A stretch of DNA of 61,910 nt, from contig ONMJ01000009.1 in assembly GCA_900318955.1 (NCBI GenBank), positions 1 through 61,910 on the forward strand, given 5' to 3'. Made by a program: the position numbers and the translations under genes. The stretch is from an uncultured Bacteroidales bacterium. Lineage in GTDB: Bacteria; Bacteroidota; Bacteroidia; Bacteroidales; UBA932. Positions 1 through 61,910 of this stretch are shown here, one piece after another; the stretch's first letter is position 1, and every line of letters starts with the position of its first letter. The notes under the pieces were generated by a model. That model worked only from the letters and a program-made list of their open reading frames with translations. It searched no databases and was not told where the DNA came from.

Positions 1-265
1 CCGGTTTAGGCTATGCCCGTTTCGCTCGCCACTACTCCGGGTATCACTAATTGTTTTCTCTTCCTCCGGGTACTAAGATGTTTCAGTTCCCCGGGTTCGC
101 TCCATCTCACGATGGCGGCAGGCCTTCAACCTGCCGGGTTGCCCCATTCGGATATTCGCGGATCAAGTCCTGTTTGCAGATCCCCGCGACTTTTCGCAGC
201 TTACCACGTCCTTCATCGCCTCCGGATAGCCTAGGCATCCTCCGTTCGCTCTTGCTTCCTTTTTC
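1..265 (-). rRNA. 23S ribosomal RNA, 5' end (partial)
   Basis: Read on the minus strand, this is the first ~265 nt of a 23S rRNA. It contains the conserved blocks GATGCCTAGGC, GGCGATGAAGGACGTG, CCGAATGGGGCAACCC, GGGGAACTGAAACATC and AGTAGTGGCGAGCGAA in the right order. Aligning from memory to the E. coli 5' end puts nucleotide 1 near 265 (within a few bases). The rest of the gene lies beyond the left edge. No 16S or tRNA sequence follows on the upstream side; a protein gene begins at 635, so this 23S copy is not preceded by the usual spacer. Confidence 0.95.
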
Positions 266-531
266 TGTTCTTTCACCGTCTTTTTCCGCATCCCGTCGTC
301 CGAGCTCGAAAAAAAATACGGCGAAATAATTATTTTCCTAAAAGGATCTCAATGAATCACTTTTTGCCTATGAAATTGCAGTCCCTAATTTCTTTTCGTT
401 TTCGAAAAAACTCTTTTACTCTTACAGACTTATCTTTCTATCTTTTGCTTTACCTCTTAATCTTTTCTCTCAGTATTGTCAATGATCAATTCCGTGAAAC
501 CGTATTTTGGTACTCGTTTCAAACGGGACTG
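266..531 (-). other. Leader of the 23S rRNA transcript; no gene seen
   Basis: These bases lie between the inferred promoter and the 23S 5' end. They are A/T-rich on the upstream side and show no tRNA cloverleaf, no 16S 3' end (no anti-Shine-Dalgarno helix) and no convincing open reading frame. I see no clear boxA match. The short plus-strand reading frames here run antisense to the rRNA and its leader and are not credible genes. Confidence 0.6.
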
Positions 532-562
532 CAAAGGTAGTAACTTTTTTTGACCTGCCAAA
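532..562 (-). promoter_or_regulatory. Promoter of the 23S rRNA transcript
   Basis: On the minus strand TTTG (559-562 on the plus strand as CAAA) is followed after exactly 19 nt by TACCTTTG (plus-strand CAAAGGTA, 532-539). This matches the Bacteroidota promoter pattern TTTG-N19-21-TAnnTTTG. Transcription would start near 525 and run left through a ~260 nt leader into the 23S rRNA. It is divergent from the promoter at 612-619. Confidence 0.7.
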
Positions 563-585
563 TTTTTTTTGAGTTTTTTTCAAAT

Positions 586-619
586 TTGTTTAAAAAGTCC
601 CAAATGACACTTATATTTG
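586..619 (+). promoter_or_regulatory. Promoter for the OPT transporter-pepT operon
   Basis: TATATTTG at 612-619 matches TAnnTTTG, with TTGTTT at 586-591 about 20 nt upstream. The predicted transcription start near 625 leaves a leader of only about 10 nt before ATG 635, or about 25 nt before ATG 650. Confidence 0.55.
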
Positions 620-634
620 TACAAATATCTATCT

Positions 635-2647
635 ATGGAAAAAAAGAAAATGACTCTGCCGGAGAACGCCCAGAGAGAACTCCGTCCCGGCGAAAAGTAC
701 ACTCCGCTGCTTTCCCCAAATAAAAACTACGCGGAAGTGACACCCTACTCAGTACTGATGGGACTCCTTATGGTCGTAATATTCTCGGCCGCAGCAGCAT
801 ACCTCGGACTGAAAGTAGGACAGGTCTTTGAGGCTGCAATTCCTATAGCAATAATAGCCGTAGGCGTTTCCGGAGCCCTCAGGAAAAAAGACTCTCTTTC
901 TCAAAACGTCATTATCCAGTCTATCGGAGGATGCTCAGGAGCAGTCGTTGCCGGTGCAATATTCACCCTCCCTGCCATATATATTCTCCAGAGCAAGACC
1001 GACGCCGCCGGTAATCTCCTCTATCCTGATCTCCAGGTCAATTTTATGAAAATGGCCCTTTCGTCGCTTCTGGGCGGCATCCTGGGCATCCTTTTCCTGA
1101 TTCCATTCAGGAAATACTTTGTGAGTGAGATGCATGGGAAGTACCCCTTCCCTGAGGCGACGGCGACAACCCAGGTCCTTGTCAATGGCGAAGGCGGCGG
1201 GAAAGGAGCCAAGACCTTACTTGTCAGCGGCCTTATCGGAGGGCTGTATGATTTCATAGTCGCAACCGTCGGAGCATGGGCGGAAACAATCTCCACGACC
1301 GTACTCTCTGTTGGGCAGGTAATCGCCGACAAGGCAAAGGTTGTCCTTAAACTCAATACCGGCGCAGCTGTGCTCGGTCTCGGATATATTGTAGGTCTTA
1401 AATATGCCTTCATTATCTGCTGCGGTTCGCTACTTGTCTGGCTCGTAATAATTCCCCTTATCAACCTTATCTGGGGCGGGCAGGTCATTGACCTTATGAA
1501 TACCGGACTCGCAATGACCGTCGGAGAAATGGCCCCCGAGCAGATATTCAAGGAATACGCGCGTCATATCGGCATCGGAGGTATCGCGACCGCCGGCATT
1601 ATCGGTATCATCAAATCCTTCGGTGTAATCAAATCCGCCGTCGGCCTCGCCGCGAAAGAATTCAAGAAAGGCGGGCAGGCACAGGAGGACGAGGTAAGGA
1701 CGGAAAAGGACCTCTCGATGAAGGTAATCGTTACCTCTATTATAATAACGCTCCTTGCCGTTTTCGCTTTCTTCGGCTTCGGCGGGGTTGTCAATAACTT
1801 CTGGCAGGCCCTGGTCGCCCTTGTCGTGGTCGCGATTATCTCATTCCTTTTCACTACCGTCGCGGCTAACGCCATCGCTATCGTCGGATCCAACCCGGTG
1901 AGCGGAATGACCCTCATGACCCTGATTCTCGCATCTATTATCCTTGTCGCAGTAGGACTCAAGGGCAGCGCAGGAATGGCTGCCGCGGCAATCATCGGTG
2001 GAGTCGTCTGTACGGCCCTCTCTGTTGCGGGCTCATTTATCACCGACCTTAAAATCGGTTACTGGATAGGATCCACCCCGAAAAAGCAGGAGGGATGGAA
2101 ATTCCTCGGGGTTGCTGTCTCTGCCGTTACCGTCTGCGGAGTCATGCTCATCCTCAACAAAACATATGGATTCGTAGGAGAAAACGCCCTAGTAGCGCCT
2201 CAAGCCAACGCGATGGCCGCTGTCATTGAGCCGATGATGAACGGCGGAGGAGCTCCATGGCTACTTTATGGAATCGGAGCACTCATCGCTATTGCCCTTA
2301 CCATTTTCAAGGTTCCGGCTCTGCCGTTCGCGCTCGGAATGTTCATCCCTATCGACCTCAACCTTCCTCTCCTCGTCGGAGGAGCGATTTCATGGTACGT
2401 ATCTACCCGCTCCAAGGACCAGGCCCTCAATAATGCCCGTCAGGAGAAAGGCACCCTTATCGCATCCGGATTCATCGCAGGCGGCGCCCTCATGGGTGTT
2501 GTCAGCGCAATCCTCAAATTCGCAGGCGTCGACTGGTTCCTCACAAGCTGGAACGCCCAGTGGGGAGAGGCTGTCGCCATCATCCCGTTCCTAGCCATAA
2601 TAGCTTATATCATAATTAGTTCCAAGAAAGCAACTGTAGAAGAATAA
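635..2647 (+). CDS. OPT-family oligopeptide transporter
   Basis: The protein of about 670 residues is a polytopic inner-membrane carrier with many hydrophobic segments. Its N-terminus carries the OPT-family region YLGLKVGQVFEAAIPIAIIA, and the internal motif GKYPFPEATATTQVL is typical of bacterial OPT proteins. The family imports oligopeptides, and some members move metal chelates, using the proton gradient. A TTG at 617 would lengthen the frame but sits inside the promoter box, so ATG 635 is preferred; ATG 650, preceded by an A-rich stretch, is a reasonable alternative. The stop lies 6 nt before the PepT start, so the two form an uptake-then-hydrolysis operon. Family assignment is firm; substrate is inferred from the neighbour. 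Confidence 0.93.
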   Translation: MEKKKMTLPENAQRELRPGEKYTPLLSPNKNYAEVTPYSVLMGLLMVVIFSAAAAYLGLKVGQVFEAAIPIAIIAVGVSGALRKKDSLSQNVIIQSIGGCSGAVVAGAIFTLPAIYILQSKTDAAGNLLYPDLQVNFMKMALSSLLGGILGILFLIPFRKYFVSEMHGKYPFPEATATTQVLVNGEGGGKGAKTLLVSGLIGGLYDFIVATVGAWAETISTTVLSVGQVIADKAKVVLKLNTGAAVLGLGYIVGLKYAFIICCGSLLVWLVIIPLINLIWGGQVIDLMNTGLAMTVGEMAPEQIFKEYARHIGIGGIATAGIIGIIKSFGVIKSAVGLAAKEFKKGGQAQEDEVRTEKDLSMKVIVTSIIITLLAVFAFFGFGGVVNNFWQALVALVVVAIISFLFTTVAANAIAIVGSNPVSGMTLMTLILASIILVAVGLKGSAGMAAAAIIGGVVCTALSVAGSFITDLKIGYWIGSTPKKQEGWKFLGVAVSAVTVCGVMLILNKTYGFVGENALVAPQANAMAAVIEPMMNGGGAPWLLYGIGALIAIALTIFKVPALPFALGMFIPIDLNLPLLVGGAISWYVSTRSKDQALNNARQEKGTLIASGFIAGGALMGVVSAILKFAGVDWFLTSWNAQWGEAVAIIPFLAIIAYIIISSKKATVEE

Positions 2648-2653
2648 TAACAT

Positions 2654-3877
2654 ATGGAAAACATTCTCGAAAGATTTCTAAGATATGTGTCAGTAGACAC
2701 ACAGTCAAACGAAGAATCTGCAAGCCAGCCATCGACTGAAAAACAGTGGGATCTCCTTAAAATGCTCTGTAAAGAGCTGAATGATATGGGAGTAGAGGCT
2801 TCGCTGGATGAATACGGATACGTAATGGGGACAATCCCTTCCAACATCGAGAAGGAAGTTCCCGCTGTCGGATTCATCGCCCATGTAGACACGGCTCCGG
2901 ATGCTTCGGGGAAGGATGTCAAGCCTCAGATTATCAAGAACTATGACGGGTCAGACATTGCCCTCAAAGGGGTCCAGGGACTTTATCTCAAACCTTCAGA
3001 GTTCCCGGAGCTTCTCCATTTTATCGGTCAGACTCTTATCACTACCGATGGGACGACCCTCCTTGGGGCGGACGACAAAGCCGGTGTCGCTGAGATTATG
3101 AATGCAGCCCAATGGATAATGGAACATCCTGAATTCAAGCATGGTACCATAAAAATAGGCTTCACTCCCGATGAAGAGATCGGCCGAGGAGTAGTTAAAT
3201 TCGACGTCAAGAGATTCGGTGCCGACTATGCTTACACCATGGATGGCGGCGAGATTGGAGAGCTGGAATTCGAGAACTTCAACGCAGCCTCCGCAAAGAT
3301 CCATATCCAGGGCCGAAACGTCCACCCCGGGAGCGCCAAAGGCAAGATGAAGAACGCAATTCTGATCGGTCAGGAACTAAATTCTCTCCTTCCCATCGAA
3401 CAGAGGCCAGAGTATACCGAGGGATATGAGGGGTTCTTCCATATCATAAGCTTCAAGGGAGCAGTCGAAGAGGCAGACTTCGCTTACATCATCCGCGACC
3501 ATGACGCGGTGAAATTCGACCGCAAGAAAGAGGTCATCCGCGAATGCGTCGATTTTATCAACCGCAAGTATGGAGAAGGAACCGCAGTCCTCGACCTTCG
3601 CGACCAGTACCGCAATATGAGGGAGCAGGTTGAGCCGCATTACCATATTATCGAAAAGGCCGTGAAGGCCATGGAGATGGAGGGAATCAAACCGAAGATC
3701 CAGCCCATCCGCGGAGGCACCGACGGGGCCAACCTGAGCTACATGGGACTCCCCTGCCCGAATATCTTCGCGGGCGGTCTCAATTTCCATGGAAAGATGG
3801 AATTCGTACCCCTCGAGAGCATAGAAGCGGCCTCAAAGGTTATCCTGAATATTATCGGTCTTTTCGCCGAAGCTTAG
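2654..3877 (+). CDS. pepT: Peptidase T (tripeptide aminopeptidase)
   Basis: A 407-residue cytosolic zinc aminopeptidase of family M20B, which removes the N-terminal residue of tripeptides. Visible metal-site and catalytic blocks: GFIAHVDTAPD (His and Asp), LGADDKAG (bridging Asp), TPDEEIGRG (catalytic Glu and metal Glu), YTMDGG and the C-terminal NIFAGGLNFHGKMEF (His). Length fits the family (about 405-410). It follows the OPT transporter by 6 nt with no terminator, so it probably hydrolyses the imported peptides. Its 3' end overlaps the convergent OstA-like gene by 26 bp. Confidence 0.96.
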   Translation: MENILERFLRYVSVDTQSNEESASQPSTEKQWDLLKMLCKELNDMGVEASLDEYGYVMGTIPSNIEKEVPAVGFIAHVDTAPDASGKDVKPQIIKNYDGSDIALKGVQGLYLKPSEFPELLHFIGQTLITTDGTTLLGADDKAGVAEIMNAAQWIMEHPEFKHGTIKIGFTPDEEIGRGVVKFDVKRFGADYAYTMDGGEIGELEFENFNAASAKIHIQGRNVHPGSAKGKMKNAILIGQELNSLLPIEQRPEYTEGYEGFFHIISFKGAVEEADFAYIIRDHDAVKFDRKKEVIRECVDFINRKYGEGTAVLDLRDQYRNMREQVEPHYHIIEKAVKAMEMEGIKPKIQPIRGGTDGANLSYMGLPCPNIFAGGLNFHGKMEFVPLESIEAASKVILNIIGLFAEA

Positions 3878-6434
3878 CTCTGTACTTCTCGACGTACTTC
3901 ATCAAACGATTGTACTCTTTCTCTGATTTACGGGCCCGTTTTCTCAGTTCCTTGAGTTTACGGGCTCTTTCTTTTTCAAGAGCTTTTTGCCTTTTAGCCT
4001 CCTGCTTTTCGGCATAAATACGGTCCTCTTCGGCCCATTTGGCCTCCCTAGCCTCCTGCTTTGCCTTGGCTTTAGCTTCCTTCTCAGCCTTTTTCTTGGC
4101 TTTTTCAGCGTCTTTCTTGGCCTTTTCCGCCGCTTTTCGAGCCGCTTCCGCCGCCTTCTCCCTGGCTTTTATCTGCTCCGGAGTCAGCGGAGGAGGAGGG
4201 GTTGAACCCTTAGGCTTTGTTGAAACGGAGGCCGTCGTATCTGCGGGCTGCGCTATGGAAACAGTATCGGAAGGAACTGACAATGAATCTGTTGGCTGAG
4301 GAATTGAAAGAGAATCGACAGAGATTGTCGCCAATGAATCTGCGCTGAACCCGAGCGAATCAAGAGCAACTGTATCTCGATTGAAGCTCAGAGTATCCAT
4401 CGCCGCGAGCTCCGCCTCCAGACGCTCCCTTTCTCTCCGCTCCCTCGCCCTCACGGCATCCAGAGAGTCCCTTTTAGCTATCTCTTTATGGACCTTGTCT
4501 ATATATCCCGGGAAATACTTCGCGGTATGCGGGAAGCGGGCACGTGGCCTGCTGAGATATGTCTTTCTCTGACTCTTTCTCGGGACGAGAGTGGTAATGT
4601 CTTCCCTGCCGTTAGGCCGCAGCTCCGGTTTCCATACATAGCCCTTCAAGAAACTCTCATCCTTTGGCAACTGCACAATAGGATAGGCATCGTTCTTTGC
4701 TGAGTCGAAATAATAGATCTGGTCAATAGTCCCTTCGGAGAAGAGGGCATAGAGCATCTTGGATTCGACCTTATTGACGGTCGCCAGCGTGCCGTTCTCC
4801 TCTAGATAGAATAGAGCAGCCGCACCTCCGAGCGCATCGAATCGCTGAAGCGTCCTGGTGGAATCGAAATAAGCGACCATCTCCGCACCTCTGATCTGGT
4901 CATATAGGAGCGAATCCTGCTCCTCAATGACAATAAAGGCGTTTGACATCAGATTGGCCTTTTTAACCTCGCGGTTCTGGAGGACGACATAGATACTGTC
5001 CGCCGAATATTGACGGGTCCCTTCATGGAAAATGAACGGTTCCCGATATAGCCTGGCCAGCGAATCGAGATCGTTATATGCAAGGGAATCACATGCGAAT
5101 TGGATATCCCTTCGATAAAGCTTGACGTTTCCGACAGCCGTGACAAAACCGAATTTAGTCGTATCTACAGGCTCCGGCTCCACTACTAAAGAATCCTTGA
5201 CAGCCAACGAGTCAGACACTGAAAGAGAGTCGGCAAGGGGAGGCGGCGGCAGCTCCTGCTTATTTTCAGCCTGTTTCTTTGCCGGGGCGCCTTTCACGGG
5301 CGGCGGTTCGGGAGGACGGTTGGGATCGTTCTTAGCAGCCTCTTCGGCAGCTTTTCTGGCCTCCTCGGCAGCCTTCCTTCGATACTCTGCCACTGGGTCG
5401 CCGCTTATGTCCGAAAGCCTCTTTTTGGCATCCTTCTCATATGCCTCGGGGATATCGCACTTCTTAATCGCCTGATAGATGAGGGTATCGGCTCCAAGAT
5501 ATACTGTATCTATCTGACCGTTCTCGTCAGTGATAGACATAACGGCAGGGTCCCTCGTCATCTTGATTCTGGAAATAGTATCGCGATATTCTAGCCTTCC
5601 GGCAAGGGCGTAGATATTTCTAGTGGTATCCATTATCTCCGCCCGGCCGAGCATCTCTACCTCATTGATCGGCCTATGATAAAAGAGAGTATCGGACCAA
5701 CCTTCGTAGTCGTCTGTCATCACATGGACATTCTGCCGGAAGAAGAAGAGATCGTTTTCCCTGTTATACCAGCCGTCGTCGGCAGAAAGCATATTGTCAT
5801 GGTCCCAGGCATCCGTCGCATATGCAAAATACGCCGTGCTGTTTTCGGAATTATACTCGAGTCGGGAGGTCTTGACGAAGATGGAATCCGTGAACATATT
5901 GACATTGTCCATGAACGTAAAGGTCTTCGCCTTTGAATCGTAAGAGCCGAAACGGCTTTCGATAATCTGGCCGTCCTTGTCCTTCATGGACGCACCGTCC
6001 TGAAAAATGGCAATACTGTCCTTGGTATTATAGTCGAGATAACGTGTGCGGAGAGTATTTCGGTCCTTGTCTTCGAGTTGGACAAGATGACCCCTGAACT
6101 TTGCAAGATCCTCATCGACAACATATTCCAGAGTCTCGCTGGTCAGTTTTGTGCGGTCCTGTATGATCTGGACATGGCCGGTGGCATAGATAATATTGCT
6201 GGCAACATTCCAGAGAGCCGAATCGCAGAGAAGATATGTCTTATTGTGGAGGAAACGGGCCGGCCCCATAACCTTTCTGAAACTGGTCCCATTCCTCTCC
6301 ATAAGGCTTGCCGATTTAGCGCTGACCAAGGTGACGAGCGAATCCGTGTCCTCGCCCTTATTTTGGGCGGACAGGGACAGGGTCGCGAACATCAAAGCCG
6401 CGATCAGACAGAGAACCGGCCGGAATCTCATCAA
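3852..6434 (-). CDS. OstA/LptA-like envelope protein with long Lys/Ala/Glu-rich tail
   Basis: An 860-residue protein with a signal peptide (about residues 1-23, ending LSLSAQ) and OstA/LptA-like beta-jellyroll repeats over roughly residues 30-330 (YATGHVQI, KFRGHLVQLED, FFRQNVHVMTDDYEGWSD) and again near 430-560. In this family these repeats bind or bridge LPS in the periplasm. Two low-complexity stretches stand out: an Ala/Lys/Glu/Pro linker near 355-400, and a C-terminal ~130 residues almost entirely Ala, Lys, Glu and Arg, predicted helical and TolA-like. Its ATG overlaps the SurA stop by 4 nt, so it is translated from the same operon. No LptD barrel is evident. A role in LPS transport is inferred from family and operon. 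Confidence 0.85.
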   Translation of the reverse strand: MMRFRPVLCLIAALMFATLSLSAQNKGEDTDSLVTLVSAKSASLMERNGTSFRKVMGPARFLHNKTYLLCDSALWNVASNIIYATGHVQIIQDRTKLTSETLEYVVDEDLAKFRGHLVQLEDKDRNTLRTRYLDYNTKDSIAIFQDGASMKDKDGQIIESRFGSYDSKAKTFTFMDNVNMFTDSIFVKTSRLEYNSENSTAYFAYATDAWDHDNMLSADDGWYNRENDLFFFRQNVHVMTDDYEGWSDTLFYHRPINEVEMLGRAEIMDTTRNIYALAGRLEYRDTISRIKMTRDPAVMSITDENGQIDTVYLGADTLIYQAIKKCDIPEAYEKDAKKRLSDISGDPVAEYRRKAAEEARKAAEEAAKNDPNRPPEPPPVKGAPAKKQAENKQELPPPPLADSLSVSDSLAVKDSLVVEPEPVDTTKFGFVTAVGNVKLYRRDIQFACDSLAYNDLDSLARLYREPFIFHEGTRQYSADSIYVVLQNREVKKANLMSNAFIVIEEQDSLLYDQIRGAEMVAYFDSTRTLQRFDALGGAAALFYLEENGTLATVNKVESKMLYALFSEGTIDQIYYFDSAKNDAYPIVQLPKDESFLKGYVWKPELRPNGREDITTLVPRKSQRKTYLSRPRARFPHTAKYFPGYIDKVHKEIAKRDSLDAVRARERRERERLEAELAAMDTLSFNRDTVALDSLGFSADSLATISVDSLSIPQPTDSLSVPSDTVSIAQPADTTASVSTKPKGSTPPPPLTPEQIKAREKAAEAARKAAEKAKKDAEKAKKKAEKEAKAKAKQEAREAKWAEEDRIYAEKQEAKRQKALEKERARKLKELRKRARKSEKEYNRLMKYVEKYRAKLRRKDR

Positions 6435-7813
6435 TCTTTCTTGAATTTTTCAGCCCAAACATCGCGGGTGAATGAACACTCCCGATACATGGGATCAATG
6501 ATGATATATGTCTCCTTGATCTTCTTATCCAGGAACTTATTGATAGCCTCGATTTGCTTACCCTGCCTCACCTGGGCGAGAATCTGGTTGTAGTCGTTCT
6601 CGAAGGTAGCCGGATGGGCGGGAACAATCTTGTCAACCTTGATGATTTTATAGACAGTGTTACCGCTACGACCCTCATTGTCAAGTGATTCCACCGGATC
6701 CGAGATCTCTCCCTCCTTCAGGTCCTTGATCGCCGCATAGTCTTGAGGCTTCAGCTGGTCAATCTCAAAGTAGGACGAACCGGTCTGGGGATCCGCCATC
6801 TGGCCTCCATTGGTCCTGGTTGCGGTATCCTCTGAATAAAAGCGGGCCGCAAGAGGGAAGGTTACAGCCTCATTGGTAATCTCGGTCTTCAGGGAATCGA
6901 GTTTCCTGAATGCCTTTTCCTGATCAGCTGCAGTATACTGAGGCTTAATAAGGATATGGCGAGCATTGAACATATCCCCCTTCTTCTCCAGAACCTCGAT
7001 AATATGGAATCCGTCCGGAGTCTCTACAATCTGGGAGATAACTCCCGGCTTAAGAGCCATGGCCGCATCAGAGAATGCAGGCCAGAAGATTGATTTAGAG
7101 GCCATTCCGAGCTCGCCTCCCTTACGGGCGCTACCGGGGTCCTCCGAATAAATTCTGGCAAGGGTGGAGAATTTCTCTCCTGCGATGATTCTCTCGCGAA
7201 GGGAAAGGAGTTTTTCCTTTACTGCTAGATTGGCAGCCTCGCGGTCTGGATAGACGCAAATCTGGCTTAGACGGTATTTGATCGGGACAATCGGGAGATC
7301 CTCCTTGTCGACAGTGTCCAGATACTGCTTCACATCGTATGGAGTCAACTCCGGAATATTAGAAGCGACCTGAGACTGCTCCTGCTGGGTAAGGTTTTGA
7401 TCCTGAAGCGCTTCCGTCCACTCCTGGCGGAGCCTGTAAAGGGGTTTCCCGAAATACTTTTCAACCTCCTCGTCACCGCCGAGAGAAGTACGGACCTGGT
7501 CGAGCCTGGAAGACATTTCACTGGCGACCATATCTTGATTGACGGTAAGGGAGTCTATCCTTGCCTGCATGAGGAACAACTTAGATTCCATCATCTGCTC
7601 AAGTACTTCGCAGCGAAGATTCCTGTCGGAAGACATTCCCTGAGCTCTCATCATCTGGACCTGTTCCTCGATATCGGAAATCATAATCGCCTCATTTCCA
7701 ATTACCGCGACTGTCTTGTCAATCACTCCGCCGCCGTATTTCTGGGCTGAAAGCGTCAATGACACTAAAATGGCCGCAATCAGGCACGATACCTTCAAAA
7801 CGTATCTTTTCAT
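6431..7813 (-). CDS. SurA-like periplasmic peptidyl-prolyl isomerase
   Basis: 460 residues with a signal peptide (cleavage after LTLSAQ), a SurA N-terminal helical domain (GNEAIMISDIEEQVQMM) and two parvulin domains. The first, near residues 175-280, contains YSEDPGSARKGGELG and DGFHIIEV. The second, near 285-410, starts with ARHILIKP and has YSEDTATRTNGGQM. It should chaperone unfolded outer-membrane proteins in the periplasm. It sits between a second parvulin-type lipoprotein and the OstA-like gene with 4-nt start/stop overlaps on both sides, which ties it to outer-membrane assembly. Confidence 0.92.
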   Translation of the reverse strand: MKRYVLKVSCLIAAILVSLTLSAQKYGGGVIDKTVAVIGNEAIMISDIEEQVQMMRAQGMSSDRNLRCEVLEQMMESKLFLMQARIDSLTVNQDMVASEMSSRLDQVRTSLGGDEEVEKYFGKPLYRLRQEWTEALQDQNLTQQEQSQVASNIPELTPYDVKQYLDTVDKEDLPIVPIKYRLSQICVYPDREAANLAVKEKLLSLRERIIAGEKFSTLARIYSEDPGSARKGGELGMASKSIFWPAFSDAAMALKPGVISQIVETPDGFHIIEVLEKKGDMFNARHILIKPQYTAADQEKAFRKLDSLKTEITNEAVTFPLAARFYSEDTATRTNGGQMADPQTGSSYFEIDQLKPQDYAAIKDLKEGEISDPVESLDNEGRSGNTVYKIIKVDKIVPAHPATFENDYNQILAQVRQGKQIEAINKFLDKKIKETYIIIDPMYRECSFTRDVWAEKFKKD

Positions 7814-8676
7814 AAAATCTCGAATATTTCTTTAGTCTGGGCATCTTTGAGCAAGTCCCGTTCCAAACCGGAGACGAGTTCTCGCTTTCTTGCACTCAAA
7901 ATGATGTCCTTAATTTTTTCCGCGCTGTACTCTATCGGGGCGGGAGAGCCCTTCTTCACCATATCAGCTACATAAGCGACAAAGATATTACCTTGCCCGT
8001 CCGGCACCTCTATGAATGATTTTTTCATTGAAGAAAGGAGAGTCGCGGGATCGGATCCGCTCTCAAGGGAAAGCGTCTGAAGATCTGTCCATCTGTCTGT
8101 ACAGTCCACATACCTTATCGCTGCGGAAACCGCCATGCTATCAGCCTCAATCACCTCCTCAACATTGTCGGAAGACATTTTCTTCTTTATCTTATCCTTC
8201 GCCGCCGACCCCTTTGGGATCAACATATAGCGGACTTTAAACAAAGGTGCATCCAAGATAAATTTATCCGGATTTTCCTCATAGTAGTGGCGAATCTCGG
8301 CAGGAGTAATACTGGTATCAAGGCGTTCATTGATGTAATGCTGCTCAAAACGATATTTCAGAAGGGAAATTCTATATTCCTCAAGCTCTTTTGAGACATC
8401 CATCTCGCTCTTTGACAACTCTGCCTCTGCTACTTCCAGGAAAAGACGGTCTGTCGCCCATGATTTGATGAACTGAGAGGCCATCGCCGCACTGTCTTCC
8501 GGCGCTATTCCGTCGGGAATATAGCCCTCAAGCGTAGACCGATACAATTTCTCCTTGCCCACCCTTGCAACGGCTTCGTCGCCGAAGAATTCGCCGACAG
8601 AAGAGCGCAGCCTGCCAAATTCTTCACAAGAAACGGCGGCGACAAGTACAAGAAAGGCAAGAATAAACTTTTTCAT
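7810..8676 (-). CDS. Lipoprotein with parvulin-like fold, SurA partner
   Basis: 288 residues. A lipobox (VAAVSC, Cys17) predicts a lipoprotein. The N-terminal helical part resembles SurA/PpiC trigger domains (TSITPAEIRHYYEENPDKF), followed by a diverged PpiC-like region (KVRYMLIPKG) without a clear full rotamase core, so catalytic activity is doubtful. It begins one base after the guaB stop and overlaps surA by 4 nt. Duplicated PpiC-like genes next to guaB and ostA-like genes are usual in Bacteroidales as I recall. Probably an outer-membrane protein chaperone. Confidence 0.75.
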   Translation of the reverse strand: MKKFILAFLVLVAAVSCEEFGRLRSSVGEFFGDEAVARVGKEKLYRSTLEGYIPDGIAPEDSAAMASQFIKSWATDRLFLEVAEAELSKSEMDVSKELEEYRISLLKYRFEQHYINERLDTSITPAEIRHYYEENPDKFILDAPLFKVRYMLIPKGSAAKDKIKKKMSSDNVEEVIEADSMAVSAAIRYVDCTDRWTDLQTLSLESGSDPATLLSSMKKSFIEVPDGQGNIFVAYVADMVKKGSPAPIEYSAEKIKDIILSARKRELVSGLERDLLKDAQTKEIFEIL

Positions 8677-9756
8677 CTACTTTGAATAATTTGGAGCCGG
8701 CTTGATAATGGTAACATCATGGGGATGCGACTCAATGATTCCGGCGGCTGTAATGCGGACGAAGTTGGCCTTGCGTAGGTCATGGAGAGTCGGGGCCCCG
8801 CAATATCCCATTCCGGCGCGAAGACCGCCCATCAACTGATATATGATATCGGCAACCTTTCCCTTGCAGGCCACTCTTGAAACTATCCCTTCGGGAACAA
8901 GCTTTTTATTATCTGTCTCGGCCTCCTGGAAATAACGGTCTTTCGACCCTTGCTCCATGGCATCGAGAGAACCCATTCCGCGATAAACCTTGTATCTCTG
9001 ACCGTCGACTTCTATCACCTCGCCGGGAGTCTCCTCAGATGCGGCGAAAAGGGATCCGGCCATTACGGTGTCAGCTCCGGCAGCAATAGCTTTGGTGATA
9101 TCTCCCGAGTAGCGGATGCCTCCATCGGCAATTATCGGCACATCCAAGCCCTTGAGGCCCTCGTAAGAAAGCATGATTGCAGTAAGCTGAGGCATCCCGA
9201 TTCCTGCAATTATTCTCGTAGTACATATGGACCCGGGGCCGATTCCGACCTTGACGGCACTTACTCCGGCATCGGCGAGCGCCTTCGCTCCTTCAGCCGT
9301 AGCGATATTTCCGGCAACAATCTGAATATCCTTGAAGGTGGAGCATGCACTTCGAATCACCTTCAGTACGCCTTCAGAATGACCATGTGCCGTGTCAACG
9401 ACAATTGCATCCGCTCCGGCAGAGTGAAGCGCCTCAATCCTTTCAAGAGTATCCGCTTTAACCCCTACTGCCGCGGCAACGAGGAGATTTTCCTTCTTTA
9501 CCTTAGCGACTTCTGAGCACTGTCTGTCGAGAGACATGTTTTTGTGGATAACTCCAATTCCTCCTTCACGCGCAACAGCAATCGCCATGGGAGCTTCCGT
9601 AACAGTATCCATTGCAGAAGATACCATAGGAACTTTGAGGGTAATATCCCGCGTGAATCGCGCAGTCAAATCGACATCCCGTGGTAGGACATCGGAATGG
9701 GCCGGGACGAGCAATACGTCGTCAAAAGTAAGGCCTTCAAAAATTTCCCTTGCCAT
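8677..9756 (-). CDS. guaB: IMP dehydrogenase lacking the CBS (Bateman) domains
   Basis: Oxidises IMP to XMP, the committed step to GMP. Catalytic loop GSICTTR with the active-site Cys, the phosphate-binding [10 protein letters not shown], the flap region ([10 protein letters not shown]) and the C-terminal [11 protein letters not shown] are all present. The protein is about 359 residues against about 490 in the usual enzyme. After [14 protein letters not shown] the sequence passes directly to [11 protein letters not shown], the point where the two CBS domains are normally inserted, so the regulatory module is cleanly absent. ATG 9756 ([13 protein letters not shown]) is chosen; an upstream in-frame ATG at 9786 lies inside the promoter box. 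It heads the operon with the two isomerases and the OstA-like gene. Confidence 0.94.
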
Positions 9757-9783
9757 CTTATCGAAAGAATAATATAGAATTTG

Positions 9784-9791
9784 CAAATATA
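9784..9791 (-). promoter_or_regulatory. -7 box of the guaB operon
   Basis: Minus-strand TATATTTG (TAnnTTTG), 27 nt upstream of the guaB ATG. It overlaps the longer possible reading frame and therefore supports the shorter start. Confidence 0.55.
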
Positions 9792-9825
9792 ATAAATTTC
9801 CTTCGATCTTTCGCTCCCTTTAGGG

Positions 9826-10779
9826 CTATGCAGGCATATAAAGTCTCCCTTGGTAAGTTTTGCGACTCTCCATCCGCTGCTCAAGAAGGTCTATAATCTG
9901 GAAATTACGGATCAATCCCCACTCCGGAGTATCCACAAACCTGGGAGGGACCTCGCCAACCACGCGCTCGATATAGAGGTCCGGGCGAAGACGCTCGAGA
10001 ATATCCGTCATGAGGTCAAGGTACTCATCCAGCGAATAACGTTTGAACTCCTCGGGATGAGCCTCGAACTCTGCTTTCATTCGAGTACCTTTAACCAGTT
10101 GAAGCTGGTGGAATTTAATGCTTCGAAGCGGGAGAGAGTTGATAGTATCGCACTGATCCAGAAGCATTTCCCTAGTCTCTCCGGGAAGGCCGAGAATAAA
10201 ATGGGCGCCGACATCAATCCCTCTTTCCGCCGTTTTTTCCACAGCCCGTCTTGCCGTGTCGAAATCATGTCCACGATTGATCCTTTTCAAGGTAGCATCG
10301 TAACAGGATTCGATACCGTATTCGAGAGTGACAATCATCTCGTGGGGCCAACCCTCTTTCTCTCTCCCCTTGAGGGAAGAAATGTAATCGAGCTTCTCAT
10401 CATCTACGCAGTCCGGCCTGGTGCCGATAACGATACCGACCACAGAAGGGTGGGACAGAGCCTCTTCATAGACCTTACGAAGGCGCTCTAGAGGTGCGTA
10501 AGTATTTGAGAATGACTGGAAATAAGCCAGATAGTGGGTAGTATTGCGATAGCGCACCCGATGGAATTCTATCCCCTCGTCGATCTGCTCATGAAGGCTC
10601 TTCCCTGCCGTACTGTATCCAGGATGGAAGGAGGCATTGTCACAGTATGTGCACCCGCCTACTCCAACCTTTCCGTCTCGGTTGGGACATGTAAAGCCGG
10701 CATCCAGGACCAGCTTTTGAAGCCTTTCCCCATAGCGCTCTTTGTAGTATCCGACAAACGAATTGAACCGTCTCTCCAT
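9826..10779 (-). CDS. Radical SAM protein, TIGR01212/YhcC family
   Basis: About 317 residues. The N-terminus has the family's spaced cysteine signature FTCPNRDGKVGVGGCTYC, which should hold a [4Fe-4S] cluster, followed by HYLAYFQSFSNTYAP and GTRPDCV, both hallmarks of the YhcC group of Elp3-like radical SAM proteins. The biochemical role is unsettled as far as I know; a link to RNA modification has been proposed. ATG 10779 (MERRFNSFVGYYKERYG) matches the usual family start. The longer frame from 10833 would cross the promoter box at 10803-10810. Confidence 0.88.
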   Translation of the reverse strand: MERRFNSFVGYYKERYGERLQKLVLDAGFTCPNRDGKVGVGGCTYCDNASFHPGYSTAGKSLHEQIDEGIEFHRVRYRNTTHYLAYFQSFSNTYAPLERLRKVYEEALSHPSVVGIVIGTRPDCVDDEKLDYISSLKGREKEGWPHEMIVTLEYGIESCYDATLKRINRGHDFDTARRAVEKTAERGIDVGAHFILGLPGETREMLLDQCDTINSLPLRSIKFHQLQLVKGTRMKAEFEAHPEEFKRYSLDEYLDLMTDILERLRPDLYIERVVGEVPPRFVDTPEWGLIRNFQIIDLLEQRMESRKTYQGRLYMPA

Positions 10780-10802
10780 TATCTCTTTTCGGTCTTTGGA
10801 AG

Positions 10803-10810
10803 CAAAGATA
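10803..10810 (-). promoter_or_regulatory. -7 box for the radical SAM gene
   Basis: Minus-strand TATCTTTG, 23 nt upstream of the chosen ATG at 10779. It is divergent from the box at 10858-10865. Confidence 0.55.
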
Positions 10811-10857
10811 CTTCTTTTCCTTCCGGAAAACAATTTTCGATTGATGTGAGATTAATG

Positions 10858-10865
10858 TATCTTTG
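10858..10865 (+). promoter_or_regulatory. -7 box for the membrane protein at 10886
   Basis: TATCTTTG at 10858-10865, 20 nt before the ATG. The upstream TTTTCG/TTG stretch is a weak partner. Confidence 0.5.
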
Positions 10866-10885
10866 CCGGGATTAAACGTGTATAT

Positions 10886-11383
10886 ATGAGCTATCTGAGA
10901 TATTTTGCAATAGTCGGGATAATGGTTGCCTTTCTTGCGGCCATAGGATATGTAGGTCTCAGGATATATAAGATTCTGCCCTTTCCAACCGGGTGGAAAA
11001 TAGCAGCTGTAACTATCTATTCAGCAGCGATTGTCGCCCTGTTTTTATCTTTTACCGGAAGGTTGGACCCTCTACCTATGAATCTCGCAACAGTACTGTA
11101 TATCCTGGGAAACACATGGCTCATTTTCTTTGTATATACTTTCATGGCTTTCGCCCTAACGGACATTCTGAGACTGTTCCATGTCCTCTCTCCTTCTTTT
11201 CTTTTCGAAAGCAAGACCGGCTCGGCCGTTATCTTCGGCCTTGTCGCCATCGTTCTTCTTTACGGGAGGCTCCATTACCAGCATAAATACAGGACATTAT
11301 TGACAGGAGCGTCCGTCCGCTGGGGAGGTAGATTCAGGATAGGCACCCGAAGTGAATATGTCCTGCTGAAGCTCGTTCCGTAG
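10886..11383 (+). CDS. Polytopic membrane protein resembling the N-terminal half of membrane metallophosphoesterases (possibly truncated)
   Basis: 165 residues with four to five hydrophobic helices (about 5-25, 37-57, 68-90, 94-112 and 118-137), ending in a basic segment (LHYQHKYRTLL). Helix order, the LGNTWLIFFVYTFMAFALTDILRL segment (split here: LGNTWLIFF, VYTFMAFALTDILRL) and the following basic stretch recall the membrane half of Bacteroidota metallophosphoesterases, where a phosphatase domain starting DLH follows. Here about 25 unrelated residues and a stop follow instead, and no phosphatase motif is found in any frame before the next gene at 11457. Either a relic cut at its 3' end or a stand-alone membrane domain; I recall the homology, I have not computed it. 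Confidence 0.55.
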   Translation: MSYLRYFAIVGIMVAFLAAIGYVGLRIYKILPFPTGWKIAAVTIYSAAIVALFLSFTGRLDPLPMNLATVLYILGNTWLIFFVYTFMAFALTDILRLFHVLSPSFLFESKTGSAVIFGLVAIVLLYGRLHYQHKYRTLLTGASVRWGGRFRIGTRSEYVLLKLVP

Positions 11384-11415
11384 TGTTTTTATAGCTGACT
11401 TTCCAAAAAAAATAG

Positions 11416-11423
11416 TAAATTTG
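11416..11423 (+). promoter_or_regulatory. -7 box for the secreted protein at 11457
   Basis: TAAATTTG at 11416-11423, 33 nt before the ATG, in an A/T-rich gap. Confidence 0.5.
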
Positions 11424-11456
11424 ACGCCAAGAATAACTTTTTAAATTGAAGAAAAC

Positions 11457-11987
11457 ATGAAAAGACTTGTAACTCTGGTAGTGCTCTTTTTCCTTGCCCT
11501 TGGAGCTTCGGCACAGCAGTCAAAAATACCCACAATCCTGGAAATCGCAGAGATAGAAGAAAACGACGAGACCGTTCTTTCGGTTTTCAATATGCCCAAT
11601 GACGAGGGTAACCATTATTACCTTTCAGTCGGCACTCTCGGTATTGGTGATGAGATTTTCCAAATCCAGTTTGACCCGCTTTTCAATCTTTTCATCCCGC
11701 TTGGGAGCACTCTCGACGAGGCTCTTGAGACTCTTCAGACTATAAAGGCCGTCCTCAAAGAGCCGAAGGGGACATCCATTCAGATGGAGGGATGCTTCGC
11801 TGCTGCCTTCCCCAACGATCATCTCGAAACGGTTACCATCACCCGTCCCAATGTTGTACTTGGGAAGAAATTGATGTTCAGTCTGGAAAGAGACGGTTAC
11901 ATTAGGGCGACCCATGTCTCAAACATGAATCTGTCGGGAATTATCTCAAGCGTCAAATTCTACCGCAAGATCCACCCAAAAGAGTAA
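11457..11987 (+). CDS. Secreted hypothetical protein
   Basis: 176 residues with a clear signal peptide (MKRLVTLVVLFFLALGASAQ, cleavage after residue 20). The mature part is acidic and predicted mostly beta (NHYYLSVGTLGIGDEIFQIQ, HLETVTITRPNVVLGKKL), with a helix near residues 80-95 (LDEALETLQTIKAVL). One cysteine. I do not recognise a family. It has its own promoter and faces dapF tail to tail with only 3 bp between stops, so it is probably monocistronic. Confidence 0.7.
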   Translation: MKRLVTLVVLFFLALGASAQQSKIPTILEIAEIEENDETVLSVFNMPNDEGNHYYLSVGTLGIGDEIFQIQFDPLFNLFIPLGSTLDEALETLQTIKAVLKEPKGTSIQMEGCFAAAFPNDHLETVTITRPNVVLGKKLMFSLERDGYIRATHVSNMNLSGIISSVKFYRKIHPKE

Positions 11988-11990
11988 TGC

Positions 11991-12836
11991 TCAATGCCTG
12001 TGGGTAGGGCCGGTCAGGAAGATATCTTTGGCTGCAGGCTCACCGTCCTTTCGGTCTGAAGGCATGAAAAAGTCTACCGAAAGGTTCCCTCCGCGTGCAT
12101 GAACGTCAAAATGCAGCTTTCCGCTAAGTCCTGCATTCAATGCAGCGGCAATCGAGGTTGCGACTATACCCGTCCCGCATGAAAGAGTCTCAGCCTCTAC
12201 TCCCCTCTCGAAAGTACGGATAAGGATTTGTCCGGAGCTCCGGGGCCCAAGTGAGGCGAAATTCACATTCGCCCCCTCCGGGAAAAGAGGACTATATCGC
12301 CAAGGAAGCGCTGCTGTCTCTATATCCAATTTTTCAACTTCATCCTCTGAATCCAAGAAGGTAACATAGTGCGGACAGCCTACATCCAAATACCACCCAT
12401 TTCCATAAGTTTTTCCGTTTTCCTCTATCCTGCACGCTGCATAAACTTCCGCCATCTTGAGCCGTACGACCTTGTCCACGGGGCCGTCCTCGAGAATGCT
12501 TCCACAATAGAAGCCGCCTGCAGAAGTGAATCGGTACATCCCGTCAGGAGAAGAGGGGGCAAAACCTCTGTCGCGAGCAAACGCTATGGCACATCTACCA
12601 CCATTGCCGCACATCATGCCGCCGGTGCCGTCGTTATTGAAATAATGCATGGAAAAGTCGCATCCCGGGGCTTCTGCACCAGAAAGAAGGATAATACCGT
12701 CAGCCTTGCTACCACCCGGAAGAAGGCAGAGTCTTCGCGCCAGCTCTCCTTCAAACGCGGAAGGCGATATGCCGCTTCCCCTTCCGTCAATCATACGGAA
12801 AAGGTTTCCGGCCCCGTCATAAATTGCTTCTTCCAT
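11991..12836 (-). CDS. dapF: Diaminopimelate epimerase
   Basis: Converts LL- to meso-diaminopimelate for lysine and peptidoglycan. Both catalytic cysteine blocks are present: MCGNGGRC near residue 78 and SCGTG near residue 220, giving the two-base mechanism. About 281 residues, as expected. The N-terminal motif usually read as GxGNDF is YDGAGNLF here, so the usual Asp is Leu; the Asn is kept. ATG 12836 (MEEAIYDGAGN) is used because the promoter box lies 22 nt upstream; the in-frame ATG at 12860 falls inside it. Confidence 0.93.
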   Translation of the reverse strand: MEEAIYDGAGNLFRMIDGRGSGISPSAFEGELARRLCLLPGGSKADGIILLSGAEAPGCDFSMHYFNNDGTGGMMCGNGGRCAIAFARDRGFAPSSPDGMYRFTSAGGFYCGSILEDGPVDKVVRLKMAEVYAACRIEENGKTYGNGWYLDVGCPHYVTFLDSEDEVEKLDIETAALPWRYSPLFPEGANVNFASLGPRSSGQILIRTFERGVEAETLSCGTGIVATSIAAALNAGLSGKLHFDVHARGGNLSVDFFMPSDRKDGEPAAKDIFLTGPTHRH

Positions 12837-12857
12837 AAAAATATTGGTTCGTGGTTG

Positions 12858-12865
12858 CAAAGATA
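12858..12865 (-). promoter_or_regulatory. -7 box for dapF
   Basis: Minus-strand TATCTTTG upstream of the dapF ATG 12836, in the divergent gap with the malY-like gene. The plus-strand side has only a degenerate box (TATTTTTA near 12877). Confidence 0.5.
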
Positions 12866-12913
12866 AAAAATTGTAGTATTTTTAGTGACACCCTACACAA
12901 GAACCCGAGATAT

Positions 12914-14098
12914 ATGTACGATTTTGATGAAATAATAGACCGCAGGGGCACCTGGACCGAAAAATATGCCGAATTGAACCTGATGTTCGGCACCGAAGAC
13001 GTGCTGCCCCTTTGGGTAGCAGATATGGATTTCAGGACTCCGGATTTTGTACGAGAGGCTATCCTCAAACGTCTGGAGCACCCAATCCTCAGCTACACTG
13101 TCATCCCTGACAACTACTTCCCGACTATTTCCGCATGGCTGGAGAGACTTCACGGCTGGAAAGTGGATCCTGAGAATATCCGATATATGCCGGGTCTGGT
13201 CAAAGCCCAGGCTATTATCATAAACTACTTTCTTAAGAAGGGCGACAAGATTATCATTCAGCCCCCGGTCTATCACCGCTTTGCCCAGATTCCAAGGACC
13301 AACGGATTCGAGACAGTCGCCAACCCGCTAATCCGGGTGGAGGATGAAGATGGCTTTTTGAAAAGGTACGAGATGGATTTCGACCATCTAGAAAGCATCA
13401 TTGACGACAAGACGAAGATGCTGATTCTATGTAACCCCCACAATCCTTCGGGCCGCGCATGGGACAGAGAGACCCTCACTCGCCTGGCAGAAATCACCAC
13501 CCGTCACGGCATACTGGTCCTTTCGGACGAGATCAACGCTGAGACTGTTTTCTATGGGGAAAAGCATATTCCCTTCGCTTCTATTTCCCCCGAAGCTGCG
13601 GCAAGCTGCATCACTATGATGGCCCCTTCGAAGACATTCAATATCGCGGGAGTTGTCTCCTCTTATATCATTATCTCCAATCCTTCTCTGAGAGACAAAT
13701 TCTTCCAATGGTTGGACGAGAACTCATTCGACCTCCCCACTTTCTTCGCGATTGAGGCTACCCTAGCCTGCTATACAAAGGGATGGGAATGGCGTCAGGA
13801 GATGCTTCGTTATGTCGAAGGCAACATAGATTTCGCTGACCAGTGGATTCGAAAAAACCTCCCGAGAGTCCGCTGCGTAAGGCCCCAGGCCTCGCCTACT
13901 ATATGGCTGGATTGCACCCGTCTTGGCTACTCCCAGCCCGAACTGATGCACAACCTCCTCCACGAAGCGAAGGTCGCCTTCAACGACGGCACCCAGTTCG
14001 GTAAGGAAGGGACCGGTTACCTTCGCATCAACATTGCCGGCCCGAGAAAGGTCCTTCAAGAAGCATTCGAAAGGATCAGATATTCCGGAAAATTTTAG
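12914..14098 (+). CDS. MalY/PatB-type PLP-dependent C-S lyase / aminotransferase
   Basis: 394 residues, fold-type I PLP enzyme. The family start RRGTWTEKYAELNLMFG followed by LPLWVADMDF is typical of MalY/PatB cystathionine beta-lyases. CNPHNPSGRAWDRE and LSDEINAE are the cofactor-ring region, and the Schiff-base lysine is in APSKTFNIAG. The predicted reaction is beta-elimination of cystathionine or related thioethers, in the cytosol. ATG 12914 (MYDFDEII) is chosen over the upstream ATG at 12851, which overlaps dapF. Its stop codon directly abuts the first repeat copy at 14099, so the islet begins at the last base of this gene. Confidence 0.9.
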   Translation: MYDFDEIIDRRGTWTEKYAELNLMFGTEDVLPLWVADMDFRTPDFVREAILKRLEHPILSYTVIPDNYFPTISAWLERLHGWKVDPENIRYMPGLVKAQAIIINYFLKKGDKIIIQPPVYHRFAQIPRTNGFETVANPLIRVEDEDGFLKRYEMDFDHLESIIDDKTKMLILCNPHNPSGRAWDRETLTRLAEITTRHGILVLSDEINAETVFYGEKHIPFASISPEAAASCITMMAPSKTFNIAGVVSSYIIISNPSLRDKFFQWLDENSFDLPTFFAIEATLACYTKGWEWRQEMLRYVEGNIDFADQWIRKNLPRVRCVRPQASPTIWLDCTRLGYSQPELMHNLLHEAKVAFNDGTQFGKEGTGYLRINIAGPRKVLQEAFERIRYSGKF

Positions 14099-14147
14099 CT
14101 TCGTGACATCAAAAAAGGTCTTAAAGAATTGTAATCATTGATGTCAC
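14099..14147 (+). repeat. Islet repeat copy 1 (R1), with internal inverted repeat
   Basis: Begins CTTCGTGACATCAAAAAAG, identical over 19 bp to the start of the small gene at 16957 (bases 16963-16981), then continues GGTCTTAAAGAATTGTAATC, shared with copy 2 at 15540. Read as codons it is LRDIKKGLKEL-stop: the start of the 16957 gene joined to an end resembling its KKGLDK-stop. The arms GTGACATCAA (14103-14112) and TTGATGTCAC (14138-14147) are a perfect inverted repeat around 25 nt. Copy 1 has no promoter or ATG of its own and abuts the malY-like stop. Confidence 0.8.
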
Positions 14148-14159
14148 AGAATACTCGAA

Positions 14160-14184
14160 AGGTCACTTCATGGTGGCCTTTTTT
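14160..14184 (+). terminator. Rho-independent-type terminator after R1
   Basis: Stem AGGTCAC/GTGGCCT (one G-U pair) around TTCATG, followed by six T. Its position after the repeat and its sequence parallel the terminator after R2, so the two look related. Confidence 0.6.
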
Positions 14185-14374
14185 GGACTTGACCAAAATG
14201 GCTTGATGGTTATGACAAAGAAACAGGAAATACAACTTTTTGAAGAGAAAAAGATCCGCACAGTATGGGACGATGTGGCTGAGAGATGGTATTTCTCTAT
14301 AGTTGACGTAGTATCTGTATTGACAGAGAGTAAAGATCCTGCACTGTCTATTGAACAGGCTATTGCCGATTACC

Positions 14375-14399
14375 GACGGCTGGAAAGGCCGTCTTTTTT
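14375..14399 (+). terminator. Rho-independent terminator
   Basis: Perfect stem GACGGC/GCCGTC with a 7-nt loop followed by six T. It separates the Bro-N remnant from the RhuM promoter. Confidence 0.75.
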
Positions 14400-14420
14400 G
14401 CATTCTTTTTCCAGAAGTAT

Positions 14421-14428
14421 TATCTTTG
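14421..14428 (+). promoter_or_regulatory. -7 box of the RhuM-family gene
   Basis: TATCTTTG at 14421-14428, 15 nt before ATG 14444 and just downstream of a terminator. It decides the start: the longer frame from 14351 would cross both signals. Confidence 0.6.
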
Positions 14429-14443
14429 AGAAAATGGTTTGCT

Positions 14444-15466
14444 ATGAGCGCAGAAGATAAAGGAGAGATCATCATTTACCAGTCCGAGGACGGTAATGTG
14501 CAGTTGGATGTCCGACTGGAGAATGAGACGGTTTGGCTGACTCAGGATCAGTTGTGTATGCTTTTCAATAAAGCGAAATCCACAATCAGTGAACATATAT
14601 CCAATATTTTCAAAGAAGGGGAACTCGACGAATCGATGGTTGTTCGGAAATTCCGAATAACCACTCAACACGGTGCCATTGAAGGAAAAACGCAGAGTCG
14701 CGATGTATTATGTTACAATCTGGACGTGATCATTTCCGTGGGCTACCGCGTCCATTCCATCGTTGGTACACGCTTCCGCCAGTGGGCGACCGCTCGTCTG
14801 CATGAGTATATCGTCAAAGGATTCACCTTGGATGACCGGCGGCTCAAAGGGAATGGAGGCGGATTGTACTGGAAAGAACTCCTGGACAGGATCCGGGATA
14901 TCCGTTCTTCCGAAAAAGTCCTGTACCGCCAAGTCCTTGATCTTTATGCCACCAGCGTTGATTATAATCCCAAGGCTGAAGAGTCCGTCCGATTCTTCAA
15001 AATCGTCCAGAACAAGTTGCATTATGCTGCTCATGGGCACACTGCGGCTGAGGTCATCTTCGAAAGAGCCGATGCGGACAAACCTTTCATGGGATTGACA
15101 TCCTTTGACGGTGAGATGCCCACTTTGAAAGACACGCGCATCGCAAAGAATTACTTGAATGCCGATGAATTGAAGGTACTCAACAATATCGTATCCGGAT
15201 ATTTCGACTTTGCGGAAATCCAGGCCATCAGGCATCGGCCGATGTATATGGATGATTATATCAAACAACTGGACGGAATCCTATCGGGAACAGGTGAAAA
15301 GCTTCTAACAGACGCCGGATCCGTCAGTCACCGGCAAGCTATCGAAAAAGCGGAGAAAGAGTATCGTAAGTATCAGGTCAAAACGTTGTCTCCGGTGGAA
15401 GAAGCTTATCTTGACACGTTGAAACAATTGGAAAAGACGGCAAAGGAGAAGAGAGAGAATGAATAA
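14444..15466 (+). CDS. RhuM-family protein
   Basis: 340 residues from MSAEDKGEIIIYQSEDG. The conserved RhuM core is clear: VWLTQDQLCMLFNKAKSTIS with a helix-turn-helix-like N-terminus, then GKTQSRDVLCYNLDVIISVG, RFRQWATARLHEYIVKGF, and a C-terminal Fic-like-in-appearance half (AAHGHTAAEVIFERADADKP, MGLTSFDGEMP). The family was named from Salmonella SPI-3 and is common on mobile islands and in defence regions; its function is not established. The first 50 residues look like a DNA-binding domain. It is the sole intact cargo between repeats R1 and R2. The codon usage is less C-ending than in the flanking genes, consistent with transfer. Confidence 0.9.
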   Translation: MSAEDKGEIIIYQSEDGNVQLDVRLENETVWLTQDQLCMLFNKAKSTISEHISNIFKEGELDESMVVRKFRITTQHGAIEGKTQSRDVLCYNLDVIISVGYRVHSIVGTRFRQWATARLHEYIVKGFTLDDRRLKGNGGGLYWKELLDRIRDIRSSEKVLYRQVLDLYATSVDYNPKAEESVRFFKIVQNKLHYAAHGHTAAEVIFERADADKPFMGLTSFDGEMPTLKDTRIAKNYLNADELKVLNNIVSGYFDFAEIQAIRHRPMYMDDYIKQLDGILSGTGEKLLTDAGSVSHRQAIEKAEKEYRKYQVKTLSPVEEAYLDTLKQLEKTAKEKRENE

Positions 15467-15474
15467 AAGGATAA

Positions 15475-15591
15475 TTGCCAGTTTTTGAAATTATCCGTAT
15501 CTTTGCAACGTATTTCAAAACAGAAAGAAAGTTATGAATCTTCGTGACATCAAGAAAGGTCTTTAAGAATTGTAATCATTCAAGTCTCACA
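15475..15591 (+). repeat. Islet repeat copy 2 (R2): promoter plus micro-ORF MNLRDIKKGL
   Basis: Carries TTG (15475-15477), 20 nt, TATCTTTG (15498-15505), then AGAAAGTTATGAAT and CTTCGTGACATCAAGAAAGG. From about 15490 to 15559 it matches the promoter and start of the 16957 gene (AATTAT-CGTATCTTTGCA and AGAAAGTTATGAATCTTCG are shared). The ATG at 15534 opens only 10 codons (MNLRDIKKGL, stop 15564-15566); one base change from R1 (T for A) creates that stop. After it GAATTGTAATCATT is again shared with R1. Confidence 0.8.
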
Positions 15592-15602
15592 AGGATAACA
15601 AT

Positions 15603-15630
15603 AGGCCACCTTCGGGTGGTTTATTTGTTT
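15603..15630 (+). terminator. Terminator after R2
   Basis: CCACC-TTCG-GGTGG with flanking G-U pairs, followed by TTTATTTGTTTTT. A UUCG tetraloop makes it very stable. It would end transcripts started at the R2 promoter after the micro-ORF. Confidence 0.65.
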
Positions 15631-15654
15631 TTGATATCAAATATACTATATTTG
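15624..15654 (+). promoter_or_regulatory. Promoter of the transglutaminase-like lipoprotein
   Basis: TTTG (15624-15627), 19 nt, TATATTTG (15647-15654): an exact fit to the Bacteroidota pattern. It lies directly in the tail of the R2 terminator, so the cargo gene has a start independent of R2. Confidence 0.65.
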
Positions 15655-15695
15655 CTGAAAATGAGGGAAGTGTCATAAATGTCATTTATCGGATT

Positions 15696-16901
15696 ATGAA
15701 TCAACGGGTTATTGAAGTAGTATTTGTATCTATGCTACTGTTCATTTCTTGTTCCAAGCCAGAAGAGGTTGTCATCAAACTGTATCCGACTCAAGTAAGC
15801 CTGGTCGAGGAGTCCTCAACCCAGTTGCAGGTCACCGTTTCACCGGGGGCCGTGAGTGATTATACGTTGCACTGGGAGTCATCCAGTCCCGTCATCGCTT
15901 CGGTCGCCGACGGTGTGGTCACCGCCCACGCCGCAGGCTCGGCCATCATTACCGTATCCACCCTGGACAAACAGGCTCAGTGCATGGTGACGGTTACCGA
16001 AAAACCGAAACTCGTTACCCGTACAGTTGCTTCCTCCGGAAAGGTTACCAACGGCATCAAACTCACATACTCCGGCACTCAGTTTACCCGGATTTACGCC
16101 GTGTTGCCACGCCCTCAGACCAACGACTATCAAACCATCACAAATTGGGAGGCACCCGGCTGCACCGAAGAGCAATGCCCCGACGGTGTCAATTCATATA
16201 TCTGGAAAGATGTGGATACCCCCTCCATACCCGTTTCCGGGAATTATGTCATTTCCGAAACCTTTGATGCCGAGGTATATCGTGTTGTAGTGGACGTAAC
16301 CCAGCTGACGGATATCCCGGCCTATGACCCGCAGTCCGAGGAATGCCGGAAGTACCTTCAAAAAGAGGCCAACGGTCTCATCGACCCCACCCACAGTAAA
16401 ATTGTCTCTACCGCCAATACGCTTTGGGACAAGGCTGGCGGGGATATCATTGATTATGCCCGCAGATGCTTCCAGTGGACCGCTACAAATATGACGTACG
16501 GGAATATGAATACGGGCCTGCATACCATTGCCAGCCTTATGAACAGCATGACAGGAGACTGCGGCAACTATTCATCCGTATTTATTTCCCTGCTTCGTGC
16601 CAAGGGCATCCCAGCCCGCCATATTGTTATGGTGCATGGCAAACTGGACGAATACCACGTGCGGGCCGAGTTTTTTGTCCCAGGCTTTGGCTGGGTCCCC
16701 GCCGATCCCACTTGGGGCGGGAACAATTTCGGTGTCTTTGACGGAGATTATATCGTGATGACCCGCGGCATCAACAATATCATTCGGGGTCCCGACGGGA
16801 ACGATTTCCTTGCCACCCTTCTCCAGACATCATACTATTGGTACTGGTACCAGACCGAAGGTACTTATTCTTTCCGGCATACCTGTACAGGATTGAAGTA
16901 A
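15696..16901 (+). CDS. Lipoprotein with bacterial Ig-like (Big_2) and transglutaminase-like domains
   Basis: 401 residues. Signal peptide with lipobox FISCS (Cys19). Residues about 27-102 form a Big_2 Ig-like domain (YPTQVSLVEESSTQLQVTVS, ending TISTLDKQAQCMVTV-like; written here from the sequence as IITVSTLDKQAQCMVTV). The C-terminal domain has a transglutaminase/protease-like triad: Cys in TGDCGNYSSVF, His in EYHVRAEFFVPGFGW and Asp in VPADPTWG. It is probably anchored on the cell surface or outer membrane and may cleave or cross-link protein or peptide. It is the only cargo between R2 and R3, with its own promoter. Confidence 0.85.
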   Translation: MNQRVIEVVFVSMLLFISCSKPEEVVIKLYPTQVSLVEESSTQLQVTVSPGAVSDYTLHWESSSPVIASVADGVVTAHAAGSAIITVSTLDKQAQCMVTVTEKPKLVTRTVASSGKVTNGIKLTYSGTQFTRIYAVLPRPQTNDYQTITNWEAPGCTEEQCPDGVNSYIWKDVDTPSIPVSGNYVISETFDAEVYRVVVDVTQLTDIPAYDPQSEECRKYLQKEANGLIDPTHSKIVSTANTLWDKAGGDIIDYARRCFQWTATNMTYGNMNTGLHTIASLMNSMTGDCGNYSSVFISLLRAKGIPARHIVMVHGKLDEYHVRAEFFVPGFGWVPADPTWGGNNFGVFDGDYIVMTRGINNIIRGPDGNDFLATLLQTSYYWYWYQTEGTYSFRHTCTGLK

Positions 16902-16914
16902 TCTGCGCTTTATC

Positions 16915-16981
16915 AAAAATTATTCGTATCTTTGCACCGAATTAATTCAGAAAGTTATGAATCTTCGTGACATCAAAAAAG
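16915..16981 (+). repeat. Islet repeat copy 3 (R3): promoter and start of the intact small gene
   Basis: AATTATTCGTATCTTTGCAC with TATCTTTG at 16927-16934, then CAGAAAGTTATGAATCTTCG and TGACATCAAAAAAG. Matches R2 across the promoter and first codons, and R1 over the 19-bp core. Here the frame continues into the full 94-codon gene. Confidence 0.8.
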
Positions 16982-17241
16982 ACATCGAGTATGTAGTTGG
17001 CGCTTTCGTAGATGACTGCGCGCTTTTCCTTACAGTCAATCCCGGCAAAAACGCTGATGAGATTGCAGATCTCGTAGACAAGGCCGTAGATCTTTACAAC
17101 GACCTTCGCGACAAGGTAAACGCCCCGGCAGAAGGGAACAAGAAAGCTCACTACAATGCTATCCGCAAAGAGATGCTGGAAAAGACAGACGCTCTCTATG
17201 ATGAATTGAGTCAGGCCGTAAAGAAAGGTCTCGACAAGTAA
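16957..17241 (+). CDS. Small helical conserved hypothetical protein
   Basis: 94 residues, predicted all helical and acidic, with no signal peptide or membrane segment: MNLRDIKKDIEYVVGAFVDD, then LFLTVNPGKNADEIADLVDK and a C-terminal helix ending LSQAVKKGLDK. It resembles a small conserved Bacteroidales protein of unknown function that I have seen in other genomes. It has its own promoter (16927-16934) and a strong terminator (17263-17299), so it is monocistronic. Its first eight codons are the sequence repeated at 14099 and 15534. Confidence 0.8.
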   Translation: MNLRDIKKDIEYVVGAFVDDCALFLTVNPGKNADEIADLVDKAVDLYNDLRDKVNAPAEGNKKAHYNAIRKEMLEKTDALYDELSQAVKKGLDK

Positions 17242-17262
17242 TCAAGGTTTGAAACATAATTC

Positions 17263-17299
17263 CCGGCATCCCTCTCTGTAAAGGATGCCGGTTTGTTTT
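17263..17299 (+). terminator. Rho-independent terminator of the 16957 gene
   Basis: Perfect 9-bp stem CCGGCATCC/GGATGCCGG with an 11-nt loop, followed by TTTGTTTT. Confidence 0.85.
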
Positions 17300-17311
17300 A
17301 ATTGTAGTAAG

Positions 17312-19021
17312 ATGAAAAAATTAGCCGCTGTTTTCTTCGCTCTGTCTACCCTTTTAGCAGTCTCATGCAAAAGTGCAACGGAAGATCTCCCTAAGATCAG
17401 GGTCATGTCCTTTAATATCCTCCAATCGAAAGGTGAGCCCGAAGGGCACCAGTGGAAAGACAGAAAGGACGGCGCTCTTGCGATGTTCAAGGATATCGCA
17501 CCGGATGTCGCCTGCTTCCAGGAGGCTAGAAGGACTCAATGCGACGACCTCGCCGAGGCTTTCCCCGAGTACACCCAACTTCGCTGCGCAAAGGACGGTG
17601 TCCTCAAAGAGGGAATGGAAGAATCACTGACGGAAGACCACTACAAGAACGGAGGACAGAGGAACCTCATTATGTTCAAGACAGAGAGGTTTGACCTCCT
17701 GGATTGCGGTCGCTACTGGTTCTCCGAGACTCCCGACAGTTCTTCTCTTGGTTGGGACGGGCCGACCCCGAAGGTGACTCTTTGGGCGAAACTCATGGAC
17801 AAGGTTGCGAATAAAGAGATCTTCGTATTCTGCACCCATTTCTTCCCCCATGGAGTTGAGTGCCGCGAACAGTGCGTCAGGATGACTGTCGATAAGATCG
17901 GCGAAATTGCCGGTTACGAAGGGATTGTTTTCTTCTGCGGCGATCTCAATATGGACGCAGAGGATCCCCGACTTCTGCCGCTCGACAAATATATCACCCG
18001 GACTTCTTTCTCTTCTCCGAAGATAGACCGCTCCCCTACCTTCAACGGATTCAATGACGATCCCTCCACATGGACCCGCATTGACCATATCTACTATTGC
18101 CACATGGCGGCCCTCGAGTTCAAGGTTGTCAACGACATGGAAAAGTATGGGGTAAAGTTCATCTCCGACCATTTCCCCGTCTATGCCGACTTCGAGTATT
18201 TCCGGCCGAGAAAAGAGCAAAATTACTACAACCCTTCTTTCGAATCGGAGTGCGTGGCAAAACTCGATGAATGGACCCCGAAAGACACTGTCATCAAAGG
18301 TTCCACCCAGGGGTTTGCAATCCATGGAAACGACTGCGTCGTCATCCGCGACAAGGGAGAATGCGACATCTTCGACATGGAGAAAAAGGAGATGATAGGG
18401 CATTTCAAGCAGCCGGGAGACACTTCTCACAACAACAACGCCAACTTTGGAACCGAAAGATACTCAGATACTTCCCGTTATCCACTCTTCTATACCTCGG
18501 AGTGCCGCGGCCTCAAGAGGTGCTTTGTAAAGGATCTATCCCTTGACGACGCCCCGATAGTGCAGATGTTCGACTATTACGAGGATGTCTACAACGGGCC
18601 GATGGACTGGGATCTGGATAGAGATAACGGCTTCATATACACCTACGGGGGCGAGAGATTCGGTCGTCGCTGGGTTAGAAAATTCCGCCTTCCTAAATTC
18701 GCCGACAGCGATGCGGAAGGATATGTCCACCTTACGAAGGCAGACGTTCTCGACTCGCTTACAATCGATGACATCGGCATCGCTCAGGGAGGAATTGCCC
18801 GAGGCAAATACTTTTATATTACATCCGGTGCTCCCCCGAGAAAATGCTACATCATGGTAGTCGACCTTGAGACACATGAGACCATTATAAAGCACGACAT
18901 CTCATATATCGGCCTCGAACCGGAAGGAGTAGATCTCGTAGGAGACTATCTATACGTAGTTTTCCATAAGTCAAAAAGACCGAGGAAATCAGAAATATGG
19001 AGATTCAATATCAAAGGATAA
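17312..19021 (+). CDS. Lipoprotein with endonuclease/exonuclease/phosphatase domain and a C-terminal propeller-like domain
   Basis: 569 residues from MKKLAAVFFAL; lipobox LLAVSC (Cys20). Residues about 28-300 form an EEP (DNase I-like) domain: VMSFNIL, ACFQEARR, CTHFFPHG, FCGDLNMDAED, TRIDHIYY and ISDHFPVYADF carry the metal-binding and catalytic Asn, Glu, Asp and His. Residues about 330-569 hold repeated short beta units (FAIHGNDCVVIRDKGECDIF, YLYVVFHK) that look like a small propeller; I do not know this fusion by name. The start at 17285 would lie inside the preceding terminator, so ATG 17312 is used. Likely a surface or periplasmic phosphodiesterase/phosphatase; the substrate is unknown. 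Confidence 0.8.
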   Translation: MKKLAAVFFALSTLLAVSCKSATEDLPKIRVMSFNILQSKGEPEGHQWKDRKDGALAMFKDIAPDVACFQEARRTQCDDLAEAFPEYTQLRCAKDGVLKEGMEESLTEDHYKNGGQRNLIMFKTERFDLLDCGRYWFSETPDSSSLGWDGPTPKVTLWAKLMDKVANKEIFVFCTHFFPHGVECREQCVRMTVDKIGEIAGYEGIVFFCGDLNMDAEDPRLLPLDKYITRTSFSSPKIDRSPTFNGFNDDPSTWTRIDHIYYCHMAALEFKVVNDMEKYGVKFISDHFPVYADFEYFRPRKEQNYYNPSFESECVAKLDEWTPKDTVIKGSTQGFAIHGNDCVVIRDKGECDIFDMEKKEMIGHFKQPGDTSHNNNANFGTERYSDTSRYPLFYTSECRGLKRCFVKDLSLDDAPIVQMFDYYEDVYNGPMDWDLDRDNGFIYTYGGERFGRRWVRKFRLPKFADSDAEGYVHLTKADVLDSLTIDDIGIAQGGIARGKYFYITSGAPPRKCYIMVVDLETHETIIKHDISYIGLEPEGVDLVGDYLYVVFHKSKRPRKSEIWRFNIKG

Positions 19022-19036
19022 AATAATTCAATAACA

Positions 19037-20188
19037 ATGAAAAAGGCAATCCAATTTGGAGCGGGAAACATCGGACGCGGATTCATTGGCGCAGTCCTTT
19101 CCCAGGCAGGATACCGGGTGGTATTCGCAGACGTAGTAGAAGATCTTCTAAATAATATCAATACCAGGAAGGAGTATGTAGTCCATGTAACCGATACCGA
19201 CTCTCGCGATATACTGATCAAAGACGTTTCCGCCGTCAATTCCGGAAGTCTTGATGCAGTCAAAGAGATAATGGACGCAGACATCATCACTACCGCAGTA
19301 GGTCTCAGGATCCTTCGTTTCGTAGCTCCGACAATAGCCAAAGGAATCGGAGCCAGGAAGGCTGCCGGAGTAGAGACTCCGCTCAATGTAATAGCCTGCG
19401 AAAACGGCCTCCAAGCGACAACGCAGCTTCGCGAGCTGGTCTTTGCCCAGCTAGATGAAGACACAAAGGCATGGGCTAGAAAACATGTGGGCTGGCCTGA
19501 TGCAGCAGTCGATCGCATCGTCCCTCCCGTCCGCTGCGAGGTCCCTCTCGATGTCGCCGTAGAAGAGTATTTCGAGTGGGATACCGAGAAAGCATCCTTC
19601 GTAGGCGAGATTCCAGAGATTCCCGGAATGACCCCCGTAGACAATCTCGAAGCATACCTTGAGAGGAAACTCTTCACCCTCAACACCGGCCACGCCACCG
19701 CCGCCTATATCGGAGCAATGAAAGGAATCAGGACCATCGGCGAGAGTATCGCCCGTCCTGAAATCTACAAGGTAGTCCGTGCCGTAATGCAGCAGAGCGG
19801 CGAAGGTCTCGTAAAGAAATTCGGTTTCGACCATGACGCCCACTTCGCCTATATCGAAAAGATTCTCAAGCGTTTCCAGAATCCATACCTCCGTGATGAC
19901 GTCAACCGCGTCGGCCGCGAGCCTCTTAGGAAACTCGCCCCGAATGACCGCCTCATTCTACCTATGATGACAGCGAAGGGATTCGGACTCCCCTATGACA
20001 AGATTCTCCTTGCCATTGGCGCCGCCCTACATTTCGGCAACCCCGAAGACCCTCAAAGCGTCGAAATGCTCGCTTCCATCAAATCTGACGGAATAAAGGC
20101 AACCCTTGTCAAATATAGCGGCATAGAAAACGGCGACCCCGTTCTTGACGAGATCGCCGAAGCTTACAAAGAGGTCGAGAAGATCTAG
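19037..20188 (+). CDS. mtlD: Mannitol-1-phosphate 5-dehydrogenase
   Basis: 383 residues, NAD-dependent conversion between mannitol-1-phosphate and fructose-6-phosphate. The N-terminal Rossmann motif [12 protein letters not shown] and the C-terminal catalytic region ([27 protein letters not shown]) are characteristic. No mannitol PTS gene is nearby. It begins 15 nt after the EEP lipoprotein, so the two may be co-transcribed. Its 3' end overlaps aspS by 4 bp in convergent orientation. Confidence 0.94.
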
Positions 20189-21960
20189 TCCTGTCCCTTC
20201 GGGGATAGGGCTATCTGAAGCTCGTCCAGCTGAATTTGATCGATTTCCGAAGGGGAATCGATCATTACATCGCGTCCCTGGTTGTTCTTCGGGAAGGCAA
20301 TGTAATCCCTGATCGAATCGCTTCCGCCGAAGAGGGCGCAAACGCGGTCAAAACCGAAGGCGAGACCACCATGGGGCGGAGCTCCGAACTTGAAGGCGTT
20401 GATAATGAATCCGAACTTATATTCGGCTTCTTCAGCACCGATTCCGAGTACCTCGAACATCCTCTTCTGGACATCGGCATTGTGGATACGAATCGACCCG
20501 CCGCCGAGCTCGTTGCCGTTGAGGACAAAGTCATAAGCATTTGCGCAGACTCTCTCGAGATCCTCTTTTTTATCGCTGTAGAACCACTTTTCATGCTCCG
20601 GCTTCGGGGCGGTGAAAGGATGGTGCATTGCATAGAAACGCTGAGTCTCATCATCCCACTCAAGAAGAGGGAAATCGACAATCCAGAGCGGAGCAAAGAC
20701 CTTCGGGTCGCGATAGCCGAGACGGCCGCCGAGTTCGAGACGGAGAACTCCCAGCATGGTCTGGACCTTCCTCTTGGCCTCGCCGCTCATTACAAAGATT
20801 ATCTCACCGGGTTTTGCCTCGACAGCTTCTGCTATCTTGGAAAGATCCTCCTGAGAGTAGAACTTGTCAATTGAGGACTTGAAGGTCCCGTCTGCATTGA
20901 CCTTGATGTAAATCAAGCCTTTGGCACCTACTTGAGGACGCTTTACCCATTCTGTGATTGCATCTATCTCCTTGCGGGTATAATCGGCTCCGCCGGGAAC
21001 TGAAATAGCTCCGATATAGGCAGCTCCATCAAGAACGCCGAAGCCTTTTCCCTTTGCCACAGAAGTGATTTCATGAATGGTCATGCCGAAGCGCACATCC
21101 GGTTTGTCGGAGCCGTAATTGTCCATCGCATCGTACCAGCTCATTCTAGGAAGAGGGGAAGGAATCTCCACATTGAGGACCTTCTTGAAAAGAGTCCGCA
21201 TCATCCCTTCGAAGGTATTGAGGACATCCTCCTGCTCGACAAAGCTCATCTCGCAGTCGATCTGGGTGAACTCAGGCTGGCGGTCAGCCCTAAGATCCTC
21301 ATCACGGAAGCACCTGACAATCTGGAAGTAACGGTCATATCCAGCGACCATGAGAAGCTGCTTGAAGGTCTGAGGAGACTGCGGAAGCGCATAGAACTGG
21401 CCGGGATTCATCCTTGACGGAACGACGAAATCGCGCGCACCTTCCGGGGTAGACTTGATAAGATATGGAGTCTCAATCTCCATAAAGCCCTTGCTGTCCA
21501 GATAGTTCCTAACTTCATGGGCCACTCTGTGCCTCAACTCCAAGGCCCTCTTGAGAGGAGGACGGCGAAGGTCGAGATAGCGATATTTCGCTCTGATATC
21601 CTCACCTCCGTCAGTATCTTCCTCTATCGTGAAAGGAGGGGTAACGGACTTATTCAGGATATTGATCTCAGCGACTTTTATCTCTATGTCGCCGGTTGGC
21701 ATTTTCGGGTTCTTGCTCTGACGTTCAAGGACTTCCCCTTTGACCTGAATTACAAATTCGCGGCCAAGAGAGGTAGCAGTTTCGACGAGAGCGGCCGGAG
21801 CGTCTGCCTCTACTACAAGCTGGGTGATTCCGTATCGGTCCCTAAGATCGATGAAGGTCATACCACCAAGCTTACGGGCTTTCTGGACCCATCCTGCAAG
21901 AGTCACCTGCTGTCCTTTGTTTTCTATGCGGAGTTCTCCGCAAGTGTGAGTTCTGTACAT
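20185..21960 (-). CDS. aspS: Aspartyl-tRNA synthetase
   Basis: 591 residues, class II synthetase of the bacterial type. N-terminal OB-fold anticodon domain ([20 protein letters not shown]), motif 2 [18 protein letters not shown], a GAD insertion domain in the middle (about 290-420) and motif 3 GGLAFGFDR followed by [13 protein letters not shown]. It charges tRNA-Asp in the cytosol. Length matches the family. Probably monocistronic with the promoter at 21988-21995. Confidence 0.97.
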
Positions 21961-21987
21961 AATATTATCGTTGCAATTTTAAGCGTG

Positions 21988-21995
21988 CAAAATTA
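21988..21995 (-). promoter_or_regulatory. -7 box for aspS
   Basis: Minus-strand TAATTTTG (TAnnTTTG), 27 nt upstream of the aspS ATG, directly after the convergent end of the antiporter gene. Confidence 0.55.
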
Positions 21996-22001
21996 GCAAA
22001 T

Positions 22002-23522
22002 TCATTCGGAAATCGGCTCTTGATTTTCTTCTTTATCCTCTTCGCTGACCAAAATAACCATTTTATCCCCTTCCTTCAGTGTCAATTTTCCTGTGGGAAC
22101 GATATAATCCTCCTCTCTCTTGATCATGATTACCCGAGTTCCCTGCGGCATATTCATATCCTTGAGGGTCGCTCCATGTTCAAGGTCGTTTTTGGTAAGG
22201 GTATGTCCTGTCAAATGACCCATTTCGTCAGGGACTTCGAGTCCAAGGGTATCCGGCTCCTTCTCGTCCGGCTTATATACTCTCAATATCTTCGATGCTG
22301 CAGGAATGGTCATTCCCTGAAGCAGAAGGGACATGAGGGTGATGACAAAGACGCAGTTGAATATCTGGCCGGATTTGCTGACTCCGGCAACGACAGGAGC
22401 CATTGCAAAGAGAATTGGGCCGGCTCCCTTAAGGCCTACCCAGGAAATCATAGCCTTCTCCCGGAAACTGACATTCCGGAACGGGGCAAGACAGAGAAAA
22501 ACACTTGCAGGCCTGGCGACAAGCATCATGAACGCACCGACCAGCATCGCCGGAAGAATAATCGGAGGAAGTTCACTCGGATTAACGAGCAGGCCCAGCA
22601 TGAGGAACATCAGAAGCTGTACGAGCCATGTAATTCCGTCAAGGAATTTGAGAACATCCTTTCTATAAGGGAGCTTTTTGTCATTGCCCATGATAACCGC
22701 CGCAATATAGAGGGCAAGTAGGCCGTTGCCTCCGATCATCGATGAAAGAGCATTTGTAAAAAGTCCTATGGAAAGAATCATGATGGCATATAAGGGACTT
22801 CCGTTGAGATGGACCTTCCTGAGAAGGTACTTGGATAGATATCCCATGCCGAAACCGACCAGAATGCCGAATCCGAGCTGGAGCAAAAGGGATAATGAAG
22901 CCTGCCCTATCAATACTGAAGCCCTGGTCTCACCACCTCCGTCAACACTGCTGACGAGTATCTGGACAAAAAGGATAGTCAAAATATACGCCATCGGGTC
23001 GTTGCCTCCGGACTCGAGCTCCAGAAGAGGACTGAGCCTTCCTTTCAACCCCGTCCCCTTGCCTCTCAAAATCGAGAAGACCGCCGCTGAATCGGTCGAA
23101 GCCATAACCGCTCCGAACAGAAGACATGAAATGACCGGCCTAAATGTAAAATTCCAGCCGAAGACATAGTAGATGAACATTCCTGTGAACAGTGCCGTCA
23201 GAAGGACCCCGAGCGTAGCAAGAAGCGATCCCTGCACCAGAATAGGCTTTATAACTTTAAAGTTGGTCTCCAGCCCGCCTGTCAGAAGGATTATACTCAT
23301 CGCAATCTGTCCGATAGAATAAGCGACATTATAATTGTCGAATGTCAGTCCGAGCCCATCCTCTCCTGCAAACATGCCAAGCGCCAAGAAAAGCACCATA
23401 AGGGGCATTCCAAAACGGAATCCAATCTTCGAGAGCAAAAGCGCAATGAAGACGAGAAGAGACAGGAGCAGCAGGATGTTGTCCGAAAGTGATGATAGAG
23501 AGAGGGCTATTAGACAATTCAT
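22002..23522 (-). CDS. CPA1-type potassium/proton antiporter with RCK-C domain
   Basis: 506 residues. About 12 hydrophobic helices over residues 10-395 with the exchanger motifs LTGGLETNF and ASTDSAAVFSIL followed by ESGGNDPMAY (the conserved ND pair of the transport site). A C-terminal TrkA-C/RCK-C domain follows (VPDEMGHLTGHTLTKND, TRVIMIKREEDYIVPTGKL, EGDKMVILV), which in this family (NhaP2/CvrA) senses ligands. It should export K+ or Na+ in exchange for protons across the inner membrane. Promoter box at 23543-23550. Confidence 0.9.
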   Translation of the reverse strand: MNCLIALSLSSLSDNILLLLSLLVFIALLLSKIGFRFGMPLMVLFLALGMFAGEDGLGLTFDNYNVAYSIGQIAMSIILLTGGLETNFKVIKPILVQGSLLATLGVLLTALFTGMFIYYVFGWNFTFRPVISCLLFGAVMASTDSAAVFSILRGKGTGLKGRLSPLLELESGGNDPMAYILTILFVQILVSSVDGGGETRASVLIGQASLSLLLQLGFGILVGFGMGYLSKYLLRKVHLNGSPLYAIMILSIGLFTNALSSMIGGNGLLALYIAAVIMGNDKKLPYRKDVLKFLDGITWLVQLLMFLMLGLLVNPSELPPIILPAMLVGAFMMLVARPASVFLCLAPFRNVSFREKAMISWVGLKGAGPILFAMAPVVAGVSKSGQIFNCVFVITLMSLLLQGMTIPAASKILRVYKPDEKEPDTLGLEVPDEMGHLTGHTLTKNDLEHGATLKDMNMPQGTRVIMIKREEDYIVPTGKLTLKEGDKMVILVSEEDKEENQEPISE

Positions 23523-23542
23523 GTTATCTCATTATAATCATA

Positions 23543-23550
23543 CAAATATA
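23543..23550 (-). promoter_or_regulatory. -7 box for the antiporter
   Basis: Minus-strand TATATTTG, 20 nt upstream of ATG 23522, divergent from the rsmA box at 23596-23603. Confidence 0.55.
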
Positions 23551-23595
23551 AACATTTTTTCACGGCCCCTGACAAGGTTTCGCAGAAGATTTGCT

Positions 23596-23603
23596 TATCT
23601 TTG
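23596..23603 (+). promoter_or_regulatory. -7 box for rsmA
   Basis: TATCTTTG, 20 nt before ATG 23624. The ATG-less upstream part of the frame (from 23591) crosses it, which supports the shorter protein. Confidence 0.55.
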
Positions 23604-23623
23604 CGTTTCAAGAACAATTCTCC

Positions 23624-24460
23624 ATGGAAGTCAGAGCCAAAAAGTCCCTGGGACAGCATTTCCTTACTGATCAGAATATCGCTCGGGCGATAGTAGACTC
23701 GTTACATAGCGAGGGAGTCTCTTCCAATGATTCATCACCCCTACCCGTTCTCGAGATAGGACCGGGGATGGGAGTCTTGACCCAATATCTTTTAGAAAGA
23801 GAGGATATTGACCTCCATCTTGTCGAGATAGACGGAGAATCCGTTGACTATCTCCTCACCCATTTCAGAGGCATGCAGGGACGACTGATGCAGGCGGATT
23901 TCCTTAAACTTCGGCTCGAAAAGATATTTCCGGAGACCTTCGCCGTAATCGGCAACTTCCCGTACAATATCTCCTCCCAGATTTTCTTCAAAATCCTGGA
24001 CCATAAAGACAGAATACCGGAAGTAGTCTGCATGATCCAGAAAGAGGTCGCCGAACGTATAGCCGAAAAACCGGGCACCAAGACTTACGGCATTCTTTCG
24101 GTGCTGCTGCAGGCTTGGTATGATATCGAATACCTGTTTACTGTCGGGTCCGGAGCCTTTGCTCCCCCTCCGAAAGTACAGTCTGCCGTAATCCGCCTCC
24201 GCCGCAATTCCCGCACCGACCTCGGTTGCGACGAGACTCTCTTCAAGACTGTTGTAAAAACGGCTTTCAATCAGCGCCGAAAGACTCTCCGGAACTCCCT
24301 GAAACCTCTTATCCGCGCCAAAGCGGAACGGGAAGGCTGGGACAGCGCCGTATCTTCCCATGCCTGCCATGAGACATTCGTCTCCGACCCCGTATTCGAC
24401 CTCCGCCCCGAACGCCTCAGCGTCGAGGACTTCATCGCGCTGACAATTAAGCTATCGTAG
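23624..24460 (+). CDS. rsmA: 16S rRNA dimethyladenosine transferase (KsgA)
   Basis: 278 residues from MEVRAKKSLGQHFLTDQNIA, the standard family start. SAM-binding motif LEIGPGMGVLTQYL and catalytic motif NFPYNISSQIF (the usual NLPY as NFPY). It dimethylates two adjacent adenosines in the 3' hairpin of 16S rRNA during 30S maturation. C-terminal helical domain is complete. Own promoter; a weak GGGAAGG/CCTTCCC hairpin near 24480-24495 follows. Confidence 0.96.
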   Translation: MEVRAKKSLGQHFLTDQNIARAIVDSLHSEGVSSNDSSPLPVLEIGPGMGVLTQYLLEREDIDLHLVEIDGESVDYLLTHFRGMQGRLMQADFLKLRLEKIFPETFAVIGNFPYNISSQIFFKILDHKDRIPEVVCMIQKEVAERIAEKPGTKTYGILSVLLQAWYDIEYLFTVGSGAFAPPPKVQSAVIRLRRNSRTDLGCDETLFKTVVKTAFNQRRKTLRNSLKPLIRAKAEREGWDSAVSSHACHETFVSDPVFDLRPERLSVEDFIALTIKLS

Positions 24461-24532
24461 CTTATCGCTTGTTATTCTTGGGAAGGGCCTTCCCTCTCGC
24501 TGGCGGGTAAAATTCTTCTCCAGTAAGGCAAG

Positions 24533-24574
24533 CTCCTAAAAAAAATACTAAAATCTCCTAAAAAAATTAGGAGA
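24533..24574. promoter_or_regulatory. Probable BlaI-type operator
   Basis: A perfect inverted repeat TCTCCTAA-AAAAA-TTAGGAGA at 24554-24574, preceded by a half-site CTCCTAAAA at 24533 whose spacing (22 bp) puts it on the same DNA face. It lies just upstream of the -7 box at 24590-24597 and the BlaI-like repressor gene. BlaI/MecI repressors bind dyads of this size, so autoregulation is likely. Confidence 0.65.
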
Positions 24575-24589
24575 TAAGTTTTTTTTACT

Positions 24590-24597
24590 TATCTTTG
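24590..24597 (+). promoter_or_regulatory. -7 box of the blaI-blaR-like operon
   Basis: TATCTTTG, 24 nt before ATG 24622 and 15 nt after the palindrome, so bound repressor would cover the -33 region. Confidence 0.6.
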
Positions 24598-24621
24598 CCG
24601 AAGAATCATTTGTAAAGCGTT

Positions 24622-24984
24622 ATGAAACAGAGACTAACAGCAAAAGAAGAAGCTCTGATGGATATTTTCTGGAAGAAGGGAGATCTTTGCATCAGGGAGT
24701 TGCTTGACAATATTCCAGATCCTAAGCCCAATTACAACACTGTGGCCACCCAGGTAAAATTCCTTGAGGACAAGGGGTTCCTGAGAAGGAAGCCGATTGC
24801 CAACACCTTTATCTATAAAGTTGCGATTTCAGAGAAGGCTTATCGTGGCGTTACTGTCGGAGATGTGGTAAAAAAATACTATAACAATTCTTACGCTTCC
24901 CTTATATCTCAATTCGTTGAAGAAGAAAAACTCAGAATTGATGAACTTAAGCAGCTGATAGAACAAATAGAAAAAGAAAAATGA
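24622..24984 (+). CDS. BlaI/MecI-family transcriptional repressor
   Basis: 120 residues. Winged-helix N-terminus (LTAKEEALMDIFWKKGDLCI, PNYNTVATQVKFLEDKGFL) with the dimerisation helices at the C-terminus (YASLISQFVEEEKLRIDELK). It should repress its own operon through the dyad at 24554-24574 and be inactivated by the peptidase encoded next, as in BlaR-BlaI. Stop and start overlap as ATGA with the downstream gene, so the two are translationally coupled. Confidence 0.92.
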   Translation: MKQRLTAKEEALMDIFWKKGDLCIRELLDNIPDPKPNYNTVATQVKFLEDKGFLRRKPIANTFIYKVAISEKAYRGVTVGDVVKKYYNNSYASLISQFVEEEKLRIDELKQLIEQIEKEK

Positions 24985-26633
24985 TTGCGGAGTTTCTCAT
25001 TTATGAAGGAAAGGTTGCTGTCCTGATGGCTGTCTTTTACTTATTTTACCGACTCCTTTTAAGCCGGGAAACTTTGCATGCAGTCAACAGGGTAGTCTTA
25101 ATAGCGACGGCCGTCTCTTCTTTTATCCTTCCTATAATCCACTTGACAAGATATCGCACGGTAGCATACCCAGACATTACATTAGAGGCAGGAGAAGGAG
25201 CGATAGACCCTACCGCGCTTACTGAGATGGCTGGAGAAAGCCCTTGGATACTCTTCCTGTTCGGAGTCTTTATCCTAGGGGCTTTTATTATCATTACAAG
25301 AATCGCGTTCGCTATAGTCAAAGTCAGGCGAATCCTCAGCAAAGGAAGGCCGATAATACTTGAAGATGGTACGGAAATAACTGTTATAGAGGAAGATATT
25401 GCCCCATTCAGTTGGATGGGTAGTATTGTCATTTCAAGGGACGATTATGAAAGTGGCAACAAGCATATTATCGCGCATGAAAAAGCTCATATTGCTTTTA
25501 GACACTCTATAGACATCCTAATCGTAGACACTCTATCCGCTTTCCAATGGTTCAACCCTGTCATGTGGATGCTGCTCTCCGATCTTAGGGCTATCCATGA
25601 ATATGAGGCAGATGACGCTGTCCTCAAAAAAGGAGCAGACATAAGAGAATATCAATACTCGTTAATAAAAAAAGCTGTCAGTGGGAGCGGCTACTCAATC
25701 ACTAACAGCTTTAATCACAGTATCCTTAAAAATCGTATTACTATGATGTCAAAACAAAAATCAAAGGCTAGAGCAGCGCTAAAGGCGCTGTATGTCCTGC
25801 CTCTGCTCTGCGGAGCCCTCGCGCTGAACGCGAAAACTGTTTACAAATTTAATGAAAATCCTGATGACTCCAAACGGCAGACTGTCTTAACCCCGGTAGC
25901 CATCTGGGTTGGAGACGATTCTGAGCAAACCAGTGAGGAGCTCAAGCCATTCAAGGTCCCTGAAGGAGTGGTCCCTCTTGATGAAGTTGATATTCTTCCC
26001 GAGTTTAACTTGAACGGGAAAAAGCTCTTCAATGAATGGCTCAGTACAAGACTCCGCCGACCGTCCGGATGCAAGCATAGCGGCCAACTCGCGGTCGCCT
26101 TTATCCTCAATGAACATGGCGAAATCCTTCCGGCAATAGAGGCGGAAGGGATGTGCCCTGAGGTCAGAAAGATGGTCTCGAATATCATAATGGAGACATC
26201 CGGATACTGGATTCCGGCAAAGAAAAACGGCAAAGCTGTCCCAGTCCTTTTGGTTCAGCCTATTAGCTTCAAAGTCAGTAATCCGGACGAGCCGATTCCA
26301 TTTGAAAGAATAGAGTTCTTCGAAAATGTGGAGGTTAAGCCCAAGTTCCTGGGGTCTAATGACATCAGTACCTTTTCTCGGTGGGTCAATGAGAATCTAC
26401 GCTACCCGAAAGAAGCCCATGATAAAGGCATTCAAGGCCAAGTCACACTCAGTTTTGCCGTCGGGACAGATGGCCGCGTCCACAACATCTATATTCTCGA
26501 AAGCGCGGGCGAAATACTTGATAATGAGGCAATAAGAGTAGTATCCGCATCCCCGTCATGGGATCCGGGAATACATGATGGAAAGCCTATAGCAGTACGG
26601 ATTACATTCCCCATTATTTTCAAGCTGAGGTAG
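24981..26633 (+). CDS. BlaR1-like M56 metallopeptidase fused to two TonB C-terminal-like domains
   Basis: 550 residues. Membrane segments at about 8-28, 35-55, 86-110 and 268-286. The M56 zinc-peptidase motif is HEKAH at about residues 166-170 (IIAHEKAHIAFRHSIDI). Beyond the last helix, the periplasmic half has two TonB C-terminal-like units: a diverged one (about 345-435, FNEWLSTRLRRPSGC, QLAVAFILNEHGEI) and a canonical one (about 455-550, WVNENLRYPKEAHDKGIQG, VTLSFAVGTDGRV). There is no penicillin-binding sensor domain, so the signal differs from BlaR1. It probably cleaves the BlaI-like repressor; the TonB units may contact the outer-membrane barrel encoded next. Confidence 0.88.
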   Translation: MIAEFLIYEGKVAVLMAVFYLFYRLLLSRETLHAVNRVVLIATAVSSFILPIIHLTRYRTVAYPDITLEAGEGAIDPTALTEMAGESPWILFLFGVFILGAFIIITRIAFAIVKVRRILSKGRPIILEDGTEITVIEEDIAPFSWMGSIVISRDDYESGNKHIIAHEKAHIAFRHSIDILIVDTLSAFQWFNPVMWMLLSDLRAIHEYEADDAVLKKGADIREYQYSLIKKAVSGSGYSITNSFNHSILKNRITMMSKQKSKARAALKALYVLPLLCGALALNAKTVYKFNENPDDSKRQTVLTPVAIWVGDDSEQTSEELKPFKVPEGVVPLDEVDILPEFNLNGKKLFNEWLSTRLRRPSGCKHSGQLAVAFILNEHGEILPAIEAEGMCPEVRKMVSNIIMETSGYWIPAKKNGKAVPVLLVQPISFKVSNPDEPIPFERIEFFENVEVKPKFLGSNDISTFSRWVNENLRYPKEAHDKGIQGQVTLSFAVGTDGRVHNIYILESAGEILDNEAIRVVSASPSWDPGIHDGKPIAVRITFPIIFKLR

Positions 26634-26672
26634 CATGATATTTGAAAGTAGAACACTCTTTTCGAAACAATA

Positions 26673-29555
26673 ATGAAAAGAATTCTTATATCCATAACGG
26701 CCATTCTGATAGGGGCGGTTGCAGCAAAAGCACAAATCTACATTTCAGAGGATCTTTGGCGTGAATCCTCGTTTAAGATATCTCTAGAAGCGAGGGATTC
26801 ACTGACCAACGAGCCCGTCGCTTTCGCGACAGCGTATCTACAGCCGAAAGGCGACACGATTATTACAGCATTCGCTCTTACCGACCAGGAGGGTAAAGCT
26901 GAGCTCAAGAAAGTGACAAGAGGCGAATACACCCTCTCTGTCGAGATTTTAGGATATAAGAAGTATAGCAAATCACATTATTTCAAAGAGAAGAAAGACC
27001 TGGGAATCATCAAGTTACAGCAGGACAGCGAAGCGCTGGATGCCGCAAGGATTTCCGCAATAGGCAACCCAATCGAGGTCCGGGGAGATACCATAGTCTA
27101 TAACGCCTCCTCTTTCCGGGTCCTCGATAATGCCATGCTTAAAGACCTCATAGAGAAGATGCCCGGGATGGAGATAACCTCTGACGGCAAAGTCAAGCAC
27201 AACGGCGAAGAAATAGACAGGATCACAGTCGGCGGAAAGACCTTCTTTTTCGACCAAACGGCCGCCCTCAACAATCTCCCTGCACGATTTGTAGATAAAG
27301 TCAAGGTCATCAATCAGGAATCCGAATCAGCCCAGTTCACTGGTGTCTCAGACGGGAAGAAGGAGAAGGTCATGGACATAGACCTCAAAGAAGAGTACAA
27401 GAAAGGTTGGTTCGGATCCTTGAAAGCCGGCGGTGGCGTCAATTTTCAGAACAAGAGCAATCCCCTTGCAGAAAAGAATAAAGCTGTTTTTGAATCGAGT
27501 GCCATGGTCTCTCTTTTTAATGAGAAAGATCAGGTCACAGTGATAGCAAACGGAGCTAACGCCTCTTCCGGAGATTCCGGAGTCGCATTTATATTCGATG
27601 AGGAGATCCCGGGTGTCGACGATATGTTCGGCCTTACAACGTCATATGGCGGAGGAGTAAACGTAAACACGGACAGGATCCCCGGAATTGAGACCAATAT
27701 CAACATCAATGTCAAGGGATCCGACAAAGACTCCAAGACTATCTCCAACACCAAAGAATACGGAACGGCAGATACTGCCGATCATAACACCGATGCATAT
27801 TCCTCGATTCTTACCGGCACAAAAACCTTCAATGGAGGCATTGAGCTAAAGAAAAAGGAGAAAAAGAAATATACGGTCAGCCTGGAGTCCTCACTCAGAT
27901 ATTCTGATACTGACAGGCTTTCTCAGAAGACTTCGGAAGTCTCGGCCGGAGACATCTTGCAGAGCACTTCAAACGGTACAGTTTGGTCCAAAACCGGCGC
28001 CTTAAGCTCTAATAACAAGCTGACTCTGGGATTGAAGAATCTATTAGGAAAAGAAAAACGGTCTCTTACTTTTTCAGGAAATTTCAATTTCAACGGCACC
28101 TCAAGAGACAAAACCGAGAACTCTGAGATCATTTATCCTTCGAAGGGTTCCGACTTAAAAGATCTCTCTTACGACCTTTCGAGAAAAGGACATTATCTAT
28201 CCGGAAGTCTCTCCTATACAGAGCCATTCGGCGATTTCTGGGCCTTGCAGACAGTTGCTTCCCTCTCGGGCAATAAGTCATCTGCCAAAGAGGATGCATT
28301 CAATGCAGACAAGACCCTGAACGATTATTATTCTTCTGTTTCTGAGAACCGCTCCTACCAGCAGGACTATATCGCGAGACTTCAATTCAAGAAAGAAGGA
28401 CTCAACGTCCAAGTCGGAGGAAATGTAATTGGCCTCGCGATAGACAATTACGCCAAGAGCTTCTCTCGTGAAACGACAACCGGTGATGGCCGTTGGGACT
28501 GGAGCCTTTCGCCATACATCAGAATAAAAGAATCAAAAGGATCCCACAATCTCAACATCTTTGCTAACGGAAGCACCCGCCGTCCTACCGACACACAACT
28601 TTCCCCAATGCTGGACCTTTCCAACCCAATCAGACTTTCAACCGGAAATATCTACTTAAAACCTTCCATCTCAGATAATTATCAGATATCTTACGACTTC
28701 TCTGACAACAAGCGCCAAGCAGGAATTAATCTCTCAACATATAGCTCAATTATCCGAAGATCAATTGTTTCCGCAAGCTGGTTCGACTCTGACGGAATTA
28801 TGTACAGCATTCCGGTCAATGCCAAGAAACCATTGATTTCTATAAACCTCAACAGCTATTTTTGGTTTCCACTCTCCAGGAACAAAAAATTCAGTCTAAG
28901 AAGCTATGGCTTTTCTTCTTTCGCCTCATCAACAAGCTACCAGAATGTCAGCAAGGTTCCTCGGTTAGATGTTACGAGATTTGTATATTCGGATTTCATG
29001 GACTCCTTCTGGGGCTCAAACGGGGATAAATTCTACAACGGAGAGAGTGGATTCAGCGAGAGCCTGACTCGTACAAGGACAATTTATGAATCTGCATATT
29101 TTATTTATTCGGGAGAGCGGCTTAACGCATCGGTTGGCGGAAGCGTCAATAATGACAAATCTACGTTCTCACTCGATAGCAGGGCAAATACCAACTATTG
29201 GAGATGGGTCCTCTCCGGAAGCCTGACATACTCCACAAAATCAGCATGGGATTTCTCCTTCAGCGGAGCCCACTATAGGTTCAATGGCTATGAGAAGGGG
29301 TTCGGCAACCCATACACCGAACTTGACGTGACAATAAAAAAGAACATCAAAGACTGGTCTTTGACGTTCTTCGTAAACGACCTCCTCGGACAGAGTCGTT
29401 TCTATTTTAATCGTGCCACCGAAAACAGCGTAATAACTACATATCACAACTCCCTAGGACGCTACTTTATGCTGTCCTTCTCATGGCATTTTGGAAAATC
29501 GGGATCAAAACAGGCATCCCGCGCGCAGGATGCCCAATGGAATATGATCTGGTAA
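26673..29555 (+). CDS. Outer-membrane beta-barrel protein with CarboxypepD-regulatory-like N-terminus
   Basis: 960 residues, signal peptide ending AVAAKAQ. Residues about 35-110 form a carboxypeptidase-regulatory-like domain (RDSLTNEPVAFATAYLQPKG), then a plug-like region (LKDLIEKMPGMEITSDGKVK, INQESESAQFTG) and a long barrel of aromatic-rich alternating strands ending in FMLSFSWHFGKSGSKQ. It belongs to the OMP_b-brl_3/TonB-dependent-like group. It lies 39 nt after the M56-TonB gene with no terminator, so it is probably in the same BlaI-controlled operon. The ligand is unknown. Confidence 0.85.
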   Translation: MKRILISITAILIGAVAAKAQIYISEDLWRESSFKISLEARDSLTNEPVAFATAYLQPKGDTIITAFALTDQEGKAELKKVTRGEYTLSVEILGYKKYSKSHYFKEKKDLGIIKLQQDSEALDAARISAIGNPIEVRGDTIVYNASSFRVLDNAMLKDLIEKMPGMEITSDGKVKHNGEEIDRITVGGKTFFFDQTAALNNLPARFVDKVKVINQESESAQFTGVSDGKKEKVMDIDLKEEYKKGWFGSLKAGGGVNFQNKSNPLAEKNKAVFESSAMVSLFNEKDQVTVIANGANASSGDSGVAFIFDEEIPGVDDMFGLTTSYGGGVNVNTDRIPGIETNININVKGSDKDSKTISNTKEYGTADTADHNTDAYSSILTGTKTFNGGIELKKKEKKKYTVSLESSLRYSDTDRLSQKTSEVSAGDILQSTSNGTVWSKTGALSSNNKLTLGLKNLLGKEKRSLTFSGNFNFNGTSRDKTENSEIIYPSKGSDLKDLSYDLSRKGHYLSGSLSYTEPFGDFWALQTVASLSGNKSSAKEDAFNADKTLNDYYSSVSENRSYQQDYIARLQFKKEGLNVQVGGNVIGLAIDNYAKSFSRETTTGDGRWDWSLSPYIRIKESKGSHNLNIFANGSTRRPTDTQLSPMLDLSNPIRLSTGNIYLKPSISDNYQISYDFSDNKRQAGINLSTYSSIIRRSIVSASWFDSDGIMYSIPVNAKKPLISINLNSYFWFPLSRNKKFSLRSYGFSSFASSTSYQNVSKVPRLDVTRFVYSDFMDSFWGSNGDKFYNGESGFSESLTRTRTIYESAYFIYSGERLNASVGGSVNNDKSTFSLDSRANTNYWRWVLSGSLTYSTKSAWDFSFSGAHYRFNGYEKGFGNPYTELDVTIKKNIKDWSLTFFVNDLLGQSRFYFNRATENSVITTYHNSLGRYFMLSFSWHFGKSGSKQASRAQDAQWNMIW

Positions 29556-29558
29556 GAT

Positions 29559-30248
29559 CTATTTCTTGACCGGAGCCTGCGGCGCCGAAGGCATATTGCC
29601 AGGGGCGTTCCCCGGATGAGGCATTCTCCTCCTGGCACCATGCATGCCGGGGAGACGACGCATCTTGATCTTGATTGACTCGGAAGAAGCTATCTCTTCT
29701 TTCCAAGCCGGTACCGACTTTCCTTTAGCAGTCTTGATATCCAGGACCTGACGCACCTTTACCACTTCCGAGGACGACTCCTGCAAAGACTTAGCAAAAG
29801 CAACGCTGTCCGCCGGGGCTCCCGGGGCAATGCGAGGAAGCTTCTTCCTAACCAATAGCAGCACATACTTTCCGTCTTTCCCTCTCAAAGACTCTCTGAA
29901 CCCCGTCATAGACGGCGTTTGCGGAGGCACAACCTCTTCCTGTCCTGATAGATTCTGACCCTGACGGGGAACCACCTGGACCTTTTCGCTCGCCTTATTC
30001 TCATCCAACATCTCTTGAGGATCTTTCTCAGAAGTAAAGGCAGCGATAATCCCATAACCGGGGACTTCATAAGATTTCTTGGTTAAGGATAGAAATGAAA
30101 TAGGAGTATTATATTCAATAACAACTCCTACCGTATGGCCGCTACCCTCATCAACGAGGGTTATGACTGAGTCAGCCCCTTTGGAGCATGACCCAGCCAG
30201 AGAAAGAATTGCTGCAATGGCAGCGAAAATTGCTAAATATTTTTTCAT
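29559..30248 (-). CDS. Hypothetical lipoprotein
   Basis: 229 residues with lipobox LAGSC (Cys21). A beta-rich N-terminal part (TVGVVIEYNTPISFLSLTKK, EVPGYGIIAAF) resembles a small domain that precedes alpha/beta-hydrolases in some Bacteroidota proteins, but no hydrolase domain follows. The last ~35 residues are rich in Arg, Met, Gly and Pro (RRLPGMHGARRRMPHPGN) and probably disordered. It starts 6 nt after the rhamnosidase stop, so it shares that operon. Function unknown. Confidence 0.65.
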   Translation of the reverse strand: MKKYLAIFAAIAAILSLAGSCSKGADSVITLVDEGSGHTVGVVIEYNTPISFLSLTKKSYEVPGYGIIAAFTSEKDPQEMLDENKASEKVQVVPRQGQNLSGQEEVVPPQTPSMTGFRESLRGKDGKYVLLLVRKKLPRIAPGAPADSVAFAKSLQESSSEVVKVRQVLDIKTAKGKSVPAWKEEIASSESIKIKMRRLPGMHGARRRMPHPGNAPGNMPSAPQAPVKK

Positions 30249-30254
30249 AATAAC

Positions 30255-32840
30255 CTATTTTTCAACAGTATAGCTTCCTGCACTGTAATCCTTTGACTCC
30301 GTCTCGCCAGGAAGGGTGACAGTTGCCCTGGCCCCTTCGGGAACAGTGAAATTCCATACCCACTTGTCCCCGACATACTTCCAGGAGCTCTTGATTTCTC
30401 CCGATGCGGACTTGAATGTGGCATCAAGGCTGCCGAGTCTCTTGTCCGGAACCGGTTTCATGATAATATGCTTGAACCCGGGTTCTGCAGGATCGGCAGC
30501 GATTCCGGCGCAGGTCTTCCAAATCCATGCGCAGACGCATCCGTATGCATAGTGATTGAAGCTGTTCATGCCTTTCGGGCCCATTCCCTTTTCAATCATG
30601 TAACTATTCCAGCGCTCCCAAATTGTCGTAGCTCCGTTGTCTACGGAATAGAGCCAGCTCGGGTTCTTCCTCTGGAAAAGGAGTTCATATGCTATATCGA
30701 TCATGCCGTTCTCGGTGAGCACATCCATTAGGATAGATGTACCGAGGAATCCTGTCTGGAGGCAGTTCCCATGATCCTCGAAGTTCTTGCGGAGAGAAGC
30801 TTTCATAGCATCATAAGCCTCTCCCTCGACAAGTCCGTTCTTAAGGGCGAAGAGGGCAGGGGTCTGCATTGTATTAAGGATTTCGGTCACAAACTTTCCG
30901 TCCTCAGTAAAGAAGCGGGAGCGGAGGTAAGCCTTGGCCGCCTTTGCCATTTCATCGAACCGAGCGGCGTCGCGTCCGGTAGCGGCCGCCATATCCCTCA
31001 TCATCTCGGCATCCATCTTCCAGTAGCAAGCGCTCAAGTAGTTCCAGTAATCAACTGTCTCGGGCTTGGGCTGCCTGTGACCTTCCTGATCCTTGAAGAA
31101 TGCTTCTCCGCTATGGCTTTCCAGCGGCTCATAGCTGAGCCAATCCGCCCACTGATAATTGCGATTCTCGTCGATATGGGTCTCGTGGTCGTATTTGGTG
31201 TCATTGGCGTAGTTCATGAATTTCTCCATCGATTCCCAGTTTTCTTCGATAATGGAGACATCTCCGAACTGCTTCCAAACGGTCCATGGGACAATAACTC
31301 CTGCGTCAGCCCATCCGAGCCTCATCATGTCGCCACCATACTGCGCCTTCGGAGCGACACCAGGATAGGCTCCCTTCTCGCTCTGGGAATCGCGTACATC
31401 CCTCATCCACTTATGGAAGAAACTGTCAGTGTTGGCAAAGAAAGCTCCAGTCTCCGTAAACACCTGGGTATCAGCCATCCAGCCAAGGCGCTCGTTACGC
31501 TGGGGGCAATCGGTCGGGACAGAAAGATAGTTCGAAAACTGGCCCCATACCGTGTTGGAAATCAGTTTGTTCACAAGCTCGTTCCCAGTCGTTATCTTTC
31601 CGGTTTCGAGATTTGCGGCGATAGATGTCACAGGGATGGTTTCGACGCTCTTGATAGTCACCACGTCAGTTGCCGTAATTGAAGCATAACGATAGCCGTA
31701 GAAGGTGAAACGGGGATGATATGAAACCGGTTTCTTGGATGCAGCGAATGTATATACCATTCTGAATGCCTCATTCGGAGTGCGCAGATTGAGACGGTGG
31801 ACACTGCCTTCCGGCCCGTCCATTCCGCGCTCTTTCGAGCCGTTGCCGTCATTCATAATCTCGGAAGGGAGGCATGTGAGGACGGTCCCTTCGGGTGCAT
31901 TGAAGACAAATGAAGGAACACCTGCGCAGTTCTGCCCGAAGTCGACAACGAGAGTCTCTCCGGGACGGACTGTCATGGGCGCTCCGGGAGCGAACTCTTT
32001 CTTTATGAAGACTTTTCCATAAGCATCTTCGCTCTCCCCTTCTACTCCTTCCCAGACATAGGCCCTTATTGGCTTGAGTGTTAGGTCTTTACGAAGATAT
32101 ACCTCAGCCCCTTCGGAAGGAAGGAGCTCTCCCGAGAACTCCTCGTTTACCTCAGGAGTAGAAAGCTTTTCCGGAGTCTCGTATCCAGGAAGTTCGCGGG
32201 CATCATATTCTTCTCCGTCGAAAATTGCCGCATGCTTTACAGGACCGGCGATACCGGCTTTCCAATTCTCTGTATCAGTGCCGAAGAGTTCTGATGTGCC
32301 ATCTTCATAGGTAAGGGAAAGAACACCCCTGAAAGCGCATTTCTTTCCGACCATTCCTTCATGCTTTGCGGGGGTCACAATCTTATCTCCCCACCAGCCG
32401 GGAGCAACCTCTACCGAAAGGACATTCTCGGCTCCTGAATTTAATTTCAGAGCAGGTGTGATATCATATGTAAAAGTCCTCTTCGTCTTGGTAGAATGGG
32501 TAAAACCGGGTTTCAAGAATTCCTCTCCTATGGGTTTTCCATTGACATAGAGCTCGTATACACCGAGCCCGGCGGTCATCCATTTCGCCGAGGCTACCTT
32601 TTTGCCGTTCTTCACAGTAGAAAGGAACCAGCTGGAACCATCTGCAGCCCTGGAACCGTCTTTAATTATATCTGTCACTACAGGGGCGTCTGCGGCCGAT
32701 ATCCATTTTGACACTTCCCAAGCCTCGGAGGGCAGGGCGTCTGTCTTCTGACCAAGAGCCTCTTCTACGGGAGCTTTGCAAGAGAAGAGCGCCACTGCCG
32801 CAGCGGCAAAAGCAAATGATTTGAGAATCAATTTTTTCAT
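30255..32840 (-). CDS. Alpha-L-rhamnosidase, glycoside hydrolase family 78
   Basis: 861 residues with lipobox LFSCK (Cys21). Domain order fits GH78: N-terminal beta-sandwiches (about 40-330, with YELYVNGKPIGEEFLKPG), then an (alpha/alpha)6 catalytic barrel. The catalytic-region motif PTDCPQRNERLGWMADTQ carries the general-acid Glu, and the downstream WADWLSYEP and TIWERWNSY segments are conserved. It should remove terminal alpha-L-rhamnose from plant or microbial glycans at the cell envelope. No SusCD pair adjoins it. Operon with the 229-residue lipoprotein. Confidence 0.9.
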   Translation of the reverse strand: MKKLILKSFAFAAAAVALFSCKAPVEEALGQKTDALPSEAWEVSKWISAADAPVVTDIIKDGSRAADGSSWFLSTVKNGKKVASAKWMTAGLGVYELYVNGKPIGEEFLKPGFTHSTKTKRTFTYDITPALKLNSGAENVLSVEVAPGWWGDKIVTPAKHEGMVGKKCAFRGVLSLTYEDGTSELFGTDTENWKAGIAGPVKHAAIFDGEEYDARELPGYETPEKLSTPEVNEEFSGELLPSEGAEVYLRKDLTLKPIRAYVWEGVEGESEDAYGKVFIKKEFAPGAPMTVRPGETLVVDFGQNCAGVPSFVFNAPEGTVLTCLPSEIMNDGNGSKERGMDGPEGSVHRLNLRTPNEAFRMVYTFAASKKPVSYHPRFTFYGYRYASITATDVVTIKSVETIPVTSIAANLETGKITTGNELVNKLISNTVWGQFSNYLSVPTDCPQRNERLGWMADTQVFTETGAFFANTDSFFHKWMRDVRDSQSEKGAYPGVAPKAQYGGDMMRLGWADAGVIVPWTVWKQFGDVSIIEENWESMEKFMNYANDTKYDHETHIDENRNYQWADWLSYEPLESHSGEAFFKDQEGHRQPKPETVDYWNYLSACYWKMDAEMMRDMAAATGRDAARFDEMAKAAKAYLRSRFFTEDGKFVTEILNTMQTPALFALKNGLVEGEAYDAMKASLRKNFEDHGNCLQTGFLGTSILMDVLTENGMIDIAYELLFQRKNPSWLYSVDNGATTIWERWNSYMIEKGMGPKGMNSFNHYAYGCVCAWIWKTCAGIAADPAEPGFKHIIMKPVPDKRLGSLDATFKSASGEIKSSWKYVGDKWVWNFTVPEGARATVTLPGETESKDYSAGSYTVEK

Positions 32841-32886
32841 ATAATGAGGGTATTAGTTTCGAGTTTTAAAAATACTAACTTTTCAT

Positions 32887-32894
32887 TACATTTG
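32887..32894 (+). promoter_or_regulatory. -7 box for the TlpA-like gene
   Basis: TACATTTG, 20 nt before ATG 32915 in the divergent gap with the rhamnosidase gene. Confidence 0.5.
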
Positions 32895-32914
32895 CAAAAA
32901 GACAATCTCAGAAC

Positions 32915-33439
32915 ATGAAAAAGATAGTAGCAATCATAGCATCCCTACTCGCTCTCTTCTTTACTGCAAAGGCTCAGAGCGCCGTTTCCGACGATCCGGA
33001 CGATACTTATGCAACAGAGCTCTTGAAGCCTGGAGTCACTGCTCCGGATTTCACCCTAGGGACTCCGGAAGGAAAGAGTGTCAGTCTTTCTGATTTCAAA
33101 GGGAAGTATGTAGTCCTTGACTTTTGGGCGACATGGTGCCCTGATTGCCGCGCCGATGTTCCCCACCTCAAGGAGATCCACAAGGCTTACGCCTCCGACA
33201 AGGTCGCTTTCTTAAGCGTTTCTTTCGACACGGATAAAGATAAATGGACCTCCTATATCCGCGACAACGGAATGGACTGGGCTCATGGAAGCGAGCTAAA
33301 AAAATGGAAGGAGACAACCGTCTCCTCCCTCTACTATGTCAAATGGATTCCTTCTATCTACCTTATCGGGCCTGACGGGAAGGTCATTCTCGGCACCGTC
33401 GTACTCGATAAGATCGAAGCTGCTCTGAAGGGGCTTTAG
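32915..33439 (+). CDS. TlpA-like periplasmic thioredoxin
   Basis: 174 residues: signal peptide ending FFTAKAQ, then an AhpC/TSA-Redoxin-type domain (APDFTLGTPEGKSVSLSDFK, VVLDFWATWCPDCRADVPHL) with the redox pair CPDC and cis-Pro in WIPSIYLIG. Reduces or isomerises disulfides or heme-protein thiols in the periplasm. A short acidic linker (residues 21-35) precedes the domain. Stop overlaps the convergent P-type ATPase gene by 4 bp. Confidence 0.9.
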   Translation: MKKIVAIIASLLALFFTAKAQSAVSDDPDDTYATELLKPGVTAPDFTLGTPEGKSVSLSDFKGKYVVLDFWATWCPDCRADVPHLKEIHKAYASDKVAFLSVSFDTDKDKWTSYIRDNGMDWAHGSELKKWKETTVSSLYYVKWIPSIYLIGPDGKVILGTVVLDKIEAALKGL

Positions 33440-35355
33440 AGCGTTCTCATCGAATTGAGGACGGCGAGGACCGTGACGCCGACATCGGCAAAGACGGCCA
33501 TCCACATAGTTGCAAGGCCTAGCGAGGCCAGTATCAGCACCAGAATTTTCACTCCTATTGCGAACCAGATATTCTCTTTCGCTATCCTGATTGTGCGGCG
33601 GGCAATATTGATGGCAGTCGCAATCTTGGAAGGCTTGTCATCCATTAGGACAACATCTGCAGCCTCAATCGCGGCATCAGACCCAAGAGCGCCCATTGCT
33701 ATGCCGACATCAGCTCTGGCGAGTACCGGAGCATCATTTATTCCGTCTCCGACAAAGGCTAATGTTCCTTCCCCGAGAAGTTTCTCCACTTCCGCTACCT
33801 TTTCGGCAGGAAGGAGCTGAGCATGATATTCACTCAATCCCAGTTCTTCGGCGACGGCTTTCCCGACTTCCTCCATATCTCCTGTCAGCATAACCGTCTT
33901 TTCAACACCGGCATCATGAAGAGCCTTTATAGCCTCGGCGGAATCGGCCTTAATGCGGTCAGAGATAACTATATGACCGGCATATATCCCGTCCACGGCA
34001 ACATGGACAATTGTGCCGCTGTGATGGCAGGGATGCCATGCAGCACCTATCATATCCATCAAAGAGGAGTTTCCGACAGCGACTACAGATCCATTGACCT
34101 TGGCCTTCACTCCCTTTCCTGCAATCTCCTCAACCTCAGATACTTCGCACCCGTCATTCTCGGCAGGATAAGCGTTTCTAAGGGCTGCGGCAATCGGATG
34201 GGTTGAGTATCTTTCGACATGGGCGGCAAGATGAAGAAGATTGTCTTCAAACTTGTCCAAGACCTCCGGATGGACTGCTGTCACTTCGAAAACGCCCTCC
34301 GTCAGGGTTCCGGTCTTATCAAAAACAACAGTTTTGGTCTTTGCCAGGGTGTCCATGAAGTTAGATCCCTTGATGAGAATTCCCTTCCTGGAAGCGCCTC
34401 CTAGACCGCCGAAGAAGGCTAGAGGGACAGATATCACAAGGGCGCAGGGGCACGAGACCACAAGGAACATGAGGGCCCTGTAGAGCCATGTGGAGAAGCT
34501 AGCTCCGAAAAGCGGAGGTATTGCGGCAAGCAGCACGGCTGCAATCACTACAATCGGAGTATATACACGGGCGAATTTAGTAATGAAGTTTTCGCTCTTG
34601 GATTTGCTCTCCGATGCCTCGGTAACGAGTTCGAGAATCTTCGATGCCGTAGACTGGGTAAATTCCTTAGTAACCTCTACGCGGAGGACGCCGCTGAGAT
34701 TGACGCAGCCTGAGAGAATTTCGTCGCCCTCATGAATGCTGCGGGGGACGCTCTCCCCCGTAAGTGCCACTGTATCAAGCGTTGACGATCCTTCGACGAC
34801 CTTACCATCCACTGGGACCTTCTCCCCCGGCCTGATGACTATAATCTCTCCGATTTCAACATCTTCGGGATTGACTGTAATGACCGCTCCATCCCTCTCG
34901 ACCGAAGCCGTGTCGGGGCGTATGTCCATAAGGTGCTCAATGCTCTTTTTGCTTCTTCCCTCGGCTATGCCTTCGAACATCTCCCCGACCTGGAAGAATA
35001 ACATTACAAAGACCGCCTCCGGGAACTGAGTCTCGGCTCCAGGAAGGAAACCGATTCCAAGAGCTCCGATTGTAGCTATACTCATCAGGAAGTCCTCATT
35101 GAGAGGTTCCCCCTCCAGCAGGCCCTCTACGGCCTCTTTCAATGTCTCAAAGCCAACCACGAGATATGGGACAAGGTAGACAAGAAGAAGCTGCCATGTC
35201 TTTAAAGAAGTATTCTTTTCAATAAGGACGGCAATAATAAGAAGCACCGTCGCTACGGCTATCTTTATAATCTGCTCCTTCAGCTCGCCGCCTTCCTCAT
35301 GATGATGGTGATGCTCATGCTCGCATTGGCATTCGGTTTCATGACTGTGTATCAT
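33436..35355 (-). CDS. Zinc/cadmium-type P1B ATPase with His-rich N-terminus
   Basis: About 639 residues. P-type core: phosphorylation motif DKTGTLTEG, TGES actuator (ALTGESVPRS), HP motif STHPIAAAL, GDGINDAPVL hinge and metal-site SCPCALV in a membrane helix. The last helix pair has the P1B-2 signature residues (KILVLILASLG and MAVFADVGVTVL), pointing to Zn2+, Cd2+ or Pb2+ efflux. There is no HMA domain; instead the N-terminus is Cys/His-rich (ETECQCEHEHHHHHEE). ATG 35355 (MIHSHE) is chosen because the -7 box at 35384-35391 lies inside the longer frame that starts at 35463. Confidence 0.92.
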   Translation of the reverse strand: MIHSHETECQCEHEHHHHHEEGGELKEQIIKIAVATVLLIIAVLIEKNTSLKTWQLLLVYLVPYLVVGFETLKEAVEGLLEGEPLNEDFLMSIATIGALGIGFLPGAETQFPEAVFVMLFFQVGEMFEGIAEGRSKKSIEHLMDIRPDTASVERDGAVITVNPEDVEIGEIIVIRPGEKVPVDGKVVEGSSTLDTVALTGESVPRSIHEGDEILSGCVNLSGVLRVEVTKEFTQSTASKILELVTEASESKSKSENFITKFARVYTPIVVIAAVLLAAIPPLFGASFSTWLYRALMFLVVSCPCALVISVPLAFFGGLGGASRKGILIKGSNFMDTLAKTKTVVFDKTGTLTEGVFEVTAVHPEVLDKFEDNLLHLAAHVERYSTHPIAAALRNAYPAENDGCEVSEVEEIAGKGVKAKVNGSVVAVGNSSLMDMIGAAWHPCHHSGTIVHVAVDGIYAGHIVISDRIKADSAEAIKALHDAGVEKTVMLTGDMEEVGKAVAEELGLSEYHAQLLPAEKVAEVEKLLGEGTLAFVGDGINDAPVLARADVGIAMGALGSDAAIEAADVVLMDDKPSKIATAINIARRTIRIAKENIWFAIGVKILVLILASLGLATMWMAVFADVGVTVLAVLNSMRTL

Positions 35356-35383
35356 ATCGCTATACTTTTTTATTTTCCAACGG

Positions 35384-35391
35384 CAAAGATA
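35384..35391 (-). promoter_or_regulatory. -7 box for the P1B ATPase
   Basis: Minus-strand TATCTTTG, 28 nt upstream of ATG 35355; it fixes the start of the shorter protein. Confidence 0.55.
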
Positions 35392-35486
35392 CGGCACCTC
35401 CACTGCAACCGGGTTGCAAAATACTCTGGCGATGACAATTAAAGAAAAAGTGCTAACTTGCATGATGTATTCTTATTTTAATCCGG

Positions 35487-36389
35487 ATGAAAAAGACAGT
35501 TTCTTTACTCTTTTTGATTTTGACCGCCGCGAGTCTGCGGGCCCAGTCGCTTAACGAAAAGCCGCTCGTCACTTTCGGCGTTGTTGCTGATGCTCAGTAC
35601 GATAGGGATACAACTGTAGGTGTCCACGGACGGCGTTACCACCTTGCCATAGAACGACTGTCGGAAGCTATTTCCGTTTTCAATGACAGGGAGAATATCG
35701 CATTTACGGTATCACTAGGGGATATTATTGACCGAAACCACCAATGCTTTCCCGATCTACAACCGGTACTTGCAAAGTCAAAGGTCAAGATCCACTATGT
35801 CTACGGCAACCATGATTATACCCACTCCTACGACCCAAAAGGCCAAAAAGCCTTTTTCAAGATGGTCGGGCAGGACGATTCATATTATAGCTTCGTAGAA
35901 GGCGGCGTTCGCTTCATCGTAATGAATGACAACGAAATCGCCCTCTTTTCCAGCAAGGAAGGTTCCGCAAAGTGGGAGAAGGCAAAGGCACTATATGACG
36001 AAGCCGTCGCAAATAAGGCCAAATATGCCAAAAAATATAACGGCTCGGTTTCCGGGAAGCAGCTAAAGTGGCTCGACAGGCAGCTAAGAAAAGCCGAAAG
36101 AAAGAAACAGAAAGCGATCATCATGGGCCATCAGCCACTTGCCCCTGAGAATCAATCCTGTCTCCTCCTGAACTATCATGAAGTTTTAGATGTCATAGAG
36201 CGGCATGGCGATACTGTCTTAGCATACCTCGCCGGACATGAACACAAGGGTGGGAGCGCAGTCATCGGTCCCATAGCTTTTATCACGTTCAAAGGCATGT
36301 GCGAAGGAAAAAACAACCGCTTTGCCATTGTTTCCGTCTACCCGGACCACATCAAAATCGAAGGCTTCGGAGATCAGCAGTCCTACTAA
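35487..36389 (+). CDS. Secreted ADPRibase-Mn-like metallophosphoesterase
   Basis: 300 residues, signal peptide ending SLRAQ. Calcineurin-like blocks: VVADAQY, SLGDIIDRN, YGNHDYTHS, MGHQPLAP and AGHEHKGG supply the dinuclear metal ligands. The arrangement matches the ADP-ribose/CDP-alcohol diphosphatase group (Mn-dependent), here exported. A Lys-rich helical insertion sits near residues 175-215. Substrate not determinable from sequence. Confidence 0.85.
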   Translation: MKKTVSLLFLILTAASLRAQSLNEKPLVTFGVVADAQYDRDTTVGVHGRRYHLAIERLSEAISVFNDRENIAFTVSLGDIIDRNHQCFPDLQPVLAKSKVKIHYVYGNHDYTHSYDPKGQKAFFKMVGQDDSYYSFVEGGVRFIVMNDNEIALFSSKEGSAKWEKAKALYDEAVANKAKYAKKYNGSVSGKQLKWLDRQLRKAERKKQKAIIMGHQPLAPENQSCLLLNYHEVLDVIERHGDTVLAYLAGHEHKGGSAVIGPIAFITFKGMCEGKNNRFAIVSVYPDHIKIEGFGDQQSY

Positions 36390-36410
36390 TGCAATGTTGA
36401 ATAGACGAAA

Positions 36411-36446
36411 GACCGGCCTACCGGAAAATCTTCCAGTAGGCCAGTC
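36411..36446. terminator. Strong hairpin between convergent genes
   Basis: GGCCTACCGGAA / TTCCAGTAGGCC (36415-36426 and 36431-36442, one mismatch) around AATC, extended by GAC/GTC. There is no long T run on either side, so termination efficiency is uncertain; it sits between convergent stops at 36389 and 36464 and may serve both strands. Confidence 0.5.
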
Positions 36447-36463
36447 CATCCAAGAAAAATCAA

Positions 36464-36586
36464 TTACCAGCCTTCCTCTATCGGGTCGAGGTCCTCACCG
36501 GTCCCGTCCCAGGTTGACGCCATGAAATTGCTGTCCTGCTCAAAAAAGACTATTCGAGTCCAAGGAGAGATGTATTTCTTTTCCAT
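36464..36586 (-). CDS. 40-residue peptide at the end of the PUL operon
   Basis: Reads MEKKYISPWTRIVFFEQDSN then FMASTWDGTGEDLDPIEEGW. It begins 5 nt after the stop of the 1319-residue surface protein and ends just before the hairpin at 36411-36446. The pattern (basic start, one hydrophobic turn, M/L-A-S-S/T, then Asp/Glu/Gly-rich tail) is like short peptides that I have seen near fimbrillin-type and surface-lipoprotein genes in Bacteroidales. No signal peptide in the normal sense. Function unknown. Confidence 0.6.
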   Translation of the reverse strand: MEKKYISPWTRIVFFEQDSNFMASTWDGTGEDLDPIEEGW

Positions 36587-36591
36587 GATGC

Positions 36592-39500
36592 TTACTTTTT
36601 AATGAAATCAACCTTGGGAGAGCCTGTAACGCTTGTTCCGCTTACAGTGCACTCGGTAAAGTCAAGGGTCAACACATAGAAACCACCATCTTCCAGGGTC
36701 ACTCCGTCAGCCAAGGCGAAGTCTCCGCCGTCAGTTTGTTTGATCAGCTTTGCCGCTCCTTCGGTGAAAGCGAATGATCCTCCGGAAGGGCCTGTCCATC
36801 CACCATGTTCATAGAAAACTTTTCCTCCTATGTAGTCGGTACGGATGCGGCCTCCAACGAGCGTAGAAGTCTCTGCGACGGCATATCCGCTGAACTGATA
36901 GACACCCTTGCTGACCTCGGCAATGCTATAGCTGTTGGAAAGGGTCCATCCGAACTGGCTACCGCTCATCTTGGGATGGGCAAAGCCCCATCCAAGAAGA
37001 TAGAGACCGCCATTCTCAAGGTTGGGGAAAGCTCCGCTTTCATCCACCCTCCTGACAGTGACATACTTGTCAACTGTATTGAAGGAAACATTGTAGAGCC
37101 CGCTTACAGCATTGAATTTAAGCGTTTCTCCCTCTGTGTAGAAGTAGTCGGGATCCATATAATAGTCTTTCAGATCGAGGTTGGAAGTAACAATCTCTCC
37201 GTCCTTGACAAGGGCTATTTTGGAAATAGAATAAGCACTTCCCTCATCGGTGAGGATCTCGCCATTGAGACGGACAAAAGTATCCTCGCCTCCGGTGACT
37301 TCGCTTCCTGAGACCACAGAGAGAGTATTGAGACTCTGGGCAATATTGTCAAGGCCCGTTGAAAGAGGAGCATAGACTTCGAGAGAGGACTTCAGCATAG
37401 CGCCTTGATTCAAAGCGGTAACTTCATCGGCATTCATACCTGAGCGCCAGAAGAATATCTCCCTGAAATTAAGAGAGGTGACGGCATCGCGGCATCCGAA
37501 ATAGAGTGCGCTCGCAGTCAGTTTCTCTTCCACCTCGCCCTGAAGGGTCATATCCACATAAAGGAATGTCTTGCCAAGAGCAAAGTAATGAGAGAGAGTC
37601 ACAGTGTGCCACTTATTGTCATTTATAGCGGTAGTTCCGGAGATAGTCCCGTATGAAAGAGTGCCGGTCGAACCCACTGAAAGGTCAATGACATCTGTGC
37701 CGCTTACTATGGACATTATCTTGCCGGAAGAAGAAGTCTTCACTCCGAATGAAACCGTAAACGGATGGACAGTATCTTCCGGGACGAGTTTGATAACCTT
37801 GGCTCCGGAAACAGTATAAGAGCCTGAAGACGAACGTGTCGGGAGCCCCTTTCCGGCCTTGATGGCGTCGAAAAGCGAGGGGACAAGTGCATGTGCAAAC
37901 TCTATATGACCTGAATTATTGGGGTGATAGGTATCGCCCGCGTCATATCCTCCGACCCAGTTGCCGGCTCCGTTGTCGTTGGCACCAAGAAGGTTTACCG
38001 AAGGAACATCCCACTTATGGATGTCTATATTCATCCTCTTGATATAAGAGTAGTCCTCCGCAGTAAAGTCCGCGCGGGAGTAGTTGCCGGTCACAATCGG
38101 ATATTTGCCGTCCTCGCGGGCACGGGCTATTAGAGCCTGCATGTTGGTCTTCCACTGATCGTAGACAGCTTGCTTATCCGCGGCCTCATGGATTCCCTCG
38201 TTACCGAGAGAGAGGGCGAAGATCACATAGCTGCCACCGTCGACAACGAGCTCGTCGTAACGGTCTGTCACCTTGGTGGTATTGTCCGAAGGAACGGATA
38301 TATTGGAAATATACCAGGCAGTCGTGCTCTCTCCTGATGAATAGCGATCTTTGAGAACATCCTCATAGAGGAAAGGATAACCTCTATAAGAAGTAGCTGA
38401 ATACCCTCTCGGAACAGACGATCCCATAACGGTAATTCTCTCGGGAACAGGTCCTTCATGATAAGAAATATCGAATTTGAAAGCCCTGAGATCGAGGGTC
38501 ACGTCATAGCAACCCGGGTTGACGCGGATATCTTCCGTAGTCACCGCATCTGTATTGATTTCAACTTCGCGGCGGGTCCCTGTGATCCTCTTGATGGTAG
38601 GATTCCAAGATCCCTTGAAGAGGAAATTGATTCTGGAAGGATCGGAAACTGCATTTGCGGTAGTAAGGGATGAACCGGGGAAATCGAGGGCTTCACCTGA
38701 GAAGATTCCATTACCCGCATAGGTCAGCTCTGCTCCGTTGGTGTTTGACCAGCCTTTCACAGCCGGACCCTGGATAAGGATGGATCCTATAGGCTGCCAA
38801 GTTGCGCTCATTGTAGAAAGATCCACCGTCAGTAGGGCGACGCCGTCGGTGGTGCAAGTTGTCTCGCCAACTTTCTCTGCCACGGCCCCTTCGGAAATAA
38901 CGAGGTTATGAGTCTTTCCCTTATCATCTGTCGCAGTAAGGGTAAGATCGCCGGAAGCGAAGGTGGTAACAGCCTCGAAGACCATCGAATTACCGGAATC
39001 CGTCGTTGCCTTATGGAAGACGACTGTCCCTTCGGGAGAAGCTGTTCCTGAAAGCTCAAGTGATTCATATACAACTGCTTCCTCTACTTCTCCACCTTCA
39101 TATTCCTCAACCTTCATACAGTTGAGCTGATAGTAACGGTTGCTGGTTTTGGTGTCTCCCTGTCCGACAGAAACGGTAATGGTTCCGAATGCATCGGGAT
39201 AGATAACCGGAGTCTCGAAGATTGTACTGTTGTTCTGATTAATGCCGGGACCGCCGAGGTTGGCTCCCGCTACCTGATGCTTGCCTGTGAAGGAGTTGCT
39301 ACCGGCAACAGTATACTGAGCCACACGGTCGTCAGTCGCACTGCGGCTTCCGAACATATAGAACTTGTATCCCTTTGCCACATCGAGACCGGAAATCGCC
39401 ATTGTGAATGTAGAAGCTCCGTTCGAGAAGAAGTAATCTTCTGTCGCTGTAGGAATGGCGAGATCGCCGATAAGATCGGCCGAAGGATTGAGAAGACCGC

Positions 39501-40551
39501 CATGGGTCTTTCCATTACTGTTCCATGCCGTAGTAAGAGTAAGGGTATAGGCGGTTGCCGAGTTATCAGCATAGACAAGATTGAAACTCAGATCCTTACC
39601 GCCGACATTCGTCGCATCGGCCTTGAGGATGTTGTTCCAGTAATGGCCGTTGACATCGGCACCTTCAGTGTCCTCGCACTCATTTCCTGTCGCATCGACA
39701 TGACCGAAATCAAAGTACATTAGTTTTCCGGTAGGAACAGGGAGGGCTATGGCCTTCATTATTGTAAATGAAGCACGGGTGACCGTAAGAGGGGTCTTGC
39801 GTTCCTTGGCTCCATATACATTTCCTGCAGCGTCTTCCAGTGATACAGAGAAGCTGTCATATGTTCCCGTAGGAAGAGGGATATAGAAAGACATCTCGTT
39901 CTCGGGAGCTGAGAATGTAAAGGAAACGGTGTTTCCTTCCTCGCTCTCCCCGGTCACTATCTCAGCCTTTGCGGCAGTATAGTCGGCAATGGCAAAATCC
40001 CCGGCAACTTTCTTCCCGGGAGCTGTAAAAACAAGCTTGGAAGCAGCCGCAGGCACATTCTCGAACGTCACCTTGACGAGGCCGCCGACATGTTTGAAAG
40101 CAATAGTCTCGCCCTCTTCGCCAGTCACTGTCGCAACCATTGGAGCATGGGAATTCCCATCCCCTTTCCACTCGTAAGAAGCTGGAAGATTGAGAGTTAC
40201 CGCTGTACCAGATAAGGCATGGCCTTCGCTTGCAGGATAGAGTGCTACGGAAGAAACGGATGCTTCACCGAGATTGCCGGTGAATGTACCCGTCTTGCCG
40301 TCTGAGCTCTTCGAGGATAGAGAAAACGTATGGAACGCTCCGTCAGTAGCATAGACAGAAATGTCATCGCCGTCGGTCCAGGAGAAAGAGCCCGTATCGG
40401 AGAACGTTGTTCTTGACGCCACCTCATCAGCCACTCCAGCAGTAAGGACGGTATCGCCGCTTGGCGCCGTCTCTTCAGCAATCTCTCGGGCGCAGCCCGC
40501 AATAGCGAGTGCGCCTGAGAGCATTACCGCAACTAACAATCTGGTTTTCAT
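36592..40551 (-). CDS. Multidomain surface lipoprotein: fimbrillin-like, SGNH-hydrolase-like, LamG-like and glycan-binding-like modules
   Basis: 1319 residues; lipobox AIAGC (Cys20). Residues about 35-265 look like a fimbrillin/Mfa-type domain (SRTTFSDTGSFSWTDGDDIS). About 275-490 is a beta-sandwich (MYFDFGHVDATGNE, NRYYQLNCMKVEEY). About 700-900 is an SGNH/GDSL-like hydrolase: MGSSVPRG (Ser711/712), SLGNEG (783-786) and DTYHP (Asp873, His876). About 925-1045 resembles a LamG/concanavalin fold (WHTVTLSHYFALGKTFLYVD). The last ~195 residues (MDPDYFYTEG to the end) are homologous to the repeat module of the next upstream gene. Probably the outermost surface protein of the locus, possibly de-esterifying the glycan it binds. 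Confidence 0.8.
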   Translation of the reverse strand: MKTRLLVAVMLSGALAIAGCAREIAEETAPSGDTVLTAGVADEVASRTTFSDTGSFSWTDGDDISVYATDGAFHTFSLSSKSSDGKTGTFTGNLGEASVSSVALYPASEGHALSGTAVTLNLPASYEWKGDGNSHAPMVATVTGEEGETIAFKHVGGLVKVTFENVPAAASKLVFTAPGKKVAGDFAIADYTAAKAEIVTGESEEGNTVSFTFSAPENEMSFYIPLPTGTYDSFSVSLEDAAGNVYGAKERKTPLTVTRASFTIMKAIALPVPTGKLMYFDFGHVDATGNECEDTEGADVNGHYWNNILKADATNVGGKDLSFNLVYADNSATAYTLTLTTAWNSNGKTHGGLLNPSADLIGDLAIPTATEDYFFSNGASTFTMAISGLDVAKGYKFYMFGSRSATDDRVAQYTVAGSNSFTGKHQVAGANLGGPGINQNNSTIFETPVIYPDAFGTITVSVGQGDTKTSNRYYQLNCMKVEEYEGGEVEEAVVYESLELSGTASPEGTVVFHKATTDSGNSMVFEAVTTFASGDLTLTATDDKGKTHNLVISEGAVAEKVGETTCTTDGVALLTVDLSTMSATWQPIGSILIQGPAVKGWSNTNGAELTYAGNGIFSGEALDFPGSSLTTANAVSDPSRINFLFKGSWNPTIKRITGTRREVEINTDAVTTEDIRVNPGCYDVTLDLRAFKFDISYHEGPVPERITVMGSSVPRGYSATSYRGYPFLYEDVLKDRYSSGESTTAWYISNISVPSDNTTKVTDRYDELVVDGGSYVIFALSLGNEGIHEAADKQAVYDQWKTNMQALIARAREDGKYPIVTGNYSRADFTAEDYSYIKRMNIDIHKWDVPSVNLLGANDNGAGNWVGGYDAGDTYHPNNSGHIEFAHALVPSLFDAIKAGKGLPTRSSSGSYTVSGAKVIKLVPEDTVHPFTVSFGVKTSSSGKIMSIVSGTDVIDLSVGSTGTLSYGTISGTTAINDNKWHTVTLSHYFALGKTFLYVDMTLQGEVEEKLTASALYFGCRDAVTSLNFREIFFWRSGMNADEVTALNQGAMLKSSLEVYAPLSTGLDNIAQSLNTLSVVSGSEVTGGEDTFVRLNGEILTDEGSAYSISKIALVKDGEIVTSNLDLKDYYMDPDYFYTEGETLKFNAVSGLYNVSFNTVDKYVTVRRVDESGAFPNLENGGLYLLGWGFAHPKMSGSQFGWTLSNSYSIAEVSKGVYQFSGYAVAETSTLVGGRIRTDYIGGKVFYEHGGWTGPSGGSFAFTEGAAKLIKQTDGGDFALADGVTLEDGGFYVLTLDFTECTVSGTSVTGSPKVDFIKK

Positions 40552-40552
40552 T

Positions 40553-43210
40553 TTACTTTATTTCCCTGAAATCAACTTTTTCGCCATCATTCAGATCGAT
40601 GGTAAGGCGATAGGTAGCGCCCTTGGTGAGTTTTACGCCTGAAGCGAGTTCAATATTGCCGGGCTGTGCAAGATATTTTGCAGCCTCCTCTGAGAAGGTA
40701 ACAGTACCCATTTCTCCTCCCCAGCCATCCTGGTGGAAGTATTTCATGGAGATATAGTCATAGCGGAAGCGTCCGCCGACAGTCGTTCCGTCGGTCTCCT
40801 CAACAGCGACACCTGTCATCTGGAAGACCTTGGGCTCAACCTCTGCCATACAGTAGGCCGAACCGGGATTCCAGGCCAGCTGGCTTGTCATCACAGGGTG
40901 AGCGACGCCCCAAGCCATGAGCCAGAGAGCGCCCTCTGCAAGAGTTGCCTCTGTTCCGTCGTCCTTAAGACGCTTGAAAGTTGCGAACTTCTTCTCGGTA
41001 TCTACAATCACCTGATATTTTCCGGTAGACGAAGCAAACTGGTATTTAGCATCCACATAGTCGGGATCGATATAATATGAGAGAATATCATCAACTCCCG
41101 AAACGGAGATTGCAGCCCCCTTGGTGAAATCCACAGCTCCGGCATAGACTGTTGCCGCTGTCTGCTTCAACTCGGTTCCATTGACTTTGATTGCAGCTCC
41201 GCTGCCACCGCCTTCACCGACTTTCTCGACGGTAAGGGTAGCGTTGTTCTTGGCACCGTTGGTATTCAGAGTGAACCTGTAATCAGCTCCAAGGTCGAGG
41301 GTGACTCCGGAAGCGAGATTAACATTGCCGCTGTCGGTAATCTTCACAAGGTCGCTCGAAGTGGTAATGGTTCCTCCGCCGAATTCTCCGCCCCAGCCTT
41401 TCTGATGGAAGAATTTGACATCTACATTTGTCGTGCTGATCTGATATCCGGCCTTGAGGGTTATGACAAACTTACCCTTCTCCACCTCTGCAAGGCAAAG
41501 ACCGTCGTCTGTTGACCAGCTTGAGGAGAATATCTCAGGCTTACCGAAGCAAGAGCCTCCAATCATCCAGACTGCTCCTGTACCGTCATCGGCAAGAGTG
41601 GCGGTTGCGCCAGCCTCGGTAGCACGCTCAACCTTCAGGTACTTCTTGTCGGTATCGGCTGTGATGAGGTAGTAGCCATCGACAGGAATAAGTTTGTATG
41701 AACCAGCACTTTCAGTCTCGAAGAAATCGGGGTCAATTGTCCAGTCGGCGATATCGGCGATACCTTCCGCCTTGACGCTCTGGCCCTGCTTGAGGGAGAC
41801 ATTGCCCTGATAGGTTGTCCCGGAAGTCTGGGCAAGTTCAACGCCTCCAAATGTGATCTTGTCAGCTTCGACCTCGTTCTGACCAACTTTGGCAAAGTGA
41901 ACAATAGCACCGGTAGTACCGTCATAACCATTGAGATCAAGGGTGAAACGATAGATTCCGCCCATATCAAGCTTGACGCCTTCGGCGAAGTGGACATTAC
42001 CGTCAGACTCTCCGACAGAGAGGAGAGGGCTGTCGGTAGTAATGGAACCTCCACCGAATTCTCCGCCCCAGCCATGCTGGTGGAAGAACTTGATATTGAG
42101 GCCAGTAAGTACCATCTGAGTACCAGCCTCGAAGGTTGCCTGATGGACCTTCGGAGATACTTCTGCCATGCAGAGAGGACCGGTTTCTGTGTTCCAGCCT
42201 GCGGTGACAGGGGTAGGTTTGCCATAATGGCCCTTCTCACCGATAATCCAAACGGCGCCGCCATTGGAAAGGGTGGCATAATCGGAAGCCGAAGCCATCC
42301 TCTGTACGCGGAAGAACTTCTCCGTAAGGCCGATATTGACCTTGTAAAGTCCGTCGGTAGCAAGGAACTTCAGCGATCCGTCAGCCTGCTTTTCGAAGAA
42401 GTCGGGATCGATGATAAAGTCGTCATATCCGGGGGCATAGCCATCGAATGTGAGGGTCCCTCCCTGGGTCAGATTGAGGACTGCATAATAGTTCTCCTTA
42501 TCCGCCATGACGCACTTGGTATCATTGATCGTAAGTACTACGAAAGGAGATCCTTCAAAAGTAAGGGTATTGAAGGAGATGGTATAATCACCGGCGACTC
42601 CGTTGGAATAAGGGATCGGGGAAGCTCCGTTGAGTTCAATACCTGTAGAGCCATATCCAAAGGTAAGAGTCCTACCCTGAGCATCGAAGGGAGCGGTAGT
42701 GATTTTGCCGTTGACTTCACCGGGGAAAGAGCCTGAAACCTCATAAAGATTGTCGCCCTTCGGCTCCATCTTGTAAGAGTTGCCACTCTCGTCGGTAAGA
42801 GTTAGATACTCGAATGCAGGACGCCTGACCGGAAGATCATAAGTCTCGTCGGTAAGGCCGAACTGGATGTTCTGGGAAGTCACTTTTACAGTGGCTGTTC
42901 CGTCAGGAATATCCTTGAGGAACGGAATCATGAGGTGACCCTCATAGGTGCCGTTCGTCTTGGTACGGATAGTTGTATCGGCGACTACAGTCTCGTCGAA
43001 GAGCACCTTGATCTTAAGGGTAGAAAGGGCGATTTCGTCGTTAAGAGCGACGGAAAAGTCCATCTGTGACCCCATCAGAGCCATTGAAGGCAGGGTGACT
43101 GTCTGGGACGGGCCCTTGTCGGTCGTAATGAATTCCGGTTCCTCGAGGCGGCAGCCTGTAATAGCAATGGCTGCTACAAAGAGGGCGGAAAGGATGGAAA
43201 AACGTTTCAT
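40553..43210 (-). CDS. Surface glycan-binding-type lipoprotein with three repeated modules (DUF5125/DUF5121-like)
   Basis: About 885 residues from MKRFSILSALF; lipobox AITGC (Cys20). An N-terminal Ig-like segment (about 28-125) is followed by a second beta domain and three homologous ~200-residue modules at about 260-440, 485-665 and 710-885. Each starts with a variant of IDPDFFE and carries the aromatic block KFFHQHGWGGEFGGG, KFFHQKGWGGEFGGG or KYFHQDGWGGEMG. Position after SusCD and GH30 is where surface glycan-binding proteins sit, so I infer glycan binding. ATG 43210 is used; ATG 43228 would overlap the GH30 stop. Confidence 0.8.
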   Translation of the reverse strand: MKRFSILSALFVAAIAITGCRLEEPEFITTDKGPSQTVTLPSMALMGSQMDFSVALNDEIALSTLKIKVLFDETVVADTTIRTKTNGTYEGHLMIPFLKDIPDGTATVKVTSQNIQFGLTDETYDLPVRRPAFEYLTLTDESGNSYKMEPKGDNLYEVSGSFPGEVNGKITTAPFDAQGRTLTFGYGSTGIELNGASPIPYSNGVAGDYTISFNTLTFEGSPFVVLTINDTKCVMADKENYYAVLNLTQGGTLTFDGYAPGYDDFIIDPDFFEKQADGSLKFLATDGLYKVNIGLTEKFFRVQRMASASDYATLSNGGAVWIIGEKGHYGKPTPVTAGWNTETGPLCMAEVSPKVHQATFEAGTQMVLTGLNIKFFHQHGWGGEFGGGSITTDSPLLSVGESDGNVHFAEGVKLDMGGIYRFTLDLNGYDGTTGAIVHFAKVGQNEVEADKITFGGVELAQTSGTTYQGNVSLKQGQSVKAEGIADIADWTIDPDFFETESAGSYKLIPVDGYYLITADTDKKYLKVERATEAGATATLADDGTGAVWMIGGSCFGKPEIFSSSWSTDDGLCLAEVEKGKFVITLKAGYQISTTNVDVKFFHQKGWGGEFGGGTITTSSDLVKITDSGNVNLASGVTLDLGADYRFTLNTNGAKNNATLTVEKVGEGGGSGAAIKVNGTELKQTAATVYAGAVDFTKGAAISVSGVDDILSYYIDPDYVDAKYQFASSTGKYQVIVDTEKKFATFKRLKDDGTEATLAEGALWLMAWGVAHPVMTSQLAWNPGSAYCMAEVEPKVFQMTGVAVEETDGTTVGGRFRYDYISMKYFHQDGWGGEMGTVTFSEEAAKYLAQPGNIELASGVKLTKGATYRLTIDLNDGEKVDFREIK

Positions 43211-43214
43211 ATTT

Positions 43215-44711
43215 TTATTCTTTTTCATTCCAAATAACTGATTCAATGGACTTTGCGGGGATATTGACAGTCACCGAACGCTTGTCCGTAGCGAATACGA
43301 GCTGCTGCTCTGAAGAACTCTCGTTGAGGATCAGGATTCCATAAGATCCGTCAGTATTGAGATAGGCCTGATAGGTGATACCTGTCTTTGAGACACCCTT
43401 GGTCCCAATCCTTACAGCGCCTGGTTTGACAACCTTCGATGCGTGTGCCACATTGTAGTAGTGGGTATTACGCTCGATGGAAGAGTAGGCATAGGTAGAG
43501 TTGTTGATGGTGACAGCGCCGTAGCAGGTTGAGCAACCGCCCGGACGATAGGGCTTGCGCTCATTGTCAAGCATCAGGTTCCAAAGGGTGACTCCCTTGC
43601 CGTAACGACCTAGTGTCCCGAGGAAAATATCACGGAAGTCGTTTATCAGGCAACTCGCGAAATTATAATTCCATGTGCCGATAGAAGCCTCTGTGAAATA
43701 GATATCCTTGTCCGGGAAGGCTGAGTGGACGCCGTCGAGGACGGTCACGCTGCCGCCGTAATTATGCCATGCACTGCCGGCTGCAAAAGCGTTTGCCTCC
43801 TTGTCGTTGAGAATATTGATGGGATAGTTGTTCTGGTCTCCCTGATTGTCATAATTGTAATTATGGTCAAAGAGAAGGACCTTTGTGGAAAGACCGGCCG
43901 CCTTGAACGCCGGGCCTATTCCTTGAACGAGGAAATCCCTCTGGTCTGTCCAGGGCATATAGGTGGACATGGAGTTGCCATGGTTGAGCGGCTCGTTCTG
44001 GAGAGTCACCGCCATTACCTTGTATCCCCTGGCCTCCATCGCCTGGATCCACTTCACAAAGTAGGTCGCGTAGTCCTTGTAGTACTTTGGATTAAGTCTT
44101 CCGGAGGTCCATGCATTGTGGGCGCCATTGCCTGAAACTGCCATTTTCATCCAGATAGGGACGCTCCAAGGAGAGCCGATAATCTTGACGTTGGGATTGA
44201 TTGCATATATCTCGTCAAGTATGGGGAAGAGATAAGTGAACTCGCTCTCATGGATAGCGAAATGGCTGATACCCTCGCTGTCGCACCATGTATACTCGGA
44301 CATTGAGAAGTCGCTTCCGCCAATGCAGACCCTGATCAACGACGAACCTACTCCGTCAATGGGGTCGAAGAGTTCCGTAAGGAAGCGGGTTCTGTCAGCC
44401 TTGGACATTTTGAGAAGGTTGTAGCAGCTAGCCTGGGTGATTGCAAGACCGAAACCGTCAACGCTTTGATAGCGGTCTTCTGTGAATCTCACAATATTGG
44501 GAGACATCGACACAGCCTTGCCGAACTCGATTGTCGATTCGGCAAAAAGCTGGGACTTGTCAGCCGTCGTTACATAAGCCTTAGCACCCTTGGTCTCGAC
44601 TACTGGCTCAACCGGCGTCGGATCGTCCGGCTTGGTATTCTCCGGAACTTCGTGGCCGCAAGCACAGCATGTCAGGGCAAGGACTGTAGGTATGATGAGT
44701 AAACGCTTCAT
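43215..44711 (-). CDS. Glycoside hydrolase family 30 (beta-glucanase/beta-glucosidase type)
   Basis: About 498 residues with lipobox CCACG. The (beta/alpha)8 catalytic domain has the acid/base Glu in TLQNEPLN and the nucleophile Glu in YFTEASIGTW; the N-terminal QSVDGFGLAITQAS and C-terminal beta-sandwich fit GH30 clan A. GH30 includes endo-beta-1,6-glucanases and glucosylceramidases. Lipoprotein placement after SusD fits a surface endo-acting enzyme. Starts 2 nt after the SusD stop; TTG at 44717 is not used. Confidence 0.9.
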   Translation of the reverse strand: MKRLLIIPTVLALTCCACGHEVPENTKPDDPTPVEPVVETKGAKAYVTTADKSQLFAESTIEFGKAVSMSPNIVRFTEDRYQSVDGFGLAITQASCYNLLKMSKADRTRFLTELFDPIDGVGSSLIRVCIGGSDFSMSEYTWCDSEGISHFAIHESEFTYLFPILDEIYAINPNVKIIGSPWSVPIWMKMAVSGNGAHNAWTSGRLNPKYYKDYATYFVKWIQAMEARGYKVMAVTLQNEPLNHGNSMSTYMPWTDQRDFLVQGIGPAFKAAGLSTKVLLFDHNYNYDNQGDQNNYPINILNDKEANAFAAGSAWHNYGGSVTVLDGVHSAFPDKDIYFTEASIGTWNYNFASCLINDFRDIFLGTLGRYGKGVTLWNLMLDNERKPYRPGGCSTCYGAVTINNSTYAYSSIERNTHYYNVAHASKVVKPGAVRIGTKGVSKTGITYQAYLNTDGSYGILILNESSSEQQLVFATDKRSVTVNIPAKSIESVIWNEKE

Positions 44712-44713
44712 AA

Positions 44714-46228
44714 TCAATAACCGGGGTTCTGGGTAAGGGCGCTATTCTGCTCGAGAGCAGAGGTCGGAATCGGAAGGAATATTCTAGTCTCGGTAAGAGG
44801 CTTCCTGACCTGCCAATATGAATCCTTAGCGTTGACAGAATTGTGAACTTCGATTATCCTGTCATGACGGGCGAGATCGAAGAAACGGAAGCCTTCGAAA
44901 GCGAGTTCGAGACGGCGCTCCTTGAGAATCGCGTCAATCATTGCCTCCTGGCTTGCCTGTGCTGAAGCAGGAAGGTCGGCAAGTTTCGCGCGGGAACGGA
45001 CCCTGTTGACGTATCCGGCCGCTCCGGCAAGGTCACCGGTGCAAGCAAGAGCCTCGGCATGAAGAAGATAAATCTCGGCAAGGCGCATGATATAGATGCT
45101 GCTGACATTGGTGGGCATCTTGTGCATGAAAGCGTAATTGTCTGAAGGATAATAGTTGCTCCATGAACACTTGTCCCAAACGATGGATGCGTTCATTCGA
45201 ACCTCATCGCCTTCCTTCTGATAAGCCTCGATAAGATCGCGGGACGGGGTCGTCCACTTTGCCCAAGTGTAGCTGTCATCCGGATTGTAGGCATTACGGT
45301 GATACATCATGTATACCCAGTTGCCGCTCGACTTGCTGGTCCACTGTATTTCGAGTACAGACTCCTTGGAATTGCGGTATGCGTCGTCGTCGTTGTAGCT
45401 CCAAAGCTTTCCGTAATCCTCTTCGAGGGAAATGCCGGAACTTTCTACATCGGTGCAATACTCAATAACCTTGTTCCAGTCGCGGATAGGCTTCTCAGCG
45501 TAGACGCGGGCGAGAAGGCCAAGAGCGAATGTCTTGGAAAGGAGCATCTTATTCTCAGGATTGAGGTTAGGAGCATACTGGGAAGCCCATGTAAGGTCAT
45601 TCACGAGCTGAGCATAGATCTCGCTCATAGGGGCGCGGTCGGGATAGTAGAGATGATAATACTGCTCTACATTGTCGACAGTAATTGCCGGCGGGATTTC
45701 GAGGACCATCGGAGCGTCTCCCCAAAGCTGGGTAAGGCGGAAGAAGCAGAATGCCCTCCAGATAAGAGCTTCAGCCTTCCACTGGTCGCGCTCAGCCGCA
45801 GAAAGGGAAGGATCTTCAGTAGCTATACGGTCTATATTGCAGATGATATTATTGGCATTGGATACCTGTGTTTGATACCAGTTCCAGTCGCGTACCACAT
45901 TCTTGTTGGCTCCGTCCTGGGTGTTGGCTTCGAGGGACATAATCTCAGTAGAAGATGTGCCGCAATAAGCGTTGTCAGCCCTTGTTTCCGAGTAGACGAG
46001 CCAATCTTCGAGACCCATCTCCTGGATATCTTTCATCCAAGAATTATAAAGAGAGTTGCGGAGGCCTTCCATATCGGCCTTCTTTGTATACTGGGAGCCT
46101 GTTTCGTCATCGACTGTGACATTTCCCTTGTTGAAGGAAGTCGGCGAATAAAGGTCGAGGTCGCAGGAGGCAGCGGAAACGGCGATTGCCGCTACGGCTA
46201 AAATATTGAATATCTTTTTCATTTTCAT
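44714..46228 (-). CDS. SusD/RagB-family glycan-binding lipoprotein
   Basis: 504 residues, lipobox SAASC (Cys22). TPR-like helices and the family C-terminus (AEIYLLHAEALACTG, ILKERRLELAFEGFRFFDLA, ALEQNSALTQNPGY) are clear. It acts as the lid of the SusC channel, capturing oligosaccharide at the cell surface. It starts 13 nt after the SusC stop. Confidence 0.97.
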   Translation of the reverse strand: MKMKKIFNILAVAAIAVSAASCDLDLYSPTSFNKGNVTVDDETGSQYTKKADMEGLRNSLYNSWMKDIQEMGLEDWLVYSETRADNAYCGTSSTEIMSLEANTQDGANKNVVRDWNWYQTQVSNANNIICNIDRIATEDPSLSAAERDQWKAEALIWRAFCFFRLTQLWGDAPMVLEIPPAITVDNVEQYYHLYYPDRAPMSEIYAQLVNDLTWASQYAPNLNPENKMLLSKTFALGLLARVYAEKPIRDWNKVIEYCTDVESSGISLEEDYGKLWSYNDDDAYRNSKESVLEIQWTSKSSGNWVYMMYHRNAYNPDDSYTWAKWTTPSRDLIEAYQKEGDEVRMNASIVWDKCSWSNYYPSDNYAFMHKMPTNVSSIYIMRLAEIYLLHAEALACTGDLAGAAGYVNRVRSRAKLADLPASAQASQEAMIDAILKERRLELAFEGFRFFDLARHDRIIEVHNSVNAKDSYWQVRKPLTETRIFLPIPTSALEQNSALTQNPGY

Positions 46229-46241
46229 TGTCTCCTATGGT

Positions 46242-49217
46242 TTAAAAATCAACGTTTACACCGAAGGTGACTGTCCTCACATTAGGGTAGGTACCATAAT
46301 CGATGCCGGTGTTGGTGGCGCTCGAATACTGGCTCATCTCAGGATCATATCCGCTGTAGCGGGTAAGTGTGAGCATGTTTGCAAGGGTCACATAAGGAGC
46401 TATCCTGTGAATATTGTACTTCTGCAGGAACTTGCCGGAGAAGTCGTAAGAGAGGGTGATATTCTTCACCTTGAGGTAGCTGCCGTCTTCCACCCACATT
46501 GTAGACGAACGGGTATTGTTGGGCTCGCCTGCCTTGGGAATATCGGTAATCTGTCCTGGAATCCTCCAGCGGCGAACGGCAGACTTGAGCTGGTTGGCTC
46601 CGCTGTGCATTCCGATCATATCGAGCTTGGAGACATTGTAGATGTCGTTTCCATAGGAGCCGGTGATAAGGAAGCTGAGATTGAATCCACCGAGGCGGAA
46701 GTTATTGGTCATACCGAAGATGAAATCCGGATTGGCATCGCCGATGTACTGCTTGTCAGAGTCAGTGATATCGCCGTCGTTATTGAGGTCCTCATACATC
46801 TCAAGACCGGTCTCAGGATCAACTCCGAGAGCCTTGTAGCCCCAGAACTGGGAGAGAGGCATACCGGGGGTCATCCTGACGATGTTCTCTCCGATAGTCT
46901 CCGGGTTGATGTAGTAGTATACCTGCTGGAGAGCGAGTTTTTCGAGGCGGTTGCGGTTCATTGAAATATTGAAATCGGTTGACCACTCGAAATTCTTCTT
47001 TACTACATTGACAGAATTCAGGGCGAACTCAAGACCCCAGTTGGACATTTCTCCTTCATTGCGGAACATTGAAGGCTTGTTGGGGATGGTAACGCTCATG
47101 AGCATGTCTTTCGTATACTTGTAGTAAGCATCGACAGTGAGACCGAGACGGCCGCCGAAGAGGCTTGCATCGACTCCGACGTTAGTCTGGGTTGTGGTCT
47201 CCCATGTCAGACTCTCATTCTTCCAGTTGGACTCTGTTCCAAGAGTAGGGGTGGCGTCAGCATAATCATTGTTAGTCCAGTCGAAATAATTGGTATTGTA
47301 GGTCTGGACCCAAGCATAGTCACCGAGTCCGGACTGGTTACCCTGCTGTCCCCAACCTGCACGAATTTTGAGGTCGCTGAGCCACTCAACATCCTTGAGG
47401 AAATCCTCGCTTGAGATTCTCCAAGCAGCGGATGCAGAAGGGAAATAGCCCCACTTATGACCGGGAGCGAGCTTAGAAGAACCGTCAGCACGGAAATTCA
47501 CTGTCAGATAATACTTGCTGGCATAATTATATGCAACACGTCCGAGATAAGACATTATTGCCCACTTAGACCAGCCTGTGCTCTGTCCGCGAAGACCGCC
47601 CTTGTTACCTCCGTTGAGACCCCAGATGGAGTTACCATATTCGGTAGAGAAGTGGCTTCTGGAACCGGAAAGCTGCTGCCAGTCGGAAGTGGTTGCGGAT
47701 GTACCGGCCATCACCTCGAGATTGTGATTTCCACCAAAAGTATTATTGTAGGTAAGGATATTGTCATAGATCATCCTGCGGTCGTCGCTGCGGGTATCGG
47801 AAGCCTCGCCATGCTGGGTACGACCATAGCTGATATGAAGAGGATCGAGGAAATAGTAGTCATGTACCCACCTGCGGTCCATCGAGACGGAGCTCTTGAA
47901 ATTGAGATGATCTGAGAATTTGATCTGGGCATAACCGGTCATGACCGCGCGGTCTGTAGTTGTGAAGTTATCAGAGGTACGGGCGACATTCTCGGCAGGT
48001 GTGGTAATGCCAGCAAGGCCGTAGAACTGTGTCCAGTACCAGTCGGGATTGGTCTCGTCCCACACCTTTGCATAGGTAGGGGTATTGATGACTGAAAGGA
48101 CCACACCGGCGCGGTTGGAACCGGTTCCGTCGATGATACCATTGGTCTTGTAGTTGGAGAAAGCGACATTTGCTCCGACTGTCAGCCACTTGTACATATC
48201 CACATCGAAGCTTGCGCGAACATTGTAGCGCTTTGCATATGCAGAGGAGATAACTCCCTTCTCATCGCTGTAACCGCCGCCGATATAGTAGCGCATGTTG
48301 TCAGATCCGCCGGAAACGCCGAGCTGATAGTTCTGAGTTATACCGGTCTTGTAAGTATTATCAAACCAGTCTGTCTCATCCTTCAGTCCTTCGGGAATAT
48401 TGATCATGAACTCCTTGGCATATTCGCGGTACTCGTCGACATTCATCACCTCGTAAGTCCTTCTGACATTGGAGACGCCGACATAGCTCGAGAAGTTGAC
48501 TCTCGGAGCCTGGTTGCGAGCACCGGATTTGGTGGTAATGAGAACAACTCCGTTGGCTGCACGGGAACCATAGATAGCTGCCGAGGATGCATCCTTGAGA
48601 ATCTGCATGGTCTCGATATCGTTCGGGGAGAGGTAAGCGATAGCATAGCCGCCTTCGCCGACAGGAACTCCGTCAACGACATAGAGAGGATCGTTGGAAG
48701 AAGCGATAGAACTGTTACCGCGGACGCGGACGGTCATACCGCTACCGGGAAGACCGCTTGTCTGCTGGACCTGGACACCGGCGACCTTTCCCTGGATGAG
48801 ACCGGAGGCCTCGGTGATAGGACGGGTCGCAACATCTTCTGTGGAAACAATTGATACTGCGGTAGTAAGGTCTTTCTTTCTGACCGAGCCGTAACCGATT
48901 GCGACGACAGCGTCGAGAGCGAGGGCCTCTTCAGCAACCTCAACATTGATGACACTGCGGCCACCCACCTGCTCGGTAACAGTTGTGTAGCCGAGAGCGT
49001 CGAAGACGAGGACGGACGAAGGAGAAGCTGTAGTGATGGAGTAATTTCCATCGGCGTCGGTGATGGCACCGTTTTGGGTTCCCTGTTCGATGACGGAGAG
49101 CCCGATGACAGGATAACCTGTCTGGTCGGTCACCTTGCCAGTGACGGAGTGTTTCTGGGCGAAAGCGAATGTGCCGAGAAACAGCATCACGATTGTCAGG
49201 ATTCTTTTCATGTGCAT
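46242..49217 (-). CDS. SusC/RagA-family TonB-dependent outer-membrane transporter
   Basis: About 991 residues. Signal peptide ending FAFAQK, then a carboxypeptidase-regulatory-like domain (VTGKVTDQTGYPVIG), the plug with the SusC signature (IQGKVAGVQVQQTSGLPG, DPLYVVDGVP, SSAAIYGSRAANGVVLITTK) and a 22-strand barrel. Imports the oligosaccharides delivered by SusD using TonB. ATG 49217 or 49211 are equally possible starts. GH3 lies 14 nt upstream. Confidence 0.97.
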   Translation of the reverse strand: MHMKRILTIVMLFLGTFAFAQKHSVTGKVTDQTGYPVIGLSVIEQGTQNGAITDADGNYSITTASPSSVLVFDALGYTTVTEQVGGRSVINVEVAEEALALDAVVAIGYGSVRKKDLTTAVSIVSTEDVATRPITEASGLIQGKVAGVQVQQTSGLPGSGMTVRVRGNSSIASSNDPLYVVDGVPVGEGGYAIAYLSPNDIETMQILKDASSAAIYGSRAANGVVLITTKSGARNQAPRVNFSSYVGVSNVRRTYEVMNVDEYREYAKEFMINIPEGLKDETDWFDNTYKTGITQNYQLGVSGGSDNMRYYIGGGYSDEKGVISSAYAKRYNVRASFDVDMYKWLTVGANVAFSNYKTNGIIDGTGSNRAGVVLSVINTPTYAKVWDETNPDWYWTQFYGLAGITTPAENVARTSDNFTTTDRAVMTGYAQIKFSDHLNFKSSVSMDRRWVHDYYFLDPLHISYGRTQHGEASDTRSDDRRMIYDNILTYNNTFGGNHNLEVMAGTSATTSDWQQLSGSRSHFSTEYGNSIWGLNGGNKGGLRGQSTGWSKWAIMSYLGRVAYNYASKYYLTVNFRADGSSKLAPGHKWGYFPSASAAWRISSEDFLKDVEWLSDLKIRAGWGQQGNQSGLGDYAWVQTYNTNYFDWTNNDYADATPTLGTESNWKNESLTWETTTQTNVGVDASLFGGRLGLTVDAYYKYTKDMLMSVTIPNKPSMFRNEGEMSNWGLEFALNSVNVVKKNFEWSTDFNISMNRNRLEKLALQQVYYYINPETIGENIVRMTPGMPLSQFWGYKALGVDPETGLEMYEDLNNDGDITDSDKQYIGDANPDFIFGMTNNFRLGGFNLSFLITGSYGNDIYNVSKLDMIGMHSGANQLKSAVRRWRIPGQITDIPKAGEPNNTRSSTMWVEDGSYLKVKNITLSYDFSGKFLQKYNIHRIAPYVTLANMLTLTRYSGYDPEMSQYSSATNTGIDYGTYPNVRTVTFGVNVDF

Positions 49218-49231
49218 ATAGTTAATTAAGA

Positions 49232-51457
49232 TTATTTCATTTCGAATGTCGCCTCAGCGAGAATATCGGCGCTGGAGGTTCCAAAGAGAGCTTTATATGT
49301 TCCCTTGTCAGCCACCCACTTATGAGCCTCGGGATCAAAGCGTGAGATATCTGAGGGAGTAAGAGTGAATGTCACCGTGCGGGACTCGCCGGCCTTTAAG
49401 AATATCTTTTCGAAGCCCTTGAGTTCCTTGGCTGCACGCTCGACACCCTCGATCTCGGGTGCTGCCACATAAAGTTCGACCACCTCTGCACCGTCGCGAT
49501 CGCCAGTATTGCGTACATTGACGCTGACCTTGACGCTGCCGCCTTCGCGGAGAGACTTGCCTGCCTTTGCTCCGCTATAATCAAACGTTGTATAGCTGAG
49601 TCCGTATCCGAAGGGGAACTGAACTTTGATTCCCTTCGTGTCGTACCAGCGGTAGCCTACGAAGATTCCTTCGTCGTAATATTCCTGCCAATACCTCTTT
49701 CCCTCCTCGCGGACACCGGGATATTGACGCTCGGTCTTCAGGGGGCCGTCTTCGAGACTGCAAGGAACTGTGAACGGAAGCTTTCCGGAAGGATTGACTG
49801 CTCCGGAAAGGACATCCACCAGGGCATGACCGGTCTCTGTGCCGCCATACCAGCTCTGGACAATGGCAGATGCGACTTCTGCCCAAGGCATGGAAACGGG
49901 AGATCCCGAAATATTGACTACTACAAGCTTAGGGTTGACTGCAGCGATAGCGCGGATTACACTCTCCTGGCCGTAAGGCATGTCAAGCTGCACCCTGTCA
50001 GTACCTTCATTATCCTGATTGGCGCTCTTGTTGAGACCGCCGATGAAGATTACGAGGTCTGCCTTCCCCGCTTCAGCAACCGCCTCTGCGATAAGTTCCT
50101 CGCTGCTTCTGGAGTCAGAAAGATCCTGACCGGTAGAAACCTTGTTGTAGCTGGTGGATACATCCCCGACATAACCACGGACCCAGCTGACCTTTTCGCC
50201 ATAGGCTTCTTCGAGAGCCTCCAGAGGGGTGACCTCATACCTGGTCTTCAGGTTTGAGCTGCCTCCGCCGACTACCATCTTCTTGACTGCATTCTCGCCA
50301 ACGACAAGGATCTTACCGACTTTTTCATCGATCGGAAGAGCGCCCTCGTTCTTAAGGAGAACTATTCCTTCAGCAGCAATCTTTCTCGCAGCCTCATAGT
50401 GCTCAGGGCAGACAAAGCGGCCGAAATGGTGCTCCGGATTCATGGAAGTACGGAAAATGGTCCTGAGGATCCTACGCGCCTTATCATTGAGAGTAGCCTC
50501 ATCGGCCCTGCCGTCCGCCAATCTTTCAAGGTACGGGCGCGCGAGGTGATAGTTGTTGTAGCTGTCGCTGGGAGCTCCGGTAAGGCCGTTGGTCCATGTT
50601 CCGAACTCCATATCGAGACCGTTTGTCACAGCCTCATCGTCGTCACGTGCACCGCCCCAGTCGCTTACAACGACTCCGTCGAAGCCCCATTCGCCTTTGA
50701 GGATATCGCAAAGAAGGCGCTTGTTGTGGCAGTTGAACTGATTATTGTAGAGATTATAGGACCCCATAACAGCCCAAGCTCCGCCCTTCTGGACGGCAGC
50801 CTTGAATGCTGGAAGATAGATTTCATAAAGGGTGCGGTCATCGACATTTGAACTTGTCAAGGTACGGCGCACTTCCTGGTTATTGACTGCAAAATGCTTG
50901 ACGCAAGCTGCAACTCCGTTAGCCTGGACTCCCTGGATGTATGGGACCACCATCTCGCCCGAGAGGAAGGGATCTTCTCCCATGTACTCGAAATTACGGC
51001 CATTCAAAGGGGTACGGCAGATGTTGATGCCGGGGCCGAGGAGGATATCTTTCTTGCGATAGCGGGCTTCTTCGCCGATGCAGTCTCCGTAAAGGCGGGA
51101 GAGTTCGCGATCCCATGTCGCGGCAAGGTTCGAAAGAGCCGGGAAAGCTGTGCATGAATCATTTGTCCAACCGGCCTGATCCCAATCGTCCCAAAGAACT
51201 TCGGGGCGTATACCATGTGGGCCGTCGGTACACCAGACTTCGGGAATGCCGAGACGGGGAACTCCTGGAGAACTGAATTTTGACTGTGCATGGGTCATGG
51301 CGACTTTCTCCTCGAGGGTCATCCTCGAAAGAGCGTCTTCGACCCTTTCCTCGAGAGGTTTGTCCGGATCAAGATAGACTGGCAGATTGGCTGTCTTTTT
51401 TCCGGCGCAGGAAGCGATGAGAATGGCACCTGCAAGGATCAGAGAGTATTTTCTCAT
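49232..51457 (-). CDS. Glycoside hydrolase family 3, beta-glucosidase type
   Basis: About 741 residues with lipobox LIASC. N-terminal TIM barrel with the nucleophile Asp in VVVSDWGGARD, family motif EVWCTDGPHGIRPE, then the alpha/beta sandwich (VIFIGGLNKSANQDNEGTDR) and a C-terminal fibronectin-like domain (VSVNVRNTGDRDGAEVVELY). It should release glucose from the non-reducing end of beta-glucan oligosaccharides. ATG 51457 (MRKYSLILAGAI) matches the signal peptide; ATG 51502 is too far upstream. First gene of the locus operon; -7 box at 51520-51527. Confidence 0.93.
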   Translation of the reverse strand: MRKYSLILAGAILIASCAGKKTANLPVYLDPDKPLEERVEDALSRMTLEEKVAMTHAQSKFSSPGVPRLGIPEVWCTDGPHGIRPEVLWDDWDQAGWTNDSCTAFPALSNLAATWDRELSRLYGDCIGEEARYRKKDILLGPGINICRTPLNGRNFEYMGEDPFLSGEMVVPYIQGVQANGVAACVKHFAVNNQEVRRTLTSSNVDDRTLYEIYLPAFKAAVQKGGAWAVMGSYNLYNNQFNCHNKRLLCDILKGEWGFDGVVVSDWGGARDDDEAVTNGLDMEFGTWTNGLTGAPSDSYNNYHLARPYLERLADGRADEATLNDKARRILRTIFRTSMNPEHHFGRFVCPEHYEAARKIAAEGIVLLKNEGALPIDEKVGKILVVGENAVKKMVVGGGSSNLKTRYEVTPLEALEEAYGEKVSWVRGYVGDVSTSYNKVSTGQDLSDSRSSEELIAEAVAEAGKADLVIFIGGLNKSANQDNEGTDRVQLDMPYGQESVIRAIAAVNPKLVVVNISGSPVSMPWAEVASAIVQSWYGGTETGHALVDVLSGAVNPSGKLPFTVPCSLEDGPLKTERQYPGVREEGKRYWQEYYDEGIFVGYRWYDTKGIKVQFPFGYGLSYTTFDYSGAKAGKSLREGGSVKVSVNVRNTGDRDGAEVVELYVAAPEIEGVERAAKELKGFEKIFLKAGESRTVTFTLTPSDISRFDPEAHKWVADKGTYKALFGTSSADILAEATFEMK

Positions 51458-51519
51458 TTTCGATTGTTTGGTTACTGTGGTTTTCGTGTGAGGCGCTGTC
51501 AAGGGACAACGCGACGGAA

Positions 51520-51527
51520 CAAATTTA
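51520..51527 (-). promoter_or_regulatory. -7 box of the PUL operon
   Basis: Minus-strand TAAATTTG about 62 nt upstream of the GH3 ATG, with no clear -33 partner; a locus under activator control would be consistent with that. Confidence 0.45.
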
Positions 51528-51623
51528 CGAAGTAAAAGAATCCACTCGACGCTAAGGGTTTCTCAAAGTGGATGGCAACCCTCCTCACCAAGTAATTAAA
51601 CAATTATTTATCAGCTCGTTACG

Positions 51624-51661
51624 AAAAAGCCCCTCCGCTCTAAAAGTGGAACGGAGGGGCT
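51624..51661 (-). terminator. Rho-independent terminator of the DUF6377-like regulator gene
   Basis: Perfect 10-bp stem AGCCCCTCCG/CGGAGGGGCT with a 14-nt loop; on the minus strand it is followed by TTTTT. It lies 22 nt after the regulator stop and separates it from the GH3 promoter. Confidence 0.8.
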
Positions 51662-51682
51662 CTTCAAGTGGACCGGATTATA

Positions 51683-53311
51683 CTATTCGATAGCCTTTAC
51701 AGCGGCCTCGAATGAGTCTCTGTCGCCCTTGGCTTTGTTCTTTACCTTAGCCCTGTAGTTGTAGATTGTGTTGGCCGAATAGTGGAGAAGAGTAGCGATA
51801 CTGGAAGAATCCACTATGCCGAGCTTAATCAGAGCGAAGACCCTGAGCTCGGGAGTAAGTATGTCATCTCCCTTCGGGACAATGGCTTCCCCTTCGGCGA
51901 GAAGGGCGTTGAATTTATCCACAAATCCCGGGTACAGATTGACAAAAGTCCTGTCGAACATCCGATAGAACTCCTGGATATCCTCATCAATAGGAGGCAT
52001 CGCCTCAATCTCGTCTTTGAGGTATTCCGCATTGCCTCGACGGATGTACTTGAGGACATGGTTTTTATACTGGCGCGCCGTGCTGATATTCTCCGAGAGA
52101 TAGCCAAGGAAAAGAGTTATGTACTCCTGCTTTACCTTGTTGGACTCGGAGAGCTCGCCGTTAAGGGCTTGAAGACGGGCATTTATGGCCTCAAGGGCGT
52201 CATTCCTCTGCTCGATTGCGTTTTTAGTGGCCTCGAGCTCCTTTCTCGTCTTCGAGAGCACCCGTTGACGCTTCACGATAAGGAAAAGGGTAAGCCCCAG
52301 GAGAAGGACGAGAATGACGGCAACGATAGAAAGGGTTCTGAGCCTTCGCGTCTGCTCTTTGCTCAACTGCTCATACTTATTCTCCACCTGAGGGAAGAAC
52401 CTTGCCACCTGCCAGGGACGCAGTTTTCCGTTATAATAGATGGCGTCCCTCATGCAATGGTCGGCGCTGTAACGGAACGCCCTTGTGAAATCACCGGCAT
52501 TATATAGCTCCTGGGCAAGTATATTCAGAGAAGCATAATCCCTTGTTGCCGTCATCATATCAGCAATGGCGGATTTGGCCAGCCACTGAATCCTCTCCCC
52601 TTGATCCTCAAGACCTTCCTGATAGAAAAAGGCGGCAGAGGCGAACTCTTTGCTATTTGGAGCCGAAAGCTCAAGCATTTTCATGGCATAAGCTCTTGCA
52701 AGAGAGTCCTGACCTTTCGCAACAGCTTCTGTCCTTAGGATATCGCATCCCTCGAAAGTATCATCGCCGATATACTCCTTAAGCGCCGCCAGATAGTGGT
52801 TACGCTTTACCCAGAACTCGCGGGAAGAGGAATACGCCCCAAGCTCCCCGTAAAGGGTGCTCATAGCCTCATAGTACTGATACTCAAGACCTTCCGGAAT
52901 ACTATCATCGCTATATCGCTGAGCTATATTCTCTGCATCAGAGATGTACCCCGCTTTTGCATAGAGCTTTACCAGCATAAGGTCCGTCTCTTCCGCTCTG
53001 AAAGAATCATGGAGACTTTCCGCTATAGAGAGATTCTTCTCCAGATATGCAACTGCCGAATCTAGAGAATGAGTAAGATACTCCTCGGCAATATGCTTGT
53101 TGGCATCATACTCCTGAATAGGGCCGGAGGTGCCGGTAGCAAGAGACTTCAGAGCATTGACCCTCTGGACGAAATACCCCTCATATGTCTCCTTCATCTC
53201 CAGCACCCTGTCGAGCTGCTCCAGAACGAGTTCTTCCCCGCTCTTTTTCCTGCACCCCGGAAGAATTGCCGATAATACTATTATGGCAAATAAAAAACCT
53301 TTGGTTCTCAT
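51683..53311 (-). CDS. DUF6377-like membrane-bound regulator of the PUL
   Basis: 542 residues. Signal peptide/lipobox-like start (AILPGC, Cys20), TPR-like helices over about 55-300 (AYLEKNLSIAESLHD), one membrane helix at about 325-347 (RTLSIVAVILVLLLGLTLFL), a coiled coil (SKTRKELEATKNAIEQRNDA) and a C-terminal LuxR-like winged helix (TPELRVFALIKLGIVDSSSI, LLHYSANTIYNYRAKVKNKA). Such proteins sit next to SusCD loci and are taken to sense the glycan in the periplasm and act on DNA. Predicted activator of the neighbouring locus. Confidence 0.85.
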   Translation of the reverse strand: MRTKGFLFAIIVLSAILPGCRKKSGEELVLEQLDRVLEMKETYEGYFVQRVNALKSLATGTSGPIQEYDANKHIAEEYLTHSLDSAVAYLEKNLSIAESLHDSFRAEETDLMLVKLYAKAGYISDAENIAQRYSDDSIPEGLEYQYYEAMSTLYGELGAYSSSREFWVKRNHYLAALKEYIGDDTFEGCDILRTEAVAKGQDSLARAYAMKMLELSAPNSKEFASAAFFYQEGLEDQGERIQWLAKSAIADMMTATRDYASLNILAQELYNAGDFTRAFRYSADHCMRDAIYYNGKLRPWQVARFFPQVENKYEQLSKEQTRRLRTLSIVAVILVLLLGLTLFLIVKRQRVLSKTRKELEATKNAIEQRNDALEAINARLQALNGELSESNKVKQEYITLFLGYLSENISTARQYKNHVLKYIRRGNAEYLKDEIEAMPPIDEDIQEFYRMFDRTFVNLYPGFVDKFNALLAEGEAIVPKGDDILTPELRVFALIKLGIVDSSSIATLLHYSANTIYNYRAKVKNKAKGDRDSFEAAVKAIE

Positions 53312-53338
53312 CTTAGTGTTATCTATACAAACTGAGGT

Positions 53339-54403
53339 CTACCCCAGTTTGGAGGAAAGCTTCGATGCCAGCTCGATAAATGCCACCCCGTCGGGACGGG
53401 ACGAAAGGGCAGCCGGCTCTCCGGAGTCACCGCCCTCCCGGATACTCTGGACAAGAGGAATCTGGGCAAGGAGTTCGATGCCGAAGGAAGCCGCCATCTT
53501 CGCTCCGCCGTCACGTCCGAAGATGTAGTAACGGTTGTCCGGCAACTCCTCCGGAGTAAACCAGGCCATATTCTCAATGAGACCGAAAATCGGACGGTTG
53601 ATAGAGCTGTTTCGGAACATGTCAACCCCTTTCTCCACATCTGCGAGAGCTACCGGCTGCGGGGTCGTAACGATGAGCGCTCCTTCCATCGGAATGTCCT
53701 GAACAAGAGAGATATGGATATCTCCTGTCCCCGGAGGCATATCGATGAGAAGATAGTCGAGATCGCCCCAGCGGACCTGCAGAATCATCTGCTTCAAGGC
53801 ATTGCAAGCCATCGGGCCTCTCCAAATCAGAGCCTGGCCGGGACGGGCGAAATACCCGATTGACATCCATTTGACTCCGTATTTCTCTATCGGCAGGATG
53901 ATTTCCTTGCCTTCCTCTTCGATAGATTCCGGCATCATCCCTTCGGTCCCGGTCATGATCGGGACCGAAGGTCCATAGACGTCTGCATCGGCAAGACCGA
54001 CCTTGAAACCAAGGCGCGAAAGGGCTATCGCCAGATTGACTGCGACGGTAGACTTGCCCACTCCGCCCTTTCCGGAAGCGATTCCGACAATATGGCGCAC
54101 ACTTCCAAGCTCCTCGAGAGTCAATTCATTGACATTGTTTTTCTTCTTGGCCGGCTCTTTGACGACCGTTTTGATTTCGATCTCCGTTCCTCCGGGAGCA
54201 TGGCGGTAGATGGCCGCCTTTGCAGCACCCTGGAGATAGGTTTTGAGCGGATCGGGGCGCTTCGGGAAAGCAAGAGTAACCTCAATCCGGCCTTCTGCAA
54301 CTTCTATGGAATCGACCATCCCCAGTTCTACCAGGGAACGGTCTTCTCTTGCCGGATGGACGACCTCCGAGAGCCAATCCAGAACCTGATTCTTATCTGT
54401 CAT
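53339..54403 (-). CDS. mrp: Mrp/NBP35-family iron-sulfur carrier ATPase
   Basis: 354 residues. N-terminal MIP18/DUF59 domain (about 1-85), then a deviant-Walker P-loop ATPase (ASGKGGVGKSTVAVNLA, DADVYGPSVP, DYLLIDMPPGTGD). Bacterial Mrp proteins usually have a C-terminal CxxC for Fe-S binding; here the corresponding region reads ENMAWFTPEELPDNRYYIFG with no cysteine pair, as in other Bacteroidota copies I recall. Start overlaps the S46 peptidase stop as TAATG. Confidence 0.93.
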   Translation of the reverse strand: MTDKNQVLDWLSEVVHPAREDRSLVELGMVDSIEVAEGRIEVTLAFPKRPDPLKTYLQGAAKAAIYRHAPGGTEIEIKTVVKEPAKKKNNVNELTLEELGSVRHIVGIASGKGGVGKSTVAVNLAIALSRLGFKVGLADADVYGPSVPIMTGTEGMMPESIEEEGKEIILPIEKYGVKWMSIGYFARPGQALIWRGPMACNALKQMILQVRWGDLDYLLIDMPPGTGDIHISLVQDIPMEGALIVTTPQPVALADVEKGVDMFRNSSINRPIFGLIENMAWFTPEELPDNRYYIFGRDGGAKMAASFGIELLAQIPLVQSIREGGDSGEPAALSSRPDGVAFIELASKLSSKLG

Positions 54404-56529
54404 TATTTCGCAAAATCTAGTTCAGCAATAATGTTGGAAGCTCCTCCGAGCTTCTCAACGAGGAAGAGAACATACCTGATATCCACGCAGATACACCTCT
54501 GGAGATCAGGCTCGAACATCACATCCGAGCTCATTGACTCCCAGTTTCCGTCGAAGGCGAGACCTATAAGTTCGCCCTTGGCATTGAGAACAGGCGATCC
54601 GCTATTTCCTCCGGTAATGTCATTATTGGTCAGGAAACATGTATGGATCTTACCGTCCTTCTTGTCTGCATAACGGCCATAGTCACGTGCCTCGAAGAGT
54701 TCCTTCAACTTAGCGGGAACTATGAATTCAGGGTTTGTGGGGTCCTCCTTCTCCATTACTCCCTCAAGTGTGGTAAAGTACTGATAGTAGACAGCATCCT
54801 TTGGTGAGTAAGGAAGCACATGGCCGTAGGTAAGACGCATTGTAAAGTTGGCGTCAGGATAAGAGGCCTTGCCATTTTCCCAATCAAGAAGGCCGGCTGC
54901 GAAAGCCTTACTACCCTCGGCAAGAGGGGTCTGGGCCGCATAGAGAGAAGGATATAGGAGCAAAGCCTTCGCAATAATAGCGTTGTAGAGGATATTGGCC
55001 GGGTCGTTAGTGATTTTTTCTTTATAGTCTTCACCTTCCAAAGCGGCACTGAGCTTTTCCTGAGAGGTAAATACCGAGCCGTCGAACAGATAATCCACAT
55101 AAGCTGGAATGTCCATGGAAGCGAAATCCTCGAATCCTACCGCAAGAGAGTCGAAATACTGAGTCTTGTCGGCATGGTCACGATAGTAAGAAAGAAGGGC
55201 GACAGCCTCTTTTCGGTCGAGAGGCTCAACATAGTCGCGATAGAATCCGTCGAGAGACTTGGCTGCATCTACAAACACATCCTTCCCAGCCTCCGGATCT
55301 TTGCGAAGAACTGAATTAACAGCATTGCTATAGCGGCTGAGGGCGGTAATAAGCTCAATCCGGAAAGGAGCTTCTGTAAGGAGTGTAAGGGCTAAATCGG
55401 GCTCTGAGACGCTCTTGACCGCATCGGAGATTTTATCCAATGCTCCTCCATAAGCCTCGACGCGGGCGGGATCCTGATTGACCCACTCCATGAAAGCGGC
55501 TTCTTTAGCCTTCTCGCGGCCGATAATATCGAGCTTTTTGAACGCCAGCTCTTCACCCTGCCATTTCTTCCAGCCGTTTGCGGAAGAGGCATACTTGGAT
55601 GCATACATGAGCTGAACCTTGGGATCCGCGCACATAGCCTCCCACATAAGGTCCTGACGGACGGTACGGACATCGATACGCACCCGGTTCTCCTTGACCA
55701 TCTGCTCGAGCTGGGCTGCCGTCTGGAATCTCTGGGTCCTCCCGGGGTATCCGAGAATCATGGAATAGTCATTCTCCTTCACTCCCTTGAGGGATATTTT
55801 AAGGTGCCTCTGAGGCCTGTAGGGGATATTCTCCTCTGCATATTCCGCCGGCTCGTTCTCAGGTGAAGCATACACCCTGAACATAGAGAAATCGCCGGTA
55901 TGGCGGGGCCACATCCAGTTATCTGTCTCCCCTCCGTACTTTCCAACCGATGCAGGAGGAGCTCCCACGAAACGGACATCATTAAATACCTTATAGACAA
56001 TAAGATACTTTACGTTGTCATTGTAGAAATCCTCGGTAATGACTTCGCAGTTGGGGTTGGCTTTCTGCGCGCTCTCGATAAGTTCTTTGATTTTTGCCTC
56101 CTTTGCGGCATCATCCGCCTCCTTAGCGAGGATAGCGGTAATATCCGTCATTTCCCTAAGGAAAGTAACTGACAGTCCCGGGCAAGGAATTTCCTTATCT
56201 CTAGTAAGAGCGAAATAACCATCCATCAGGTAGTTATGCTCAGGGGTACTGAGCGCCTGGATATTGCTGTATCCGCAGTGGTGGTTGGTCACGATGAGGC
56301 CCTCTTCGGAGATAATCTCTCCGGTACAACCGCCGCCGAACTGGACGATGGCATCCTTCAGCGAAGAATGGTTGATGCTATATATTTCATCCGGGGAAAG
56401 TTTGCATCCCGCCTCCCTCAAATCTTTCTTGTTCATTTTTTGGAGAAGGGGCAGAAGCCACATACCCTCATCTGCCGCAGCCGTAATGGCAACAAGGGCG
56501 GCAGCAATAACAGTAAATACTTTTTTCAT
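54403..56529 (-). CDS. S46-family dipeptidyl peptidase (DPP7/DPP11 type)
   Basis: About 708 residues from MKKVFTVIAAALVAI with a signal peptide ending AITAAA. The S46 serine-protease fold has its catalytic His in VTNHHCGYSN and Ser in TGGNSGSPVLN (Ser643). Residue Ser+18 is Gly (FDGNWE); in Porphyromonas DPP7 has Gly and DPP11 Arg at a position I believe equivalent, so a DPP7-like specificity for hydrophobic P1 is suggested, not shown. Removes dipeptides in the periplasm. Overlaps mrp by one base. Confidence 0.93.
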   Translation of the reverse strand: MKKVFTVIAAALVAITAAADEGMWLLPLLQKMNKKDLREAGCKLSPDEIYSINHSSLKDAIVQFGGGCTGEIISEEGLIVTNHHCGYSNIQALSTPEHNYLMDGYFALTRDKEIPCPGLSVTFLREMTDITAILAKEADDAAKEAKIKELIESAQKANPNCEVITEDFYNDNVKYLIVYKVFNDVRFVGAPPASVGKYGGETDNWMWPRHTGDFSMFRVYASPENEPAEYAEENIPYRPQRHLKISLKGVKENDYSMILGYPGRTQRFQTAAQLEQMVKENRVRIDVRTVRQDLMWEAMCADPKVQLMYASKYASSANGWKKWQGEELAFKKLDIIGREKAKEAAFMEWVNQDPARVEAYGGALDKISDAVKSVSEPDLALTLLTEAPFRIELITALSRYSNAVNSVLRKDPEAGKDVFVDAAKSLDGFYRDYVEPLDRKEAVALLSYYRDHADKTQYFDSLAVGFEDFASMDIPAYVDYLFDGSVFTSQEKLSAALEGEDYKEKITNDPANILYNAIIAKALLLYPSLYAAQTPLAEGSKAFAAGLLDWENGKASYPDANFTMRLTYGHVLPYSPKDAVYYQYFTTLEGVMEKEDPTNPEFIVPAKLKELFEARDYGRYADKKDGKIHTCFLTNNDITGGNSGSPVLNAKGELIGLAFDGNWESMSSDVMFEPDLQRCICVDIRYVLFLVEKLGGASNIIAELDFAK

Positions 56530-56578
56530 ATTTTTCAACATATATCTACAAAGATAAGTATTCTTTTGTAAAAGACAC

Positions 56579-57202
56579 CTACCCGAACAGAGATGGCTCG
56601 AGCTCTTTTACAGTGAAGGTTTTACGGTGCCATGGAGTATAACCATAGCGGCGGATGGCCTCTATATGTTCCGGCGTGGGATAGCCCATATTGCGATCCC
56701 AGCCATACTCGGGATAGTCCGATGCTATTTTTCTCATGAATTCATCCCGGTGGGTCTTGGCGAGGACAGAAGCCGCCGCTATCGAAGCATAAGTAGCATC
56801 ACCATGAACCACCGTCCGGTAATCCTTGAAGCCGTATCCCTCGAAAGGACGGAATTTATTACCGTCAATGAGGAGGAATTGCGGCCTCGGGTCAAGCCGA
56901 AGAACGGCCCTCTGCATGCCTGTAACCGAAGCCCAGAGGATATTGAGGGTGTCAATCTCTTCCGCCTGCACGGCCTCGACTGCCCATGCAACAGCCTCCC
57001 TTTCGATGATTGGCCGGAGGAGGTCGCGGTTCTTCTCTGTCATCTGCTTCGAATCATTGAGGAGCGGATGGTGAAAATCCTTCGGCAGTATCACTGCTGC
57101 GGCATATACCGGACCTGCAAGAGGCCCTCTCCCGGCCTCGTCGCATCCCGCTTCGAGGAGGTCCTCATGCATGAAGGGCTTCAATGTGATCGTCTTTTCC
57201 AT
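56579..57202 (-). CDS. rnhB: Ribonuclease HII
   Basis: 207 residues. Catalytic acidic residues in GCDEAGRGPLAGPVYAAAVI and the LNDSKQMTEK motif; AASVLAKTHRDEFM and GYPTPEHIEAIRRYG complete the family. Removes RNA primers and single ribonucleotides from DNA. The gene starts just downstream of the -7 box at 57215-57222. Confidence 0.95.
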   Translation of the reverse strand: MEKTITLKPFMHEDLLEAGCDEAGRGPLAGPVYAAAVILPKDFHHPLLNDSKQMTEKNRDLLRPIIEREAVAWAVEAVQAEEIDTLNILWASVTGMQRAVLRLDPRPQFLLIDGNKFRPFEGYGFKDYRTVVHGDATYASIAAASVLAKTHRDEFMRKIASDYPEYGWDRNMGYPTPEHIEAIRRYGYTPWHRKTFTVKELEPSLFG

Positions 57203-57214
57203 ATATCAGAGATA

Positions 57215-57222
57215 CAAAAATA
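57215..57222 (-). promoter_or_regulatory. -7 box for rnhB
   Basis: Minus-strand TATTTTTG, 12 nt from ATG 57202. Confidence 0.45.
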
Positions 57223-57242
57223 AGCATTCCAACTTAGAAACC

Positions 57243-57273
57243 TTTGCTTTTGCCTTAAAAATTCATATATTTG
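57243..57273 (+). promoter_or_regulatory. Promoter of the EF-G paralogue operon
   Basis: TTTG (57243-57246), 19 nt, TATATTTG (57266-57273), an exact Bacteroidota fit. The leader to ATG 57324 is about 44 nt. Confidence 0.65.
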
Positions 57274-57323
57274 CGGGGTTATACCCTTTAATCGATTATA
57301 ATTAATAATCAAAAATATCTAAA

Positions 57324-59462
57324 ATGAAAAGTTACTCAACAAAAGACATCCGCAACGTCGTCCTTATCGGCGCCCCGCGCTCAGGTAAGACCACGCTCTC
57401 AGAGGCCATGCTTTACGAAGGCAAAGTGATTGACCGCCGCGGATCTGTAGAAGAAAAGAACACGGTTTCCGACAACACCGAGTTCGAGCAGACCAACCAG
57501 AAGTCCATCAACGCAACCCCGCTCTACGCGGAGTTTGGCGGCTGCAAGATCAATTTCATCGATGCGCCGGGTTCAGATGACTTCAGCGGCGGTGCCCTTT
57601 CAGCCTTCAAGGTTGTCGACAGCGCGGTTATGGTCATGAACGGCACTACCGGAATTGAGGTTGGAACGACCCTTTTCGCCCGTTATGCCGACCAGTACGG
57701 CGTCCCTATGATTATTGCTGTCAACCAGCTCGACCATGACAAGGCCAACTGGGACCATGTACGCAGCGCCATCAACGAAGAGTTCGGCAAGAAGGCCGTT
57801 CTCTGCCAGTTCCCTGTCAATCCGGGACTCGGCCTCGAAGGTGTAGTAGACGTCATCACGATGAAGTTCTACAATGCCAAGAACGAGGAGCTCGAGATTC
57901 CTGCAGCTTATGCTGACGAGGCCGAAGAGCTTCGCGCTGAGCTCATGGAAAAGGCTGCCGAGGGTTCTGACGAGCTCATGGAGAAGTTCTTCGAGACCAT
58001 GGAACTCACTACCGACGAGATTGTCGAAGGCCTCAAGGCCGGTCTTCTCAAGGAAGAGACCATCCCTGTATTCTGCGTTGCAGCAAAGGCCGACATCGGT
58101 GTCAGAAGGCTCATGGATTTCATCGTCAACGTAGCCCCCTCACCTCTAGGAAAGAAGGAAAAGACCGTCGACGGCGGCGAGGTTCTATGCAACCCTGCAG
58201 GTCCTGTCAGCCTCTTCATCTTCAAGACCTCTGTCGAGCAGCATCTCGGTGAAGTATCTTACTTCAAGGTAATGAGTGGTACCCTCAATGAGGGCGCTGA
58301 CCTCGTCAATCCTCTAACCGGCAATGGAGAGCGCCTCAGCGCCATTTATGCAGTCGCAGGCGCCAAGAAGGAGAAAGTCTCCTCCATCGCTGCCGGTGAT
58401 ATCGGTTGCGTCATGAAGCTCAAAGCCGGAAAGACCGACGTTACCCTTGCACAGCCCGGCCAGGAAGCTATCGCTCCGATGGTATTCCCTGACGCCAAGT
58501 ACCGCTGCGCTATCAAGGCCGTCGACAAGAACGACGAGGCCAAGGTAGGCGACGCCCTCAACAGGATTGCTGCCCAGGATCCTACTATCAATGTCGAGTA
58601 CTCCAAGGAGCTCCGCCAGACCATCCTTTCCGGTATGGGCGAGCAGCATATCAACTATGTCAAGTGGAGAGTCAACAACGAGTTCAAACTCGATGTAGAG
58701 CTCTTTGCTCCGAAGGTTCCTTACCGTGAGACCATCACAAAGATTGCTACCGCACAGTATCGTCACAAGAAACAGTCCGGTGGTGCCGGTCAGTTCGGTG
58801 AGGTCCACCTCCTCGTTTGCCCTTACGTTGAGGGTGAAGAGGCTCCCAGGAACTTTAAGATTGACGGCAAGGACACTGTCTTCAACTTCAAGAGCCAGGA
58901 AATCATCGACCTCGATTGGGGCGGCAAACTCGAATTCTACAACTGCGTTGTCGGTGGTTCTATCGATCTTTCCTTCATGCCTGCTATCCTTAAGGGTATC
59001 AAGTCCAAGATGGAGGAAGGCCCTCTTACCGGTTCCTACGCACGCGACATCCGCGTATATGTATATGACGGTAAGATGCACCCGGTAGACTCCAAGGAAA
59101 TCGCCTTCATCATCGCTGGTCGTAACGCCTTCAAGGAGGCCTTCCGCAACGCCGGCCCGAAGATTCTCGAGCCTATCTACAATGTCGACATCATCACCCC
59201 GAACGACTATGTAGGACCTTGCATGAGCGATCTCAACACCCGCCGCGGTATGATCATGAACCAGGACATGGACAAGGGCTTCACCGTCCTCCACGCCCGC
59301 GTTCCGCTCGCAGAACTCTACCGCTACTCTACAGTCCTCAGCTCCCTCACCGGAGGTAGCGCGACATTCTCCATGAAGTTTGCAGAATATCAGCAGGTTC
59401 CTGCCGACGTACAGTCCAAGCTTCTCGCCGAGTACGCCGCTCAGGAGCAGGAAGAAGACTAA
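57324..59462 (+). CDS. fusA2: Elongation factor G paralogue with degenerate GTPase motifs (EF-G2 type)
   Basis: 712 residues with the full EF-G architecture (G domain, domain II near 300-390, III, IV with GGAGQFGEVHLLVCP, V). The GTPase motifs depart from EF-G: P-loop GAPRSGKTT in place of GHIDAGKTT, switch I TNQKSINAT in place of ERGITI, switch II DAPGSDDF in place of DTPGHVDF (the catalytic His is Ser84) and NQLD in place of NKMD. In Bacteroides an EF-G2 lacking GTPase activity supports translation in starvation and gut colonisation; this looks like its counterpart, probably under starvation control. Confidence 0.88.
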   Translation: MKSYSTKDIRNVVLIGAPRSGKTTLSEAMLYEGKVIDRRGSVEEKNTVSDNTEFEQTNQKSINATPLYAEFGGCKINFIDAPGSDDFSGGALSAFKVVDSAVMVMNGTTGIEVGTTLFARYADQYGVPMIIAVNQLDHDKANWDHVRSAINEEFGKKAVLCQFPVNPGLGLEGVVDVITMKFYNAKNEELEIPAAYADEAEELRAELMEKAAEGSDELMEKFFETMELTTDEIVEGLKAGLLKEETIPVFCVAAKADIGVRRLMDFIVNVAPSPLGKKEKTVDGGEVLCNPAGPVSLFIFKTSVEQHLGEVSYFKVMSGTLNEGADLVNPLTGNGERLSAIYAVAGAKKEKVSSIAAGDIGCVMKLKAGKTDVTLAQPGQEAIAPMVFPDAKYRCAIKAVDKNDEAKVGDALNRIAAQDPTINVEYSKELRQTILSGMGEQHINYVKWRVNNEFKLDVELFAPKVPYRETITKIATAQYRHKKQSGGAGQFGEVHLLVCPYVEGEEAPRNFKIDGKDTVFNFKSQEIIDLDWGGKLEFYNCVVGGSIDLSFMPAILKGIKSKMEEGPLTGSYARDIRVYVYDGKMHPVDSKEIAFIIAGRNAFKEAFRNAGPKILEPIYNVDIITPNDYVGPCMSDLNTRRGMIMNQDMDKGFTVLHARVPLAELYRYSTVLSSLTGGSATFSMKFAEYQQVPADVQSKLLAEYAAQEQEED

Positions 59463-60877
59463 TGAAATCTTTTCTGAAAATAGCAGCAGCCGCTGCAGTA
59501 CTTTTTACGCTTGCATCTTGTAACGATGCAAGCGTAAAACTTCCTGTCAAGCGGAGTTTTACTTGTGACGTCCTCGTCATCGGCGGCGGCCCTGCAGGTA
59601 CTGCTTCCGCAATCAGCGCCGCCCGCCATGGAGCCAAGACCATCCTTGCCGAAAGGAACGGAGTACTTGGCGGTACCGCAACGGCCGGCCTTGTCGCGCC
59701 CTTCATGTCCTCCACCACCCCCGACGGAAAGACTTTCCTTATCCGCGGCCTCTATGAGGACCTCGTAGACCGAATGGTTGCCGAAGGCGGAGCTATCCAC
59801 CCTCTCAACGCAGAGATTGGCTCATGGACCGCATATCGCGACAAAGGTCATCACGGGCTTACCACTTTCGATTATGAGTGCCTGAAACGCACTCTTGAGC
59901 AGATGTGCACAGAAGCCGGAGTCGACCTCATGTACCATATGCTTTTCATTAAAGCCGACACCCGCGGAGGCAAAATCAAAGCCGCTTATTTCGCGACCAA
60001 GGACGGTATTTGGAAGGTAACTGCAAAGCAGTATATCGACTGCACAGGAGACGGAGACCTCGCCTATGATGCCGGCGTCCCGGTCGTTCTGGGAGACGGG
60101 GAAGGCAACCACCAGGCCGTATCCCTTTTCTTCACCGTGCGTGGAGTCGACAAGGCCAAGATGGACGCCCACAATGCCAAGTGCCTTGCCGAGGGCGACT
60201 ACGAAGGCCAGTGGTACATGAATGAGATCAAGCAGGCTCGCGAGAAGGGAGAATTCCCCTCCTGGCGCAATAAGATAGCCCTTTTTGAGAATCTCGACGG
60301 GACCTATACTGTCAATATGGCCCAGAGCGACGAAGTCGACGGACTCGATCCGAAACAGATTACAGATGCAGAAGTGGATGGTCGAAAGCAGTGCTATGCC
60401 ATAGTGAAATTCCTCCGGAAATATGTCTCTGGATGTGAGAACTGCGAGCTGGTTGCAACTGCAGCAGATCTGGGAGTCCGCGAGACCCGCCGTATCGAAG
60501 GAGTCTATACTGTCACAACAGAAGACGCCAAGAACTCGGTCAAGTATCCCGATCCGATTTTCTGCTGCGCCAACAGCATGGATATCCATAAGAAAGGTTA
60601 CGTAGACTATGTCGCCCGCAATACCAACGAGCCGTTCTACGTCCCCTACCGCGCCCTTCTGCCTCTGAATGTAGACAACCTCCTCGTTGCAGGACGCTGC
60701 GCTGCGGCAGAGCGCCCGGTAATGGCTGCCATCCGCGTCATGCCTCCATGCTTTGCGATGGGACAAGCCGCCGGGACAGCTGCTGCGATGGCAGTAAAAG
60801 AAGGTGTCGGTCCGAAGCAGATCGACTCAGACAAACTGATTGCAACACTCAAAGAAGACGGAGTATATCTGCCGTAA
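59462..60877 (+). CDS. Lipoprotein FAD-dependent oxidoreductase (FAD_oxidored type)
   Basis: 471 residues. Lipobox TLASC (Cys20), then a Rossmann FAD motif VIGGGPAGTASAISAARHG and the family's GGTATAGLVAPFM. C-terminal FAD-contact region NLLVAGRCAAAERPVMAA and MGQAAGTAAAMA. Its ATG overlaps the EF-G2 stop by one base (TAATG), so it is translationally coupled. A perfect 15-bp inverted repeat lies inside its signal-peptide codons (59503-59539). The electron donor and substrate are unknown. Confidence 0.88.
   Translation: MKSFLKIAAAAAVLFTLASCNDASVKLPVKRSFTCDVLVIGGGPAGTASAISAARHGAKTILAERNGVLGGTATAGLVAPFMSSTTPDGKTFLIRGLYEDLVDRMVAEGGAIHPLNAEIGSWTAYRDKGHHGLTTFDYECLKRTLEQMCTEAGVDLMYHMLFIKADTRGGKIKAAYFATKDGIWKVTAKQYIDCTGDGDLAYDAGVPVVLGDGEGNHQAVSLFFTVRGVDKAKMDAHNAKCLAEGDYEGQWYMNEIKQAREKGEFPSWRNKIALFENLDGTYTVNMAQSDEVDGLDPKQITDAEVDGRKQCYAIVKFLRKYVSGCENCELVATAADLGVRETRRIEGVYTVTTEDAKNSVKYPDPIFCCANSMDIHKKGYVDYVARNTNEPFYVPYRALLPLNVDNLLVAGRCAAAERPVMAAIRVMPPCFAMGQAAGTAAAMAVKEGVGPKQIDSDKLIATLKEDGVYLP
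59503..59539 (+). repeat. Perfect 15-bp inverted repeat inside the FAD-lipoprotein coding sequence
   Basis: TTTTACGCTTGCATC (59503-59517), loop TTGTAAC, GATGCAAGCGTAAAA (59525-59539). It covers codons for the lipobox region (LFTLASC to SVKLP) and would fold as a long hairpin in the mRNA about 40 nt after the start codon. Confidence 0.8.
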
Positions 60878-60906
60878 TGGCAAACATTGGCTATCCAAAG
60901 AAACGC

Positions 60907-60951
60907 CCCCGTACACCACTCGCTCTCTCCGGTGTACGGGGACTTCTTTTT
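60907..60951 (+). terminator. Terminator, copy 1 of a tandem pair
   Basis: Perfect 11-bp stem CCCCGTACACC/GGTGTACGGGG, loop ACTCGCTCTCTCC, followed by ACTTCTTTTT. It lies 30 nt after the stop of the FAD lipoprotein. Confidence 0.8.
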
Positions 60952-60959
60952 GAACCTCG

Positions 60960-61003
60960 CCGTACACCACTTGCCTCCTGCAGTGTACGGGGACTTCTTT
61001 TTG
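60960..61003 (+). terminator. Terminator, copy 2 of a tandem pair
   Basis: CCGTACAC/GTGTACGG, loop CACTTGCCTCCTGCA-like (one compensating difference), then GGACTTCTTTTT. It repeats copy 1 with a period of 51 bp, sharing CGTACACCACT and GTGTACGGGGACTTCTTTTT. Confidence 0.75.
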
Positions 61004-61147
61004 CCGTTTCGTCCACGTCGAGGGCGAGGTTTCGTGGATGAGATTGAGATTTTGCCAGTTCGTCTTAGGAAAAGGGACGGTTATCTGTTATGATGAAGAT
61101 TATGCATGGATAGATGACAGTAGTACACGAGTGAGAACAGTATAGCT

Positions 61148-61359
61148 AGGAGGTGAAGGCAGAGATTGTCGGCCTGGAGGGGTTGTCTCTGCAAACCCGT
61201 GGCCGCCCGTGACCACGTGAACGGGAGGGGCCCAGAGGCAGATTGACGGATGGAAGGGAACTTGTTTCCTGACAGCCGGCAAGATGGCTATGGGAGGGAT
61301 GAAGCGAAGCGGAAGGTTTGCGGGGCAACCCCTCCAGGCCGCCTCCGCCTTCGCCCTCC
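61148..61359. repeat. Imperfect long inverted repeat
   Basis: Left arm 61148-61197 (with GGCCTGGAGGGGTTG and TGCAAACC at 61171-61197) and right arm 61315-61359 (GGTTTGC, CAACCCCTCCAGGCC, then GCCTCCGCCTTCGCCCTCC). The inner ~27 bp pair with few mismatches; the outer ~20 pair as GGAGGTGAAGGC against GCCTTCGCCCTCC. About 117 bp separate the arms. A foldback repeat or structured RNA; identity unknown. Confidence 0.6.
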
Positions 61360-61598
61360 GATTGTCCAAAGCAATTTCATCCACGGAAAAGGCAGGTTTG
61401 CATGGATGAGATTGGGATGCCTGGGATTAGTCATTATTAGTTTTTTCTGTTTTTTACTTCTAACAAAAAAACAATTTGTGTTTTTTGTCTTCGGGAGGGA
61501 TAATTTAGCTTATTATTGCTGTCCGGTTCATCGTTTCCGGTGGGCCGGGCATTCTTCACGGGGAAGAGTGCAGTATGAATACCTAATACTTCATTCTA

Positions 61599-61910
61599 AT
61601 GACAGAAATCATTCTTACACCTGAACAGATGACGGTTTACAAGAGAATCGTCGACGAATTGGAAAACCTCCGCTCACTGACGGACTGGGAGAAAGAGAGA
61701 CTCATCCGGGACATCATGGAAAAGCCTTTCCTCGACCTTCTGTGCGACGTTGCCTTCAAGTATGTCTTCCAACAGGACATGGAGAGTCTCAAGATGCTGC
61801 TGAACGACTTCCTTCCTGAGCGGATAGTGTCGGTCTCCACCAAGCCCAATGAACTGGTCTCGCCGGTGGCGGGCGACAAGAAACCTGTGCTGGACATCCT
61901 CGCGGAGACC
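61599..61910 (+). CDS. PD-(D/E)XK nuclease family transposase-like (Rpn type), 5' part
   Basis: 104 codons from ATG 61599, running off the right edge without a stop. It begins MTEIILTPEQMTVYKRIVDE and contains PFLDLLCDVAFKYVFQ and LLNDFLPERIVSV, which match the N-terminus of PF12784-type (Rpn/PDDEXK_2) proteins abundant in Bacteroidota. The first active-site Asp of that family is in KPVLDILAET at the window edge. The family is often called a transposase, but many members are recombination-promoting nucleases. Partial. Confidence 0.85.
   Translation, partial: MTEIILTPEQMTVYKRIVDELENLRSLTDWEKERLIRDIMEKPFLDLLCDVAFKYVFQQDMESLKMLLNDFLPERIVSVSTKPNELVSPVAGDKKPVLDILAET

What the first reader, a model, noticed from the sequence alone, without database searches (positions are those of the whole stretch)
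14099..17241. Three-copy repeat delimiting two single-gene cargos in front of a small conserved gene
Directly seen: CTTCGTGACATCAARAAAG occurs at 14099, 15540 and 16963. Copies 2 and 3 also share promoter and start (TATCTTTG ... AGAAAGTTATGAAT). Copies 1 and 2 share a distinct right side (GGTCTTWAAGAATTGTAATC) followed by a terminator. Each interval carries one unrelated cargo gene with its own promoter: rhuM, then an Ig-like/transglutaminase lipoprotein. The pattern att-terminator-cargo-promoter-att recurs, and the conserved gene at the end keeps an intact promoter and start. This looks like serial insertion of small cassettes at the 5' end of a core gene, each cassette restoring the gene's promoter, or duplications of a partly deleted paralogue. 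No recombinase is present in the window, so either it acts in trans or the process is homologous.
Basis: partly seen in the sequence, partly recalled or inferred. Interest (0 to 1): 0.78.

Follow-up and report, generated by a model that had tools for sequence, protein, structure and literature searches.

The report
Promoter-restoring gene cassette array
In a group of Bacteroidales bacteria, small packages of different genes line up in front of one conserved gene, each bringing its own copy of that gene's promoter and start so the gene keeps working; nearly identical packages sit in clearly different species, so they appear to move.

Summary
The three-copy repeat is real and found nowhere else in the 2.4-Mb genome. 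It is part of the first 25 bases (MNLRDIKK) of a 94-aa gene found in 53 of 61 same-genus genomes. Copies 1 and 2 open cassettes with a conserved left end: a mini-ORF (MNLRDIKK-xx-KEL*), an inverted copy of the repeat, and a terminator. Copy 3 opens the real gene.

Relatives support the cassette idea. The left end occurs in 20 of 400 same-genus genomes. I mapped 27 complete cassettes (0.8-7.6 kb) on 19 contigs, up to four in tandem; on all 16 contigs that include the small gene it comes last. One 2-kb cassette is 99.0% identical end to end in two genomes whose small genes are 65% identical. A 5.4-kb cassette is 98.6% identical before two small genes that are 62% identical. A relative with an 88% identical flank has the empty site. 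The promoter is kept before the real gene (37 of 38) more often than at displaced copies (28 of 38). None of 69 cassette ORFs matches a recombinase.

Exchange points lie between the promoter's -7 element and codon 9. The enzyme (trans recombinase or RecA) is unresolved. Closest analogue: ssrA-island arrays of Dehalococcoides.

The parts
14099..14117 (+). R1: first repeat copy, left boundary of cassette 1; lacks the promoter and ATGAAT, abuts the aminotransferase stop codon
14118..14184 (+). left end of cassette 1: GTCTTAAAGAATTGTAATC, inverted repeat copy TTGATGTC (14138-14145), terminator-like stem and T run (14160-14184)
   Evidence: its first part aligns without gaps with 19 other left ends
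14212..14460 (+). remnant of a Bro-N-like gene at the left of cassette 1 (start read by eye)
   Evidence: DNA match to the Bro-N cassette in L077
14444..15466 (+). rhuM, cargo of cassette 1 (start chosen by eye; the listed ORF starts at 14351); matches PADLOC defence candidate PDC-S05
   Evidence: (PF13310 E 6e-104)
15498..15539 (+). right end of cassette 1: -7 element TATCTTTG (15498-15505), 5' UTR, ATGAAT
   Evidence: 98.8% over 85 bp (with R2) to the small-gene promoter block of another genome (G049:C97)
15540..15558 (+). R2: second repeat copy, boundary between cassettes 1 and 2; 15534-15566 is the mini-ORF MNLRDIKKGL*
15559..15621 (+). left end of cassette 2 with terminator-like stem GGCCACC-TTCG-GGTGGTT
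15696..16901 (+). cargo of cassette 2: protein with Big_2 and transglutaminase-core domains, lipoprotein-like start by eye; 85% identical DNA over 988 bp in another species' array
16927..16962 (+). right end of cassette 2: TATCTTTG (16927-16934), 5' UTR, ATGAAT; now the promoter and start of the small gene
16963..16981 (+). R3: repeat copy inside the small gene (codons 3-8)
16957..17241 (+). 94-aa anchor gene, predicted three-helix bundle; present in 53 of 61 same-genus genomes

Best explanation
The region is a two-cassette example of a mobile, integron-like array anchored at the 5' end of one conserved small gene. Each cassette runs from a repeat copy (R), through a fixed left end (mini-ORF stop, hairpin with an inverted copy of R, terminator), through one to several cargo genes, to a right end with a promoter, 5' UTR and ATGAAT. 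Most likely an excised circle inserts by one reciprocal crossover at R in the gene's first codons. The old promoter then drives only the mini-ORF and is stopped by the terminator, while the promoter brought by the cassette drives the real gene. Later cassettes insert at any R, which gives tandem arrays.

Shown: recurring boundaries, different cargos, the same cassette in different hosts, an empty site, a promoter kept more often where it matters, and no recombinase family in 69 cassette ORFs.

Inferred: the circle, the single crossover, the transcription pattern and the enzyme. I put a site-specific recombinase acting in trans at about 0.5, RecA-type recombination across the promoter-to-R block at about 0.4, something else at 0.1. 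The number below is for the mobile-cassette reading, not for the enzyme.
For: Left-end pattern in 20 of 400 same-genus genomes, reversed-pattern control 0. 27 complete cassettes of 831-7569 bp on 19 contigs; all 16 of these contigs that include the small gene have it as the last R, and none of 50 loci has R on both strands. The 1996-bp cassette is 99.05% identical end to end between L069 (G315) and L081 (G276), and matches L079 (97.7% over 1930 bp) and L139 (95.0% over 1479 bp); G315 and G276 have only 68.3% identical Xer-like proteins and 65.5% identical small-gene DNA after codon 10. The 5.4-kb cassette is 98.6% identical between L069 and L136, whose small genes are 61.7% identical in DNA. 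The window's cassette 2 is 84.8% identical over 988 bp up to R in L090/L133, where another cassette follows instead of the gene. Empty versus filled: L062 and L084 share 88.2% over 2162 bp ending at R, then the gene in one and a cassette in the other. TAnnTTTG promoter: 37 of 38 gene sites against 28 of 38 displaced sites, Fisher p 0.007. Mini-ORF of 9-13 codons in 32 of 38 displaced sites; other frames 0 and 11. 24 distinct left ends fold with mean z -2.5 against +0.6 for 37 gene starts. No recombinase, integrase or transposase family among 69 of 69 cassette ORFs in Pfam at E 0.001.
Against: No circle, excision or enzyme was seen. Read by eye, some exchange lies in the 5' UTR rather than in R: in L081 the thioredoxin-type cassette switches to another UTR after TATCTTTG. 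A strict site-specific enzyme would not give this without later recombination. The change-point scan over 65 junction pairs could in general not place the switch more finely than the conserved block of roughly -45 to +28, and put only one of six pairs of that cassette in the UTR. All relatives are draft assemblies: R sites lie within 500 bp of a contig end more often than expected (11 of 61 against 2.4 in array genomes; 4 of 16 against 1.8 in others, p 0.08), which fits mixed populations but also assembly trouble. In G347 the filled site is cut by the contig end, so its gene was not seen there. DDE-type transposases were searched for only within the cassettes.
Confidence: 0.8

Rival explanations
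1. A hypervariable locus shuffled by ordinary homologous recombination: the promoter-5'UTR-R block (45-80 bp) is a portable homology arm, and RecA-dependent exchange after DNA uptake or conjugation swaps, duplicates and deletes the segments between blocks. No dedicated enzyme exists.
For: By eye, exchange points are spread over the 5' UTR and R; neighbouring R copies in an array share the same variant of codons 3-4 in 18 of 27 pairs against 6.8 expected, as gene conversion could give; no recombinase family in 69 cassette ORFs.
Against: Blocks from different genomes are mostly about 80-94% identical, short and imperfect for efficient recombination between species; the left end was found in this genus only (one of the 15 stretches could not be placed); for the 5.4-kb cassette both junctions, by eye, place the crossover in the same stretch, R positions 13-28.
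Confidence: 0.38
2. One reading: the first two repeats are remains of partly deleted duplicates of the small gene, kept by descent, with no mobility.
For: The left end (AAGAAAGGTCTTTAAGAATTGTAATC at R2) resembles the window gene's own 3' end (AAGAAAGGTCTCGACAAGTAATCA), so the first left end may have come from such a deletion.
Against: Nearly identical cassettes in diverged hosts and an empty site; different cargo in most arrays.
Confidence: 0.05
3. Assembly artefact: short-read assemblers joined unrelated contigs at a shared repeat.
For: R sites are enriched at contig ends; the relatives named are uncultured or metagenome-assembled genomes.
Against: The same cassette boundaries recur in separate assemblies (1996-bp cassette in L069, L081, L079, L139); left ends carry their own conserved mini-ORF, hairpin and terminator; the window's exact shared repeat is only 19 bp.
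Confidence: 0.04

Closest known systems
ssrA-specific genomic island arrays of Dehalococcoides (PMC3146451, passages read)
   Same: Several islands in tandem beside one conserved gene, bounded by a 20-bp direct repeat of the gene's end; 15 islands there carry no integration module; mobility is inferred from comparing genomes.
   Different: There the repeat is the 3' end of an RNA gene and 16 islands carry an integration module with a serine recombinase. Here it is the 5' end of a protein gene, each cassette restores a promoter and start, and no integration module was seen in 27 cassettes.
CIMEs and ICE/IME accretion (definition seen in passages of PMC5704250)
   Same: Elements with att-like ends but no integration or transfer genes, stacked in tandem at one gene.
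   Different: CIMEs are described as decayed ICEs or IMEs; no parent element with an integrase was found at this site in the arrays examined.
Integron gene cassette arrays (general features recalled)
   Same: Tandem array of small mobile gene cassettes with different cargo, each with one boundary site, beside a fixed end.
   Different: No protein over the integron-integrase cut-off in 25 genomes; cassettes are 0.8-7.6 kb with genes in both orientations; the fixed end is a protein gene, not attI.
SXT/R391 elements in prfC (recalled; only search listings seen)
   Same: Insertion in the 5' end of a gene with a new promoter and start supplied by the element.
   Different: SXT is one large element with its own integrase; here there are tandem small cassettes without one.

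Membership tests
Integron | integron-type integrase (IntI) in the genome | tested here: not met
   TIGR02249: 0 of 25 array genomes over the curated cut-off
Integron | attC-type recombination site in each cassette | tested here: inconclusive
   Left ends fold into hairpins, many pairing R with an inverted copy; no attC model was run, and the attC core motif was not seen by eye (motif recalled)
CIME / ICE-IME accretion | direct repeats from the end of a target gene bound the elements | tested here: met
   R is the gene's 5' end and all R sites of a locus lie on one strand in 50 of 50 loci. That the 27 cassettes lie between two R is by construction; the independent support is that shared homology ends at or near R
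CIME / ICE-IME accretion | related element with an integrase at the same site | tested here: not met
   0 of 69 cassette ORFs match an integrase family. Genome-wide PF00589 (21 genomes) and PF00239 (25) give no hit in an array; nearest on a contig with R is 18.5 kb away (G038). Not exhaustive, since many arrays are cut by contig ends
Dehalococcoides-type ssrA islands | serine integrase module at the edge of an island | tested here: not met
   PF00239 hits in 17 of 25 genomes, none in an array
REP/RAYT or IS200-IS605 type ssDNA elements (names recalled) | Y1 transposase in the genome | tested here: inconclusive
   24 of 25 array genomes versus 18 of 25 comparison genomes that I picked (Fisher p 0.049); none in an array
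Mobile element of any kind | same bounded segment in different hosts plus an empty site | tested here: met
Mobile element of any kind | excised circular form | not testable with these tools
   no raw reads; no match to the window's R2 junction in plasmids or phages, nor of the left-end pattern in viral contigs

The most novel reading that the evidence does not exclude
A new class of gene-cassette platform: the first codons of a small, widely kept gene serve as the capture site, every cassette is self-insulated (mini-ORF stop, hairpin, terminator on the left; promoter and start on the right) so insertion never silences the gene, and an unrecognised trans-acting recombinase, possibly acting on the folded single strand of R and its inverted copy, moves cassettes loaded with defence candidates and surface proteins.
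Probability: 0.35. Interest if true: 0.85.

Novelty: new variant of a known kind. Interest (0 to 1): 0.68.

Why it matters
Gene-anchored arrays of mobile cassettes are known for integrons and for islands at RNA genes. Here the anchor is the start of a protein gene, and each cassette repairs what its insertion breaks, so arrays could grow at little cost. Several cassettes carry proteins that match PADLOC defence candidates (RhuM as PDC-S05, Bro-N as PDC-S13) or a HepT/nucleotidyltransferase pair of toxin-antitoxin type, next to surface-type proteins. The site would then be a ready map of exchangeable defence and surface genes in uncultured Bacteroidales, many from ruminants. It also poses a testable question: what moves cassettes that encode no recombinase.

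Tried and rejected
Recombinase in or near the arrays: genome-wide PF00589 (21 genomes), PF00239 (25), integron integrase (25, list cut), Y1 transposase (25; 25 comparison genomes I picked from those with at most one R match). None lies in an array. Pfam on all 69 ORFs of 75 aa or more from the 27 cassettes gave no recombinase family. Y1 proteins are somewhat commoner in array genomes, but the comparison set is small and hand-picked, so I give it little weight. DDE transposases were not searched genome-wide.

Precise crossover point: a change-point scan of 65 junction pairs could in general not resolve it within the conserved block; the finer statements rest on reading by eye.

Function of the small gene: no Pfam or NCBIfam family over its cut-off; model pLDDT 92.7, three helices; no PDB fold match with E below 0.001.

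RNA family: none in Rfam at E up to 1 for 13900-17400. Junction in plasmids, phages, or left end in viral contigs: none.

Aminotransferase upstream of R1: the best relatives in the 61 genomes searched are at most 57% identical; in the seven other genomes with a match of 48% or more it lies on another contig than the small gene. Whether it is cargo of a decayed cassette stays open.

Literature: the listings showed no description of this array; one search failed. Papers seen only as passages: PMC3146451, PMC5704250, PMC3710099, PMC13356809; others only as search listings.

Counting notes: regions were fetched because they held a pattern match, so cassette counts are not prevalence. The R pattern itself is in 245 of 400 genomes and, by my reading of the table, in two or more copies in 27 (its match list was cut, and some second copies lie on other contigs or belong to a second small gene). 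Of the 39 sites first called displaced, one (L143) is a gene start cut by a contig end; I dropped it from the promoter count, and searches had left it out by length.
Full report
What is in the window. The repeat CTTCGTGACATCAARAAAG lies at 14099, 15540 and 16963 and nowhere else in the window or the 2.4-Mb genome. The third copy is codons 3-8 of a 94-aa gene (16957-17241). Copies 1 and 2 continue differently: GTCTTWAAGAATTGTAATC, then an inverted copy of part of the repeat or a variant of it, then a terminator-like hairpin. Copies 2 and 3 are preceded by a TATCTTTG promoter element and ATGAAT; copy 1 is not, and abuts the stop codon of an aminotransferase gene. Cassette 1 holds the start of a Bro-N-like gene and rhuM; cassette 2 holds a protein with Big_2 and transglutaminase domains.

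The anchor gene. The 94-aa protein is found in 53 of 61 same-genus genomes, and in 25 of the 26 that are at least 90% complete with at most 5% contamination. In an alignment of 34 homologues M1, L3, R4, K7, K8, D9 and I10 are among the invariant residues, so the DNA at R is constrained by coding. The predicted structure is a three-helix bundle (pLDDT 92.7) with no significant PDB match. Its function is unknown; its wide presence suggests it matters.

The left end is a recurrent sequence of this genus. With up to 3 mismatches, GACATCAARAARGGTCTTWARGAATTGTAATC occurs in 20 of 400 same-genus genomes, with no hit for the reversed pattern. A degenerate exact version was found in 15 stretches of a collection of one genome per species (84,980 species), all titled Bacteroidales or Bacteroidia; six titles name deer, goat or buffalo, and five more carry RUG labels, which I recall as rumen genomes. 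With up to 2 mismatches a sample of 295 genomes of the order had it only in the window's own genome. It was not found in viral contigs, nor the window's R2 junction in plasmids or phages. The genus is not named by any tool; Cryptobacteroides is my guess from memory.

Arrays. I fetched wide regions around the matches and mapped every R: 38 sites that open the small gene and 39 that do not, of which one (L143) is a gene start cut by a contig end. Between them lie 27 complete cassettes of 831-7569 bp on 19 contigs from 18 genomes, with up to four complete cassettes in tandem (L069, genome G315). On all 16 of these contigs that include the small gene it is the last R, and no locus has R on both strands. 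Displaced sites encode a mini-ORF of 9-13 codons in 32 of 38 cases (other frames 0 and 11), typically MNLRDIKK-(G/D)-x-KEL. Hairpins follow: 24 distinct left ends have a mean folding z of -2.5 against +0.6 for 37 gene starts, and the stretch after the mini-ORF pairs with R better than shuffles (mean longest run 6.5 against 5.2; 0 of 200 shuffles reach it). Not every left end shows this: single z values run up to +0.7.

Mobility. The 1996-bp cassette is 99.05% identical from R to R in G315 and G276, although these genomes have Xer-like proteins only 68.3% identical and small genes 65.5% identical in DNA after codon 10. It also occurs in L079 and L139. A 5.4-kb cassette is 98.6% identical before two small genes that are 61.7% identical in DNA. 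The second of these contigs is in bin G126, which holds two different small genes and may be mixed, but the contig itself carries both cassette and gene. The window's cassette 2 is 84.8% identical over 988 bp in a red-deer assembly, up to R, after which another cassette follows instead of the gene. G019 and G347 share 88.2% over 2162 bp of upstream DNA ending at R; in G019 the gene follows (empty site), in G347 the 5.4-kb cassette's left end, soon cut by the contig end.

How it likely works. After insertion the old promoter would drive only the mini-ORF, and the cassette's own right end supplies the gene's promoter and start. This predicts that the promoter is kept at the gene and free to decay elsewhere: 37 of 38 gene sites against 28 of 38 displaced sites (Fisher p 0.007). 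The window's R1, with no promoter at all, looks like such a loss, as do L075, L081:373 and L087:7856. Read by eye: for the 5.4-kb cassette both junctions put the crossover in R positions 13-28, as one reciprocal crossover of a circle would; for the 1996-bp cassette the right switch lies between codons 2 and 3; for the thioredoxin-type cassette in L081 it lies in the 5' UTR. A formal change-point scan mostly could not place the switch within the conserved block and put only one of six pairs of the thioredoxin-type cassette in the UTR. Neighbouring R copies share their variant of codons 3-4 in 18 of 27 pairs against 6.8 expected. So ordinary recombination between the repeated blocks may have contributed, and the primary enzyme is open.

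Results against. No circle, excision or enzyme was seen. None of 69 cassette ORFs of 75 aa or more matches a recombinase, integrase or transposase family in Pfam at E 0.001. Genome-wide, PF00589 (21 genomes), TIGR02249, PF00239 and PF01797 (25 genomes each) give no hit in an array (the list was cut). The nearest hits on contigs with R are 13 kb (Y1, G314) and 18.5 kb (resolvase, G038) away. R sites are enriched near contig ends (11 of 61 against 2.4 in array genomes; 4 of 16 against 1.8, p 0.08, in others), which can mean mixed populations or assembly trouble. The relatives are draft assemblies.

Cargo. Of 69 ORFs from the 27 cassettes, 9 match Big_2, 6 Bro-N, 5 peptidase M64 (one weakly), 4 LytTR, 4 HATPase and 3 RhuM. 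In PADLOC at E up to 1e-20, 7 match one PDC-S13 model and up to 4 a PDC-S05 model; these are candidates only. A 2013 analysis proposed that RhuM is a toxin domain in defence loci (PMC3710099, passages). One cassette in L133 carries a HepT-like and a nucleotidyltransferase gene side by side. In 10 of 27 cassettes the leftmost ORF is a Bro-N, RhuM, KilA-N or DUF4325 gene, or a piece of one, that points towards R (the one in L074 only by 47% identity to a Bro-N protein).

Comparison. The closest analogue I could read about is the ssrA island arrays of Dehalococcoides, where tandem islands are bounded by a 20-bp repeat of the gene's end and 15 lack an integration module (PMC3146451, passages), and the CIME/accretion concept (PMC5704250, passages). 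The promoter-restoring 5' design, the insulated left end and the lack of an integrase-bearing member among those examined set this apart. I file it as a new variant of a known kind.

Noticed in passing
L074:6852-14421 (G017): A 7.6-kb cassette with a TetR-family gene, outer membrane efflux protein, HlyD-type protein, ABC ATPase and two ABC-2 membrane proteins: unusually long, operon-like cargo.
   Followed up: partly
L082:6387-7330; also L069:8558-9208 and L071:4121-4465: A DUF4325 STAS-like protein beside a GHKL-type ATPase in L082, and single members in L069 and L071; weak DrmA hits in PADLOC for the L069 and L071 proteins.
   Followed up: no
L133:5122-5800 (G314): A HepT-like and a nucleotidyltransferase gene side by side in one cassette, the layout of a known toxin-antitoxin type (recalled).
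   Followed up: no
left ends of cassettes, e.g. window 15534-15621: Each displaced promoter would make an RNA of about 100 nt with a mini-ORF, hairpins and a terminator; a candidate small RNA or leader, no Rfam match in the window stretch.
   Followed up: partly
array genomes versus others: Y1 transposase-family proteins, mostly about 290-370 aa, are in 24 of 25 array genomes and 18 of 25 comparison genomes; a weak lead for the moving enzyme.
   Followed up: partly
window 12914-14098: An aminotransferase gene ends directly at R1; its homologues in the relatives searched are at most 57% identical and, in the seven best, not on the small gene's contig. It may be cargo of a decayed older cassette.
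   Followed up: partly
L136 and L080 (both bin G126): One bin holds two different small genes (60% and 75% identical to the window's), so it is probably mixed from two species.
   Followed up: no
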